Below, piece by piece: positions 1-53,373 of a stretch of 53,373 nucleotides of DNA. Origin of the DNA: Prochlorococcus sp. AG-355-A18 (lineage in GTDB: Bacteria > Cyanobacteriota > Cyanobacteriia > PCC-6307 > Cyanobiaceae); the NCBI GenBank assembly GCA_003280985.1, contig QCDH01000008.1, positions 1 to 53,373 on the forward strand. The letters run 5' to 3'. Position 1 is the stretch's first letter; every line of letters starts with the position of its first letter. The position numbers and the translations under genes were made by a program. The notes under the pieces are model-generated. The model was not told the origin of the DNA and ran no database searches. It saw only the letters and a list, made by a program, of their open reading frames with translations.

Positions 1-2
1 TG

Positions 3-1475
3 CATCCAACATGTATTCCGGGCGGAAGAGTATGTGGAACTTTTGGCAGAGGAGCTAAAGAGTGGATAAAAAAACTTCATAAGCATGGAATTGAATACTG
101 GCAATTTTTACCTCTTACACCTACTGACTCTACAGGTTCTCCATATAGTTCCCCATCTAGTTTTGCACTGAACCCATGGTTTTTGGATATAGATGATTTA
201 ATCGAAAAAGGTTTTATCTTCATTTCAAATAAAGAAAATCTAGGTCCAACAATTCAGGATAAAGATCATTTTGATTTTGATATTGCAGATGACTTAACAA
301 AAAAATTAGGTCTCCTTCTTTTGCAAGGTTGGAGTTCACAATCTAAAGAAAGAAAAATTAATTTTAACAAATGGGTCAGTAGGCATTCTTGGGTTGAAGA
401 TTATGCATTATTTGTTGTTATCAGAGAGGAATTTAATATGTTGCCTTGGTGGGAATGGCCTCAAGAATTTAAAATAAAAAATAAAAAGTTCTTAAAATCA
501 TGGATTAAGAAAAAAAGTGAAGAAATACTTATTAAAAAATTAATACAGTGGCATCTTGATGAGCAATGGAGTGTCATTAAAAACTTTGCAAAATCAAGAA
601 ATATTAAGCTAATAGGAGATTTACCTTTTTATGTCTCCAGAGACAGCGCCGACGTATGGAATAATAAATCATTATTTTCAATTTTTAAAAATGGAGATTT
701 AATCTTTCAAAGTGGTGTTCCACCAGATTATTTTTCATCAACAGGACAATTATGGGGTACCCCAACTTACTTTTGGTCAAAACATAAAAGGACTAATTTT
801 AATTGGTGGAGAAAAAGATTTCAAAGACAATTTGAACTTGTAGACATATTGAGATTTGATCATTTCAGGGCTTTAGCGGGTTACTGGAGAATTAATGGCA
901 GTTCTAAATCGGCAATTAATGGAAAATGGATAAATTCTCCAGGTAAAACATTATTAAATAAAGTAAAAAAGGATCTAGGAGGTAACTATCTACCAATTAT
1001 TGCGGAGGATCTGGGAGTAATAACCCCGGATGTAGAGAAATTAAGGAAAAACTTCGAACTACCTGGCATGAAAATATTACAATTCGCTTTTGATGGAAAT
1101 GAAGATAATCCGTATTTACCTAAGAATATTGAAGGAGAAAATTGGGTTGTTTATACAGGTACTCACGACAACTCTACTTCTGTTTCATGGTGGGAATATT
1201 TAGATTATGAATCCAAAAAAAGAATAAAAGATGAGTATGAATTTTCAGAAAATGCTTCTTGGAGCTTAATAGAAATTGGCATGAAAACAAATGCTAATCT
1301 CTTTATCGCTCCACTACAAGATCTATTATCTCTAGACGATTCAAGTAGATTAAATAAACCTGGTACCACAAAAAATAACTGGAAATGGAAGTTAAATCTT
1401 CCTTTAGAAGAAATAGAAGATAATATAAGAATGTTTAGTGAGCTAGGAAATAATTTCGGGAGAACTCTAAAGTAG
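3..1475 (+). CDS. malQ: 4-alpha-glucanotransferase (amylomaltase), 5' end outside the window
   Basis: GH77 disproportionating enzyme that transfers alpha-1,4-glucan chains between maltodextrins in cytoplasmic glycogen turnover. The frame is open to the first base, so the gene is truncated by the window edge. The early family signature HPTCIPGG and the block WQFLPLTPT are read upstream of any start codon, so the TTG at 183 is not the true start; only about 20-30 residues should be missing. The GH77 catalytic segments are visible: RFDHFR (nucleophile Asp, near base 858), AEDLGVITP (acid/base Glu, near 1005) and GTHDNST (third carboxylate, near 1165). It converges with the HTH gene 13 bases downstream. 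The assignment is secure. Confidence 0.95.
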   Translation, partial: HPTCIPGGRVCGTFGRGAKEWIKKLHKHGIEYWQFLPLTPTDSTGSPYSSPSSFALNPWFLDIDDLIEKGFIFISNKENLGPTIQDKDHFDFDIADDLTKKLGLLLLQGWSSQSKERKINFNKWVSRHSWVEDYALFVVIREEFNMLPWWEWPQEFKIKNKKFLKSWIKKKSEEILIKKLIQWHLDEQWSVIKNFAKSRNIKLIGDLPFYVSRDSADVWNNKSLFSIFKNGDLIFQSGVPPDYFSSTGQLWGTPTYFWSKHKRTNFNWWRKRFQRQFELVDILRFDHFRALAGYWRINGSSKSAINGKWINSPGKTLLNKVKKDLGGNYLPIIAEDLGVITPDVEKLRKNFELPGMKILQFAFDGNEDNPYLPKNIEGENWVVYTGTHDNSTSVSWWEYLDYESKKRIKDEYEFSENASWSLIEIGMKTNANLFIAPLQDLLSLDDSSRLNKPGTTKNNWKWKLNLPLEEIEDNIRMFSELGNNFGRTLK

Positions 1476-1488
1476 AATTTATCAAAAA

Positions 1489-1983
1489 TTATTTATCAAC
1501 CATTTGATTTTCAATATTTTGAATCTCTATGACATCTACATTTAAAATAAAGTATCTCTTTAATATAAATATAGTTAGAACTAATATAAAAAAATACAAA
1601 AGACTTCCTTGCCACGTATTTATAAGATCGAATTTCCTGAGAAGAAAATCCTTCCCTTCTTTCTTTAAAATTTTTCTTTCTTTAACTATTAATTTTAATA
1701 ATGTATTTTTTTTAAATACTAAGCATTCCTCTAATTTAATTAATATAGATCTTATAAAAGGGTAATCTGGCCTAATATTTTTATTATTATTTTCAATAGA
1801 GTTTATTATTCGTTCAGGAATTTTTGACATGTATGACAATTCTTTAATTGTAAGGTTTTGTTTTATTCTTGCTTCTTTTACTAACTTTGCAATTTCTATA
1901 TATTGGTCATCGAATCCAGAACTAAAGTCTTTAATTTTTTCAGATTTTTTTTTAAGTAAAAAGAGATTTTTTAAAATATTCAT
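1489..1983 (-). CDS. HTH-domain protein with a C-terminal membrane anchor (RodZ-like layout)
   Basis: A 164-residue protein. Residues about 30-95 form a helix-turn-helix of the RodZ/HTH_25 type (LVKEARIKQNLTIKELS, then IPERIINSIENN). A basic linker follows, then one strongly hydrophobic segment at about 127-147 and a short tail. Cytoplasmic HTH, basic linker and a single transmembrane helix are the layout of RodZ-like proteins. The periplasmic domain of true RodZ is absent, however, so a role in cell shape is only an inference. It could be a membrane-tethered regulator. It lies 109 bases downstream of the ABC1 kinase gene on the same strand. Confidence 0.7.
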   Translation of the reverse strand: MNILKNLFLLKKKSEKIKDFSSGFDDQYIEIAKLVKEARIKQNLTIKELSYMSKIPERIINSIENNNKNIRPDYPFIRSILIKLEECLVFKKNTLLKLIVKERKILKKEGKDFLLRKFDLINTWQGSLLYFFILVLTIFILKRYFILNVDVIEIQNIENQMVDK

Positions 1984-2092
1984 TTAATCTTCCAAAAGAA
2001 AATAAACCTTTTTACTTTTCATTTTTAAAAGTTACATTTAATTCTAATAGAATTAAAATCATAAGTAAGTTAATTGGATGTAAATATAAAAA

Positions 2093-3748
2093 CTAAACTG
2101 TAGAAATAATATTTTGCACGGCACTTTTGGCAATATTCAAAGGGCTAAAAATATCTCTAATTAAGGCTAAGAGTTTTTTTGCATCAGTAAATTCTAATTG
2201 TTCATCTTTTATAAGACTTAAAAGAAGATTCTTCCTAACTTCAGATCCTTTTTTACTGACAAATAATTTCAATCCTGCGTTAGCAACTGGTATTAGGTCT
2301 GAATTAATATTCTCTGAATCTTTAAATAAAATATTTAACAAACTTTCAACTTTTTCTATTTGAATTTTACCTTTTTTATCAAAAACAACTTCTAAAAGGA
2401 TTTCTAAAATCTCTTCAGAATTATCGGTAAGTAGTTTTTTAGCAATATATGGATAAGCAATTTTTAAAATTTTAAACTCAGGGTCAAGTCTTAACGCTAA
2501 ACCTTCTTGACTTACAACTGCTCTTATTATTAAGGCAAACCTACTAGGAACTCTAAAAGGATAAGAATACATTAATTTTGAGAATTTATCAGTAACATTT
2601 TTAAGATTAAAATTACCAACTTCAGCACCTAGAGATCCTCCAAGAACCTCTTTTAATGGTTCAACAAGTTTTTGAAGATCTTGTTCTTTGGTTAAAAAAC
2701 CTAATTTCTGGAAATCTTTTGCCAGTAGATAATATTCTTCGTTTATTATGTGAACAATTGCCTTAATAAGAGTAAGTCTATCTGAATTAGTAATAGTATC
2801 CATCATTCCGAAATCAACATAAGCTAAATTCCCACAATCTGAATTTCCTCCTTTTAGAGCAAACATATTTCCAGGATGTGGGTCTGCATGAAAATATCCA
2901 AATTCAAATAATTGCTGCAGTCCACTGATGACACATGTTTTTATAAAAGAAGCAGGTATTAAGTTATTTTCCTCTAGCAAAGCTCGATCTCTTAACTTAA
3001 CTCCATCAATCCAAGAGGTTGTGATAATCCTTTTAGATGAAAACTGTTTTTCTATTTTAGGAATAAAAATATTTGGGTTTTCTTTGAATAAATTTGCAAA
3101 CTTCAAAGCATTTTCTGCCTCTTTTTGATAATCAATTTCATCAAAAAGAGCGTTACCGAATTCATCTATTATTTCTCCAATTCCAACACCTATATTTAAT
3201 GGTAAGAGTGGAGATAAAAAAGTTCCTAAAAACCTTAAGATTACAACATCTCTTCTTATAAGAAAGTATAAATTTGGCCGCTGTACTTTCACAGCTAGAT
3301 AAGAATTATTTATTTTTGCTTTATAAACTTGGCCTAAGCTTGCAGAAGCAATAGGACTATCCGGAAACTCTTCAAATAATACATTAGCAGGGGATCCAAG
3401 TTCTTCTTCTACGATTTTTAAAGCAATTTTGTGATCAAATGCTGGGAGATTATCTTGTAAGTTTGTAAGTTCTGTAAGCCAATCTTGTCTAACAAGATCT
3501 GGCCTAGTTGAGAGTGCTTGGCCTAATTTGATAAAACAAGGCCCTAAATCCGTTATTACGTCAAAAAGATATTTCGAGAGATTTTTTTGTACATTTTTAT
3601 TTTTACTGTTACCTTGAAAAAGTATTCTTAAAAAAAGAAAAGTAAAAGTTAAAAGGATATATAAAACTCTTGGGATAAAAATCCATGGTCTCAAAATCAA
3701 CCAAAATAAGTCATCTTTTGCTGAATATTTCGAATAAGAACTCTTCAT
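2093..3748 (-). CDS. ABC1/AarF/UbiB-family atypical kinase
   Basis: A 551-residue member of the UbiB/ABC1 family, linked to prenylquinone (ubiquinone, plastoquinone, tocopherol) metabolism in bacteria and plastids. The diagnostic motifs are all present: a KxGQ-type segment (FIKLGQALSTRPDL, about residue 73), the alanine-rich nucleotide loop ASASLGQVYKAKI, the ATP lysine in LAVKVQRP, the catalytic-type loop HADPHPGN and the metal-binding Asp in YVDFGMM. Hydrophobic stretches near residues 22-45 fit membrane association. It starts 62 bases from the divergently transcribed decarboxylase gene. Cyanobacteria usually have several paralogues, so the exact substrate pathway cannot be read from sequence. 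Confidence 0.93.
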   Translation of the reverse strand: MKSSYSKYSAKDDLFWLILRPWIFIPRVLYILLTFTFLFLRILFQGNSKNKNVQKNLSKYLFDVITDLGPCFIKLGQALSTRPDLVRQDWLTELTNLQDNLPAFDHKIALKIVEEELGSPANVLFEEFPDSPIASASLGQVYKAKINNSYLAVKVQRPNLYFLIRRDVVILRFLGTFLSPLLPLNIGVGIGEIIDEFGNALFDEIDYQKEAENALKFANLFKENPNIFIPKIEKQFSSKRIITTSWIDGVKLRDRALLEENNLIPASFIKTCVISGLQQLFEFGYFHADPHPGNMFALKGGNSDCGNLAYVDFGMMDTITNSDRLTLIKAIVHIINEEYYLLAKDFQKLGFLTKEQDLQKLVEPLKEVLGGSLGAEVGNFNLKNVTDKFSKLMYSYPFRVPSRFALIIRAVVSQEGLALRLDPEFKILKIAYPYIAKKLLTDNSEEILEILLEVVFDKKGKIQIEKVESLLNILFKDSENINSDLIPVANAGLKLFVSKKGSEVRKNLLLSLIKDEQLEFTDAKKLLALIRDIFSPLNIAKSAVQNIISTV

Positions 3749-3810
3749 TAAAGTTAAAAAATATCAAAAAATTACCTTGTAGATCATTCTATACATGTCA
3801 ATAATACTTT

Positions 3811-5208
3811 ATGAGCATTTCATCTTTTCTAACTAAAAAGTTTCTAAAATCTTTATTCTTTCCCGCGCATAACAGAGGGACAGCTTTACCAAAGAAATTA
3901 GTGAAGTTATTAAAAAATCCACCTGGATATTGGGACTTGCCCGAACTGCCAGAAATAGGTTCACCACTATCCCAAAGCGGACTAATTGCTAAATGTCAAA
4001 GAGAATTCTCCTCCAAATTTGGGGCTAAAGGATGTTTTTTTGGAGTTAATGGAGCTTCCGGATTAATACAATCAGCAGTAATTGCAATGGCAAATCCAGG
4101 CGAAAATATCCTGATGCCTAGAAATGTTCATATAAGTGTTATTAAAATCTGTGCGATGCAGAATATAAATCCAATTTTTTTTGACCTAGAATTTTCAACC
4201 TTAACAGGGCATTACAAACCAATTACAAAAAATTGGTTGGAAAATGTATTTAAAAAATTAAATTTTGATGATAATAAAATTGCAGGGGTTATTCTTGTAA
4301 ATCCCTCTTATCATGGTTATGCCGGAGATTTAGAACCTTTAATAAATTGTTGTCATCAAAAAAATTTACCTGTTTTAGTTGATGAAGCTCATGGTTCATA
4401 TTTCCTTTTTTGTGAAAACCTTAATTTACCAAAACCGGCCTTATCATCAAACGCTGATTTAGTCGTTAATTCATTGCATAAGTCGCTTAATGGATTAACT
4501 CAAACGGCGGTACTTTGGTACAAAGGGAATTTAATAAATGAAGGTAATTTAATCAAAAGTATTAATTTGCTGCAAACTACCAGTCCAAGTTCCCTATTAC
4601 TTTCGTCTTGTGAAGAGTCTATTAGGGACTGGCTTAACAAAAAAAGTTTATCAAAATATCAAAAAAGAATTTTAAAGGCAAAAAGTATTTATAAAAAATT
4701 AATTCAAAAAAATATTCCTCTCATAGAAACTCAAGACCCCTTAAAAATTGTAGTAAACACCTCAAAGGTTGGGATTGATGGTTTTACTGCTGATAATTTT
4801 TTTTATAGAAATGGCCTTATCGCCGAATTGCCAGAAATGATGACTCTCACTTTTTGCTTAGGATTTGGAAATCAAAAAGATTTTCTTAATTTATTTGAAA
4901 AGTTATGGAAAAAATTACTATTGAATTCCAAAAAATCAAGAAGTTTAGAAGTGCTCAAGTCGCCCTTTAAATTAGTTCAAGCTCCCGAAATTGAAATTGG
5001 AATTGCTTGGAAAAGTAAGACTAGGAGTATTTCTTTCACACACTCATTAAATAAAATATCTGGAGATATTATTTGCCCTTATCCTCCAGGGATTCCTCTA
5101 CTAATTCCTGGTGAAAAAATTGATATAGAAAGGTTTAATTGGATAAAAAATCAAAGTTTATTCAACAAAGATCTGATAAATTTTAATATAAGGGTCATAG
5201 AAACATAG
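3811..5208 (+). CDS. Orn/Lys/Arg decarboxylase-family PLP enzyme
   Basis: A 465-residue fold-type I PLP enzyme of the basic amino-acid decarboxylase group. The PLP-contacting Asp is in VDEAHGSYF (about residue 195) and the Schiff-base Lys in NSLHKSLNGLTQTA (about residue 225). The C-terminal part carries the family PPGIPLLIPGE turn. It lacks the N-terminal wing domain of enterobacterial inducible decarboxylases, matching the shorter cyanobacterial type. The substrate (arginine, lysine or ornithine) is not decided by sequence alone. cdsA follows 9 bases later, so the two are probably co-transcribed. Confidence 0.9.
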   Translation: MSISSFLTKKFLKSLFFPAHNRGTALPKKLVKLLKNPPGYWDLPELPEIGSPLSQSGLIAKCQREFSSKFGAKGCFFGVNGASGLIQSAVIAMANPGENILMPRNVHISVIKICAMQNINPIFFDLEFSTLTGHYKPITKNWLENVFKKLNFDDNKIAGVILVNPSYHGYAGDLEPLINCCHQKNLPVLVDEAHGSYFLFCENLNLPKPALSSNADLVVNSLHKSLNGLTQTAVLWYKGNLINEGNLIKSINLLQTTSPSSLLLSSCEESIRDWLNKKSLSKYQKRILKAKSIYKKLIQKNIPLIETQDPLKIVVNTSKVGIDGFTADNFFYRNGLIAELPEMMTLTFCLGFGNQKDFLNLFEKLWKKLLLNSKKSRSLEVLKSPFKLVQAPEIEIGIAWKSKTRSISFTHSLNKISGDIICPYPPGIPLLIPGEKIDIERFNWIKNQSLFNKDLINFNIRVIET

Positions 5209-5217
5209 CAATTTAAT

Positions 5218-6075
5218 ATGAGATTAAGAAGCGGATTACTTATAGGAATTTTTGGTTTGATTGTTGTTTTGATGGGGGGATGGTTTTTTACATTAGCAAC
5301 TGCTTTGCTTACATATCTAGCATTATTAGAATTTTTTAGAATGGCAGAATTTAAAGGAATACGACCAGCTACAAAAACCACATTATTTTCATCCTTTATT
5401 ATTATAGTTGCTACTTACCTTGAAACTATTGGTGTGCTTGAAGGAGAAATTTCAAATTCAATTTTGCCAATCTGTTCAGTTGGGATATGCACTTGGTTAC
5501 TTTTGCAACCAAAACCTGGGACAATTTCAGATATTGCTGCATCTATTTTTGGATTATTCTATTTAGGTTTCTTACCTAGTTACTGGATTAAGTTAAGGGG
5601 ATTAGATTCAGTCATAATGAGTTCAAATCAGGATTTTATGTCTTTTGAGAACTTATCAAATACTACTGGTCTTCATTTGACTTTAACTTCTTGTTTTTTA
5701 ATTGTAGCTAGTGATATTGGTTCTTATTTCATTGGGAAGTCATTTGGTAAAACATCTCTATCTCCAATATCTCCAAGCAAAACTGTAGAAGGTTTAATTG
5801 GAGGAATATCCTGTTCAACTTTACTAGCGATATTTTTCGCATTTTTAATGAACTGGGAAAATCCATTATTTGTTGGAATAATATATGGAATTTCAATTTC
5901 TCTTATGGCATTAGTTGGAGATTTAATTGAATCTATGATGAAGAGAGATGCAAAAATAAAAGATTCCGGAACTTTTTTACCTGGGCATGGAGGAATTCTT
6001 GACAGAATTGACAGTTACATATTTACTCCATCTGTTTTGTATTATATTTTTATAATTCTCAAATATCTAAATTAA
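5218..6075 (+). CDS. cdsA: Phosphatidate cytidylyltransferase (CDP-diglyceride synthase)
   Basis: A 285-residue polytopic inner-membrane enzyme that makes CDP-diacylglycerol from CTP and phosphatidic acid, the branch point to phosphatidylglycerol, an essential thylakoid lipid. Many hydrophobic helices span the protein. The family signature lies near the C-terminus: KRDAKIKDSGTFLPGHGGIL followed by DRIDS (residues about 241-266). It is preceded by the SPSKTVEGLIGG loop at about 190. The gene ends 16 bases from the convergent hydrolase gene. The assignment is secure. Confidence 0.96.
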   Translation: MRLRSGLLIGIFGLIVVLMGGWFFTLATALLTYLALLEFFRMAEFKGIRPATKTTLFSSFIIIVATYLETIGVLEGEISNSILPICSVGICTWLLLQPKPGTISDIAASIFGLFYLGFLPSYWIKLRGLDSVIMSSNQDFMSFENLSNTTGLHLTLTSCFLIVASDIGSYFIGKSFGKTSLSPISPSKTVEGLIGGISCSTLLAIFFAFLMNWENPLFVGIIYGISISLMALVGDLIESMMKRDAKIKDSGTFLPGHGGILDRIDSYIFTPSVLYYIFIILKYLN

Positions 6076-6091
6076 TTAATTAAAAAATCTT

Positions 6092-6991
6092 TTATTCCAA
6101 AAAATAATCTTGGATAATTTTACTAGATAATGATGGTAGATCTATATGTGGAAGATGGCCACAATTTTGTAGCCCTACAAAATTTAATTTTTCAATACTT
6201 CTTATATTTTTAATCTCTTTTTTTCCAAGAATTCGATCATTTTCTCCACATAATGTTTTAATTGGGATATTTTGGATATATTTTTGAGTCCCGGCAAACC
6301 CACCACTTTTTGCAAATGATGCAAGTGAATTCCTCCATCCTTTACAGCCTAGATGAATTGAAGCAATTTGCTCTTCCATCTTGCCAACACATTCATCTGG
6401 GAAAGCAAATGCTTGCCTACAAAGACTTTTTCTGACCTGAGGCAAACCAAGAAATGAGGCGCCAATTTGGTTAAGAGGGAAAGGGACACTCTTAGGTTCT
6501 CCAAACAATCCGGCGGGGGACAGAAGGATAATTTTATCAATAGAATCAGGAATTTCAAAAGCAAGTTTTAAAGCTGTTGAGCCTCCCATAGAGGCACCAA
6601 CAATTTTTAGATTATTTGCTATTTTTAAGGTCTTAAGGAGATCAATTAAATGTGAAATTATTTTCGAGGAATTGTATTCATTTGTTGCGCACCTAGGACT
6701 AAAACCAAAACCCAGCAGATCAGGAACAATAACTTGAAAATTTCTTTTTAGTGATTTATATATTCTCCTGAATTCTAAAAAACTACTATCAAAGCCATGC
6801 AGAAGAAGTATAGGTTGGCCTTTCCCTCCAATTACTACTGGGAAATATAAAGAATTCCAGTTTTGGTTGAGTTTTATCCACTTAACATCATTTGCCAAAT
6901 AAAGACCTAAAGGGTCTAACAGTGACAATTTGGCACTTTCAAAAAATTCTGCATTTAAATCACTTAATTGTTCAAAATTGTTTTTAGTCAA
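6092..6991 (-). CDS. Alpha/beta hydrolase-fold protein
   Basis: A 299-residue alpha/beta hydrolase. The oxyanion-hole strand LLHGFDSSFLEFR is at about 74-86. The nucleophile elbow GASMGGST is at about 134. The likely acid Asp is in CGENDRIL (about 252) and the catalytic His in NCGHLPHID (about 279). All three catalytic positions are therefore present. The substrate is unknown; esterase, lipase or dehalogenase-like activity cannot be told apart. It follows the Fe-alcohol dehydrogenase-family gene by 6 bases and clpC further upstream, probably as one transcript. Confidence 0.88.
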   Translation of the reverse strand: MTKNNFEQLSDLNAEFFESAKLSLLDPLGLYLANDVKWIKLNQNWNSLYFPVVIGGKGQPILLLHGFDSSFLEFRRIYKSLKRNFQVIVPDLLGFGFSPRCATNEYNSSKIISHLIDLLKTLKIANNLKIVGASMGGSTALKLAFEIPDSIDKIILLSPAGLFGEPKSVPFPLNQIGASFLGLPQVRKSLCRQAFAFPDECVGKMEEQIASIHLGCKGWRNSLASFAKSGGFAGTQKYIQNIPIKTLCGENDRILGKKEIKNIRSIEKLNFVGLQNCGHLPHIDLPSLSSKIIQDYFLE

Positions 6992-6997
6992 AAAAAT

Positions 6998-8089
6998 TTA
7001 TATTTTTATTTTTTGTTGTTCAAAATTTGAAATTAACTCTATTATATCCCGTTTATTAATTTCAAAAGGCAAAAAGTAAATCTCAGAATTATCTCGACAA
7101 GTAAAATCAGCAATTTTCTCTAAATTATTATTTTCAAAAACATTTATTCCAAGTTGTCCGATAGAAGTTGGCAAATTCAATTCTTTCATGAGTACAAATA
7201 ATTGTTTAATTGATTGATCAGCTAATTTATTATTATTTTTCATTTCTTCTAATCTTAATTGCAATAATAATCCAACCCCAACAATCTCACCATGCAAGAA
7301 TTTATTAGGGGTGATTATCTGAGTAATTGCATTATGAATAGCATGGGCTGCTGCAGTCCTACACTTTTCTCCACCAATACCACCAATTAATCCTGCTGTA
7401 AGTCCACATGCTTCTATAGTATTTTGCCAAGAAGGATAATTTTCAAATTGACCCTTAAACGCTTTTTCTCCATCTATTAATAGTTGATCTCTTAATACTC
7501 TTGATATCTGAATTGCTTGTTGAACAAGACCGTCATCTATCGTTAAACTTGTTATTGAGGATTCGTACCATTTTGCCAAGGCATCTGCTATACCACTTGC
7601 GAGTGTTCTTGCTGGAGCTGTTTGAATAAATTTATGATCATAAACAAGTATTTTAGGACAAGATCTTAATGCGACATCCTCTATAAATTGACCATACTTG
7701 GTATATATATTTGATAAAGCTGTCCAACCTGCACATGTAGAGGCGCTAAGGGGGACAGTAATACAAGGGATATTAAGAGACTCGGCTATATATTTTCCCG
7801 AATCTAGAACTTTGCCACCTCCAGCTGCGATAACAGCATCATTATTATTATCTGAAATGATAGTCTTGACTCTTGAAATATCTTCGTAACAACAATCAAA
7901 TTGTAAATAAGCAGAATTAACATTAAGATTTTGGTTTTTTAAATCATTAAAAATATTATTTCTCAAATTATTTGTTTCGATTCCTCTACCTAGGATTAAT
8001 GGACTTTTAGTTAATTTAGTAATTTGAGGTAAAGATTCTTCCCAAGCATAATTTCCCCTATATATAGTTTCTGGAGAGATTGACTGCAT
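6998..8089 (-). CDS. Glycerol dehydrogenase-like protein (iron-containing ADH superfamily)
   Basis: A 363-residue member of the glycerol dehydrogenase branch of group III metal-dependent alcohol dehydrogenases. The NAD-binding GGGKVLDSGKYIAE is at about 91-104. Metal ligands are expected in ASGIADALAKWYES (Asp), AAAHAIHNAI (His) and HGEIVGVG (His), all present. A polyol or hydroxyketone is the likely substrate. Glycerol itself and glycerol-1-phosphate are both possible from the family. It sits 15 bases after clpC on the same strand and 6 bases before the hydrolase. Confidence 0.85.
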   Translation of the reverse strand: MQSISPETIYRGNYAWEESLPQITKLTKSPLILGRGIETNNLRNNIFNDLKNQNLNVNSAYLQFDCCYEDISRVKTIISDNNNDAVIAAGGGKVLDSGKYIAESLNIPCITVPLSASTCAGWTALSNIYTKYGQFIEDVALRSCPKILVYDHKFIQTAPARTLASGIADALAKWYESSITSLTIDDGLVQQAIQISRVLRDQLLIDGEKAFKGQFENYPSWQNTIEACGLTAGLIGGIGGEKCRTAAAHAIHNAITQIITPNKFLHGEIVGVGLLLQLRLEEMKNNNKLADQSIKQLFVLMKELNLPTSIGQLGINVFENNNLEKIADFTCRDNSEIYFLPFEINKRDIIELISNFEQQKIKI

Positions 8090-8104
8090 ATTTACTTTGA
8101 ATGA

Positions 8105-10630
8105 TTAGAAGTTGGCACCAGCTAGTTCTTGAGAAGATTCTTCAGAAGAAATATTTATTGTAACTTTTTTATTATCATCTACATCAACTAAAGCATTATC
8201 TCCGTCTTTTATTCTCCCAGAAAGAACTTCTTCAGCCAAACTATCTTCGAGTAAACGCATTACCGCCCTTCTCAGAGGTCTTGCTCCGTATGAAGGATTA
8301 TAACCTTCTTCAACAAGTCTTTCTTTAAAAGCATCGGTACAATTTAATTTAATGCCTTTATCTTGTAATCGGACAAAAACTTCTTGCAACATTATTTCAG
8401 CAATTTCTTTAACTTCATTTTTAGTTAGTTGTCTGAATACAATTATTTCATCAAGTCTATTTAAAAATTCAGGCCTAAAGTATTGCTTCAGTTCTTCGTT
8501 AACCAATGATTTAATTCTATTATATTGGCTATCTTCAACTGAATCACCTGAGAATTCGAATCCTAATCCGCCACCTCCTTTCTCAATAACTTTTGAACCG
8601 ATGTTAGAGGTCATTATTAACAATGTATTTTTAAAATCTACAGTTCTACCTTTGGAGTCAGTTAATCTTCCGTCTTCAAGTAATTGCAATAATAAGTTGA
8701 AAACATCTGGATGTGCCTTTTCAACTTCATCAAATAAAACGACGGTATAAGGACGTCTTCTGACCGCTTCAGTAAGCTGGCCACCTTCATTAAAACCAAC
8801 ATAACCAGGAGGCGAGCCTATAAGTTTACTAACTGTATGTCTTTCCATAAATTCTGACATGTCTAATCTGATCATTGCTTCTTCACTACCGAAGAAATAT
8901 GAAGCTAATGATTTAGTCAATTCAGTTTTACCAACACCAGTAGGACCAGAGAAAATAAAACTTGCGATGGGCCTATTAGGATTTTTCAATCCAACTCTTG
9001 CCCTTCTTATAGCTCTTGAAACGGCCTTTACAGCTTCATCTTGTCCAATTAGCCTTTGGTGAAGTGTTTCCTCCATATTAAGGAGCTTGACTGATTCAGT
9101 TTCTGTTAATTTTTGAACAGGAACTCCTGTCCATGAAGCCACAATATGTGCTACATCCTCTTCACTAACAAGGGGACTTTGCAAAAGTTTTGAATCACTA
9201 TTTACAGATTTACCAACATCGGATTGATCTCCAGTTGTAGACTCTTTTTTATTATCCAATACCTCTTTAATTTTCGCAGACAATTCCATCTCTTTTTCAC
9301 GTAATTGGCCAGCTTGATCGAAATTTTGGTCTCTTACAGATTCTTCCTTTTGTTTTTGGATTTGTCTAAGTTCTTTATCTATTTGCTTTGCTTCAGGAGG
9401 AAGTTTAGAGTTAATTAAACGTACTCTACTTCCAGCCTCGTCGATGAGGTCAATAGCCTTATCTGGTAAAAATCTGTCAGATATATAACGATCCCCTAAA
9501 TGAGCTGCAGCCTCTAGCGCATCATCAGTGATTTTCAAACGATGATGTTGTTCATAACGCTCTCTAAGACCTTTTAAAATTTCGATTGTATCTTCTATAG
9601 ATGGCTCCCCTACCATTACAGGCTGGAATCTTCTTTCTAGAGCAGCATCTCTTTCAATATGTTTTCTATATTCATCTAGAGTTGTGGCTCCAATACATTG
9701 AAGTTCACCTCTAGCTAATGCTGGCTTGAGTATATTTGCTGCATCTATAGCTCCTTCAGCAGCTCCAGCACCAATTAAGGTATGCACTTCATCTATAACA
9801 AGAATAACGTTACCTGCTGATTTAATTTCTTCCATTATTTTTTTTAACCTTTCTTCAAATTCACCTCTATATTTTGTTCCTGCTACCAAAAGGCCTATAT
9901 CAAGAGTCAAGACTCTTTTATCTTCAAGAATGTCTGGAATATCCCCAGTTTGTATTCTTTGAGCTAGACCTTCTGCGATAGCTGTTTTCCCTACACCAGG
10001 CTCACCAATAAGGACAGGATTATTTTTTGTCCTCCTACCTAGTATTTGAACAACACGATCTATTTCTGAATGACGTCCAACGACTGGATCTAATTTTGAT
10101 TCGCTTGCTAATTTTGTTAAATTTGTTCCAAATTCATCAAGAGTAGAAGTTTTTAAGTTGGCCTTATTTGAACTCGCCCCTGTGCCAACTTCGGCTGTTT
10201 CACCTAACATCCTTATAACTTGAGTTCTAACTTTTGTGAGGTCAATATTAAGATTTTCAAGGACTCTTGCAGCCACACCTTCGCCTTCTCTTATTAAACC
10301 TAACAATAAATGTTCTGTACCAATGTAATTGTGGCCAAGTTGACGGGCCTCTTCTAAAGATAGTTCTAAAACTCTTTTAGCCCTAGGAGTAAAAGGTATT
10401 TCTACAGCTACAAAACCTGATCCTCTACCTATTATCTTTTCAACTTCTATCCTCGAATCTTTTAAATTAACTCCAAGTGATTTAAGTACTTTCGCTGCGA
10501 CCCCAGTTCCTTCTCCAATTAACCCTAAAAGAATTTGTTCAGTTCCAACAAAATTATGACCAAGTCTTCTAGCTTCCTCTTGAGCAAGCATGATGACTTT
10601 TATAGCCTTTTCTGTAAATCTTTCAAACAT
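8105..10630 (-). CDS. clpC: ATP-dependent Clp protease regulatory subunit ClpC
   Basis: An 841-residue Hsp100 unfoldase that feeds substrates to ClpP/ClpR. In order: a duplicated Clp-N domain (1-145); AAA module D1 with Walker [14 protein letters not shown] (about 207) and [11 protein letters not shown]; a UVR-type coiled segment (about 415-450); module D2 with Walker [12 protein letters not shown] (about 556); and the C-terminal D2-small domain. The length and the UVR segment identify ClpC rather than ClpB or ClpA. The full domain set and high conservation suggest the essential housekeeping copy. It is followed closely by two unrelated metabolic genes. Confidence 0.97.
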
Positions 10631-10809
10631 TAGAAGATTAAATTCCTATTAATAACCTACCAGTAATATGTCAATTTTGTGTTCAGAATGAGCTTTTGTG
10701 AATACCCAAAAGTATAATTTATCAAATAAAAATGAACTTTTTTAGTGATATAGCAAGAAATTATAGTAATTTCAAGGATTCTGGTTATCCGAACAATTAA
10801 ATTCTTACA

Positions 10810-11250
10810 TTATTTTGTTGTTAATTTTTTTTCTTTTAAAAGGGCATGTGAACCATCTTTATAATAATTTTTTCTTATTCCAACAGTTGAAAAATCAAAA
10901 CGACTATAAAATCTTTCAGCAGTATCATTGCCCTGAGAAACTTCCAATAGTATTTTTTTTAGATTTAATTTTTCACATTTTTTTATTAAATAGCTCATGA
11001 GATATGATCCAAAACCCTTTTTCCTAAATTTGCTATTTACAACAAAATAATTTATTTGAGCTTCATCAAGAACAACCTGAAAAACACATATTCCAATTAC
11101 AAAATTTGTAATTAATAATCCAAAGATTGTTGTACCTTCTTTTTTGAATTCATTAGCCCATTGTTTCTTGCTCCATAGGGAAATCGTATTTGAATCTAAT
11201 CCATAACATAAATCAATATCTTTCTCATTTATTTGTTTGATAGATATCAT
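10810..11250 (-). CDS. rimI: GNAT N-acetyltransferase, ribosomal-protein S18-alanine acetyltransferase-like
   Basis: A 146-residue GNAT protein close to the usual RimI length. The acetyl-CoA pyrophosphate-binding motif is RKKGFGSYLM (about residues 77-86). It is followed by the RimI-typical LLEVSQGNDTAERFYSRFDF, with the Asn and Tyr of the active site, and a G.R..YY..G.A end (VGIRKNYYKDGSHALL). RimI acetylates the N-terminal alanine of S18. GNAT proteins are functionally diverse, so the precise target is less certain than the fold. It is transcribed towards clpC, 179 bases upstream of it. Confidence 0.85.
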   Translation of the reverse strand: MISIKQINEKDIDLCYGLDSNTISLWSKKQWANEFKKEGTTIFGLLITNFVIGICVFQVVLDEAQINYFVVNSKFRKKGFGSYLMSYLIKKCEKLNLKKILLEVSQGNDTAERFYSRFDFSTVGIRKNYYKDGSHALLKEKKLTTK

Positions 11251-11338
11251 TTTATTATGTAATTATATTTAAAAAGTTCAAATCTAGAGTCATTATAAAA
11301 TATGACAGTTTTGGCAAAACTTTATTTAAAGTTCTCCT

Positions 11339-12706
11339 ATGGAAGAAAAACAATCTTTTTTAAAACAGAAAATTGACTTGGAAAGTCCTAATAAAAATAT
11401 CGTGCCGATTACTACATCCATTGGAGGAGACGGGAAATTGTCAGTTGGTGGCTGTTCTATTGAAGAGTTAGTTAAAAAATATGATTCTCCTCTTTATATA
11501 TTGGATGAAATCACTTTAAGAAAGTCTTGTAGAGCTTATAAAAAAGCATTAGAAAAATATTATCCAGGGGAATCTCTCCCTATATATGCTTCAAAGGCAA
11601 ATAGCTCTATATTCATGAGTAATCTTGTTTCCTCAGAAGGTTTAGGACTTGATGCAGTGTCAGAGGGAGAATTATTAACTGCTCTTAAGGGTGGGGTACC
11701 AAATGAAAAAATTGTTTTTCATGGGAATAACAAATCTGACAAAGAAATTGATTTCGCAATTAGAAATAACATCAAAATAATTGTAGATAATGACTATGAC
11801 TTAAGAAGATTAGAGGAAGTATCAAATTCATTAAATTATGACTTAGAAATAATGATTCGCTTTACTCCTGGGATCGAATGCCATACACATGAATACATAA
11901 GAACAGGTTCATTTGATAGCAAATTTGGTTTTGGAATCGAATATTTGAATAATTTATTTGCAAGCATAAGCGAAACTAAACATTTAAAATTAATTGGAAT
12001 ACATGCCCATATTGGTTCCCAGATCTTTGAACTAGACCCTCATAAGGATCTTGGTGAAATAATGGTAAAGGTTATTTTAGACGCTAAAAAATTTGGCCAT
12101 AACATTAAGGAACTTAATGTTGGTGGAGGTTTAGGCATAAAATATACAATAAATGACGATCCACCTTCTATCGATGAATGGGTTAAAACAATTTCCAACT
12201 CAGTTGTTAAAGCTTGTAAGAAAAACAGTTTAGATCTGCCAAAATTAATGTGTGAACCTGGAAGATCTATCGTATCTACATCAGGCATAACAATCTACAA
12301 AATTGGGGCTTTTAAAGAAATTCCTGGAATCAGAACTTATTTGTCTGTTGATGGCGGGATGAGTGATAATCCTAGGCCAATAACATATCAATCAGATTAC
12401 TCTGCATGTTTGGTTAAAAACCCCTTTAATATTAACTCTAAAAATAAATATACAATTGCTGGCAAACACTGCGAATCGGGAGATGTATTGTTTAAGGAGA
12501 TAGAACTAGCAAATTGCGAAACAGGAGATCTCATATGTGTGTTTGGTACTGGTGCTTACAATAATTCAATGAGTTCTAACTACAACAGAATTCCAAGACC
12601 CGCAGCCCTTTTAGTTTGTAATGGAGAAGCAGAGATTATTCAAAAAAGAGAAAGTCCAATTGATCTTTTGAAATATGATGTTTTGCCCGATCGCTTTATC
12701 AAATAA
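11339..12706 (+). CDS. lysA: Diaminopimelate decarboxylase
   Basis: A 455-residue fold-type III PLP enzyme that catalyses the last step of lysine synthesis, meso-DAP to lysine. The PLP lysine is in PIYASKANSS (K86), and the glycine-rich phosphate loop is NVGGGLGIKY. The CESGD segment supplies the substrate-binding Cys, and the following GTGAYNNSMSS block is typical. It is the first gene of a tight forward run (lysA, cdaA, uppS, bioB, trhO and a hypothetical) that mixes cell-wall and cofactor functions. The gap to the next gene is 34 bases. Confidence 0.97.
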   Translation: MEEKQSFLKQKIDLESPNKNIVPITTSIGGDGKLSVGGCSIEELVKKYDSPLYILDEITLRKSCRAYKKALEKYYPGESLPIYASKANSSIFMSNLVSSEGLGLDAVSEGELLTALKGGVPNEKIVFHGNNKSDKEIDFAIRNNIKIIVDNDYDLRRLEEVSNSLNYDLEIMIRFTPGIECHTHEYIRTGSFDSKFGFGIEYLNNLFASISETKHLKLIGIHAHIGSQIFELDPHKDLGEIMVKVILDAKKFGHNIKELNVGGGLGIKYTINDDPPSIDEWVKTISNSVVKACKKNSLDLPKLMCEPGRSIVSTSGITIYKIGAFKEIPGIRTYLSVDGGMSDNPRPITYQSDYSACLVKNPFNINSKNKYTIAGKHCESGDVLFKEIELANCETGDLICVFGTGAYNNSMSSNYNRIPRPAALLVCNGEAEIIQKRESPIDLLKYDVLPDRFIK

Positions 12707-12740
12707 AATTAGGTAAATTTAGATTAATTCTGTTTTTAGT

Positions 12741-13649
12741 GTGAATTTCTGGGGAAATATAAATTTAAAGCTTTTATTAGATGTCTTATTTGCTATTGGT
12801 TTCGGACTTTTATTATTCTCTAGAGTAAAAGAACAACGGACATTATGGCTTCTAAGAGGATATTTGTTTTTAGTATCATCCGCATGGTTTATTCAAAGAT
12901 ATGCATACTTACCACTAACATCAAAATTAATTGATGCTGTAGTCCTCGCTTGTTCACTGTCATTAGCCATCCTTTGGCAAGGAGAATTAAGAAGATTAAT
13001 GGAACTACTAGGCACTGGTAGGCTAGCTGTACTACTTGGGAATCCACCCAAGGAATTTAGAGCAACTTCAACTACCATTACGCAGTTAGTTGATACTGCA
13101 GGTAAACTCTCGCAAAATAGGAGAGGTGCTTTAATCGTTGTAGATTTAGGGAGTGATTTAAGACCTGAAGATTTTTTATATTCAGGTACCAATATTGAGG
13201 CTCAATTATCAACTGACCTTTTAATAAATCTTTTTGCAACAGATACGCCATTACATGATGGAGCCGTTCTTGTGAAAGGGAATAAAATAATTTCTGCTGG
13301 CGTAATACTTCCTCTTTCAAGACAAGGAATAAGCAGATATGGCACAAGACATTTAGCAGCATTAGGAATTACAGAAAGATTTGACAGATGTATTTGTATT
13401 GTTGTTTCTGAAGAAACAGGTACATTATCATTAGCAAATCAGGGCAAACTTGAAAGGCCAATAACTAGTAGCAGATTACAAGAACTTCTTGCAAAATTGA
13501 TTGGGAATCAAACCACTTTGGGAGCAAATAAAGCAACTTTAAGTAAAAATGTCTCATCCCAAAAGACAGATTCGGGTGATAACATCATCAGTGATATTAA
13601 TAAAAAAAAGCCAGAAAAATCTGAAATTTTTATTAACAAAAAGGATTAA
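12741..13649 (+). CDS. cdaA: Membrane-bound diadenylate cyclase (CdaA/DacA type)
   Basis: A 302-residue protein that should make the second messenger c-di-AMP from two ATP. Three hydrophobic segments lie within residues 10-80 and the DAC domain at about 95-235. The DGA motif (173-175, in LHDGAVLVKG) is present. The second signature reads RHL (203-205, in GTRHLAALG) where the canonical motif is RHR. The VSEETG segment (about 222-227) is intact. The start is GTG, supported by the membrane-helix start and by the absence of an in-frame ATG upstream. uppS follows 3 bases later. c-di-AMP commonly controls osmolytes, potassium and the envelope, which fits the neighbours. Confidence 0.88.
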   Translation: MNFWGNINLKLLLDVLFAIGFGLLLFSRVKEQRTLWLLRGYLFLVSSAWFIQRYAYLPLTSKLIDAVVLACSLSLAILWQGELRRLMELLGTGRLAVLLGNPPKEFRATSTTITQLVDTAGKLSQNRRGALIVVDLGSDLRPEDFLYSGTNIEAQLSTDLLINLFATDTPLHDGAVLVKGNKIISAGVILPLSRQGISRYGTRHLAALGITERFDRCICIVVSEETGTLSLANQGKLERPITSSRLQELLAKLIGNQTTLGANKATLSKNVSSQKTDSGDNIISDINKKKPEKSEIFINKKD

Positions 13650-13652
13650 CTA

Positions 13653-14456
13653 ATGAGTTTAGAAAAAGTAATTGACGATAAAATTAGTGACTTATTAATG
13701 AAAATAGACAAGCAAAAATTGCCCAAACATATAGCAATAATTATGGACGGCAATGGAAGATGGGCGACTAGAAAAGGTTTACCTCGATCATTTGGACATA
13801 AACAGGGGGTTAGGGTATTAAAAAAAATTCTCAAAGCTGCAAAAAGTTTAGGTTGTAAAGTTATTACTGTTTATGCTTTTTCAACTGAGAATTGGACGAG
13901 ACCACCAAAAGAAGTTGATTTTCTAATAAATCTTTTTAGCGAAGTCCTAAAAAACGAAATTAAAGAGATACATCAAGAATCTACAAAAATAAAATTTATT
14001 GGAGATTTAACTCCTTTCCCAAAAAATTTAAAAGAAATAATCTCTAGTTCAGAATCACTTACTAAAAACAACAATAAATTTTTATTCAATGTCTGTGTTA
14101 ATTACGGAGGTAGACAAGAAATAGTAAAAGTTGCAAAAGAACTAGCATTAAAATCTTCTGCTGGGGAAATAACACCAAGTCAAATTAATGAAGAATTATT
14201 TAATTCAGAGCTATTAACTGGAAGGATTAAGGATCCAGAATTACTAATAAGAACTAGTGGCGAAAAAAGGATAAGTAATTTTTTATTATGGCAATTAGCA
14301 TATTCAGAAATTTATATTTCTGACGTACTTTGGCCAGAGTTCAATGAGCATGAATTTCTTAAAGCAATAATTGATTACCAATCAAGGAATAGGCGTTTCG
14401 GAGGTATAGAATCATTACCAAATGAATCTTTTGAAGATTCTCAATATTTTTCCTAA
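13653..14456 (+). CDS. uppS: Isoprenyl (undecaprenyl) diphosphate synthase
   Basis: A 267-residue cis-prenyltransferase that makes the lipid carrier for peptidoglycan and O-antigen synthesis. The substrate loop [14 protein letters not shown], with catalytic Asp at residue 32, and the C-terminal [20 protein letters not shown] region are both canonical. The first 25 residues are an extension common in cyanobacterial homologues. It lies 3 bases after cdaA and 5 bases before bioB, within the lysA operon. Confidence 0.96.
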
Positions 14457-14461
14457 GAAAA

Positions 14462-15469
14462 ATGGCTAATTCGAATAATCAGTTATTAAAAGAAATTAGG
14501 TTCGATTGGAATAAAGAGGAGATATTGGAAATACTTAATATGCCTCTTATTGATTTAATGTGGGAATCACAAACCGTTCACAGGAAATTTAACAAATATG
14601 ACATTCAATTAGCATCATTGTTCAGCGTAAAAACTGGTGGATGTGAGGAAAATTGTTCGTACTGTAGCCAATCAATTTATAGTGCTAGCGAAATAAAAAG
14701 TCATCCACAATTTCAAGTTGAAGAGGTTTTAAAAAGAGCTCAAATAGCAAAAAATGAGGGTGCAGATAGGTTTTGTATGGGTTGGGCCTGGAGAGAAATT
14801 AGAGATGGAAAATCTTTTAATGCAATGTTAGAGATGGTAAGCGGTGTAAGAGAATTAGGGATGGAAGCATGCGTTACTGCTGGGATGCTGACTGAAGAAC
14901 AAGCTTCCAGACTTGCTAATGCAGGCTTGACCGCGTATAACCACAATCTTGATACTAGTCCTGAGCATTATAAAAATATTATTACTACTAGAACTTATCA
15001 AGACAGACTAGAAACTATCAAAAGAGTAAGAAATGCAGGAATAAATGTTTGTTGCGGAGGGATAATAGGCTTGGGTGAAACTAATCGTGATAGAGCATCT
15101 CTTTTAGAAGTGCTTTCAAACATGAATCCACACCCTGAAAGTGTTCCTATAAATTCATTAGTAGCTATTGAAGGTACTGGTTTAGAAGATAATCAAGAAA
15201 TTGATTCTATTGAAATGATAAGGATGATAGCTACAGCAAGAATTCTTATGCCTAAAAGTAAAATTAGATTAAGTGCAGGGCGAGAAAAGCTTTCAAAAGA
15301 AGCCCAAATTTTATGTTTTCAATGTGGGGCAAATTCAATTTTTTATGGAGATGAGTTACTCACAACTTCAAATCCATCTTATCAATCAGACAGAAAACTT
15401 CTTAAAGAGGTAGGGGTATCATTCAATAAAGATTTTGAAAATTGTAAAAAAACATTATCTTCTTTATGA
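14462..15469 (+). CDS. bioB: Biotin synthase
   Basis: A 335-residue radical-SAM enzyme that inserts sulfur into dethiobiotin. The 4Fe-4S ligands are C61, C65 and C68 ([13 protein letters not shown]). Downstream blocks [19 protein letters not shown] and the C-terminal [18 protein letters not shown] match BioB, including residues around the 2Fe-2S cluster. The stop overlaps the start of the next gene by 4 bases (ATGA), so translation of the two is coupled. Confidence 0.97.
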
Positions 15470-16398
15470 AAGACAAAAATTATAAAATAGTTTCTCTTTA
15501 CTCTTTCTTCCCATTTCAAGAAAACTTAATTCTTGATCTAAAAAATAAATTATTAGAAATCGAAGCTGAAAATGATCTTTCAGGATTATTAATTTTTGCA
15601 AGTGAGGGTATTAATGGAACTATTTGTGCTGAGAAAAATGTAATTGATATTGTTATCAATTTACTTAAAAAATATGCAGATAATAGAAATTTGAATATTA
15701 AAATAAATTTTGCAAAAAAGAAAGTCTTCAAAAAATTAAAAATAAAAGTCAAGAAAGAAATAGTTACCATGGGTATCCCTGAAATAAACCCTTCAGAAAA
15801 TAATGGGACCTATGTTAACTCAGCTAATTGGAATAAGTTAATTAAAAATGAAAATACAATAGTCATTGATACTAGAAATCATTATGAGGTTTCTATAGGT
15901 ACATTTCAGAACTCTATAAACCCAAACACAAGTAATTTTAGCGAATTCCCAAAGTGGGTAGATGATCATTTAGATACCCATTTAGAAAATAAAGATTCTA
16001 CAAATATAGCAATGTTTTGTACCGGAGGAATAAGATGTGAAAAAGCTACTAGTTTGCTGAAAAAGAAAGGTTACAAAAATATTTATCACCTAGAAGGGGG
16101 CATCCTTAAATACCTTGACGATATACCAAAAGAAAAAAACTTATTTGAAGGTGAATGTTATGTTTTTGATAAAAGAGTTGCTTTAGATCAAGAATTAGAA
16201 AAAGGCTCCTACTCGATTTGTCATGCATGTGGAATGCCAGTTTCAATTCAAGATCAAAAAAGAAAAGAATATAGAAAGGGTATCCAATGTCATTTCTGCA
16301 TAGATCAATTCAGTGCTGATGACAGGAAAAGGTTTGAAGAAAGACAAAAACAAATCGATAGATTAAAAGTGGAAAATCATGCAATCCTTAAGGACTAA
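15466..16398 (+). CDS. trhO: tRNA uridine 5-oxyacetic/5-hydroxylation rhodanese TrhO (UPF0176)
   Basis: A 310-residue member of the YceA/TrhO family, which hydroxylates U34 of certain tRNAs. In order: an N-terminal acylphosphatase-like part with [12 protein letters not shown] (about 45-56); a rhodanese domain (about 125-225) with the active-site loop [11 protein letters not shown] (catalytic C185, second Cys C191); and a C-terminal zinc-type C..C/C..C region (ICHACGM, IQCHFC). It overlaps bioB by 4 bases. The family function is established in enteric bacteria and inferred here. Confidence 0.9.
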
Positions 16399-16409
16399 TT
16401 TTAAAAATC

Positions 16410-16910
16410 ATGAAAGTTGAAGAATTAGAAAAATTAGCAGGTGACATTGGATTATTAATTAAAATTCAAGTAAGAGAAACTCTCGGATTATGTTTTTTTA
16501 GAATCGTTATAGCAGAACAGAAAGAAAACATAATTAAGATTTGGGCCGAAATGAAAGGTTGGACTTATTTAAATAAACAAGGTATTCAGCTTGATACATT
16601 AAGAATCCTTAGTAAAGCTCCTACTTTTGTTTCGGAATTAATATGGGCAACAACTATGGCTTGGGCAATTGAAAAAAAATCAAGCAACAAAGTAAGACTT
16701 TTAGCTATTTTTGATAGTGAAGGATATAGTAAAAAACTTATAAGATATTTCAAATTAATAGGATTCCAAATTGTAAAAGAAGTTGGTTCTAGCCCAGTAG
16801 ATCTTTTATTAAGATTAATTTGGGGAGGTGCAGGTACGCTTATGAACGGGGAATGTATTTTCATATTGAAAAAACTAGAAAAGAGACTCTCTTTAATTGA
16901 AAAAAGTTAA
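16410..16910 (+). CDS. Conserved hypothetical protein, last gene of the lysA operon
   Basis: A 166-residue protein that I do not recognise. No signal peptide or membrane helix. The N-terminus is acidic and amphipathic. The middle has VSELIWATTMAWAIEKK, then RLLAIFDSEGYSKKLIRYFK, then a GSSPVDLLLRLIWGGAGTLM block. The last two blocks faintly recall GNAT-like alternating strands and helices, but no acetyl-CoA loop is evident. It starts 11 bases after trhO, so it is probably in the same transcript, and its 3' end overlaps the convergent lipA by 4 bases. Confidence 0.8.
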   Translation: MKVEELEKLAGDIGLLIKIQVRETLGLCFFRIVIAEQKENIIKIWAEMKGWTYLNKQGIQLDTLRILSKAPTFVSELIWATTMAWAIEKKSSNKVRLLAIFDSEGYSKKLIRYFKLIGFQIVKEVGSSPVDLLLRLIWGGAGTLMNGECIFILKKLEKRLSLIEKS

Positions 16911-17806
16911 CCCGCATGGTAACTACTCCTAACTAGAGGGCTAGAAGATACTTTTTTGAATCCTAACTCCTTAGAGAAGCGATATAAATAATCAAACTCT
17001 GATGGATCCCAATATTTCTTAACTGCCAAATGATTGAGTGAGGGCCTTAAATATTGGCCAATTGTAATTTGATCACATTCTATTTTTTTAAGATCATAAA
17101 TTGTATTTTTTATTTCATCCAATGTTTCACCAAGACCTAACATAATGCCTGATTTAGTTTGAATATGAGGAGCAATATCTTTTGACTTTTTTAGTAAATT
17201 AAGAGACTTTTTGTAATTTGCACCCCTCCTAACTTCTTTCTGCAGTCTTTCAACAGTTTCAAGATTATGATTAAAGCATATTGGATCTTTTTCTAAAATC
17301 ATCTTCAATCTCTCAGTCTGCAAGTTATTAGTTTCAATAAAATTTTTGCCCCCACCCCATAAATCAGGAGTTAAAACCTCTATTTTAATTGTTGAATCAA
17401 TTTTTCTAATCTCATCAATTGTAGATACAAATAAATTTGCGCCATGATCAGAGAGATCGTCTCTAGCTACAGATGTCAAAACAACATATTTCAAATTTAG
17501 TACTTTCACTGCCTCAGCAACTTGAGTACATTCATCAATATTGATAGAGCCTGGTCTACCTTTATTTACCTGACAAAAAGCACATGAACGAGTACATATC
17601 GATCCACCCAGTAAGAAAGTTGCTGTTCCAGAGGCATAACATTCTGCTCTATTTGGACATCTTGCTTCTTCACAAATAGTATGAATATTTGATTTTTTGA
17701 TGAGTGTTTGTATTTTTTCGAATTCTGATGCTTTACTAATAGGAAATTTAATCCATGAGGGAAGTCTTAAGATTTTTTCTTTCTTCATTAGATTATTATC
17801 TCCCAT
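16907..17806 (-). CDS. lipA: Lipoyl synthase
   Basis: A 299-residue radical-SAM enzyme that inserts two sulfurs into octanoyl groups on 2-oxoacid dehydrogenase and glycine-cleavage proteins. The auxiliary cluster Cys triad is C45, C50 and C56 (CEEARCPNRAEC). The radical-SAM triad is C71, C75 and C78 (CTRSCAFC). The C-terminal Ser ligand is in the PLVRSSYHAG end. recR is 3 bases upstream. Cyanobacteria can carry two lipA genes, and this window shows only this one. Confidence 0.95.
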   Translation of the reverse strand: MGDNNLMKKEKILRLPSWIKFPISKASEFEKIQTLIKKSNIHTICEEARCPNRAECYASGTATFLLGGSICTRSCAFCQVNKGRPGSINIDECTQVAEAVKVLNLKYVVLTSVARDDLSDHGANLFVSTIDEIRKIDSTIKIEVLTPDLWGGGKNFIETNNLQTERLKMILEKDPICFNHNLETVERLQKEVRRGANYKKSLNLLKKSKDIAPHIQTKSGIMLGLGETLDEIKNTIYDLKKIECDQITIGQYLRPSLNHLAVKKYWDPSEFDYLYRFSKELGFKKVSSSPLVRSSYHAG

Positions 17807-17809
17807 TGT

Positions 17810-18409
17810 CTAATTTAGTTTTGTTCTTCCTTCTAACGCCCTTGCGAGTGTAACTTCATCCACATATTCAAGTTCACTGCCCATTGGGAGGCCATATGCA
17901 ATCCTCGTAACTTTAGTAAAAGGGGATAACAATTTTCCAATATAAAGACTTGTTGTATCTCCCTCAACACTGGGGGTCAATGCCAGTATGATCTCATCTA
18001 TTTCAGACTTACTAACTCTTTCTACCAAGCTTCTTATTTCTAAGAGTTCGGGGCCAACAGAATCCATTGGAGATATTAAACCACCAACAACATGGTAAAC
18101 ACCTTTAAATTCTCTAGCGCGCTCCAAAGCAAGCAAATCTTTAGTTTCTGCCACTACACAGATTAGTTTTTGATTTCTCTCAGTATTTTTACAAATTTCA
18201 CATTCATCTTCTGAAGTCAAATTGAAACATTTTTTGCAACGACCAACATTACTATGTGCTTCTAAAAGAGCCTTTGAAAAATCTCTTATTGTACTTTCAG
18301 GTTGTTTTAAAATAAACAAGGCTAAACGTTGCGCTGTTCTTGGACCAATCCCTGGGAATTTCTCAAAATGACCAATTAATTTTGAAAGTGGTTTGGTATA
18401 AGTAATCAA
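17810..18409 (-). CDS. recR: Recombination protein RecR
   Basis: A 199-residue ring-forming DNA-binding protein of the RecFOR gap-repair pathway, at standard length. It has an HhH region ([14 protein letters not shown]), a four-Cys zinc finger (C58, C61, C70, C73) and a Toprim domain beginning [14 protein letters not shown]. The end [18 protein letters not shown] is typical. It is transcribed with lipA and diverges from the PsbP-like gene, with 103 bases between the starts. The window therefore encodes both RecR and RecBCD, that is, both RecA-loading routes in part. Confidence 0.96.
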
Positions 18410-18512
18410 AATTAAACTATTTCTAGAGATAATTTAGACGCAAAATTCTGAAATGCCATAATTGTTTGCTTTTAATGTCTTATTATGTTTTTAATTAGTA
18501 ATTTCAAACAAA

Positions 18513-19070
18513 ATGAAAGATATTAAATTTAACCCTTTCAAATATTTATTTTTGATTTTTTTGTGTTTAACACTTAGTGCTTGTAGTAACGGACTCAATG
18601 CGGGATTAGAAGCTTATCAAAGTCCAGATGGAAGATATGCTTTTTTATATCCAACAGGATGGACGAGAGTAAAAGTCGATGGAGGACCTGAAATTATTTA
18701 TCATGATTTAATAAATAGTAATGAGACCTTAAGTTTAGTTATTTCTGATGTAAATAAAGAGGTTCAACTAGAGCAATTGGGAAGCCCAAGTGAAGTAGGT
18801 CAAACATTAATTGATAAAGTCATTGCTCCCGAAGGTTCAGGTAGAGAAGTAAAACTTATAAATGCTAATAAGAGGGAGGCATCCAATCATATTTTCTATG
18901 ATTTAGAGTATGAATTAAATTTAAATGAACAGGCAAGACATGAATTAGCTACTGTTGTAATCGATAGAGGAACACTTTACACTTTCGCTGTGGGAACAAA
19001 TGAAGAAAGGTGGAATAAAGTTGATGGTATGTTTAGTAACGTAATTGAATCATTTAACTTCTTAATATAG
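18513..19070 (+). CDS. PsbP/CyanoP-like lipoprotein
   Basis: A 185-residue lipoprotein with the PsbP fold. The signal sequence ends in the lipobox LTLSACSN (lipidated C24). The mature part begins with the family block YQSPDGRYAFLYPTGWTRV. It then has the alternating-strand body and a C-terminal FAVGTNEERWNKV ending in a VIESFNFL strand. CyanoP associates with photosystem II assembly on the lumenal side of the thylakoid. Several PsbP-like paralogues exist in cyanobacteria, so CyanoP itself is likely but not certain. Confidence 0.85.
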   Translation: MKDIKFNPFKYLFLIFLCLTLSACSNGLNAGLEAYQSPDGRYAFLYPTGWTRVKVDGGPEIIYHDLINSNETLSLVISDVNKEVQLEQLGSPSEVGQTLIDKVIAPEGSGREVKLINANKREASNHIFYDLEYELNLNEQARHELATVVIDRGTLYTFAVGTNEERWNKVDGMFSNVIESFNFLI

Positions 19071-19083
19071 TTTAGAATTCATA

Positions 19084-20856
19084 CTAGATTCCTACTTGAA
19101 CATTCCACAAATCAGCATATATTTTTTTCTGACCTAATAGTTTTTTATGTTTTCCGCTCTCAACTATTTTACCTTTATCAATAACTATAATATTATCCGC
19201 ATTTTTTATTGTGCTTAATCTATGAGCTATTACTATGGTTGTTCTTTCTCTTGTGATTTTAGATAACGATTTTTGAATTAAAGCCTCTGTTTCATTATCA
19301 ACTGAAGCTGTAGCTTCATCTAATATTAATATTGGAGCATTCTTTAAAACTGCTCTAGCCAATGCAATTCTTTGACGTTGACCGCCTGAGAGCCTTTGGC
19401 CCCTTTCCCCCACTATAGTTTTATAACCATTTGGTAATTGTTCAATAAATTTATGTGCTTCCGCAATCTTTGAAGCTTTAATAATATCTTTAAGACTTGG
19501 GTTGATTGAGCCATAAGCAATATTTTCTTGTACACTACCATGAAATAAATAAGTTTCTTGACTTACTAAAGAGATACACTTTCTTAAATCCCTCAAATTT
19601 ATTTCTTTAATAGAAACCCCATCCAAGGTTATTTTCCCATTATTACTATCATAAATCCTAAGTAATAATTTTATTATTGTACTTTTCCCAGAACCTGTTA
19701 AACCAACAATTCCTAATGTTGAGTTATTTTCAATTTTGAAATTTATGTTTTTTAAAGTTAAATCTCGTCCAGGATAATTAAAATTTACATTACTAAAAAT
19801 AATTTCTCCTTTGATATCTTTAGATTCAATTTTTATTTTTCCATCTTTTATTTTTATAGGCGTATCTATGAGATCAATTACCCTGTCTATTGATGCCATA
19901 GATCTCTGAAAATCATCTAAAACATTCCCCAAAGTAGTTAAAGGCCATAATAGTCTTTGTGTAATAAACACTAAAAAACTATAAGTACCTACATCAAGTG
20001 TCTTATTCCAAGTTTGGAAACCTCCAATTAATAGAATCGCTATAAAAGCAAATAAAATTGCAAATCTTATAAGAGGGATAAAAGCAGAAGATAATTTTAT
20101 TGCAGCCTTATTACTTCTTTGATAATCGAGACTTTCTTTATTTAATCTATTTAGTTCCCATTTTTCTTTAGTAAAACTTTTTATGGTTAGAATTCCACTT
20201 AAATTATTATTAAGCCTTGATGCTAATAGTCCAGCTTTATTTCTAACATCTCTGTATTTTGGAGCAAGCTTCCTTTGAAATTTAATTGATCCTAAAAATA
20301 TAATTGGAATAGGAAAGAAAGCAAATAAAGCGATTTTTGGAGCGACAAAAATCATAGTGCCCCCAATTATTAGGACAGTTATAAATAATTGAATAATCTG
20401 ATTAGCCCCTTGGTCTAAAAATCTCTCGAGTTGATTTATGTCATCATTCAAAATAGATAATAGCCTTCCAGTATTATCATTTTCAAAAAAATCCATATCT
20501 AATTCCTGGATATGCTCATAAGCTTTTATTCTTAATTTATGTTGCGATAGCTGAGCCAAATTTCTCCATAAAATCGAATATAAATATTCAAAGGAGGATT
20601 CACCAGACCAAACTATTCCTGAAGCAAATGCAAGAAAAATCAATTGTGCTGGAACTTCTTTTATCCCAAAACCAGCAATCCATGAATTCTGTTCCTTAAC
20701 AACGATATCCACTGCAAGACCAATTATTACAGGGGGAGCTAAATCTAATATTTTATTAATTATGGAACTAATAAAAGCAAAAAATAGTAACCTTCTTTCC
20801 TCAATCAGATTTAAATAAAGTCTAATTATTGGATTTTGATTGTTCTTAGACCTCAT
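19084..20856 (-). CDS. ABC exporter, fused permease and ATPase (MsbA/MdlB type)
   Basis: A 590-residue half-transporter. The N-terminal transmembrane domain (about 20-320) has six helices. The nucleotide-binding domain has Walker A GLTGSGKSTIIKLL (about 387), Q-loop SLVSQETYLF, signature LSGGQRQRIALARA, Walker B ILILDEATASVDN and H-loop AHRLSTI. All catalytic elements are intact, so a working homodimer is expected. The substrate is unknown; lipid-linked or peptide cargo are both possible. It is the last gene of the deaD run, 11 bases after a small secreted protein gene. Confidence 0.93.
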   Translation of the reverse strand: MRSKNNQNPIIRLYLNLIEERRLLFFAFISSIINKILDLAPPVIIGLAVDIVVKEQNSWIAGFGIKEVPAQLIFLAFASGIVWSGESSFEYLYSILWRNLAQLSQHKLRIKAYEHIQELDMDFFENDNTGRLLSILNDDINQLERFLDQGANQIIQLFITVLIIGGTMIFVAPKIALFAFFPIPIIFLGSIKFQRKLAPKYRDVRNKAGLLASRLNNNLSGILTIKSFTKEKWELNRLNKESLDYQRSNKAAIKLSSAFIPLIRFAILFAFIAILLIGGFQTWNKTLDVGTYSFLVFITQRLLWPLTTLGNVLDDFQRSMASIDRVIDLIDTPIKIKDGKIKIESKDIKGEIIFSNVNFNYPGRDLTLKNINFKIENNSTLGIVGLTGSGKSTIIKLLLRIYDSNNGKITLDGVSIKEINLRDLRKCISLVSQETYLFHGSVQENIAYGSINPSLKDIIKASKIAEAHKFIEQLPNGYKTIVGERGQRLSGGQRQRIALARAVLKNAPILILDEATASVDNETEALIQKSLSKITRERTTIVIAHRLSTIKNADNIIVIDKGKIVESGKHKKLLGQKKIYADLWNVQVGI

Positions 20857-20867
20857 AAAAATAATAA

Positions 20868-21161
20868 TTAAATTTTTCTATTATGATTAAAACTTTCTAT
20901 AGTTTCTAATTTACATTTTGTTTTTGCATCTTGATGACTCGCAGTTTGCATAAATTCTTCGTAGTAACAATCACAAGTTTTATTCGCAATCTCTTCACTA
21001 TATACCATTTCTGCTTTCATCATCTCCTCTTTGACACTCTGAAGACAAAATAATTTTATGATTGAATTTTGTTTCGTTTGAGCTAAATAATAACTATTAA
21101 AGGAGTTGAATAGTATTATCAGATTCACAAAAATAAAGAAATTATATTTGCTAGTTTTCAT
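20868..21161 (-). CDS. Small exported hypothetical protein
   Basis: A 97-residue protein that I do not recognise. A hydrophobic N-terminus (about 8-27) looks like an uncleaved or cleaved signal, followed by a lysine- and glutamate-rich part. Four cysteines are visible in the mature region (in LFCLQSV, KTCDCYYEE and TKCKLE), enough for two disulfides. It sits between deaD (9 bases upstream) and the ABC exporter (11 bases downstream), so it is co-transcribed with them. A link to the exporter is only suggested by position. Confidence 0.7.
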   Translation of the reverse strand: MKTSKYNFFIFVNLIILFNSFNSYYLAQTKQNSIIKLFCLQSVKEEMMKAEMVYSEEIANKTCDCYYEEFMQTASHQDAKTKCKLETIESFNHNRKI

Positions 21162-21170
21162 TTTCTATAA

Positions 21171-22952
21171 CTAGCTTCTGACTTTTATTTTTTTTAATTT
21201 ATTTTTAGTTTCTCTATGCAGATCTCTGGGTAAATCTACCAAACTGTAATCATTAAAAATCTGTATCTTACCTATGGATCTACCATTTATATTAGTTGAA
21301 TTACAGATTGAGGATATAATATTTGCAACTCTAACTCCATCAAATTTACCAAAATTAAATTTGTAGGTTTCAAAAGAATCATTTTGATAATTATTTCTTC
21401 TATTTGAATTTCTCATACGATTATTACTATTTCTATTTGATCTATTTCGATCAGTATTATTTTGTTTATTAATCCAAGAATCATCGTCATTAACAAAAAA
21501 TGATTTATTACCTATTACTAAATTAATCGCCGCCATTGCGATATTTGAGTCATCCATTGAGTATTTTTCTTTTAAATTATCTAGTACATCAATAATCAAA
21601 GCTTTATTTTCTTCATTTTCATCTTTAGCTAAAGAACTCTCATTAAAATTATCTATAAGTTTCTCCATCCTTTTTTCATTTATTATTTTATTACTTGGTA
21701 TATTAATTTCTTCAATCTTGGTTCTTGTTGAGTTTTCTAAGTTTCTTAGAAAATGTTTTTCTCTTTGATTAACAAATAAAATTGCTTCTCCTGATCTGCC
21801 TGCCCTTCCAGTTCTTCCAATTCTATGAGTATATGTTTCCTTGTCAAAAGGAAAATCGTAATTAACAACAAGTTTTATCCTCTCAACATCTAATCCTCTA
21901 GCTGCGACATCAGTTGCAACAAGGATATTAATAAATCCTTTTTTTAATCTATCTACAGTATTTTCTCTTTGATTTTGAGGTATATCCCCATTAAGCACTG
22001 CCACAGTATGACCTGAATTCTCTAAAGCTTCAGCTATTGAAGTAGTAAGTAGTTTTGTCCTAACAAAAATAATTACTCCCTCATTATTGAGTTCTATTAT
22101 TCTTTTTAAAGCATCTAACTTATGATGCCTTTGTACATATAGAAATTTTTGCGAAATTAATTGAGTTTCTTTTTTGACACTTTTGATTAATATTTCGGCG
22201 GGATCATTTAGATATTTTTTTGCTATATTTCTTATCTCACTGGGCATTGTTGCTGAAAACAACACCATCTGCTTGTTTTCCGGAAGTTGATCTATTATCC
22301 ATTCAATATCTTCAAGAAAACCCATATTTAACATTTCATCTGCCTCATCTAAAACAAGACAGTTTATACCTTTAATTTTAAAAGTCCCCTGCCTTATATG
22401 ATCCATTATTCGGCCTGGGGTCCCAACTACTACGTCAACTTTTCTTTTTAATGCAGAAATTTGATTTCGATAGTCGGTACCTCCATATATTGCAACCGTC
22501 TTAAAATTACTAGATTCAGAACTATAACTTTTAAAAGATTCTGCCACTTGAGTTGCTAATTCTCTTGTAGGAGTCATAACTAAAACCTTGGCATTTAATT
22601 CTTTATTATCTTTAAGTTTTTCAATTAATGGTAATGCGAAAGCTGCAGTCTTTCCGGTTCCTGTTTGTGCTTGGCCTAATAAATCCCTGCCTAACATTAG
22701 TTCGGGGATCGCAGCTTTTTGGATGGGAGTTGGATTTTTATATCCTTTATTTCTTAACGAGTTTAAGATCGATTGATTAAACCCAAAATCGAGAAAACCA
22801 TTCTCATTATCATCTCCTTTCGATACTTCCAATAGTTGAGATTCAATTTCTTTTTTGTTCTCTAAGTTTTTGAACTCTAGTAGGGAAGAATCTTCATTCT
22901 GAGACTTTTCCTGCTCACTACCAAGAGAGTTACTATCTTTTTTTAAAGCCAT
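21171..22952 (-). CDS. deaD: DEAD-box ATP-dependent RNA helicase
   Basis: A 593-residue helicase of the CsdA/DeaD group. The Q-motif region NPTPIQKAAIPE is followed by Walker A AQTGTGKT (about 96), VLDEADEMLN, FSATMP, and motif VI HRIGRTGRAGRSG. An Asn/Arg-rich low-complexity linker (about 495-515) precedes a DbpA/CsdA-type RNA-binding domain starting at KFDGVRVANIISS. CsdA-type helicases act in ribosome assembly and cold-stress RNA unwinding. The leader carries a perfect 10-bp hairpin ending 3 bases before the ATG (separate entry), suggesting control at translation. First gene of a three-gene reverse run. Confidence 0.95.
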   Translation of the reverse strand: MALKKDSNSLGSEQEKSQNEDSSLLEFKNLENKKEIESQLLEVSKGDDNENGFLDFGFNQSILNSLRNKGYKNPTPIQKAAIPELMLGRDLLGQAQTGTGKTAAFALPLIEKLKDNKELNAKVLVMTPTRELATQVAESFKSYSSESSNFKTVAIYGGTDYRNQISALKRKVDVVVGTPGRIMDHIRQGTFKIKGINCLVLDEADEMLNMGFLEDIEWIIDQLPENKQMVLFSATMPSEIRNIAKKYLNDPAEILIKSVKKETQLISQKFLYVQRHHKLDALKRIIELNNEGVIIFVRTKLLTTSIAEALENSGHTVAVLNGDIPQNQRENTVDRLKKGFINILVATDVAARGLDVERIKLVVNYDFPFDKETYTHRIGRTGRAGRSGEAILFVNQREKHFLRNLENSTRTKIEEINIPSNKIINEKRMEKLIDNFNESSLAKDENEENKALIIDVLDNLKEKYSMDDSNIAMAAINLVIGNKSFFVNDDDSWINKQNNTDRNRSNRNSNNRMRNSNRRNNYQNDSFETYKFNFGKFDGVRVANIISSICNSTNINGRSIGKIQIFNDYSLVDLPRDLHRETKNKLKKIKVRS

Positions 22953-22955
22953 TTA

Positions 22956-22984
22956 AATGCCTAATAATCTTCTGATTAGGCATT
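22956..22984 (-). promoter_or_regulatory. Leader hairpin just upstream of the deaD start codon
   Basis: A perfect inverted repeat AATGCCTAAT / ATTAGGCATT with a 9-base loop. In the mRNA it ends 3 bases before the ATG, and the only purine-rich Shine-Dalgarno candidate (AGG of ATTAGGCA) lies inside the 3' arm. No U-run follows on the mRNA strand, so it is not a terminator. Occlusion of ribosome binding is inferred. Confidence 0.6.
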
Positions 22985-23089
22985 CAACAAATATCTAAAT
23001 TGACTTAAGTTGTTGATTAGCCTTACAGAGCCGAATTATTAATCTAACATCTTGGGGTTAAGATATTACTAATTTCTCAAAAATAAAAT

Positions 23090-24793
23090 TTAATTTAAAT
23101 AATATATATTTAAGGATTTTTTCGCTCTTGTAACAGCAGTATAAAATAACCTTCTTTCAAAATTATCTCTGCAAAAGATATTTTGATTATCTTTTTTTTC
23201 TTTTACAGCATATTGATTTCTTCTATAGTTTTGGGACCACAAAATGTTTACTTTTTCAGATTCACTTCCTTGAGATTTATGAATAGTAATGGCTATTGCT
23301 GGTACAACATTTTCTAAATTAGATGGATCAATTAATGCGACAATTTCTTCGTTATTATCATTAAATTTTCTAAAAAGATATTTTCTTTTATTTTTTAAAC
23401 CTATAAGTACTCCGATATCCCCATTTGACAATCCAAGTTCATTATTATTTTTTGTACACATGATCGGAACACCCTCTTTAAGAGTTTTAAGTTCATAGGG
23501 TTTTTTTTGACCAAAAACAATTTCATTCAAATATTCAACACTCCATATTCCGGAATTTTTTTCGCATAAAATCAAGTTACTTTGTAAATCCAGAAATATC
23601 TTATCTACTAAATCTTTTTCAGTAAGCAATAAATTATCAATACTTTCATCAAATATATAATTTTTTTTACTTAAATTTGAAGTTGAAATATTTAACTGTT
23701 TTAGATGACTTGTAATCGAAAATAATAGCTCTTTTGGAATATCTTTTTCTCTACTTTTTGAAATAGTAATTTCTTTTGAATTATTATCTTTTTCTAATTC
23801 TTTTATCTTTTGATTAAGTAAAGAAAAATCATTATTAAATACTAAACTACTAATTAATGCTATATCTCCAATATTTCTATAAGTTTTTTCTAAATTTACT
23901 ACACAAGATTTAATTGAACTATTATCGGAATATTCAAACAAATAATTCCATATAGAAGAGTTATTTACTGGAGACAATTGATTTTTATCTCCAACTAAAA
24001 TAATTTTACAGTCCTTTGCTAGCAAATTTAAAACTGATTCAATCAAATCGATATTAACCATTGACATTTCATCAATTATGAAAATATCAAGCTCTTTTAG
24101 TTTAAATTTCAACTTAAGAGATTTATTTTGAGAATTTAAAATCCATCTATGTAAAGTTTGAAATTCTATTTGTTCTAGAAATTTGCTATGGGAAATATTT
24201 TTTTTATCATTAAGAGCTTCTTTTAAACGAGCTGTAGCTTTACCAGTTGGAGCAGACAAACCAATATTTAAAAAGTTATCAATTTGAAGGAGTTCTAGTA
24301 TTAACTTTACTATTAAAGTGGTTTTACCCGTTCCGGGTCCTCCTTGAAGCAAAACTAAGTTTGAATATTTAAAAACATTTTTAATTTGATCAATTTTATT
24401 ATCATCTTTATAAATTACTGATTTCATTAAACTATCAGTATCTATTTTTTTTAGAAATGAATTAATAACTCTTTCTATCTTTCTTGACCATTTTGATAAG
24501 GATAATTTTCTATTTACTAATACGAATGGAGAATGAAGGGAACCAGTCAAACCTATATTTTTTAGAACATCAATGTGTTTATTGGGCCAGCCATCTTCTA
24601 ATAATTCAAAGAATATAAAACTATTATCAACATCAATAATAGTTTCACCATTTTTTTCAAACTCTAATAAAATTTTTATTACATCTTTTACGAAATTTCC
24701 ATATTTTTTTTCACTAAATTTTCCAATATCTAAAATTAAATTAAATATATGATCGTATTGGTACCTTTGAATATTTGTATTAGTTTTAGTCAT
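23090..24793 (-). CDS. recD: Exodeoxyribonuclease V subunit RecD (5'-3' helicase)
   Basis: A 567-residue SF1B helicase, the fast motor of RecBCD. It has Walker A LLQGGPGTGKTTLIVKL (about 150), Walker B FIIDEMSMVNIDL, a GDKNQLSPV motif III, and C-terminal motifs AITIHKSQGSE and FYTAVTRAKKSLNIY. The N-terminal 140 residues are the RecB-contacting domain. It starts 1 base after the recB stop, so expression is probably coupled. It is the final gene of the pdxJ-to-recD operon. Confidence 0.93.
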   Translation of the reverse strand: MTKTNTNIQRYQYDHIFNLILDIGKFSEKKYGNFVKDVIKILLEFEKNGETIIDVDNSFIFFELLEDGWPNKHIDVLKNIGLTGSLHSPFVLVNRKLSLSKWSRKIERVINSFLKKIDTDSLMKSVIYKDDNKIDQIKNVFKYSNLVLLQGGPGTGKTTLIVKLILELLQIDNFLNIGLSAPTGKATARLKEALNDKKNISHSKFLEQIEFQTLHRWILNSQNKSLKLKFKLKELDIFIIDEMSMVNIDLIESVLNLLAKDCKIILVGDKNQLSPVNNSSIWNYLFEYSDNSSIKSCVVNLEKTYRNIGDIALISSLVFNNDFSLLNQKIKELEKDNNSKEITISKSREKDIPKELLFSITSHLKQLNISTSNLSKKNYIFDESIDNLLLTEKDLVDKIFLDLQSNLILCEKNSGIWSVEYLNEIVFGQKKPYELKTLKEGVPIMCTKNNNELGLSNGDIGVLIGLKNKRKYLFRKFNDNNEEIVALIDPSNLENVVPAIAITIHKSQGSESEKVNILWSQNYRRNQYAVKEKKDNQNIFCRDNFERRLFYTAVTRAKKSLNIYYLN

Positions 24794-24794
24794 T

Positions 24795-27700
24795 CTAAAA
24801 AAGTTTATCTAAATAATAAATTCTTTTTAAAGGTGCTTTGCTAATAAAAATACCTGGAGATATATCTTCAGACTTAGATTTTTCAAATAATTGAAAATCT
24901 GGCAATCCCTTTAAAAACAAATAAATATATCCTCCTAGATGTTTATGTGGTTGATAATTTTTAAGTCGCCACTTTAATAATCTATGCAATGCTAATAAAT
25001 AAAGATGAGATTGCAATGGATAATGATGTTTAATCATTTCATTTCTCATGTTTTCATAGTTATAGTTTCTTGGTAAACAATCACTATTATCACTACCAGA
25101 AATCAAATTACTTTTCCAATCAATTACCCACCATTTACTATCTTCTAATTTATTTCCTACAGGGAAAATACAATCAATACACCCTGAATGAAAGCCTTTA
25201 TTCATAATTTGAAGATCATTTATTTTATTTGCATATTCTTCACCAAATTCATATTCCTGATCTAAAAAAAAGCAATTTGATATATCATTAGAATTAATAT
25301 TTCTACCTTCATAAGATAGGGTTAAATCATATTTGAGTTCCTTAATTAAGTATTCATTTGGAATATCAACTAGTTTCTTATTTTGTAATTCTCTTCCTAA
25401 AGATATATTTATGACTCTTAAAATCGCATCTTTTACTTTAAAAGCCAAAGAAGTATCGATTTGATGGAAGTTCAATTCCTCAATAATTAAATCAATTAAT
25501 TCTTGATTATTATCGTTTCTAAATTCAAATCTTTCTATTATTTTATGCAGGCAAGTTCCAGCAATAGTTCCTTTTGGAAATTCACTTAAGGGATTTGGAT
25601 AAGAAAAATAATTAGGATAATTCTTTGAATTCTTAAAATTAAAATCTTTGATAATTGATATATTATCTTCATAATCCTTATATTGATTAATGACTGCATC
25701 AATATTTTTATCTATACGTATCCAAGAAGAATAACTTGAATAAGAAATAAATTGATCAGAATTAAAGATATTAGATATTTTTTTATGAACGTAATCGATT
25801 TTCCAAAGATGATTATTCAAAAGGTTGTTTTGGAACTTAGAAAAAATTTCTTTTATTTTCTCTTTTTCTAAACTGACTTCAAAAGTAGACTTATAAATAT
25901 TAATATTTTCTAAATTATTAAGTAAATCATTATTTAAAATATTATTTGTATCCTCTAAATCGTTAAAAATAATAAGTTTATATTTGCTCCTTGTAAGTGC
26001 AACATAAATTAACCTCTCGCTCTCTTTAAATAAATCTTCTTCTTCCATTAATTTAAATTTTTCAACCTTCGCGTAATTATTAGAAATATTAACGTATATA
26101 TTTCTATTAATATTTGATTTCCAAAGAGGTCCTTTAATTTTATTTGACTTATTTGAAATAATTGAGAGATATGGACATATGACTATCTCAAATTCAAGGC
26201 CCTTACTGCTATGAATGGTAGAAAGATTTATTCCATTTTGAAGATTATAATCTTTTGTCAAAAAATCTTCTCCATTAGAAATTCTTAAAATATGATCTAA
26301 CTGATTTTTATACCAGTTGCAGACTATATTGAGATCAAAATCATTATTTGTTAATTCTATTTCAACAATTTCTGAAAGTTGAAATAAATTTGAATTTAAA
26401 TCTGAATCTTGAATAATCGAGGATGACTTGTAATTTATAAGTAGTTCATTAACAATGTTTAAAAAACCTTTTTCTCTTAGTTCTTGGGACCAAGTAATGC
26501 ATTTATTAATTAAAATTTCTAAATTATTACTAATTCCATGATCAACTAAATCTTCTAATTTTATTTCTATAAACTTTGAAGTAGCAAGCAAAGTTATATT
26601 TTTTAAAGATCTCGGATTTAATAAACATTCAATTAATAAAAACAGTAGAGAACTTGCTTCTGTATCAAAAATATTTTGTTTATTTTGAATTTTGCATGGA
26701 AGGTTAAACTGATTTAATTTTTTTTTAAAATCTAAGCATTGCGAATTATTCAATGTAAGAATCGCAATTTTATTAATATCAATTTCTTTATTATTTAAAA
26801 TAAAGTTCACTATGTAATTAGTAACAAGATCCTCTATATCAGTCTCTTTTTTTGAAAATTCTACAATTTCAAATACATCCTTAAATTTAAATTCAGGATT
26901 AACATTTTCATTAATTCTTGAGGTTAATTTACTATAGTTTAGTTTTGATTGTTTAAGTCCATTCCTATAGAGTTTATTAAGGACATCGATTAACCTTTTT
27001 GAGGATCTATAGTTATCTGTAAGACTAAAAACTTCGATTGCATTAGATCTTGCATCTAAGTAAGTTTCAATATCCCCACCTCTAAATTTGTAAATCGCTT
27101 GTTTTGGATCACCTACACAAAGTAAAAAATGATTTTTTGTATTAAAGAACTTTTTTATTAAATTCCACTGAGTAATATCTGTATCTTGGAACTCATCAAC
27201 TAAGACACATTTAAATCTTTTTTGAATTTTAGATAGAGTATTACTATTACTAATTTCCGAATCTAGGAATGTATTTTCTACAGTCTTTATAAGATCATTG
27301 TAGTTGAAAATAGAGAAACTTTTCTTTAATTCAATTAATTTTATATAAGCTAATTGGGTAAATATTCTTACAAATTCAGTAAAGAAACCTTCTTTAATTT
27401 TATAAATTTTATCTTGTAATAAATTAAATTTAGTAAAATCTAATTTTAGATTATGTTTATTAATTTCTTTAGATATATTTTCAATATAAAAATATTTAGA
27501 TAAAAGATCATCCTTAGAAATATCATATATAAAATCAATCACATTTTTAGAATTAAGACTTTTGTTAATCTCTTCAATCCAACAATTTATTTGATTAAAC
27601 TTATCATTTCTTGGTTTTGCAGCATATATTTGACTTTTCCCACCACTATCCTTAATTAATTTTCCCAACTCAATGAGTTGTAAAAATAATTCCTTACCTT

Positions 27701-28421
27701 TCTTATTCCATTCAAAACAAAACTCGTTCCAATTTAAATAAAAATATTCATTAAAATAATTATTTAAATCAATAATCTTATATTTATTATTTATTTTAAA
27801 TCTACATATATTTTCTTGATCTATATTTTTTAAAATTTCTACAAAAAATGACTTATTGATCCTACTTCCAAATCTAGAACTTATTTTTTTTTTGTTGACT
27901 GCTGAAATAAGCTCATGATCAAGATTTAGAAAATCATCAATCCACAAATTATCTATTACATCCTTATACAAATTATCAATATTATTATCAACATATGGAT
28001 CTTGAGTTACACCTATTTCAATACTATATTCATCAATAAGATTATTACAAAAAGAATGGAAGGTAGTTACTTTTAATTTATAGAATTGATTTATAAAATT
28101 ATCAATTTCTGAAATTATTTTTTCCTTAGATTTATCTTTACCCTTAAAATTTAGATACCAATCCTTAAGAGTATTATCTATCTTACTTTCATTATGACTT
28201 TTCAAATATAATTTTAAATTATGAAATCTCGAGAGTATTTTATCTCTTAATTCAGAACAAGTATTTTTTGTAAAACTTAGCAAGAGTATCTCATCTGGTT
28301 TAACTTTTTTCTCCAAAACATTTCTTAAAACTATGTGAGCCAAAGTAAAACTTTTACCAGTTCCTGCACTTGCTTCTACTAATTTAAACTTATTATCTAA
28401 TTTAATTTGATTAATATCCAT
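24795..28421 (-). CDS. recB: Exodeoxyribonuclease V subunit RecB (helicase-nuclease)
   Basis: A 1208-residue UvrD-family helicase fused to a RecB nuclease. Walker A is LVEASAGTGKSFTLAH (about 14-29), Walker B VLVDEFQDTDITQW and motif III VGDPKQAIYKFRG. The helicase C-terminal motifs STIHSSKGLEFEIVI and ERLIYVALTRSKYKL follow. The nuclease core is HSGCIDCIFPV and WWVIDWKSNLIS (about 1120-1145), with the metal-binding D-x-K intact, so the nuclease should be active. The methyltransferase-like gene lies 12 bases upstream and recD 1 base downstream. Confidence 0.95.
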   Translation of the reverse strand: MDINQIKLDNKFKLVEASAGTGKSFTLAHIVLRNVLEKKVKPDEILLLSFTKNTCSELRDKILSRFHNLKLYLKSHNESKIDNTLKDWYLNFKGKDKSKEKIISEIDNFINQFYKLKVTTFHSFCNNLIDEYSIEIGVTQDPYVDNNIDNLYKDVIDNLWIDDFLNLDHELISAVNKKKISSRFGSRINKSFFVEILKNIDQENICRFKINNKYKIIDLNNYFNEYFYLNWNEFCFEWNKKGKELFLQLIELGKLIKDSGGKSQIYAAKPRNDKFNQINCWIEEINKSLNSKNVIDFIYDISKDDLLSKYFYIENISKEINKHNLKLDFTKFNLLQDKIYKIKEGFFTEFVRIFTQLAYIKLIELKKSFSIFNYNDLIKTVENTFLDSEISNSNTLSKIQKRFKCVLVDEFQDTDITQWNLIKKFFNTKNHFLLCVGDPKQAIYKFRGGDIETYLDARSNAIEVFSLTDNYRSSKRLIDVLNKLYRNGLKQSKLNYSKLTSRINENVNPEFKFKDVFEIVEFSKKETDIEDLVTNYIVNFILNNKEIDINKIAILTLNNSQCLDFKKKLNQFNLPCKIQNKQNIFDTEASSLLFLLIECLLNPRSLKNITLLATSKFIEIKLEDLVDHGISNNLEILINKCITWSQELREKGFLNIVNELLINYKSSSIIQDSDLNSNLFQLSEIVEIELTNNDFDLNIVCNWYKNQLDHILRISNGEDFLTKDYNLQNGINLSTIHSSKGLEFEIVICPYLSIISNKSNKIKGPLWKSNINRNIYVNISNNYAKVEKFKLMEEEDLFKESERLIYVALTRSKYKLIIFNDLEDTNNILNNDLLNNLENINIYKSTFEVSLEKEKIKEIFSKFQNNLLNNHLWKIDYVHKKISNIFNSDQFISYSSYSSWIRIDKNIDAVINQYKDYEDNISIIKDFNFKNSKNYPNYFSYPNPLSEFPKGTIAGTCLHKIIERFEFRNDNNQELIDLIIEELNFHQIDTSLAFKVKDAILRVINISLGRELQNKKLVDIPNEYLIKELKYDLTLSYEGRNINSNDISNCFFLDQEYEFGEEYANKINDLQIMNKGFHSGCIDCIFPVGNKLEDSKWWVIDWKSNLISGSDNSDCLPRNYNYENMRNEMIKHHYPLQSHLYLLALHRLLKWRLKNYQPHKHLGGYIYLFLKGLPDFQLFEKSKSEDISPGIFISKAPLKRIYYLDKLF

Positions 28422-28433
28422 TTCTTTATTAAA

Positions 28434-28907
28434 TTAAACTTTGACCTCATTTTTATAAAGTAAGTAATTTTTAAATTTATTCATTAAATATTTCTCTTCC
28501 AAGGCAATCTTAAATTTAATTATTAAAGCTAAACTAATTGTCAAAAATAAATAATTGATAGATAATTTTATTATAAAAACTCCAATGGAAATAAATATTA
28601 AAGAATAGTAAATAGGATGACGCGTAAATCGATAAATACCTGTAGTAATTAGATTGCTATTTTTTATAGGTCTTGGGAAAGGCGATAAATTTCTACCTAA
28701 ATCTTTAATTGAAACTAACATTATTATGAAAGCGATTATGATAATTAAAATACCTAAGAAATAAGAAAAAGGACTTGCTTGAATTATTTGTTTTTGTGGA
28801 AGAAATTCCCATTGAAAAAAATGAAGACTAATAATAAAGAACTGTAAAAATACAAGCATTAGTTCATAAGCAGCTTTAAAAAAATTTTTTAACTGAAATT
28901 TAAACAT
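28434..28907 (-). CDS. Isoprenylcysteine/phospholipid methyltransferase-family membrane protein
   Basis: A 157-residue polytopic membrane protein with about four hydrophobic helices. The SAM-binding signature of the ICMT/PEMT superfamily is visible as GIYRFTRHPIYYSLIF (about 92-107), preceded by RNLSPFPRPIKNSNLITT, and the C-terminal LEEKYLMNKF matches the family E..L...F element. The acceptor is unknown; bacterial members methylate lipids, isoprenoids or nothing proven. It lies between recC (3 bases upstream) and recB (12 bases downstream) in the same transcript, an unexpected place for a lipid enzyme. Confidence 0.82.
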   Translation of the reverse strand: MFKFQLKNFFKAAYELMLVFLQFFIISLHFFQWEFLPQKQIIQASPFSYFLGILIIIIAFIIMLVSIKDLGRNLSPFPRPIKNSNLITTGIYRFTRHPIYYSLIFISIGVFIIKLSINYLFLTISLALIIKFKIALEEKYLMNKFKNYLLYKNEVKV

Positions 28908-28910
28908 TTT

Positions 28911-31900
28911 TTAATTCTTTAATGCTTTAATTAGAGGACCATATAATCTGTATGATAATTGATCAAAATTATTATTTCCAAGAAAAAAATCTGGTTCTTT
29001 TTCATTACCAAAACACATTTTCATTTCGATATTATCTCTTTCTCCTCTAGAAAAATTTTTATTACCGATCCATTTATCTGTAAAAGCTTTTTTTTCATTT
29101 TTTGATTTTATTTTCGCTTCTACATATTTATAAGAACTTTCTGGAGGAAGAGGTAAACATTTTTCAGAATAATTTTTAAAAATATTTATGTACTCCTCCA
29201 AAATTAGATTTGATTCAGTTACTCCCGGTGATTGAATAATTTGCGATTTATAATTATTTTCTGTTCTAAAAATTACTTTAGTTCTTTTTATATTACTCTT
29301 TAAAGAAGAAATAAAGAGTAATTTTATCCAAGCCTCAGTCAAACGACTTAAACTTAAATTCACATTAATCAATTCAATTACGGTGTCATCAGCTATAAAA
29401 TATTCTTCTTTATTTGCTTTTGATTTAACATAAATTCTGTTAATTTTATTATGTTTACTCAAACTTTTAGATAGACTTTCTAATAAATCTTTGATTTCTT
29501 TTTCTTTTATAAAAATACTATTATTGGGAATAATAATCCCATTTTCAGCTAATTGATCATTAATATTTAATTCATTTAAATCATCAATAATATTATGATT
29601 ATCAATCTCCACTTGCTGGATTATTTTTGTAATTAGTTGCGACTTTTGCAGATTGCTTACATACTCCTCGTCTGGATGATGAATAAATATTTCTTTGGGA
29701 GAAATATTGTTTTTATTAAGCCAATATTTTTGTGGAGTCTTGAACCAAAAAATCAATTCTGATAATTTATAATTTTTAATATCAGATTTTTTTTCATTCC
29801 AATTTAATTCTTTTATTAAAGAATAATTACTTCTAACAATCTTAGATTTAACAAAATCAATTATTTCATTTTTATTTAAATAAGAATCTTTAATTATTAT
29901 TTCTCTTTTGCTTTGGTTTAAGAAACTATCAAAAAAAGAAATTAACTCTTTTATAGGAAAAGAAACATCTAATTTTTTATTATATTTATCATTTTTTACC
30001 CAAGAAACTATAAATTTATCTCTGCAGGCAATTAACAACTCCAGAAATGCATATTTATCTCTTTCAAAAACAGATGGATCACCCAAATGATATTTATTTT
30101 TTAATAAATTAATATTTTCACTCTTTGGTAATTTTGGATAATTAACACTATTCATGTCTATTAGGAAGATAACCTTATGTGGAATATGCCTTGCATTCTC
30201 AATATCACTTACTAGGATCTTGTTGACTCGTGATTTACTTTGATATTTAGCTTTATTTATGCAAGAAATTAATATTTCTCTAAAAACTTTTAACAAGATA
30301 AGATCATCAGGTATTAAAGGTATTGCGTGATTATCAAGAATTCTATTTATATCACTTATTTCTAAATTGAAATTTGCATTAGAATCAGCAATACTTTTTA
30401 ATATAAACTTTATCTTTTCAACCCAAATCGAGTAAGAAAAAGATCCCCTTATCGAATTAATATATTTTTTTAATTGAATTAATATTTTAACCCATTTATT
30501 CAAATCCAAACTTATATTTTTAGAGCTAAATGGTTTTAAATTAAAAGTACTTAAATTTACTTCTTTGTCATAAATTAAGCCTAAAGTAATTCTATTTATA
30601 CACCAATCTAGAGTATTTTTCTCTTCACCTAATCTTTCTTTATCATCTAATCCCCAATGAAACCCCGCTTTGGTAAGTAAGAAAATAATTTCATCCTTCT
30701 CAGTAATATTAAAATCAAAAATTTCCTGAGTTACTTTTTTCGAAAGAATATAATCTATTTTTTCAAGCGTAATTTTTTCACTTGCTATTTCAGTGATGTC
30801 AATTAGAAATCCATAAATGCCTGAAAAGTTATGATTATCTTCATCAATAAAAAAATAAGGTATCTTTTCACCATTAATTAACTCATTATTAAAGATATAC
30901 CTTAGATAAGGTTTAATATAATTAGTTTGTGGAGATAAAACAGCAATATCACTATATTTAATATTCTTGCAAGAATTTATAATTTCTATAATTTTATTTC
31001 TTAAAAATTCAAATTGACTATTCTGATTAAAATGCTCATAAAGTAATATTGAATCATCCCTTTCACTTACTATAAAATCAAGGCTATTATTATCAATTAG
31101 TCTTTTTTGTATTTGATTAAGAAGAGGAATATCTTTCTTATTATTAAAATTAGTTGTTGGATCGAGATAAATAAGATTATTTTTTAAATTTTTACCTTCT
31201 TCATAAATATTTTCATCAATTAATTTCTGAAAGTTTGCTCCAAATTTACCAAAAATTTTCTCTATATTTGTATTATTTAAATTCAATTTACTTTCATTAT
31301 CATCAAATTCCAACTTACCTTCAAGACAATTTATTCTATTCCATAAATCTTCTCCAGGAGATAATAAATACAAATTTACCTTAATAAATTTTGAAAGTTC
31401 TGAATAAAAATTAATATGTAGTTTAGATAAGTTATTATCTGAAAAAATATAAATTTGACTTGGTACTTGAAATTGAACGTTTTTAATTTTTCTTAAATTC
31501 TTTATTACTTCAATCATGTATAAACATGATGGCTTTTCAGTTATCTTTCCCTCCAATAATTTATATAAAATAGGTTGCCAAAATTGATCTGAGTTTAAAT
31601 TCTTAAATAGATTAGATGAATTAATTTCATATCTATTCCATTGAGCAATCATTTCAGGTCTAAAAATCAGATAATCAATAAAATTATTCGTGATTTTTTT
31701 TGTCAGGTTATATATGTCTCCATCAATTGTCTTTTTATTATCCAAATATTTATTAATCCAATTTCTAAGCGGAAATGATTCTTCAAAGCTATTTAATTCT
31801 TCCAAGGAATCAATAATACCCCATTTAATTGACTCAAAATTCCATGCACTCATATCAATTGCAGGGAAAAAATTTGTCAATAAAGATTCCGTATACGTTG

Positions 31901-32093
31901 ATATTGTCTTTAATTCATAAAGAGCACTTATTTTGTTTTTTATAGTTATTTGTTCACGTAACCAATTCCCCAAAAAGTAATTGGGGACTACTATTTCTAA
32001 TTTCTCATTTATAGGCGGAGGACATATTTTTAATTCCTCTGCTAACAGCTCACTAATTACTTCAATTTTATTTGACTTATAAAGATTGAGCAA
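28911..32093 (-). CDS. recC: Exodeoxyribonuclease V subunit RecC
   Basis: A 1060-residue RecC, the Chi-reading subunit with an inactivated helicase fold. The start MLNLYKSNKIEVISELLAEE and the early block VPNYFLGNWLREQIT match the family. Later RecC-type landmarks are YSDIAVLSPQTNYIKPYL and the C-terminal WIGNKNFSRGERDN. No Walker A is present, as expected for RecC. It is about 60 residues shorter than the enterobacterial protein. It begins 17 bases after ycf54 in the pdxJ-ycf54-recC-methyltransferase-recB-recD run. Confidence 0.9.
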   Translation of the reverse strand: MLNLYKSNKIEVISELLAEELKICPPPINEKLEIVVPNYFLGNWLREQITIKNKISALYELKTISTYTESLLTNFFPAIDMSAWNFESIKWGIIDSLEELNSFEESFPLRNWINKYLDNKKTIDGDIYNLTKKITNNFIDYLIFRPEMIAQWNRYEINSSNLFKNLNSDQFWQPILYKLLEGKITEKPSCLYMIEVIKNLRKIKNVQFQVPSQIYIFSDNNLSKLHINFYSELSKFIKVNLYLLSPGEDLWNRINCLEGKLEFDDNESKLNLNNTNIEKIFGKFGANFQKLIDENIYEEGKNLKNNLIYLDPTTNFNNKKDIPLLNQIQKRLIDNNSLDFIVSERDDSILLYEHFNQNSQFEFLRNKIIEIINSCKNIKYSDIAVLSPQTNYIKPYLRYIFNNELINGEKIPYFFIDEDNHNFSGIYGFLIDITEIASEKITLEKIDYILSKKVTQEIFDFNITEKDEIIFLLTKAGFHWGLDDKERLGEEKNTLDWCINRITLGLIYDKEVNLSTFNLKPFSSKNISLDLNKWVKILIQLKKYINSIRGSFSYSIWVEKIKFILKSIADSNANFNLEISDINRILDNHAIPLIPDDLILLKVFREILISCINKAKYQSKSRVNKILVSDIENARHIPHKVIFLIDMNSVNYPKLPKSENINLLKNKYHLGDPSVFERDKYAFLELLIACRDKFIVSWVKNDKYNKKLDVSFPIKELISFFDSFLNQSKREIIIKDSYLNKNEIIDFVKSKIVRSNYSLIKELNWNEKKSDIKNYKLSELIFWFKTPQKYWLNKNNISPKEIFIHHPDEEYVSNLQKSQLITKIIQQVEIDNHNIIDDLNELNINDQLAENGIIIPNNSIFIKEKEIKDLLESLSKSLSKHNKINRIYVKSKANKEEYFIADDTVIELINVNLSLSRLTEAWIKLLFISSLKSNIKRTKVIFRTENNYKSQIIQSPGVTESNLILEEYINIFKNYSEKCLPLPPESSYKYVEAKIKSKNEKKAFTDKWIGNKNFSRGERDNIEMKMCFGNEKEPDFFLGNNNFDQLSYRLYGPLIKALKN

Positions 32094-32110
32094 TTTACTA
32101 GATGGATATA

Positions 32111-32428
32111 TTACTCAACTTTAAATGGATCAATTATTTCTGCATTAGGACATTCGAATTCCCCAACAGCAACAAACTCTAAACGCAGCTTTAAGAAAGT
32201 TATAAATTTTTTATCCGTCGATAAAATAGCTGCAGGAGGCGATGGAATCTTTGCTTTTAGATCAACAAATTGGGTGGTTTGCAAAAATGATGGATTTTTT
32301 AAAAGCCAAAAATCTATTTCTTTATTATTTTCTTTATAGTTCCTCATCCTCTCTTTCAGTATCTCCTCAATTGGTTCTTCAACAGTTAAAAACTTTTCAC
32401 TTGCCGCGACGAAAAAATATGTTGTCAT
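32111..32428 (-). CDS. ycf54: Ycf54-like protein, accessory to Mg-protoporphyrin monomethyl ester cyclase
   Basis: A 105-residue soluble protein. The start MTTYFFVAASEKFLTVEEP, the block KEIDFWLLKNPSF and the end FLKLRLEFVAVGEFECP are the recognisable conserved pattern of Ycf54 (DUF2488). Ycf54 is needed for the aerobic cyclase that makes the fifth ring of chlorophyll, partnering AcsF/CycI in the cytoplasm or at the membrane. It lies 8 bases after pdxJ and 17 before recC, so a chlorophyll gene is embedded in a DNA-repair transcript. The assignment is by remembered family pattern. Confidence 0.85.
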   Translation of the reverse strand: MTTYFFVAASEKFLTVEEPIEEILKERMRNYKENNKEIDFWLLKNPSFLQTTQFVDLKAKIPSPPAAILSTDKKFITFLKLRLEFVAVGEFECPNAEIIDPFKVE

Positions 32429-32436
32429 TTTGAAAT

Positions 32437-33153
32437 TTAATTTAATGTAATTAGGGACTTCATTTCACGTACAGACTTTTCTAATCCTATCGCTAAAGCC
32501 CTTGCAACAATACTATGACCTATGTTTAGCTCATTCATATTGTTAATTGATGCAATTTTTTTAACATTATTATAGTTAAGGCCATGACCAGCATTTACAA
32601 CTAATCCAAGGTCATTTGCTAAATGTGTAGACTCTATAATCCTTTGGAGCTCTTTATATTGTTCAGATCCCGATAGCTCAGCATATTTTCCAGTATGTAA
32701 TTCTATAAAATCAAAGCCTATTTCTTTGGAATAATTTATCTGTTCACCAAGAGGATCAATAAATGCACTTACTTCTATATTTTCATCCTTTAAATCCCCA
32801 ACAGCCTTCTTAAGGTATTGCACATTACTTTTTAAATCCAACCCGCCTTCAGTAGTAACTTCCTCTCTTTTCTCGGGTACAAGCGTTACATAATCGGGAA
32901 GAATTTTTTTGGCAATTTCTAACATTTCTTCTGTAGCAGCCATCTCTAAATTGAGTTTTGTTTTAATAGTCTCTTTCAGAAGGAATACGTCCCTATCTTG
33001 TATATGTCTTCTATCTTCTCTTAGATGCACTGTTATGGAATCTGCCCCTCCTAATTCAGCTAAAAAAGCAAATTGCACAGGGTCAGGCTCGACAGTTTTC
33101 CTTGCTTGCCTTACATTTGCAATATGATCAATGTTTACTCCTAAAGTAGCCAT
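32437..33153 (-). CDS. pdxJ: Pyridoxine 5'-phosphate synthase
   Basis: A 238-residue TIM-barrel enzyme that condenses 3-amino-2-oxopropyl phosphate and deoxyxylulose 5-phosphate to PNP in the DXP-dependent B6 pathway. The N-terminus ATLGVNIDHIANVRQARK, the ADSITVHLREDRRHI block and the ELHTGKYAE motif identify it. The start is set at the ATG at 33153. The frame stays open upstream to 33291, but that extension is hydrophobic, unlike PdxJ, and runs into the divergent promoter region. First gene of the six-gene operon ending in recD. Confidence 0.95.
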   Translation of the reverse strand: MATLGVNIDHIANVRQARKTVEPDPVQFAFLAELGGADSITVHLREDRRHIQDRDVFLLKETIKTKLNLEMAATEEMLEIAKKILPDYVTLVPEKREEVTTEGGLDLKSNVQYLKKAVGDLKDENIEVSAFIDPLGEQINYSKEIGFDFIELHTGKYAELSGSEQYKELQRIIESTHLANDLGLVVNAGHGLNYNNVKKIASINNMNELNIGHSIVARALAIGLEKSVREMKSLITLN

Positions 33154-33253
33154 AATTTTGAAAATCTTAGTTTCTAGACAATCTAGTAACCGACCAATAA
33201 TAGCTAATAAAAAAAGGCAAACACTTAAATTATTAATATATAGTAAATAGAAC

Positions 33254-33928
33254 TTGAAGAAGAATTCCTTAAATATTTGGCATAAAATCAATCCTGCATT
33301 GGGATTTATTGCAATGTTCGTTACTCAGGACGTTGTTTTGAGGTTCTTTTTTAGAAAAAAGAAAATATTAAAAAATGGTTATTCGATTCCCATAAATTCC
33401 TCTATCATTTTGGCTCCGACCCACAGATCAAGATGGGACGGCTTAATACTCACAATGGCAATGGGTAGAAGGGTAACAAAAAAGGATTGTAGATTTATGG
33501 TTACTAAATCCGAAATGAGAGGAATACAAGGTTGGTTTTTAAAAAGACTTGGATGTTTTTCAATAAATCAATTATCGCCATCTCTCTCAGCTTTAAGATA
33601 TGCGATTGACCTTATAGAAAAAGGAGAACAACTAGTTGTTTTCCCCGAAGGAAAGATTAATAGATATGGGAAAAAATTAGTTCTCAAAGAAGGACTATAT
33701 AGATTAGCTAGATTAGCTACCAAAAAAACCACCTCTATAACTATAATTCCTATTGGAATTGCTTACAGCAAAATACCTCCGAACTTTAGGGGCGAATTTT
33801 GTTTATCCTTTGGAAAACCAATACCAATTAATGATTACTCAAGCTTTACTATCAATGACTTTAATAAATTTCTAAATGAAAAAATGACTCAAGAGGAAGA
33901 AAAAGCATTAAAAAATGTAGGTAGATGA
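33254..33928 (+). CDS. PlsC-like 1-acyl-glycerol-3-phosphate acyltransferase
   Basis: A 224-residue membrane-associated acyltransferase. The catalytic HX4D is in APTHRSRWDGL (about residues 56-66). The FPEGKINRYG motif (about 134-143) and the IIPIGIAYS strand complete the PlsC pattern. The expected product is phosphatidic acid, the substrate of CdsA, also encoded in this window. The start shown is TTG; a later in-frame ATG at 33314 would remove the hydrophobic N-terminus and still keep the catalytic motifs. Divergent from pdxJ. Confidence 0.88.
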   Translation: MKKNSLNIWHKINPALGFIAMFVTQDVVLRFFFRKKKILKNGYSIPINSSIILAPTHRSRWDGLILTMAMGRRVTKKDCRFMVTKSEMRGIQGWFLKRLGCFSINQLSPSLSALRYAIDLIEKGEQLVVFPEGKINRYGKKLVLKEGLYRLARLATKKTTSITIIPIGIAYSKIPPNFRGEFCLSFGKPIPINDYSSFTINDFNKFLNEKMTQEEEKALKNVGR

Positions 33929-33959
33929 ATCTGTAATAAGTTACTATGAAATCTAATTA

Positions 33960-34487
33960 TTGAAAAAGAAAATGAAATTCTTAAAATTAATACCAATTTT
34001 ATTTATATTTTTTGGAAATGTTCCTTACAAAAATGAAGTTCATGCAGAAGTAAAGAATCCAGAAGACTTTAGAGTCCTCTCAAATGAAAGTAAAAAGCTT
34101 TCCATCTCAAACGTCGAATATTTTATAAAAGAAGGTGATAAATATATTAAAAACGGCGATTTTGAAAAAGCTAAGGATTTTTATTTAGACGCTAGAAAAT
34201 TAGCAAAGCAACTTGCGTCTTTTTATTCTGATTTAAATTCATCGTTCAAAGGAATTGATGCGAGAATCCCCAATGAAATGCAAAGGAAAGGTAAGCAAAC
34301 ATTACAAATTTTGGCAGAATCAAATGAAAGATTAGCTTCTTTGTATATAAAAACTGAAAAGTCTGAGGTTGCAGTACCCCTACTTGTTGAGACAATTAGA
34401 ATAATGTCACCTGATAGCCCTGAAGGCAAAGAAGCTTATGAAAGATTGATCCAACTAGGATTTGTTGAGACAAAATACAAAGGTTAA
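33960..34487 (+). CDS. Exported helical-repeat (TPR-like) protein
   Basis: A 175-residue protein. A signal peptide covers about residues 5-28 and cleavage is likely near VHAEVK. The mature part is helical, with a TPR-like unit EGDKYIKNGDFEKAKDFYLDA (about 58-78, two residues of which vary from consensus) and a second helical pair near ASLYIKTEKSEVAVPLLVET. The function is unknown. A start at the TTG or at the ATG 12 bases later are both possible. It lies 31 bases after the acyltransferase gene and 12 before bolA. Confidence 0.75.
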   Translation: MKKKMKFLKLIPILFIFFGNVPYKNEVHAEVKNPEDFRVLSNESKKLSISNVEYFIKEGDKYIKNGDFEKAKDFYLDARKLAKQLASFYSDLNSSFKGIDARIPNEMQRKGKQTLQILAESNERLASLYIKTEKSEVAVPLLVETIRIMSPDSPEGKEAYERLIQLGFVETKYKG

Positions 34488-34499
34488 TTAAAATTTACT

Positions 34500-34730
34500 A
34501 TGATTACTAAAACTGAAGTTATTAAATTAATAACTAAAAAAATCCCAAGTTCCCAAGTTTTTGTTGAAAACCTTAAGGGAAATGATCATTTGCAAGTTAC
34601 TGTAATTGCATCTGAATTCAATGGTTTATCATTAGTTAAACAACACCAGCTAGTATATTCTGCTTTAAAGGAAGAATTAGCTTCAGAGGCTATCCATGCA
34701 CTGGCATTAAAAACAGAAACTCCTAATTGA
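34500..34730 (+). CDS. bolA: BolA-family protein
   Basis: A 76-residue BolA/YrbA-type protein: a short class I fold with the conserved GNDHLQVTVIASEFNG region and the KQHQLVYSAL helix, whose His and the C-terminal IHALALKT His can share an Fe-S cluster with a monothiol glutaredoxin. That partner gene begins 3 bases downstream, an arrangement widely conserved and strongly supporting the call. Confidence 0.93.
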   Translation: MITKTEVIKLITKKIPSSQVFVENLKGNDHLQVTVIASEFNGLSLVKQHQLVYSALKEELASEAIHALALKTETPN

Positions 34731-34733
34731 ATT

Positions 34734-35057
34734 ATGGACAACCTAACAAAAGATAAAATACAAAAACTGATTGAATCTAATCCAGTGATGGTTTTCATGA
34801 AAGGGACAAAATTAATGCCTCAATGCGGTTTTTCCAACAATGTAGTTCAAATACTAAATTCTTTAGGAGTAGAATTTGGTACGTTTGATGTTTTAAGTGA
34901 TTTCGCAATCAGAGAAGGTATCAAAGAATATTCAGATTGGCCTACAATTCCTCAAGTTTACTTAAAAGGAGAATTTCTTGGGGGATCAGACATTCTTATT
35001 GAGATGTACAATTCTGGATCTCTTAAAGAAAAAATAGAAATTGAATTAGCGTCTTAA
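34734..35057 (+). CDS. grxD: Monothiol glutaredoxin (Grx4/GrxD type)
   Basis: A 107-residue CGFS glutaredoxin. The active site is KGTKLMPQCGFSN (C31), followed by the glutathione-binding WPTIPQVYLKGEFLGGSDI. Such proteins carry or transfer 2Fe-2S clusters and bind BolA. The adjacent bolA (3 bases upstream) is the expected partner. It ends 48 bases before the convergent 89-residue hypothetical gene. Confidence 0.95.
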   Translation: MDNLTKDKIQKLIESNPVMVFMKGTKLMPQCGFSNNVVQILNSLGVEFGTFDVLSDFAIREGIKEYSDWPTIPQVYLKGEFLGGSDILIEMYNSGSLKEKIEIELAS

Positions 35058-35105
35058 GACAATTAGTGAGTATAAATACTGTATTGGTTAATAAAAATTA
35101 ATATT

Positions 35106-35375
35106 TTAAATCCTTTTTTTATCAAAAAAACCTTTATTTCCATCTCCATTTGGATCAATAAAACTTGACGGATCTAAAATCCATCTTTCAATTAATCTTT
35201 CTAATTTTTCTTGATCCTTTTGCCCTAAACTACTGCAATTCCTCAATGCTTGAAGATAACCATCACTATATAATTTAAGATCAGATGGCGTATGAAAACG
35301 AGTAACTAAGTCCTGGCAACTATCGCAAATTGACTGAAAATGACGAATTGCTTTGGGGTTTTCAAATGATGTCAT
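35106..35375 (-). CDS. Small conserved hypothetical protein
   Basis: An 89-residue soluble helical protein that I do not recognise. Two cysteines sit close together in SICDSCQDL (C17 and C20) and one later in RNCSSLG. The end WILDPSSFIDPNGDGNKG is glycine- and aspartate-rich. It is divergent from the response-regulator gene, with 86 bases between the starts. No function is assigned. Confidence 0.72.
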   Translation of the reverse strand: MTSFENPKAIRHFQSICDSCQDLVTRFHTPSDLKLYSDGYLQALRNCSSLGQKDQEKLERLIERWILDPSSFIDPNGDGNKGFFDKKRI

Positions 35376-35461
35376 AATTCGATAAATTCTGATTTTTATT
35401 TTGCATTTGTTATACCTTATTAAGAACGATCAAAAATTGCCTGGCCCAACAGTAATTAAGA

Positions 35462-36199
35462 ATGCAATCAACTGAGCAAATCTTAGCTTCAACTCCTGGC
35501 AGTTCACAATTGCCTGCGAGCTCTCAAACCCCCTCAAGAGTTCTAGTTGTTGAACCTCACCCCACACTTAGAACAGTACTTGTGCAAAGGCTTCGCCAAG
35601 ATGGCCATTTAGCTGCAGCAGTAGGTACAGCTGCAGAAGCTATTGACTTATGCAGAGAACAATCACCTGACTTATTAGTTAGCGCGGAAATCCTCGAGCA
35701 GAATACTGCAATGAGACTAGCTCAACAACTAGGGTCTTCAGTAATAGTTTTAACGGCAAGATCAGGTGTTGAAGCATTAGTAAATCTATTAGATGAAGGG
35801 GCAGATGATGTTCTCAGAAAACCTTTTGGACTTGAGGAGCTTGCAGCACGATGCAGAACACTCCTGAAAAGGGGGAGAATAGGATTACAAGAAAAAGTTG
35901 AGGTTGGACCTTTAGAGGTTCATCTCCTTTTAAGACAAGTTACTCTTAGTGAGAAGCCCGTAGAATTAAGCCCTAGGGAGTTTGCACTTCTTTGCGCTCT
36001 TTTGATGCCACCTGGAATGGTAAGAAGTCGTCAAGAGCTCTTAAGGATGGCCTGGCCGCCTTTCAGTGGTGGTCCTAGGTCTGTAGATACTCAAGTATTA
36101 ACTTTGCGTAGAAAATTAGAACAGGCTGGATTGGGAGAAGGTGGGGGCATAACCACTGTTAGACAACAAGGTTATAGATTCAGTATTGATAATATTTAA
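35462..36199 (+). CDS. OmpR-family response regulator with an aspartate-less receiver
   Basis: A 245-residue protein. A receiver-like domain (about 25-140) is followed by a winged-helix DNA-binding domain (about 145-242, with VELSPREFALLCALLM and the recognition helix GPRSVDTQVLTLRRKLE). The receiver keeps the signalling Thr (VLTARSG) and Lys (LRKPFG). The phospho-acceptor position reads Ala/Glu (in SPDLLVSAEIL), and the acidic pair near the N-terminus is EP instead of DD. Classical phosphorylation is therefore unlikely. Codon use is noticeably richer in G+C than in its neighbours. It overlaps the next convergent gene by 4 bases. Confidence 0.88.
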   Translation: MQSTEQILASTPGSSQLPASSQTPSRVLVVEPHPTLRTVLVQRLRQDGHLAAAVGTAAEAIDLCREQSPDLLVSAEILEQNTAMRLAQQLGSSVIVLTARSGVEALVNLLDEGADDVLRKPFGLEELAARCRTLLKRGRIGLQEKVEVGPLEVHLLLRQVTLSEKPVELSPREFALLCALLMPPGMVRSRQELLRMAWPPFSGGPRSVDTQVLTLRRKLEQAGLGEGGGITTVRQQGYRFSIDNI

Positions 36200-36702
36200 T
36201 TTAGAAAAGCAAAAAGTTCACCAATAATCATTAAAATTGATAGTAATGTCAGTAATTTATATGTCCATAGTGGTGATATGTAAGATATTTCATTAATATC
36301 AATACCAGTATTACTGGAAACAATTAATAAAAATTTTTCAAATTTTTCCACTCTTTGTGGGACAAGAAAATTATCACCTTGAAAAGTATTAAAAAAATAA
36401 ACTTTACTACCCTGACTGGTTGGTAAAGATTTGATTAATTTAATATCTTTCCAAGAAATCTCCCAATTTTTTTTTCCTAAGAATTTAGAAATAAAGCTAC
36501 TTTTATATGAAATTTTATTACTGCATGTTTCTACATAATCACTAGTGATATTGATTATCAAATAAAGCCCAAGGGTAAAAATTATAACAGAGGGGATTTT
36601 TAATTTTTCGATTGAAATAAATGGTAAAGGAATTGTAAGCGCTAAATAAAGAGAAATTAACGAAATTTTTACAAAAAAAAGAGTTTTAAATTTTTCTATC
36701 AT
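36196..36702 (-). CDS. Hypothetical membrane protein
   Basis: A 168-residue protein. Two adjacent transmembrane helices lie at about 13-53, a soluble strand-rich part at about 55-145 (with SWKDIKLIKSLPTSQGSKV) and a C-terminal helix at about 150-167. The layout resembles bacterial PH-like membrane proteins, but no family signature is clear. It is 15 bases downstream of crtH on the same strand, so probably co-transcribed. Its 3' end overlaps the response-regulator gene by 4 bases. Confidence 0.7.
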   Translation of the reverse strand: MIEKFKTLFFVKISLISLYLALTIPLPFISIEKLKIPSVIIFTLGLYLIINITSDYVETCSNKISYKSSFISKFLGKKNWEISWKDIKLIKSLPTSQGSKVYFFNTFQGDNFLVPQRVEKFEKFLLIVSSNTGIDINEISYISPLWTYKLLTLLSILMIIGELFAFLN

Positions 36703-36717
36703 TTCAGAAGGATCCTT

Positions 36718-38262
36718 TTAATCGGGCAATTTAAAACTGTTGATGTTTAACTTTGCACCTATTTTGTGAGCGCATGCATATCCACTAAAAGCAACTGCAT
36801 TTAGGCCTTGGCCAGGGAAGCATGAATCACCTACACAATAAAGGTTTTGAATTTTTGTAGTGTTGAAAGGCATTGGCAAAAGTCCAAGCAACTTTTTACT
36901 GGGAATTGGTCCATAACTACCTTCATATCTTCCAAGAAACTTTTTATGAGTTTTGGGAGTACCAATTTCTTTGTGATCAATATTTTGTTCAAGATTAGGA
37001 AGAACTGTTGATATTTTTTCTACAAGGAAAGAAAAATATTTTTCTTTCTTTTGCAAATATTCTTTTCTTGATAGGCCTTCCCATTCACTCATCGATGAAG
37101 GAGTAAATGCATGTACGATATGTTTACCTTCAGGAGCCAAAGACGAGTCAAGCAAAGTAGGTATAGAAACAAAAATAACTCCCTTTTCGCTTTCTAATGC
37201 CTCCCAATTTTCAACGATTATATGATGACAATTAAAATTATCGGGTATTAGATTTTTTTCTACTCCAAGGTGAATGGAAACAAAAGAAGGTGAGGGTTTA
37301 TAAGTTTCTGACCACTTATATTCAATTTTTGGCACGTTTTTGCTAGAAATTAATCCTTTAGTATTATCTTTTAATCCAAATGTATCCCATCTAGTAGAGT
37401 TGGATACAATGATTTTTGAATATATCTCTTCCCCATTTGAGAGCTTAACTCCTACCGCTTTCTCATCCTTTAAGAGGATTTCAGTCACATTGGCTTTGTA
37501 TCTAACTTTTCCTCCTAATTTTTCAATACCAGAAACAAACTTCTCTGCTATCGTTCCAACTCCCCCTTTTGGATAATTTATCCCCCCAGCATGCCTATCT
37601 GTAAATACCATTCCCGCATTAATCATAGGAGTTTTTAGAGCTGGCATTACAGACCAACAAAAACATTCGATATCAATAAATTTTAAAAGTTCAGGATCTT
37701 TTATAAACTTTCTCGCAACATCTCCTGCATTTGCAGGTAACCATCTAGCTAACCCTAAACAGGATAATGGAGATTTAAAGAAAACTTTAAAAAGATAACT
37801 CGGATCCTCTATTGATAAAAGAGGCATTGAATCTAAACATTTAAATACACTGGCACAAGTATCATAGAATTTCTTGATACCTTTTTTTTCATTGGGGAAA
37901 CTAGCTGATAATTTGCTTATAAATTGCTCATAATTTTTATCTACAGAAATATTAAAGTTATGTGGTAAGTGATATTCCAGTTGAACAGGATCCGGAATAG
38001 TTTCGCATTTTTCATTCACATCTTTCAAAGCACGTGTTAATAAATTTGTATAACCTTTTTCTCCAAATCCAAAAATCATTGAAGCCCCTACATCAAAGGT
38101 ATAGCCTTTTCTCTTGAAAGAGCCTCCACTTCCTCCTGGAATAATATATTTTTCAAGAACTAATACTTGAGCTCCTTTCGCTGCCAATTGTGAAGCAGTT
38201 ACTAACCCTCCTATTCCTGAGCCAATAATAATTGCATCGAAGTTTTCCTTATTTAATACCAT
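36718..38262 (-). CDS. crtH: Carotenoid cis-trans isomerase CrtH (CrtISO)
   Basis: A 514-residue FAD-dependent isomerase that converts poly-cis lycopene intermediates to all-trans lycopene on the route to beta-carotene and zeaxanthin. The dinucleotide fold IIGSGIGGLVTASQLAA is at the N-terminus. It is followed by LEKYIIPGGSGGSFKRKGY and the C-terminal FAD segment NLYCVGDSCFPGQGLNAVA, both typical of CrtISO. Related desaturases share these motifs, but the overall pattern and length favour CrtH. It is 24 bases after trmFO. Confidence 0.92.
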   Translation of the reverse strand: MVLNKENFDAIIIGSGIGGLVTASQLAAKGAQVLVLEKYIIPGGSGGSFKRKGYTFDVGASMIFGFGEKGYTNLLTRALKDVNEKCETIPDPVQLEYHLPHNFNISVDKNYEQFISKLSASFPNEKKGIKKFYDTCASVFKCLDSMPLLSIEDPSYLFKVFFKSPLSCLGLARWLPANAGDVARKFIKDPELLKFIDIECFCWSVMPALKTPMINAGMVFTDRHAGGINYPKGGVGTIAEKFVSGIEKLGGKVRYKANVTEILLKDEKAVGVKLSNGEEIYSKIIVSNSTRWDTFGLKDNTKGLISSKNVPKIEYKWSETYKPSPSFVSIHLGVEKNLIPDNFNCHHIIVENWEALESEKGVIFVSIPTLLDSSLAPEGKHIVHAFTPSSMSEWEGLSRKEYLQKKEKYFSFLVEKISTVLPNLEQNIDHKEIGTPKTHKKFLGRYEGSYGPIPSKKLLGLLPMPFNTTKIQNLYCVGDSCFPGQGLNAVAFSGYACAHKIGAKLNINSFKLPD

Positions 38263-38286
38263 TTTTTGGATCTTTGATAATTAATC

Positions 38287-39699
38287 TTAGTAAATTTTGC
38301 TGAGTAAGTGGTCCTTATCAGAACAAGAATCTAGTTTATTTTTAAAGTTATTCAAGGCTTCTGTAGATCTTTCTTGATAAGCTTTGTACCTTAATCTTTT
38401 ATCTTTTATTCTTTTAGTTAGTTCTGGCACCAAACCAAATGAAGCAGGCATTGGTTGAAATTTATTCTTTTTCTGATTAGATAATATTTGATTTTTGTTA
38501 CTGATAAAATTCATTAGAGAACCAATCATTGATTCATCGGGAAAACTTACTGGTTTTTTACCCTTAGCTAATAAGGATGCATTTATTCCCGCAAGCAAGC
38601 CTCCTGCAGCTGCTGCTGCATAACCTTCCGTCCCGGTTATTTGACCCGCAGCAAAAAGGTTTTCTCTTTTCATAAATTGCAATGTTGGTAACAGTAATTT
38701 TGGAGATTCTAAAAAAGTATTTCTATGCATTACTCCAAAACGTACAAACTCAGCCTTTTTTAAACCAGGAATCATCCTAAATATTCTTTTTTGCTCAGAC
38801 CATTTGAGGTTAGTTTGAAAACCTACCATATTTAGTAATTTCCCTTCTAAATCTTCTTTCCTTAATTGGACAACTGCATGAGGTCGCTTTTTTAATCTGT
38901 TTTCCCTATCAAATAAATCTCCCCATTTTGGATTCCACAAACCAATAGATTTCAATGGTCCATATCTCATTGTATCAACTCCCCTTCTAGCAATTTCTTC
39001 AATTGGTAAGCAAGCTTCAAAGAAATTAGCTGATTCTTTCTCAAAGTCTTTTAAATTAGCTTGTTCTCCTTCTATTAGTTCATTCCTGAAATGGATGTAA
39101 TCATTTTCATCCATAGGGCAATTTAGATATGCAGGATCACCTTTGTCGTACCTACTAGCTTTAAATACAATCTCTTGATCAATAGTATCTCCATAAATAA
39201 TAGGGCTAGCAGCATCAAAAAAATGACACGCATCGATACCTGTAAAAGCTTGAATTTTATAAAACAATTCATCAGCAGTTAATGGACCAGTTGCGAGGAT
39301 AGTTATATTTTCTTTGCTTGGGAGATCTAATTGTTCAAATCTCTTAATTTCAATTAAGGGATGATTGGATAAAGCATCGGTTAAAGCGATACTAAATTTA
39401 GATCTATCAACCGCCAAAGCACCCCCTGCTGGAACAGCAAACTTATCTGCTGTTTGAACTATCAATGATTTAAAAATTCTGAGTTCTTTTTGTAATAGAC
39501 CAGCAGCTCTATCAGGACTTAAAGCTCCAAAACTATTACTACAAACCAATTCTCCAAATTCACTCGTATGATGAGCTGGAGTTGATTTGATAGGTCTCAT
39601 TTCAACTAGTTTGACCGGTACACCAGAATTTGCTAGTTGCCACGCAGCTTCTGATCCTGCAAGACCAGCACCAATAACTATTACTTCTTTATCTAACAA
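38287..39699 (-). CDS. trmFO: Folate-dependent tRNA (uracil-54-C5)-methyltransferase
   Basis: A 470-residue FAD enzyme that methylates U54 of tRNA with methylenetetrahydrofolate. The N-terminal [17 protein letters not shown], the EMRP motif after it and the [15 protein letters not shown] block (nucleophilic Cys region) are diagnostic. The [19 protein letters not shown] segment near residue 360 is also typical. The start is a TTG 6 bases after the psbY stop; no better in-frame start precedes the glycine-rich loop. Confidence 0.95.
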
Positions 39700-39705
39700 A
39701 TTGGA

Positions 39706-39822
39706 TTAATCCTTACCCAAAAAGTCCCTATTGAATTGTTCTCTTGCTGGTTTTTGTATATTAAAAATAACCCATGCTAAAGCAGCAATAATGGGTGCAA
39801 AAACTACGATTGTTCTAAGCAT
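39706..39822 (-). CDS. psbY: Photosystem II protein PsbY
   Basis: A 38-residue single-helix protein too short for routine ORF calling. It starts [20 protein letters not shown] and ends in [12 protein letters not shown], matching the Prochlorococcus-type PsbY at the periphery of photosystem II near cytochrome b559. A GAGGA ribosome-binding site lies 9 bases before the ATG. trmFO follows 6 bases later, so this photosystem gene is probably transcribed with trmFO and crtH. Confidence 0.88.
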
Positions 39823-39928
39823 TTTAGAAATCCTCTTATTTAATTAAATTATTTTAACTTTTAACTGTAAATTTAGAGAGAAATTTTAATTTTTTATTTC
39901 ATAAGTTAAGAATTGTTTTTCTATTGTT

Positions 39929-39956
39929 CAACTTGAGATAAAAAGTTGTTTTTTTT
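39929..39956 (+). terminator. Rho-independent terminator without an obvious upstream gene
   Basis: CAACTT, an 8-base loop, AAGTTG and eight T. On the plus strand there is no gene immediately upstream (psbY is on the other strand). It could end a short RNA starting in 39823-39928 or block read-through into tRNA-Lys. Confidence 0.5.
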
Positions 39957-40000
39957 ACCTTAAAAAGGGATAATTCCATATGTACTCAATTTTACAAAAT

Positions 40001-40072
40001 GGGTCGCTAGCTCAGCGGTAGAGCATCCGGCTTTTAACCGGCTGGTCCTGAGTTCGAATCTCAGGCGACCCA
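40001..40072 (+). tRNA. tRNA-Lys (anticodon TTT)
   Basis: A complete cloverleaf: acceptor GGGTCGC/GCGACCC, D-arm GCTC/GAGC, anticodon loop CTTTTAA, T-arm CTGAG/CTCAG with TTCGAAT, and discriminator A. CCA is not encoded. The outermost anticodon-stem pair is T-C, a mismatch. It lies between psbY and the hli gene. No partial copy of it is seen in this window, so it is not an occupied attachment site here. Confidence 0.97.
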
Positions 40073-40081
40073 CATTTTTAC

Positions 40082-40449
40082 TGAGTGCATTATCTTAATA
40101 GTGAAAGACAATAGATCCAAAATTAAAAATAAACATATCTCCATATTCATGTGGCTTTAAATTATTCATGATTCTGTGTTAAGTTTCGGAGAAATTCTAT
40201 CCTAGATAAATCTATGATTATCATCAAGGTGTTCAAAAAACAGTTATAAATACAATTAATTTGCGGAGAATAATTTTTTATTTATTTAAAACTTCAATTA
40301 ATTTTTTATGAATTATCTAAAATTTCTTTTTTTAATGCTTATTTGACAATAGATAAAATTATTGCTCAATACATTTTTGTGGCATTACTGTATATATTTG
40401 ACAATATTTTCACTAAATAATGTATTTCCGCAAAAAAACTAAAAAATAC
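40082..40449. other. Gene-free AT-rich stretch between tRNA-Lys and hli
   Basis: No coding frame of credible length or composition on either strand. Only short A/T tracts and two TTTGACAATA-like words (near 40341 and 40396) stand out. The hli promoter begins immediately after. Confidence 0.6.
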
Positions 40450-40479
40450 TTTACAAAGCTTCATAATCTCTGTTACAAT
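40450..40479 (+). promoter_or_regulatory. Sigma-70-type promoter of the hli gene
   Basis: A -35 TTTACA and a -10 TACAAT separated by 18 bases, ending 27 bases before the hli ATG. This is a close match to the housekeeping consensus and gives a short leader, as expected for a strongly expressed small gene. Confidence 0.6.
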
Positions 40480-40506
40480 GATTAATATAATTCTTTAATT
40501 TTTATC

Positions 40507-40614
40507 ATGACACCTGAAGCAGAACGTTTTAACGGTTGGGCAGCAATGCTAGGTTTCGTTGCAGCGGTTGGCGCATATGTAACAACTGGACAAATTATTC
40601 CAGGATGGTTTTAA
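40507..40614 (+). CDS. hli: High-light-inducible protein (single-helix Hli/Scp)
   Basis: A 35-residue protein with the chlorophyll-binding helix of the LHC superfamily: AERFNGWAAMLGFVAAVGAY, then TTGQIIPGWF. The Glu-Arg and Asn-Gly residues that bind chlorophyll are all present. Hli proteins protect photosystem II assembly intermediates in the thylakoid under stress. This is the short form without an N-terminal extension, of the kind present in many copies in high-light Prochlorococcus and in cyanophages. It has its own promoter and a strong hairpin downstream. Confidence 0.95.
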   Translation: MTPEAERFNGWAAMLGFVAAVGAYVTTGQIIPGWF

Positions 40615-40700
40615 ATTCTAATCATTCAGAATTAAAAAATCATTTATTAACATCCTTCACAAGACGTGAACATAATAGATATTAATCATATCTAAATTAT

Positions 40701-40762
40701 CCTCAAGTTTATGAAATTCTTGTATCATACTACAATTTCAGACAAACTTGAGGTTTTTTTTT
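40701..40762 (+). terminator. Long nested hairpin with T-run downstream of hli
   Basis: Outer perfect stem CCTCAAGTTT/AAACTTGAGG (40701-40710, 40744-40753). Inside it lies GAAATT/AATTTC, and after a 3-base bulge GTA/TAC. A nine-T run follows. It probably ends the hli mRNA 87 bases after the stop. The length of the structure would also suit the 3' end of a separate small RNA. Confidence 0.75.
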
Positions 40763-40942
40763 ACTTTTAAGGTTTAATCACATGCCCAAAAATTTATTGG
40801 CTCAATGCCTAGCGAATTAGGGAATTCTTGCCATTAAAGTTTTTATGAACCTTTTAATAATTTGTAAGTTATATTGCTTTATAGCATCTATCTTTCTTTA
40901 AAAATAAATTACTATATAAACGAATTTTTTAAATTTAATAAA

Positions 40943-41071
40943 TCAAATTTTCTTCTTATCTATATTATCCAAGCATGTAGAACATAATAGATGGCCTTTT
41001 TTATTCCAAAATGCCTTAGTTGATCTTTCTATATCTTTTCTGCAAATTAAACATTTAAATATCGGGGTCAT
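40943..41071 (-). CDS. Tiny double-CxxC zinc-ribbon-like protein
   Basis: A 42-residue protein, too short for routine calling. It starts MTPIFKCLICRKDIERST and its second half has KKGHLLCSTCLDN. The two CxxC pairs (C7/C10 and C30/C33) with basic residues between form a plausible treble-clef or ribbon zinc site, which is unlikely to arise by chance in AT-rich noncoding DNA. No clear ribosome-binding site. A stretch with no gene lies between it and the hli terminator. The role is unknown; nucleic-acid or protein binding is typical of such fingers. Confidence 0.6.
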   Translation of the reverse strand: MTPIFKCLICRKDIERSTKAFWNKKGHLLCSTCLDNIDKKKI

Positions 41072-41174
41072 TAATAAATATTTACTGAACTAATTTTATC
41101 AAATTAATAATTTGTACTCATTTCCTGTTAATAAAGAATAATAGAAGATTTTTAAAAATTTAAAAATAATCATT

Positions 41175-41209
41175 AAAAAGACCCACCATAAAGGCAGGTC
41201 TTTTTAAGT
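41175..41209 (-). terminator. Terminator of the porin gene
   Basis: Stem AAAAAGACC/GGTCTTTTT around a 13-base loop, 34 bases past the porin stop. The A and T tracts make it symmetrical, so it could act on both strands. Confidence 0.75.
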
Positions 41210-41242
41210 GTGTAGTTTTAATTAATAATTAAATTAATTTAA

Positions 41243-42301
41243 TTAGAAACTAAATGATGTTTTAACTGCGAAACCTGTTTGGTCAGTTGTGCCCTCTTTG
41301 ATGTATACACCTGGAGTAATTGTCATACCATCATTTATTGGATATGCGTATGAAGCTTCGTAGGTGTAGTACTCAGTATCAGAACTTGCATAGTTAGATG
41401 ATGTTGCCATACCGATGTCAAAAGTACCAGCTCCAACTTCTGGGAAACTTAGACCAACAAAGAAACCTGTTTTAGTAGAACCACTTCCAGGATCTTCTGA
41501 TTCAAGACCAGCACTTATTGTTGCGAAGTCAAAAGCATACATACCATTGACGCCCCAGTAAGTTGATGATTCGTCATCTGCATAAGCAACTGCTAATCCA
41601 TAAGAATCTGCAGTGTAAGCTGCTTCAATACCGTATTTATCTGCTGAAGCACCAACAAGTTCAGTCTCAGGAGAAGAAACACCACCAGCTAATGAGAATC
41701 CGCTATCAAAAGCGTATGAAATTGCTGCAGTAGCACCATTACCACCTACACCAACAGAATTACCTGTACCACAGTTACCCATGTAGTCAGTAAAAGCACT
41801 GTAAGCACAAGCTCCAGTGTAAACAGCGCTGATGTCAGTATTGTCACCAACCATTACTGTTGCGCCGCCTAGAGGGAAGGTATATGTAAGACCATCAAGT
41901 TCTAGCTTGTCTCCGGTTGTATCGAAGTTCAAACCATCAGAACCTGCAGCAGCACCTGAGCCATTACCTATGTCAATAGTTGCGCTAAGTGCATCTTCCC
42001 CAGTGAAACTAGTTTCTAAGCCGATGCCCATCTGGTAGCTGAAAACTGTAGCTTCTGAAGAAGCTCCATCAACTGCACCAACAAGAAAATCTACACCGAA
42101 TGATGCTGTAGTTGTCTCGGAGAATGAACCAGCTTCAAGATTATTGAATCTAGCTTCTAAGCCGTCTACACGGCTATTTGTAACTGCAATTTCTTCTGCA
42201 GCGTTAAAATCATTGATTGTAACTTCGTTAGCAGTTGCAGCCATAGGCGCCAAAAGGCCTAATGTTGCAGGAGCCACGAGTAAGCTCTTAAAAAGCTTCA
42301 T
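41243..42301 (-). CDS. Outer-membrane porin (Som-like beta-barrel)
   Basis: A 352-residue exported beta-barrel. The start is set at 42301. The signal peptide then runs MKLFKSLLVAPATLGLLAP to TANEV, a GAGGA site is 6 bases upstream, and the alternative start at 42331 lies at or before the predicted transcript start. The mature N-terminus has a short coiled-coil-like stretch (NSRVDGLEARFNNLEAG), then about 14 or more amphipathic strands rich in Gly, Ser, Asp and Tyr, ending in aromatic FAVKTSFSF, the C-terminal barrel signature. No SLH domain. It probably passes nutrients through the outer membrane. Codon use is strongly biased, as in highly expressed genes. The leader carries a Yfr1 target. 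Confidence 0.88.
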   Translation of the reverse strand: MKLFKSLLVAPATLGLLAPMAATANEVTINDFNAAEEIAVTNSRVDGLEARFNNLEAGSFSETTTASFGVDFLVGAVDGASSEATVFSYQMGIGLETSFTGEDALSATIDIGNGSGAAAGSDGLNFDTTGDKLELDGLTYTFPLGGATVMVGDNTDISAVYTGACAYSAFTDYMGNCGTGNSVGVGGNGATAAISYAFDSGFSLAGGVSSPETELVGASADKYGIEAAYTADSYGLAVAYADDESSTYWGVNGMYAFDFATISAGLESEDPGSGSTKTGFFVGLSFPEVGAGTFDIGMATSSNYASSDTEYYTYEASYAYPINDGMTITPGVYIKEGTTDQTGFAVKTSFSF

Positions 42302-42306
42302 AAATT

Positions 42307-42315
42307 TCCTCACAC
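42307..42315 (-). promoter_or_regulatory. Predicted Yfr1 sRNA binding site over the porin ribosome-binding site
   Basis: The mRNA reads GTGTGAGGA, a perfect nine-base complement to the invariant TCCTCACAC core of the cyanobacterial sRNA Yfr1. It overlaps the Shine-Dalgarno sequence. Yfr1 control of porin mRNAs is established in Prochlorococcus MED4; the site here is seen directly. Confidence 0.75.
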
Positions 42316-42335
42316 GAAATTTAAAGGACACCTTA

Positions 42336-42364
42336 AGATAACGTAAAAATTATCAATTTTTCAA
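42336..42364 (-). promoter_or_regulatory. Porin promoter
   Basis: A -35 TTGAAA and a -10 TTATCT on the minus strand with a 17-base spacer. The start of transcription would fall near 42329, giving a leader of about 28 bases that contains the Yfr1 site. Confidence 0.6.
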
Positions 42365-42652
42365 GTATCAACGAATACATTTTCCCCAAAAGCCTAAATT
42401 ATTGGTTTCTTTTAATAGGAGAATTAAATTTAAAACGTGAGATCAACTGATAATAAAGGGATTTAAGAAGAAAGACAGAAAAGGAATATTAATTATTATT
42501 GAGGATGTGACGATAATATTTGTGTCCTCAAAGACAATTTTCAGGCACTATTGTTGAAATTCATAAGGATTATTGATTTTTGAGCAACACTATAGGTAAT
42601 TCAAAGTTAATTTAAATTTTAATAGGTTCTGAATTATTAAGATCGTAAAAGT
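42365..42652. other. Gene-free stretch between the porin and TPR-sulfotransferase genes
   Basis: No credible coding frame. One inverted repeat TTGAGGA/TCCTCAA (42499-42531, 19-base loop) has no T-run and is of uncertain meaning. Confidence 0.5.
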
Positions 42653-44821
42653 ATGAAAGGATTTGGGAACAACTATAGTGCTAACAAAAAGTCAATAGAA
42701 AAAAAAACTAGAGATTTGCAAAAAGAGAAACTGATTTCCAGTGCATTATCACTACATTCAAAAGGGGAAATTAAAGGGGCTTTAAAAATATATAATTTTT
42801 TAATTGAAAATAAAATCTATGATCCAAGAATACTGAATAATTTAGGTAGTATTTATTCTCAATTAAAGCAGTTTGATAAGGCAATATTTCTGTTTAATGA
42901 ATCAATTAAAAATTTCCCTAATTGTCCAGAGGCATATCCAAACTTAGCCAATGTACTCCTGGCTAAAGGGAGAAGTGAAATTGCAAAAAATATTTTAAAT
43001 CAAGCTATTGAATTAAATCCCAAATATTTAAGATCTTATTCTATCTTGGCCGGAATATTGGTAAGAGAAGGTAATCTTGAAAAAGCGGCATTTTTTTTAA
43101 AAAAGAGCTTAGAAATAAATCCAAAAGATATTAATGCTTTAGTAAATTTAGGCTGCGTCCTGAAAGATTCAGGAAATCCTAAGCGAGCAGAAATCTTCTT
43201 AAAAGATGCTCTTCAAATCAATCCCAGTTATGATTTTGCCCTAACTAATCTTGGAGCAGTATTAAACGAATTAGAGAAATTTGATGAAGGAGAACAATGC
43301 TTAAGAAAGGCACTTAGTATAAATCCATCTTCAACAATGGCACTAAATAACTTAGGCAACATTCTTTCTAACAAAAAAAAGAACAAGGAGGCAGAATTCT
43401 GCTACCGAAAAGCTATTGAAATACAATCTGATTTTTCTCTTGCTTATAGTAATCTCGGTTCTCTTCTATCAAAGCAGGGCAATCTTCTCGAGGCGGAAAA
43501 CTATACTGAAAAAGCTATTAATTACAATCCAAAATTTGAATTAGCTTATGTTAATTTAGGGTCAATCAAGATTGATCTAGACAAGTTATCAGAAGCAGAG
43601 GAATTATTTCTAAGTGCAATTGAAATTAATAAAAACTACAGTTATGCATACAGAAACCTTTTTAGACTTTATGAAAAAACTAACAAACTGAGCAAATTAA
43701 AAAATAAGATCGAAAGTTTGAAAGAGAATAAAAATATTGTTAATGAGATAATGATGTTTAAAGCGAGAATCTCTTTTAGAGAAAAGGATTTCATCACAGC
43801 AAAGAATTTAATTGATAAAGTCTCAGATGAATGGGTAGAAAATATTGATCATTCTACAAATCTCCTTTATTGGTCCTTTAAAGCATTTATTGAAGAAAAA
43901 GTGAAAAATTATGATGAAGCCTTTAAATGTTTTGAGAAAAGTCAACTTAATTTAAAATATGAGGATTTCAATCCAAGAATTTTCCTGAATTACATTCATA
44001 CTTATAGAAAAAATTTAGATAATAAAGCATTTTTAGCACAAGACAAAAAGACAAAAAAATCTAAAAATTCACCCGTTTTTTTAATAGGTTTCCCCAGATC
44101 AGGTACTACATTACTTGACACAATTCTGAGGAGTCATCCTGAAATTGACGTTTTGGAGGAAAAACCTTTAATTAATTCGGTTGAACAGATTATAAAATCA
44201 AAATTCAAGTACTCTCTTGATGAACTGCACAAATTAAGCTTGGATGATCTAGATTTTTTGCGAAATCACTATTTGGAAATACTACAAAACAATTCAGATA
44301 AAAAAAGCGCAAAGAAATTGATTGATAAATTTCCATTTCAAACTGTTTGCTTACCTCTGATAAATTTATTATTTCCAGACTCAAAAATAATTTTTACCCA
44401 TAGACATCCTTACGACACTGTTTTGTCGTGCTTCCAGCAATCTTTTGAGCCAAACAATGCGATGTCTAACTTCCGAAGTATCGAATCAGCTTCGAGAATT
44501 TATGATTTGACTATGAGTACTTGGTTGGACTATCAGGAAAAATTAAAAATGGATTACGTATCCTCAAAATATGAAGATTTAATTGAGGATTTTGATAAAC
44601 ATATTTTAAAAATTTTGGATTTCTTAAATGTTAGTTGGGATGAAAATATAAAAAATTATAGAAGTACTGCTCATGAAAGAGGAAAAATAAATACTCCCTC
44701 TTCTTCGCAAGTTGTTCAACCACTTTACAAATCATCAATAGAAAAGTGGAAAAAATACGAAAAGTACTTTAAAAACTCGAATCAATATCTTGATAAATGG
44801 ATAAGTTACTTTAATTATTAA
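42653..44821 (+). CDS. TPR-repeat protein fused to a sulfotransferase domain
   Basis: A 722-residue protein. Residues about 30-345 hold roughly nine tandem TPR units, many with the pattern A..NLG....G....AE...KAI.INP. Residues about 470-715 are a PAPS-dependent sulfotransferase. The 5'-phosphosulfate loop is FLIGFPRSGTTLLDTIL (about 476), and the 3'-phosphate region is IIFTHRHPYDTVLSCF (about 580). No signal peptide, so it is cytoplasmic. The TPR part probably selects a protein or glycan acceptor. Domain fusions of this kind resemble bacterial tyrosylprotein or glycan sulfotransferases. The acceptor is unknown. It stands alone, 350 bases from the divergent porin. Confidence 0.92.
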   Translation: MKGFGNNYSANKKSIEKKTRDLQKEKLISSALSLHSKGEIKGALKIYNFLIENKIYDPRILNNLGSIYSQLKQFDKAIFLFNESIKNFPNCPEAYPNLANVLLAKGRSEIAKNILNQAIELNPKYLRSYSILAGILVREGNLEKAAFFLKKSLEINPKDINALVNLGCVLKDSGNPKRAEIFLKDALQINPSYDFALTNLGAVLNELEKFDEGEQCLRKALSINPSSTMALNNLGNILSNKKKNKEAEFCYRKAIEIQSDFSLAYSNLGSLLSKQGNLLEAENYTEKAINYNPKFELAYVNLGSIKIDLDKLSEAEELFLSAIEINKNYSYAYRNLFRLYEKTNKLSKLKNKIESLKENKNIVNEIMMFKARISFREKDFITAKNLIDKVSDEWVENIDHSTNLLYWSFKAFIEEKVKNYDEAFKCFEKSQLNLKYEDFNPRIFLNYIHTYRKNLDNKAFLAQDKKTKKSKNSPVFLIGFPRSGTTLLDTILRSHPEIDVLEEKPLINSVEQIIKSKFKYSLDELHKLSLDDLDFLRNHYLEILQNNSDKKSAKKLIDKFPFQTVCLPLINLLFPDSKIIFTHRHPYDTVLSCFQQSFEPNNAMSNFRSIESASRIYDLTMSTWLDYQEKLKMDYVSSKYEDLIEDFDKHILKILDFLNVSWDENIKNYRSTAHERGKINTPSSSQVVQPLYKSSIEKWKKYEKYFKNSNQYLDKWISYFNY

Positions 44822-44948
44822 TTAATTATGATCTTAAAATATAAGAAAATAAAAATACTAAGTATCGTAAGTATGTAGTTATTTATGTATGGTTATTTGA
44901 ATAAATAAGATTTTTAAAAAACAAGTTTAGAATTATAAAGTGATAAAT

Positions 44949-45119
44949 CTATAAGTTAATTTTTTTAGAAATTTTAAAAGGGGTTTTTTTGGTTTTATAA
45001 ATTTTCTTTTTTGAAAAATTAATATCGTCAACGTACCAACCAGTAGCTAATCGTGTATCTATTTCTTCATAATCTTTTTTTATATCAAGATTTGCTAATG
45101 ACTTTTTTTTGTATTCCAT
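44949..45119 (-). CDS. Small basic hypothetical protein
   Basis: A 56-residue frame missed by length cut-offs. The first half is mixed-charge and helical (LDIKKDYEEIDTRLATGWYV) and the second half very basic (KKKIYKTKKTPFKISKK). Composition looks protein-like and not random: Trp-Tyr, a balanced acidic N-half and no long A/T-only codon runs in the first 30 codons. No ribosome-binding site is obvious. It may bind nucleic acid or membrane lipid. No recognised family. Confidence 0.5.
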   Translation of the reverse strand: MEYKKKSLANLDIKKDYEEIDTRLATGWYVDDINFSKKKIYKTKKTPFKISKKINL

Positions 45120-45306
45120 CAAGAAAAAACACTAATTCTTAAATAATAACAAGAATTTACATAATAGATACTTAAAGTAATAAACATTTTCTTAATCAAA
45201 TACGAAATCTTTAGAAAAAAGAAAAAAATACTAGTTATTTCCTCGATAAAAAAAATTATTAGTTATATTTTCAAAAAATTAATAAACCTGAGGAGCACAA
45301 GGTTAA

Positions 45307-45411
45307 ATGACTCAAATAAATTTATTTGTAAACTCTATGCCAAGAGATTTGGCTGAATTTGGATTATTCTTAATTGTAGGTTTTACCGCTGGTTCAATTG
45401 GATTGATTTAA
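45307..45411 (+). CDS. Single-helix small membrane protein
   Basis: A 34-residue frame starting MTQINLFVNSMPRDLAEFG and ending in the hydrophobic FLIVGFTAGSIGLI. A clear GAGGAG ribosome-binding site lies 11 bases upstream of the ATG. One transmembrane helix with a short polar N-terminus is the build of thylakoid small subunits (Pet, Psa or Psb), but it matches none I can name. It is isolated and converges with apt. Confidence 0.6.
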   Translation: MTQINLFVNSMPRDLAEFGLFLIVGFTAGSIGLI

Positions 45412-45462
45412 ATCTGTAGATTAAAAAAATTTTTAAATCATAATTAAAACATTTCCTTACTA

Positions 45463-45975
45463 TTAAGCTGATAATATTGATGAAACAGGAAAATTGAATT
45501 TTGATCTTCCATTGAGTTCTATCAACTCTACTACAGTTAACAATCCGGTAACTTTTTTCCCATTATTTTTTATTAAGTTAGCTACACATTTAGCTGTCCC
45601 ACCCGTAGCCAGAAGATCGTCGATAATCGCATAAGTATTAAATTTCTTAAGAGCTTCTTTTTGTATTGACAGAGAATTTTTTCCATACTCTAAATTGTAA
45701 TTTTCTTGAATCAATTCTCCAGGTAATTTACCAGGCTTTCTAGCAACTATCATTGGTTTCGATGAATGAAAAGAAATAGCTGAACCAAAAATAAAACCTC
45801 TAGCCTCTATTGAGACTATCGCTTCAGCATCTTTTATTACTTGATTGGAACACATTTTGATGATTAATTCCCTAAAAACTTGTGAATCTTGCATTATTCC
45901 AAGCAAGTCTTTAAAAGCTATACCTTTTTTGGGAAAATCATCATATGTCTCAATAAACCTATCTAAATTTTTCAT
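45463..45975 (-). CDS. apt: Adenine phosphoribosyltransferase
   Basis: A 170-residue type I PRTase that salvages adenine to AMP. The N-terminus has DDFPKKGIAFKDLLG. The middle has EARGFIFGSAI, the flexible loop region ARKPGKLPGELIQENY follows, and the PRPP motif is YAIIDDLLATGGTAKC (about 120-135). Length and motifs are standard for Apt. It is the last core-type gene before the tRNA-Pro island. Confidence 0.94.
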   Translation of the reverse strand: MKNLDRFIETYDDFPKKGIAFKDLLGIMQDSQVFRELIIKMCSNQVIKDAEAIVSIEARGFIFGSAISFHSSKPMIVARKPGKLPGELIQENYNLEYGKNSLSIQKEALKKFNTYAIIDDLLATGGTAKCVANLIKNNGKKVTGLLTVVELIELNGRSKFNFPVSSILSA

Positions 45976-46123
45976 TATATAAATTTTATACAGTATTTTA
46001 TAATAATTCTTCTTTACAAGTTATAAATCAGATATTTTCATTGGGTTATAAATATAAAAACTATAGACATTATTTTTCTATAATCATTATACAGAGATTG
46101 CTGATAAGTTATTTTCTAGATTA
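45976..46123. other. Non-coding boundary of the tRNA-Pro island
   Basis: AT-rich leader side of apt. No gene or clear signal other than A/T tracts. It ends where similarity to the flank of the intact tRNA-Pro begins. Confidence 0.5.
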
Positions 46124-46240
46124 AAAAAGTGATTTTTTATTAAAAATTTATTAAATTAGTCTTTTATAGATGACAGTTATGAACTTATAGCTTATGAGCG
46201 GGGCGGGGCGCAGCTTGGTAGAGGGTGCTTTGGAAGCATA
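46124..46240 (+). pseudogene. Decayed 5' half of tRNA-Pro with its upstream flank
   Basis: About 117 bases similar to 49021-49140: first the flank (AAGTGATTTTTTAT, then GATGAC-GTTATGAACT and CTTATGAG), then tRNA positions 1 to about 43 from 46199. Relative to the intact gene it has T8 to G, a 2-base loss in the D-stem and an anticodon-loop change. It diverges completely after GCATA, so no T-arm or 3' acceptor strand exists. It cannot fold as a tRNA. It marks the left border of module 1. Confidence 0.88.
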
Positions 46241-46300
46241 CCTTTTTATAAGAGAGAAATATTGCAATAAATGACTTTCTTACTTTTATTACAAACTAAA

Positions 46301-46340
46301 AAGCGAGGAAAAGCGACAAAACTTTACTAGCGCGGGTGAG
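46301..46340 (+). repeat. Left inner repeats of module 1 and a tRNA-like scrap
   Basis: Two tandem AGCGA words 10 bases apart (AAGCGAGGAA then AAGCGACAAA). The second is part of AGCGACAAAAC, repeated at 48962. They are followed by TAGCGCGGGTG at 46328-46338, identical to tRNA-Pro D-stem/anticodon-stem sequence. These resemble integrase arm sites plus a leftover core site. The rest of 46241-46505 has no gene. Confidence 0.6.
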
Positions 46341-46505
46341 GCTCTTTAGGAGAGTTTTGTAAGTTTATTTTGTTTAAAACTTTTTACTTCAAATGAAATA
46401 CTTCATAGCTCAAAAATATTTCGAATTATTTTAAATATGTAGTTATATCTCTAAAAGCTCGACTTTTTTGAAAATAACATTAATAATGAAAAAAATTTTT
46501 TAATA

Positions 46506-47627
46506 ATGAACCTCTCCAAGACTTCTGCACTATTAGCATTTTCTTTGGGTTCCTTTTTCCCTTTATCGGCTAGCGAGTACAAATTTGAAGAAATCAAATT
46601 TGATCAAACTGTAAAAAAGCAAAATATATTTGAACCAAAAGACAAATTAGAAGAATACATAATCAAAGCAGCAACTTATTCAACTAAGTTTGTTCCCTTA
46701 ATGAATCAAGGTGCTGAAGGCAGTGAATATACTGATTTATTGTTTAGTGATGGTAAAAGAATATTAGCTGATGCCGGATATGACTTTGTAAATTCAACGG
46801 CTAATAGTTCAATTCAAAGTATTCCATTTTTTGCTCAGACATCAGTAAATATTTCTGGAGGGACAGAATCTGATACAAGTTTCTCTTTAAATAGTTTAAT
46901 GAAGTTAGGAGAGCTAGCTAAAGATGATGAGGGTGATATTAAAACACTTGCTTTTTCTCAAGCAAGATTAGCAACTGCTACTAATGCAGAGGGTTCCACT
47001 ACTAACTTAGGTTTAGGAATTAGACATCGTCCCAATGATGTATCAATGTTAGGAGCGAATGCATTCTGGGACTACAGAATGACCGATTATAGTGATGCTC
47101 ATAGCAGACTTGGTCTTGGAGGAGAATATCTCTGGAAAGATTTTGAGCTTAGAAATAACTGGTATATGTCAATTACTAATGAAAAAGATGTAACTATTAA
47201 AGGTGTTTCTTATAAAGAAAGAGTTGTTCCAGGATGGGATGTGGAAGTGGGTTATAGATTACCAAATAGTCCAGAACTTGCTTTCTTCGTAAGAGGATTT
47301 AACTGGGATTACAAAAATACTCAAGACAATTCTGGTTTAGAAGGTACTTTAAGTTGGCAGGCTACGCCTCACGTGGGATTAGAAGCTTATGTATCAAACG
47401 AAATATCTGCTGCATCAACCACTGTAAACACTTCTCTTCCTGGAACAGATGAAACATTCTTTGGATTAAGAGTGAATCTTACCAGCAGCCCAGTGACATT
47501 TGGCAAAAAAGATTATAAGAAAAATATGATCACTCAAATGACTCAGCCGGTAAAACGTGAATATAATGTTTTACTTGAAAGATACGCTGCTGGAACAAGT
47601 TTTACAAGTAGAGTTGGAGGTAACTAA
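46506..47627 (+). CDS. Inverse-autotransporter-type beta-barrel (intimin/invasin family) without a fused passenger
   Basis: A 373-residue exported protein with a signal peptide at residues 1-23 (cleavage near PLSASEY). An early helical region ends in SGGTESDTSFSLNSLM. The family-typical barrel then begins: TTNLGLGIRHRPNDVSMLGA, NAFWDYRM, SRLGLGGEYLWKDFELRNNW, VPGWDVEVGYRLP. It closes with TPHVGLEAYVSNEI, GLRVNLTSSPVTF and a linker-like MTQPVKREYNVLLER. In intimin and invasin that linker threads through the barrel to a C-terminal passenger. Here only about 14 residues follow it. The next gene, 3 bases downstream, encodes a secreted protein. First gene of module 1. Confidence 0.85.
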   Translation: MNLSKTSALLAFSLGSFFPLSASEYKFEEIKFDQTVKKQNIFEPKDKLEEYIIKAATYSTKFVPLMNQGAEGSEYTDLLFSDGKRILADAGYDFVNSTANSSIQSIPFFAQTSVNISGGTESDTSFSLNSLMKLGELAKDDEGDIKTLAFSQARLATATNAEGSTTNLGLGIRHRPNDVSMLGANAFWDYRMTDYSDAHSRLGLGGEYLWKDFELRNNWYMSITNEKDVTIKGVSYKERVVPGWDVEVGYRLPNSPELAFFVRGFNWDYKNTQDNSGLEGTLSWQATPHVGLEAYVSNEISAASTTVNTSLPGTDETFFGLRVNLTSSPVTFGKKDYKKNMITQMTQPVKREYNVLLERYAAGTSFTSRVGGN

Positions 47628-47630
47628 ATA

Positions 47631-48587
47631 ATGGAAAAATTTTCAAATTTTTATAAATCCCTAACCCACAAAACAATGAAAAAATTCAACTTAAAATCAA
47701 AAAAACTTTTAACAACTGCCTTATTTCTATCTTCAGGTTTAACAATACTTAGCCACTCTAATCCTGTCAAAGCTTCGGCATGTCCTGACCCCAGCACAAT
47801 TACCAGTCCCAATGATTTTGGAGATGGCACAAGTTTTATAGCTACAACTGGAGGAAGTTGTTATGGAACACCAGAGGAATATGGCGTAACTATTTATAAA
47901 ATGGGACTTTGCACAAGCAATCCTGCTCCTTCATCTGCAGGTAGTGCTCCAGATACTTCCTCCTGTTCATTTAACTTTGAAAAAGATGATGGAGTTGGAG
48001 AGGCTGCATCATTTGCAGCAGGTGGAGAAGTAGATCTTTCAGAAGCTTATTCCTCTAGACCTGACGTTGGTGAATATAGATTTGCCTACATTGAAATCAA
48101 AAATAGCTTCGATATAAAAGCCTCATATGGTCCAATTGGTGATGTTGACAGAACAACATACTTTACTAATGGCACCTTAAGCGAAGCTGGCACAGTTACT
48201 GGGGCATCAACCACTCCCACAGCTTCTGATGGATATGTCACTACAGAAGCTCCCTTGACCACATTTGGGTTTTTAGATGGAGGAGGATCAGTATGCGAAG
48301 CTACAGGAGAAGAGAGTGTTACTGGAGGAACAATACGTGCTTATTTATTAGATTCATCTGATACTTTAATCGCCGATGACTCCTCAGCAACCGAATGCAG
48401 CGGGGTAACAAAATTACTTGGAATAATGCAGTTAGATACTAGTGTAAACATTACTGCAGCCACTACATCTGTAAAGACTATTTTTAAAGTCGAAGATAAT
48501 GGAACAACAGTAGTATATGACGATGTTGCAGATGGTATACGTTTTGACTCAGGTCCTTTCAGCGTATCTTTTGAAACTGGTGAATAA
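47631..48587 (+). CDS. Secreted cysteine-containing protein encoded with the barrel
   Basis: A 318-residue protein, or 303 if translation starts at the ATG at 47676, which gives a cleaner signal peptide (KKLLTTALFLSSGLTIL, cleavage near VKASA). The mature part is acidic, rich in Ser, Thr, Gly and Asp, and strand-like, with six cysteines (near mature residues 3, 30, 45, 60, 180 and 210). There is no membrane helix or sortase signal. No family recognised. Its position 3 bases after the barrel suggests a detached passenger or a partner on the cell surface; this is inference. Composition is close to that of known surface and adhesin domains. Confidence 0.8.
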   Translation: MEKFSNFYKSLTHKTMKKFNLKSKKLLTTALFLSSGLTILSHSNPVKASACPDPSTITSPNDFGDGTSFIATTGGSCYGTPEEYGVTIYKMGLCTSNPAPSSAGSAPDTSSCSFNFEKDDGVGEAASFAAGGEVDLSEAYSSRPDVGEYRFAYIEIKNSFDIKASYGPIGDVDRTTYFTNGTLSEAGTVTGASTTPTASDGYVTTEAPLTTFGFLDGGGSVCEATGEESVTGGTIRAYLLDSSDTLIADDSSATECSGVTKLLGIMQLDTSVNITAATTSVKTIFKVEDNGTTVVYDDVADGIRFDSGPFSVSFETGE

Positions 48588-48614
48588 TTCCTTAAAAATA
48601 TTTTTTAATCTTTT

Positions 48615-48953
48615 TTGAACTTATTTACTGAAAAAACTTTTAATAAAAGAAAATTTATATTCATATTTTTTCTTTTTGTTAATACTTTATTTATTAATGA
48701 AATATTTGCTTCAAAAAAAAGAAGCATTATCTCCGGAGTTGAGGTAAAAACTTATAAGAAAGAAATAAAACATATTGAGACATCTGCTTTGTTATGCGCC
48801 CTAGCAATAAATGGAAATTCTCTTGAAGACATAAAGAAAAATTTAGAGACTACTTTTAAAAAACCAATTTCTAGATCAGATAAATTTCTTATAAATGATG
48901 TAATGAGTTCTATGTGTCCTGAGTTTGACAATAGAAAAATATTTGAAAATTAA
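48615..48953 (+). CDS. Small exported hypothetical protein of module 1
   Basis: A 112-residue protein with a TTG start. A basic N-terminus and a hydrophobic segment (KFIFIFFLFVNTLFINEI) form a signal ending near FASKK. The mature part is basic and helical, with two cysteines (LLCALAI and SMCPEF). I do not recognise it. It is 27 bases after the secreted protein gene on the same strand, so it is probably the third gene of a surface-protein operon. AGCGACAAAA repeats begin 8 bases after its stop. Confidence 0.68.
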   Translation: MNLFTEKTFNKRKFIFIFFLFVNTLFINEIFASKKRSIISGVEVKTYKKEIKHIETSALLCALAINGNSLEDIKKNLETTFKKPISRSDKFLINDVMSSMCPEFDNRKIFEN

Positions 48954-48961
48954 TAATTTCT

Positions 48962-49006
48962 AGCGACAAAACACTCTTTTCTCTAGTGACAAAAAAGCGA
49001 CAAAAA
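48962..49006 (+). repeat. Right inner repeats of module 1
   Basis: AGCGACAAAAC at 48962, then AGTGACAAAAA (48985) and AGCGACAAAAA (48996), the last two exactly 11 bases apart. The first is identical to the left repeat at 46312. Direct repeats one helical turn apart next to a tRNA resemble integrase arm-type sites. Confidence 0.6.
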
Positions 49007-49095
49007 TCATTTTCCTTCCTCAAAAGTGATTTTTTATAAAAAATTTAGCAATTTGGTCTTTAACAGATGACTGTTATGAACTAAGATCTTATGAG

Positions 49096-49169
49096 CGGGG
49101 CGTGGCGCAGCTTGGTAGCGCGGGTGCTTTGGGAGCACTAGGTCGCAGGTTCGAATCCTGTCGCCCCGA
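49096..49169 (+). tRNA. tRNA-Pro (anticodon TGG), intact copy
   Basis: A full cloverleaf: acceptor CGGGGCG/CGCCCCG, D-arm GCGC/GCGC, anticodon stem GGTGC/GCACT with loop TTTGGGA, T-arm GCAGG/CCTGT with TTCGAAT, and discriminator A. CCA is not encoded. It is the only functional one of three related copies. Its 3' 49 bases and the next 4 bases recur perfectly at 51449-51501, and its 5' half and flank recur in decayed form at 46124-46240. Confidence 0.97.
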
Positions 49170-49188
49170 CTCTAATAATCCAAGTCAC

Positions 49189-49216
49189 AGACAGGTTTCC
49201 CAGCCTGTCTTTTTTA
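49189..49216 (+). terminator. Terminator of tRNA-Pro
   Basis: AGACAGG, an 8-base loop, CCTGTCT and six T. The surrounding words CCAAGTCA and CCCAG also surround the terminator at 51520, although the stem sequences differ. Confidence 0.85.
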
Positions 49217-49242
49217 TTGGTTACTTTTAAGATTAATGAGAC

Positions 49243-49280
49243 TGAGCGAGCTTTGAGCGAGATTCTGCTATGCCTTGCAA
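49243..49280 (+). repeat. Left inner repeats of module 2
   Basis: Two TGAGCGAG words exactly 11 bases apart (49243, 49254), then CTATGCCTTGCAA (49268-49280). The same set recurs at 51301-51346. A small palindrome TATCG-TT-CGATA lies just beyond at 49296-49307. The rest of 49217-49371 is non-coding. Confidence 0.7.
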
Positions 49281-49371
49281 TACTTTGCTATCTGATATCG
49301 TTCGATAAAAAAATTTGAATTTTTACTTTTTTTGTTTTTTAGATTAATATTTAAGAAATTAAAAAAATATT

Positions 49372-49662
49372 ATGAGTGATTTATCAGATGCTGTTTTCAA
49401 AGGACATCTTGCTGGTGAAGCAATCAAAAATGATGGGAATATTACTAATGCCATTGCCCAAGCATCATTAGAAGCAAAAATGGTTGGAGGTTTTGCTGGT
49501 TCAGACGATCTTAGTGAAGCAGAAGCAACTGTTTTAGAAGCAAAAGTAGCTGCTGGAGTTGCAGAAGATGGTGATGATTATAATGATGTTCTTGGAGATA
49601 TTCTTGAAGCCAAAGTTGAAGGGGACATAGCAGAAGGTTTTATAAATGGAGAGCTCATCTAA
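49372..49662 (+). CDS. Small acidic repeat protein of module 2
   Basis: A 96-residue, strongly acidic protein without cysteine, signal or membrane helix. It has three imperfect internal repeats around LEAKMVGGFAG, LEAKVAAGVAEDG and LEAKVEGDIAEGF, spaced about 23 residues apart and each preceded by a polar acidic stretch. The N-terminus DAVFKGHLAGEAIK may be a fourth, diverged unit. Likely helical. No family recognised. The 528-residue gene starts 16 bases later on the same strand, so the two form an operon. Confidence 0.75.
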   Translation: MSDLSDAVFKGHLAGEAIKNDGNITNAIAQASLEAKMVGGFAGSDDLSEAEATVLEAKVAAGVAEDGDDYNDVLGDILEAKVEGDIAEGFINGELI

Positions 49663-49678
49663 ACTCAAAAAAACGTAA

Positions 49679-51265
49679 ATGGCTCTTTACAGAAATTTTG
49701 CCTCTGGATACACAGTTAAAATTGAAAATTACAATCCTATATTTACTAGAGCTCTTAATAGAGCCATATCTACTAAAGACTGTATATTTAAAAAAAATTT
49801 TACTCTACTAAACCAAAGTGAAAATATACATAAAGTTGAATTAGAACTGAAAACACCTCGAAATTGCGGAGCCAGTTCTAATTTAGATACTTACTTTGTG
49901 CATTTGCTATTTTCACAAGAAGATAAAACTCATTCAAAATATGGCAACCCATTTGATAAATTCCTAATTTCAATAACCTATCCAACTTTTTGGGAAATCC
50001 CTCAGAAATTTATGCTTTATACTTTTAACGATTTTGCTAAATTTGCAGATAGATTAGAGGCATCTTGTAAGATTAATCTCCAATTAAAACAATTAGAATT
50101 AGATGGAGAAATATCCATAATAAAAAAACAATTTCACCCTAGTAGAACATTTAAAATCCTTGATGGTATGTTTGAGAGCAATTACAAATATGGTGGTGAG
50201 AAAACTTACTTAGATGAATATTTGAGTGAAGAACTACAGAGAGAATTACCCTTTTATGATGATAAAGCAGTAACAAAACAGAATAGCGAAATAACTAACA
50301 ACCCTTCAAATTCTGAATTAAGCATTTTAGATAAAGACACTATTAATTCAGATGCAATCAAACAAAATGATAATTTTTGGAAAAAAAATAATATCCCTAC
50401 ATTTATACCTTCAAAAGCTGAAATTCCTGAAGGATTTGAAGATATTGGATCAACAATTGAAAATTTTAAAAATGCTTTAATTAATCCAACCTCATCATTC
50501 CAAACATTCTTCAATGATTTAGATTTTATAACTAACGAAGGTGAATCTAATTTCATCAATGACGAAGTTTTAAATACGCCTCCTTTTGATGAATCTGTTT
50601 ATTGTGCCCTAATAAAAGAAATGCATAGATATTCTTTAGCTGAATTAAAAGATAAGAATGAAGAGAATTCCAGTATTAAAAGTAAATTTGGAGCAATTGC
50701 AGGAGGTTTACTAGGAGTTTTAGCTAGAAATCCTTTGGCACCATTCATGGGTATTAATATAGGTTCAAGCTTTGCAAAGATTGGAGTAAATAAACTAACA
50801 AAAGTCGAAGAAATTTTGCCAGACCCTAAGTTGCAATTCCTAAATGACAATTATTCTTTTCTCTCAATCGGCCGATCACAAATGCCTAAGACAAGAAGAG
50901 TCATTTTTGCTCCATTAAAAAATGATCACAATAAGATATATTTTCGAATTATTCCCGCAATCGTGACACTTGATTTTGTCTTGCCAATGCAAGTTTTTAA
51001 AATTGGTTTGAAAGAATACTATTTACGTCCTATAGGTGCGGGTATAGAGAGGAATCAAACCAATTATGATTCAGTAAAGATGCATAGAAAATATTACCAC
51101 TCGAGAGTAGGGGATGGCATCACAAATGATACTGGAGAAAGAGTTACTATTATTGGCCCTGATATTGAAAATATTGACTTCAAACTTTTTTACTATCAGA
51201 GTGATAGCCAGAATCTAAATTACCTTTATTTTGACTATATTAAGCAACCAGGATTTGTATATTAA
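49679..51265 (+). CDS. Large unknown protein of module 2
   Basis: A 528-residue protein that I do not recognise. No signal peptide at the start. The N-terminal part (1-170) is a mixed alpha/beta region with aromatic clusters. Residues about 175-260 are polar, Asn- and Ser-rich and probably flexible. A glycine-rich hydrophobic hairpin lies at about 338-366 (GAIAGGLLGVLARN, then PFMGINIGSSFAKIG), resembling a membrane-inserting or glycine-zipper element. The C-terminal 150 residues are strand-rich and end KQPGFVY. The layout could suit a membrane-active or structural protein, but nothing proves it. It is bounded by the module's end repeats. Confidence 0.8.
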   Translation: MALYRNFASGYTVKIENYNPIFTRALNRAISTKDCIFKKNFTLLNQSENIHKVELELKTPRNCGASSNLDTYFVHLLFSQEDKTHSKYGNPFDKFLISITYPTFWEIPQKFMLYTFNDFAKFADRLEASCKINLQLKQLELDGEISIIKKQFHPSRTFKILDGMFESNYKYGGEKTYLDEYLSEELQRELPFYDDKAVTKQNSEITNNPSNSELSILDKDTINSDAIKQNDNFWKKNNIPTFIPSKAEIPEGFEDIGSTIENFKNALINPTSSFQTFFNDLDFITNEGESNFINDEVLNTPPFDESVYCALIKEMHRYSLAELKDKNEENSSIKSKFGAIAGGLLGVLARNPLAPFMGINIGSSFAKIGVNKLTKVEEILPDPKLQFLNDNYSFLSIGRSQMPKTRRVIFAPLKNDHNKIYFRIIPAIVTLDFVLPMQVFKIGLKEYYLRPIGAGIERNQTNYDSVKMHRKYYHSRVGDGITNDTGERVTIIGPDIENIDFKLFYYQSDSQNLNYLYFDYIKQPGFVY

Positions 51266-51300
51266 AGTTCAATTAAAGTGAATTTTTCATTGATCTTTGG

Positions 51301-51346
51301 TGAGCGAGATTTGAGCGAGCTTTTGCATACCTATGCTATACCTTGC
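51301..51346 (+). repeat. Right inner repeats of module 2
   Basis: Two TGAGCGAG words 11 bases apart (51301, 51312), then CTATGCTATACCTTGCAA. This matches the left set at 49243-49280 in order and orientation, with a 5-base insertion. The following 51347-51448 has no gene. Confidence 0.7.
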
Positions 51347-51448
51347 AACATTAGATTGCAATATTGAGACTCATATTAATCCTAGTCATACCAACTCATA
51401 AGCTATAGCCTCACTTGTTTCTCATGGGGGCTGTCGCATTTTGCGTAG

Positions 51449-51501
51449 CGGGTGCTTTGGGAGCACTAGGTCGCAGGTTCGAATCCTGTCGCCCCGACTC
51501 T
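51449..51501 (+). repeat. 3' half of tRNA-Pro, 53-bp perfect direct repeat (attachment-site remnant)
   Basis: Identical over 53 bases to 49121-49173, from the end of the D-stem through the anticodon, T-arm and 3' acceptor strand. The acceptor 5' strand and D-arm are missing (the preceding bases only vaguely resemble them), so this is not a functional tRNA. A duplicated tRNA 3' end at the far side of an insertion is the classic product of integration into a tRNA gene. Confidence 0.9.
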
Positions 51502-51519
51502 TAAAAACCAAGTCATACT

Positions 51520-51546
51520 AGCGAGTTACCCAGACTCGCTTTTTTA
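51520..51546 (+). terminator. Terminator following the tRNA-Pro fragment
   Basis: AGCGAGT, a 7-base loop, ACTCGCT and a T-run. It is framed by the same CCAAGTCA and CCCAG words as the terminator of the intact tRNA, so the two regions are homologous while the stem has been replaced with base pairing kept. Confidence 0.85.
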
Positions 51547-51554
51547 TTGAAAAA

Positions 51555-51590
51555 TTTGACGGCAGGAAGAGCCGTCAAAATGCCGTCAAA
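51555..51590 (+). promoter_or_regulatory. Hairpin and repeated GCCGTCAAA at the start of the terminase-like gene
   Basis: Perfect 9-bp inverted repeat TTTGACGGC/GCCGTCAAA with the 7-base loop AGGAAGA, followed 2 bases later by another GCCGTCAAA whose last base is the A of the ATG. The loop holds the only Shine-Dalgarno-like sequence. It could be a protein operator or a translational control hairpin. Confidence 0.55.
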
Positions 51591-51916
51591 TGCAAGGCTC
51601 TTTCAAGTTATTCGAGTCAGGCATGGGGGTGTCTGAAGTAACTAGAACCCTTGTCAGGGACTACGGGATTACTCGTAGAAGTGCGAATCTGGACGTTAAT
51701 TGGGCAAGTGCTCAAATAGTGAAGAGCATGAAGAAGTACGAGAAAACAGACCTTCTGGGATGGTTAATAACACAGACTGAGAGGGTATATATAAAAGCCC
51801 TGGAAGCTAATCAACTAAGTGCAGCTATTGGAAGTTTGAATTTAATGCACAAAATCACGATTGAAGCGTCAGATAAAAGAAAACAGAACCCATTTCATGG
51901 AAATTACAAGCATTAG
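51590..51916 (+). CDS. HTH protein resembling a phage terminase small subunit
   Basis: A 108-residue protein. The N-terminal part has a helix-turn-helix (FKLFESGMGVSEVTRTLVRD, then YGITRRSANLDVNWA). The C-terminal part has the pattern DLLGWLITQTERVYIKALEA followed by NQLSAAIGSLNLMHKI, resembling the oligomerisation helices of small terminases that bind pac DNA. No partner large terminase or other phage structural gene is visible. Lone small terminases are typical of phage satellites. The ATG chosen follows a stop at 51557 with no other start between. Codon use is less AT-biased than in neighbouring genes. A plain HTH regulator remains possible. Confidence 0.6.
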   Translation: MQGSFKLFESGMGVSEVTRTLVRDYGITRRSANLDVNWASAQIVKSMKKYEKTDLLGWLITQTERVYIKALEANQLSAAIGSLNLMHKITIEASDKRKQNPFHGNYKH

Positions 51917-52352
51917 TTTTGTATAAGGTGTGTTGTGTTTAATTAGTTGGTATTTAACACTAATAAAACATCAATAAAACACATCTTATATTCCTTCTAA
52001 TACCTATATATAACTACATTTATATATTAATAAAACACATAAAACCTACTATAAAAAGAATTGTGCCCCAGACAGTACTACTTAGGTCTTTTTGAGACTA
52101 TTTAACCTACTTTCAACGGTTTTGGAGTCTCATTTCATTTTTCAAAAGTGTGTTTTATTAGTGTTTAATTCGTGTTTTATGTCCAGTATCAGTCCAAGAC
52201 TACTTAAGAAATTCATTTCAGCTAATTGACCCTTATTGTAGATTGACTGTCAATTAATCAAAAGTTAATACTATGTTTACGCGGTGTGGTTATTAGAGAG
52301 TTAGGAGTGCAGCTTTACCCCTCTTTTTTTATGCAAGTAGTAAGCGTTTCAT
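51917..52352. other. Gene-free stretch with iteron-like repeats
   Basis: AATAAAACA words at 51962, 51973 and 52029 (the last two extend to AATAAAACACAT). Inverted copies are at 52149-52159 and, less perfect, 52172-52180. GTGTTTAATT occurs at 51935 and 52161. Between the direct and inverted sets lies a 7-bp hairpin TGAGACT/AGTCTCA (52093-52132). No coding frame. The layout recalls a replication origin, a packaging site or a regulator-binding array. Confidence 0.55.
52239..52265 (+). repeat. Direct repeat, left copy, flanking the propeller gene
   Basis: TAGATTGACTGTCAATTAA followed by TCAAAAGT; nearly identical to 53321-53343. It contains the palindrome TTGACTGTCAA. Confidence 0.55.
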
Positions 52353-53216
52353 TCATCTTGTAGTAGAAATTTGAATATTTTTTTCTCCAATAACAAACAT
52401 AGAAGGATCGTTTAATTTATGGTTGAATTCTTTTTGCCAATTTTTAAAATCCTTCGTACTTGCTACAAACCTAGTTCCAAGAAAATATACTTTTTCATTT
52501 TTAATAAAAAAGTTTCCTAACCAATCACCTTTTGAATCTATCTTTAGATCATCCCCCCTAACAAAGAGTAATCCGTCGGTTGAATAGGAATAATATCCAA
52601 TTCCATCATTTCTATGAGAAGGAGTTATCATGTGCCACAAATCATTAAAAAAAACTACAGCACAATCTTTTATATCAAATCCTTTTTTCCTAAAACGTTT
52701 CCCTGGTTCAATGTTGAAATATTCTCCATCGTCAGATACGGCAGAAGCAATATATGTTCCTTTTTTTGAATGTGTTGTGAAATACATTCTGTATTTACCT
52801 TCCGAAGTTCTTACTACTGTTGGATCTACTGGATATTTTTTAGGCTTATTTAAAATTTTGGAATCATTGCTAGCTGAAAATTTTACAACTTTTGGTTCAG
52901 ACCAAATTTGATCTTTGTAATCAATAAAAGCAATGTGATCAAAATTTCTAATTTTCTCTTTATCTGTTGTCAACCACTGAAAGTAAACTCTAGGAGTTCC
53001 CTCAAAATCGACAATATTCGATACTCCTGCTTGTTTTACGATAGTTTGTTTAGGTTTTTCTAATCTTAGTTTGTCTGAATCTTTAATAATCGCAGATAAG
53101 TTTTCATTCCATGGACCATTACTAGATAAATTTTTGGGTTTACCCCAATGATCAGCCATCACTGATGAAGCACTTAAACCTAAAATAAAGATATTTGCAA
53201 ATAAAAATTTTTTCAA
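52353..53216 (-). CDS. Secreted beta-propeller protein (GH43/GH32-like fold)
   Basis: A 287-residue exported protein. A signal peptide (MKKFLFANIFILGLSASSVM) is followed by repeated blades: STHSKKG-type and FIDYKDQIWSEPKVVKF, YPVDPTVVRTSEGKYRMYFT, IGYYSYSTDGLLFVRGDDL and ASTKDFKNWQKEF. The repeated DPTVV...GKYRMYFT pattern is typical of five-bladed propellers of the GH43/GH32/GH68 and related families. Catalytic residues cannot be assigned safely, so it may bind rather than cleave glycans. It is outside the tRNA-bounded modules but flanked by a 1.1-kb-spaced direct repeat. Confidence 0.75.
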   Translation of the reverse strand: MKKFLFANIFILGLSASSVMADHWGKPKNLSSNGPWNENLSAIIKDSDKLRLEKPKQTIVKQAGVSNIVDFEGTPRVYFQWLTTDKEKIRNFDHIAFIDYKDQIWSEPKVVKFSASNDSKILNKPKKYPVDPTVVRTSEGKYRMYFTTHSKKGTYIASAVSDDGEYFNIEPGKRFRKKGFDIKDCAVVFFNDLWHMITPSHRNDGIGYYSYSTDGLLFVRGDDLKIDSKGDWLGNFFIKNEKVYFLGTRFVASTKDFKNWQKEFNHKLNDPSMFVIGEKNIQISTTR

Positions 53217-53320
53217 AGCAAAATATAATTGTATTTATTTTTAATTCTTTAATTTAAGATAAGTTTAAGTAAAGAAATTTTGTAATCACTTCAAAACTCA
53301 CCAAGATTTATTATTTACTT

Positions 53321-53343
53321 TAGATCGACTGTCAATTAAAAGT
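53321..53343 (+). repeat. Direct repeat, right copy, flanking the propeller gene
   Basis: TAGATCGACTGTCAATTAA followed by AAGT, matching 52239-52265 with one substitution and a 4-base deletion. It lies upstream of the propeller gene start. Confidence 0.55.
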
Positions 53344-53373
53344 AGCTCGAAATAACAGTTGAATCATAAATAT

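What the first reader, a model, noticed from the sequence alone, without database searches (positions are those of the whole stretch)
49372..51265. Two-gene module of unknown proteins occupying a tRNA-Pro insertion
Module 2 carries only an acidic 96-residue protein with about three LEAK-centred repeats and a 528-residue protein with a glycine-rich hydrophobic hairpin. There is no integrase, so it must be moved in trans or be a relic, yet both frames are intact, implying selection. A small acidic protein before a large, possibly membrane-active protein is compatible with an inhibitor/effector, bacteriocin-like or anti-phage pair, but nothing proves this.
Basis: partly seen in the sequence, partly recalled or inferred. 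Interest (0 to 1): 0.72.

Follow-up and report, generated by a model that had tools for sequence, protein, structure and literature searches.

The report
Mobile tRNA cassette with unknown protein pair
In what looks like a small marine cyanobacterium, two genes of unknown function sit inside a tiny integrase-free insert next to a tRNA gene; the same two-gene arrangement recurs in other cyanobacteria, and inserts with the same ends but different genes recur in its relatives, which points to a trade in small gene cassettes whose end tags may say which enzyme moves which cassette.

Summary
49372-49662 (acidic 96-aa protein) and 49679-51265 (528-aa protein) are intact, lie between tRNA-Pro(TGG) and a displaced tRNA-Pro copy, and have no integrase beside them. 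Neither has a meaningful match in Pfam, PHROGs, PADLOC or NCBIfam. Adjacent homologues of both, same order, occur in two other genera; a fourth genome (same genus) has the large protein's C-terminal domain behind a longer acidic protein whose homology is not shown. The large proteins share about 295 C-terminal residues behind three unrelated N-termini.

The stronger result is the carrier. The module ends in paired doublets (GAGCGAG, 11 nt apart), 74 nt after the tRNA and 132 nt before position 26 of its copy. The doublet occurs in 14 of 54 genus genomes; 7 of 11 intervals that show it carry it at both ends, with conserved ends and unrelated interiors. Other intervals carry other doublets matched end to end (0 of 20,000 permutations reach this), and one type is shared by an integrase-bearing element and integrase-less intervals. 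I conclude: a complete non-autonomous cassette, probably moved in trans. The window type's driver was not found and movement is not shown. The pair's role is unresolved; effector plus acidic partner is my leading guess (0.3).

The parts
49096..49170 (+). intact tRNA-Pro (TGG), left border of the cassette and integration target
   Evidence: ARAGORN
49244..49261 (+). left end doublet GAGCGAGCTTTGAGCGAG, 74 nt after the tRNA 3' end; proposed integrase arm site (inferred)
49372..49662 (+). acidic 96-aa protein, pI 4.05, net charge -16
   Evidence: homologues
49679..51265 (+). 528-aa protein of unknown function
   Evidence: homologues
50375..51262 (+). conserved C-terminal part of the 528-aa protein (48, 43 and 29% identity to three homologues)
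   Evidence: alignments A3 and A5
50687..50764 (+). glycine-rich, moderately hydrophobic stretch (about residues 337-362)
51302..51319 (+). right end doublet GAGCGAGATTTGAGCGAG, 132 nt before tRNA position 26 of the right copy; proposed integrase arm site (inferred)
51427..51498 (+). second, displaced tRNA-Pro copy (positions 2-75, 90.7%), right border; the 68-nt repeats are spaced 2328 nt
46199..46238 (+). 5' tRNA-Pro remnant (positions 1-42), left border of the neighbouring module 1 (inverse autotransporter, 318-aa and 112-aa genes); context, not part of module 2
   Evidence: Pfam IAT_beta 4.5e-65

Best explanation
Module 2 is a complete non-autonomous cassette of about 2.3 kb inserted at tRNA-Pro. 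Its ends carry paired 18-nt doublets that most likely are the arm sites of a tyrosine integrase supplied by another element; the integrase would cut in the anticodon stem-loop, the stretch shared by the 5' and 3' tRNA fragments at this locus, so that cassettes stack beside the tRNA. Shown: borders, doublets, fixed geometry, recurrence of the same ends round unrelated cargo, and, for another doublet type, sharing of the doublet by an integrase-bearing element and integrase-less intervals. Inferred: that the doublets bind integrase, and movement in trans. The cargo is a two-gene unit: a small acidic protein followed by a large protein with a conserved C-terminal domain and exchangeable N-terminal parts. 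My leading guess for its action (inferred, about 0.3) is an intracellular effector in anti-phage defence or competition, with the N-terminus as variable sensing or targeting part, the C-terminal domain as common working part, and the acidic protein as partner or inhibitor.
For: Doublets at both ends, none in 100 shuffles. Same doublet, up to 1 mismatch, in 14 of 54 genus genomes, own included. Geometry: of 11 left doublets 9 lie 74-79 nt after a tRNA 3' end and 2 at 31 nt; 9 of 9 right doublets lie 129-132 nt before tRNA position 26 of the next copy. 7 of 11 intervals that show it have it at both ends; in these 7 the left ends are 72-86% and the right ends 61-88% identical to the window's, interiors are 460-3562 nt, and the only interior blastn match is 51 nt between two of them. 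Cargo differs: Nramp plus DoxX, a TPR protein, a cadherin-like protein, RRM and DUF1330 proteins. Ends matched within intervals: 18 intervals from loci picked only by the apt gene share 162 7-mers between left and right end against 48.8 +/- 12.2 permuted; 26 further intervals without GAGCGAG, 206 against 61.1 +/- 12.9; 0 of 20,000 permutations reach either. Doublets with at least 8 matches in 35 of 45 left and 28 of 45 right ends against 66 of 5000 background windows. A 9.06-kb element in G238 with a PF00589 integrase has GGTAGCT doublets 53 nt after the tRNA and 142 nt before position 26 of the right copy; integrase-less intervals carry the same doublet: at both ends in two (L086, L097: left +74 and +76, right 143 and 142), at the left end only in one (L086, +53). 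Pair; G805 has it in a tRNA-Cys-flanked module with its own doublets. Small acidic proteins pI 4.05-4.32 in 4 of 4. Restriction-modification genes near the pair in G009 and G364.
Against: No integrase with GAGCGAG doublets was found, so the window cassette's driver is unknown; the integrase tblastn used three queries only and 54 genomes were scanned for the doublet. No excision product or empty site was shown. Four of 11 intervals with a GAGCGAG doublet have it at one end only (L087, L089, L092, L096). Of 55 intervals 3 lack any left and 13 any right doublet of 6 or more matches. Only 19 of 45 left ends have their own right end as best or tied match, partly because types are shared. The left offset of the G238 element (+53) is matched by one of three integrase-less GGTAGCT left ends. 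The fourth acidic protein is not demonstrably homologous (hhalign probability 0.5%). Structure predictions failed (mean pLDDT 29.8 and 38.9) and no solved structure matches (weak unrelated ones), so the functional guess rests on context.
Confidence: 0.65

Rival explanations
1. Relic: module 2 is what is left of one integrase-bearing island that lost its integrase by deletion, and it no longer moves.
For: Integrase-bearing elements do occur at this tRNA. Passages of PMC5704250 describe integrase-less att-flanked elements as generally decayed. No driver for GAGCGAG was found. Four of 11 intervals with the doublet have it at one end only, as decay would give.
Against: The same two ends surround unrelated cargo in seven intervals; decay would have to spare both ends and remove the integrase each time. 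Both frames in the window are intact.
Confidence: 0.2
2. Homologous exchange: cassettes are reshuffled by ordinary recombination between tRNA copies and conserved ends, not by an integrase.
For: Ends are 61-88% alike and tRNA copies nearly identical, so recombination between them is possible.
Against: It does not by itself explain doublets of mostly 11-12 nt period at fixed distances, or their sharing with an integrase-bearing element.
Confidence: 0.12
3. The pair is a toxin-antitoxin or inhibitor/effector defence system in the strict sense: the large protein is toxic alone and the acidic protein neutralises it. (A reading of the cargo; it does not exclude the cassette reading.)
For: Small acidic gene directly upstream, 16-47 nt away, in 4 of 4 loci; mobile setting in the window and G805; restriction-modification genes near two loci; variable N-termini.
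Against: No PADLOC match at E up to 1; no known toxin domain; hydrophobic stretch weak; the fourth acidic protein not shown to be homologous; no toxicity test.
Confidence: 0.3
4. The pair is structural: an acidic scaffold or chaperone and a self-assembling protein, with no toxicity.
For: Repeat-like acidic small protein, marginal; lipoyl-like domain in one homologue (Biotin_lipoyl 4.3e-6); C-terminus alike nearly to its last residues.
Against: No virion family match at E up to 1 for the window proteins or, for the homologues, only weak ones; no usable structure.
Confidence: 0.15

Closest known systems
Tycheposons (Hackl et al. 2023: not held, recalled; mentioned in PMC10872708 and PMC11389934, passages read)
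   Same: Marine bacteria, tRNA target, cargo; elements at the same tRNA carry a tyrosine recombinase and DUF3987, VapE-like or AAA proteins
   Different: Module 2 is about 2.3 kb and has no recombinase or replication gene; the passage of PMC10872708 gives 4-200 kb and a tyrosine recombinase
Cis-mobilizable elements (CIMEs) and accretion (PMC5704250 and PMC3146451, passages read)
   Same: No integration or transfer gene, att-like repeats at both ends, tandem stacking at one RNA gene
   Different: CIMEs are described as decay products; here unrelated cargos share one pair of ends, with doublet tags matched end to end
Additive flexible genomic islands with repeated tRNA ends (PMC10872708, passages read)
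   Same: Repeats of a tRNA end with small variable inserts in streamlined aquatic bacteria
   Different: No end doublets or driver-cassette matching in the passages read
Integron cassettes and CALINs (PMC11389934, passages read)
   Same: Arrays of cargo units without their own integrase, movable in trans
   Different: tRNA-Pro core instead of attC (attC not searched for here); direct doublets; no integron integrase seen

Membership tests
Cis-mobilizable element (CIME) | flanked by attL- and attR-like repeats of the target | tested here: met
   tRNA-Pro at 49096-49170 and copy at 51427-51498
Cis-mobilizable element (CIME) | no integration or transfer genes | tested here: met
   two ORFs of 80 aa or more on the + strand, no such family; two overlapping minus-strand ORFs not examined
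Cis-mobilizable element (CIME) | can be mobilized | not testable with these tools
   no excision or transfer data
Tycheposon | tyrosine recombinase in the element | tested here: not met
   none in module 2; present in other elements at the same tRNA
Tycheposon | tRNA integration site | tested here: met
Integron cassette | attC site with inverted core repeats | not tested
   no dedicated search was made; the ends found are direct doublets
Known anti-phage defence system | match to a PADLOC family | tested here: not met
   0 families for both proteins at E up to 1
Toxin-antitoxin pair | adjacent co-directional genes conserved together | tested here: met
   three genomes by homology; fourth by position only
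Toxin-antitoxin pair | toxicity neutralised by the partner | not testable with these tools
   needs an expression test

The most novel reading that the evidence does not exclude
Picocyanobacteria run an integron-like cassette trade at tRNA genes: many short integrase-less cassettes, each tagged at both ends by a doublet that assigns it to one of several coexisting tyrosine integrases, all sharing one anticodon-loop core; the window cassette carries a previously undescribed two-component effector family with exchangeable N-terminal parts.
Probability: 0.35. Interest if true: 0.85.

Novelty: new variant of a known kind. Interest (0 to 1): 0.62.

Why it matters
Streamlined ocean bacteria carry much of their gene variation in a few islands. 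If end doublets assign cassettes to integrases, one could read from sequence alone which genes can move together, which enzyme moves them, and where an orphan cassette's driver should be sought. The pair would add an undescribed protein family carried as cargo.

Tried and rejected
Family libraries gave nothing useful for the pair; a TatA hit at E 0.18 was rejected as noise. Solved-structure searches gave weak, unrelated hits for A3 (best E 0.26), weak lipoyl-domain and other hits for the G009 protein (best E 0.046), and none for A2, A5 or the 528-aa protein. AlphaFold with two-row alignments failed, so no fold search was run. Scans of viral contigs with the large protein, its homologues and the small-protein alignment found no relative; they use short patterns and can miss relatives. 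Genome contigs gave nothing, then only the contig already known as G364. Phage records gave nothing for the window and G805 large proteins; the G009 large protein matched three unannotated Listeria phage clones over its lipoyl-like part, taken as a lipoyl-domain match unrelated to the pair. Plasmids were searched with the G009 C-terminal part only, no match. The small proteins were not searched in phages or plasmids. The GAGCGAG pattern hit two viral contigs with 63-66% GC and no tRNA; rejected as chance. The built-in control is uninformative because GAGCGAG reads the same backwards.

Rows dropped or partial. One search found the apt gene in 75 of 121 genus genomes; I fetched 20 of them, mostly the best matches. 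One search included the window interval among its 19; one search repeats the test without it. The geometry script recognised 20 of the 21 places (it missed the L089 place; one search includes it). For integrases in doublet-bearing intervals I scanned 25 ORFs by Pfam (two of them from L096, which has the doublet at one end only); none is an integrase; one 75-aa ORF of L085 and one 61-aa ORF of L086 were not scanned. One search was 10 chosen ORFs. The genome samples overlap and must not be added.

Full report
What is there. The two reading frames lie where the finding says, 49372-49662 (96 aa) and 49679-51265 (528 aa), 16 nt apart on one strand. They sit between the intact tRNA-Pro(TGG) at 49096-49170 and a displaced copy of it at 51427-51498. 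A third, 5' fragment of the same tRNA at 46199-46238 bounds the neighbouring module 1, which carries an inverse autotransporter (IAT_beta 4.5e-65) and two more genes. No integrase is seen in module 2. The window is contig 8 of a 1.18-Mb, 70% complete genome; I infer Prochlorococcus, no call names it.

The proteins. Neither has a meaningful match in Pfam, PHROGs, PADLOC or NCBIfam. The large one has none in phage records or solved structures; profiles of its C-terminal part and of the small protein have none or only weak, unrelated ones. Searched separately in 400 family genomes each, the large and the small protein were found in the same 3, own included, at E limits of 0.001 and 0.01. In G009 and G364 they are adjacent and in the same order, 26 and 47 nt apart. 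A profile of the C-terminal part found a fourth relative, in 2 of 266 genus genomes, own included: G805, where a 197-aa acidic ORF ends 42 nt upstream. That ORF is like the small protein in place and acidity (pI 4.05), but homology is not shown (hhalign probability 0.5%). Other surveys found only own and G009: 2 of 386 phylum genomes, 2 of 290 family genomes, and, for the small protein, 1 of 79 genomes round G009, itself. These samples overlap.

Domain build. The C-terminal parts, about 295 residues, are 48, 43 and 29% identical to the window's. The N-terminal parts fall in three kinds: G009 and G364 are alike (21%, E 4e-9), the window's and G805's match nothing at E up to 10 by blastp. G009 has a Biotin_lipoyl match (4.3e-6), G364 only a sub-threshold one (0.14). 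I take conservation of the C-terminal part across genera at this divergence as a sign of selection on the protein (inference; no rate test was made). The glycine-rich stretch is kept in place but only moderately hydrophobic, so membrane action is weakly supported. G805 has a clear hydrophobic segment elsewhere, near its N-terminus (2.72).

Settings of the pair. G009: downstream of a tRNA-Ser, with a tyrosine integrase (PF00589 4.4e-11) and a DUF3987 protein between and a type I restriction enzyme subunit beyond; the far border of that element was not found in the 16 kb examined, so I cannot say that the pair lies inside it. G364: a 13.7-kb contig with matches to modification, specificity, AAA and PDC-S02 proteins of defence systems. 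G805: a module bounded by 24-nt copies of the tRNA-Cys 3' end spaced 2981 nt, with TTTCCTACC-type doublets at both ends; its ORFs are the pair and a TPR protein, no integrase (the tRNA was named in another genus genome, G356).

The carrier. The window module has GAGCGAGCTTTGAGCGAG at its left end and GAGCGAGATTTGAGCGAG at its right end; 2 matches in the window, 0 in 100 shuffles. I fetched the side of the apt gene that faces tRNA-Pro in 20 other genus genomes (20 of the 75 with an apt match). The tRNA was found, whole or in part, in 20 of 20, and many loci show several 3' fragments in series. Soon after the left tRNA end and before the right copy most intervals have a short doublet, mostly of 11 or 12 nt period. 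In 18 intervals from these loci left and right ends share 162 7-mers against 48.8 +/- 12.2 in permutations; 26 further intervals without GAGCGAG from later loci give 206 against 61.1 +/- 12.9; 0 of 20,000 permutations reach either value. Doublets of at least 8 matches occur in 35 of 45 left and 28 of 45 right ends against 66 of 5000 background windows. An earlier form of the test with the window included agrees. Against: only 19 of 45 left ends have their own right end as best or tied match, and of 55 intervals 3 lack a left and 13 a right doublet of 6 or more matches.

The window's own type. The doublet, with up to 1 mismatch, occurs in 14 of 54 genus genomes, own included, at 21 places. I fetched stretches from the 13 others. 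Of the 20 places that the script recognised, 11 are left doublets, 9 of them 74-79 nt after a tRNA 3' end and 2 at 31 nt; the 9 right doublets lie 129-132 nt before tRNA position 26 of the next copy. Eleven intervals with both borders in view have the doublet at one end at least, 7 of them at both; L087, L092 and L096 have it at the left only and L089 at the right only. In the 7, left ends are 72-86% and right ends 61-88% identical to the window's, interiors are 460-3562 nt long, and the only interior blastn match is 51 nt between two of them. Cargo differs, for example Nramp plus DoxX, a 924-aa TPR protein, a cadherin-like protein, RRM and DUF1330 proteins. None of the ORFs scanned is an integrase.

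A driver for another type. In G238 an element runs from the tRNA to a copy 9.06 kb on; it codes for a 212-aa PF00589 integrase (2.6e-24) and has GGTAGCT doublets at +53 and 142 nt before position 26 of the right copy. Two intervals without a detected integrase have GGTAGCT doublets at both ends, one in L086 (+74 and 143) and one in L097 (+76 and 142); a third, in L086, has it at the left only (+53). So an integrase-bearing element and integrase-less intervals share this doublet, with the same right distance and, in one of three, the same left offset. With three integrase queries I found integrases in 2 of 34 pooled loci. No driver with GAGCGAG was found.

How it probably works. Of 10 partial 5' copies of the tRNA 9 end at positions 40-43; of 57 partial 3' copies 42 begin at 25-29, 13 at 16-18 and 2 at 33. 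That leaves the anticodon stem-loop (anticodon at 35) as the stretch shared by nearly all. I infer that a tyrosine integrase cuts there and uses the doublets as arm sites, as phage integrases do (recalled), and that one integrase serves all cassettes with its doublet. Binding and movement are not shown. For the pair I commit, at about 0.3, to an intracellular effector with a variable N-terminal part and an acidic partner; the setting near restriction-modification genes in two loci is the main reason and is weak.

Comparison with print. Passages of PMC3146451 describe 15 ssrA islands without integration module in Dehalococcoides and suggest cis-mobilizable elements. Passages of PMC5704250 define these as elements that lost integration and transfer genes and keep attL and attR. 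Passages of PMC10872708 describe tRNA-Lys end repeats that precede additive islands, and tycheposons of 4-200 kb. Passages of PMC11389934 list tycheposons among proposed phage satellites and CALINs as integrase-less cassette arrays. The tycheposon paper itself is not held, so I cannot say whether it reports the doublets. Searches round the subject (listings capped at 8 to 15 papers, with the opening of their abstracts) showed no title about such tags; that is no proof of absence. I therefore file the carrier as a new variant of a known kind, and the pair as a family without a match in the libraries searched.

Noticed in passing
46199-46238 and L047, L055, L060, L061: Some modules duplicate the 5' half of tRNA-Pro (to position 40-43) instead of the 3' half, so the array seems to grow on both sides of the tRNA.
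   Followed up: partly
46506-48953: Module 1 carries an inverse autotransporter beta-domain protein; homologues 86-90% identical sit at the same hotspot in L043, L045 and L060, each followed by a more variable second gene (40-48%).
   Followed up: partly
51500-51916: Right of the last tRNA copy lie a CCGTCAAA-type doublet and a 108-aa ORF without a meaningful family match, perhaps the start of a further module.
   Followed up: no
L007:10751-11242 and L008:11634-11897: A similar hydrophobic protein (164 aa; 88 aa in the second) precedes the small acidic gene in both G009 and G364, possibly a third partner that the window lacks.
   Followed up: no
L063:947-2461: The G805 large protein has two copies of a YxGSxEYxxxKxxNPxLFK motif before the conserved domain (read by eye).
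   Followed up: no
L096 (reversed) 5650-9403: An interval with a GAGCGAG doublet on the left and a GGGGGCGCT doublet on the right, perhaps two cassettes fused.
   Followed up: no
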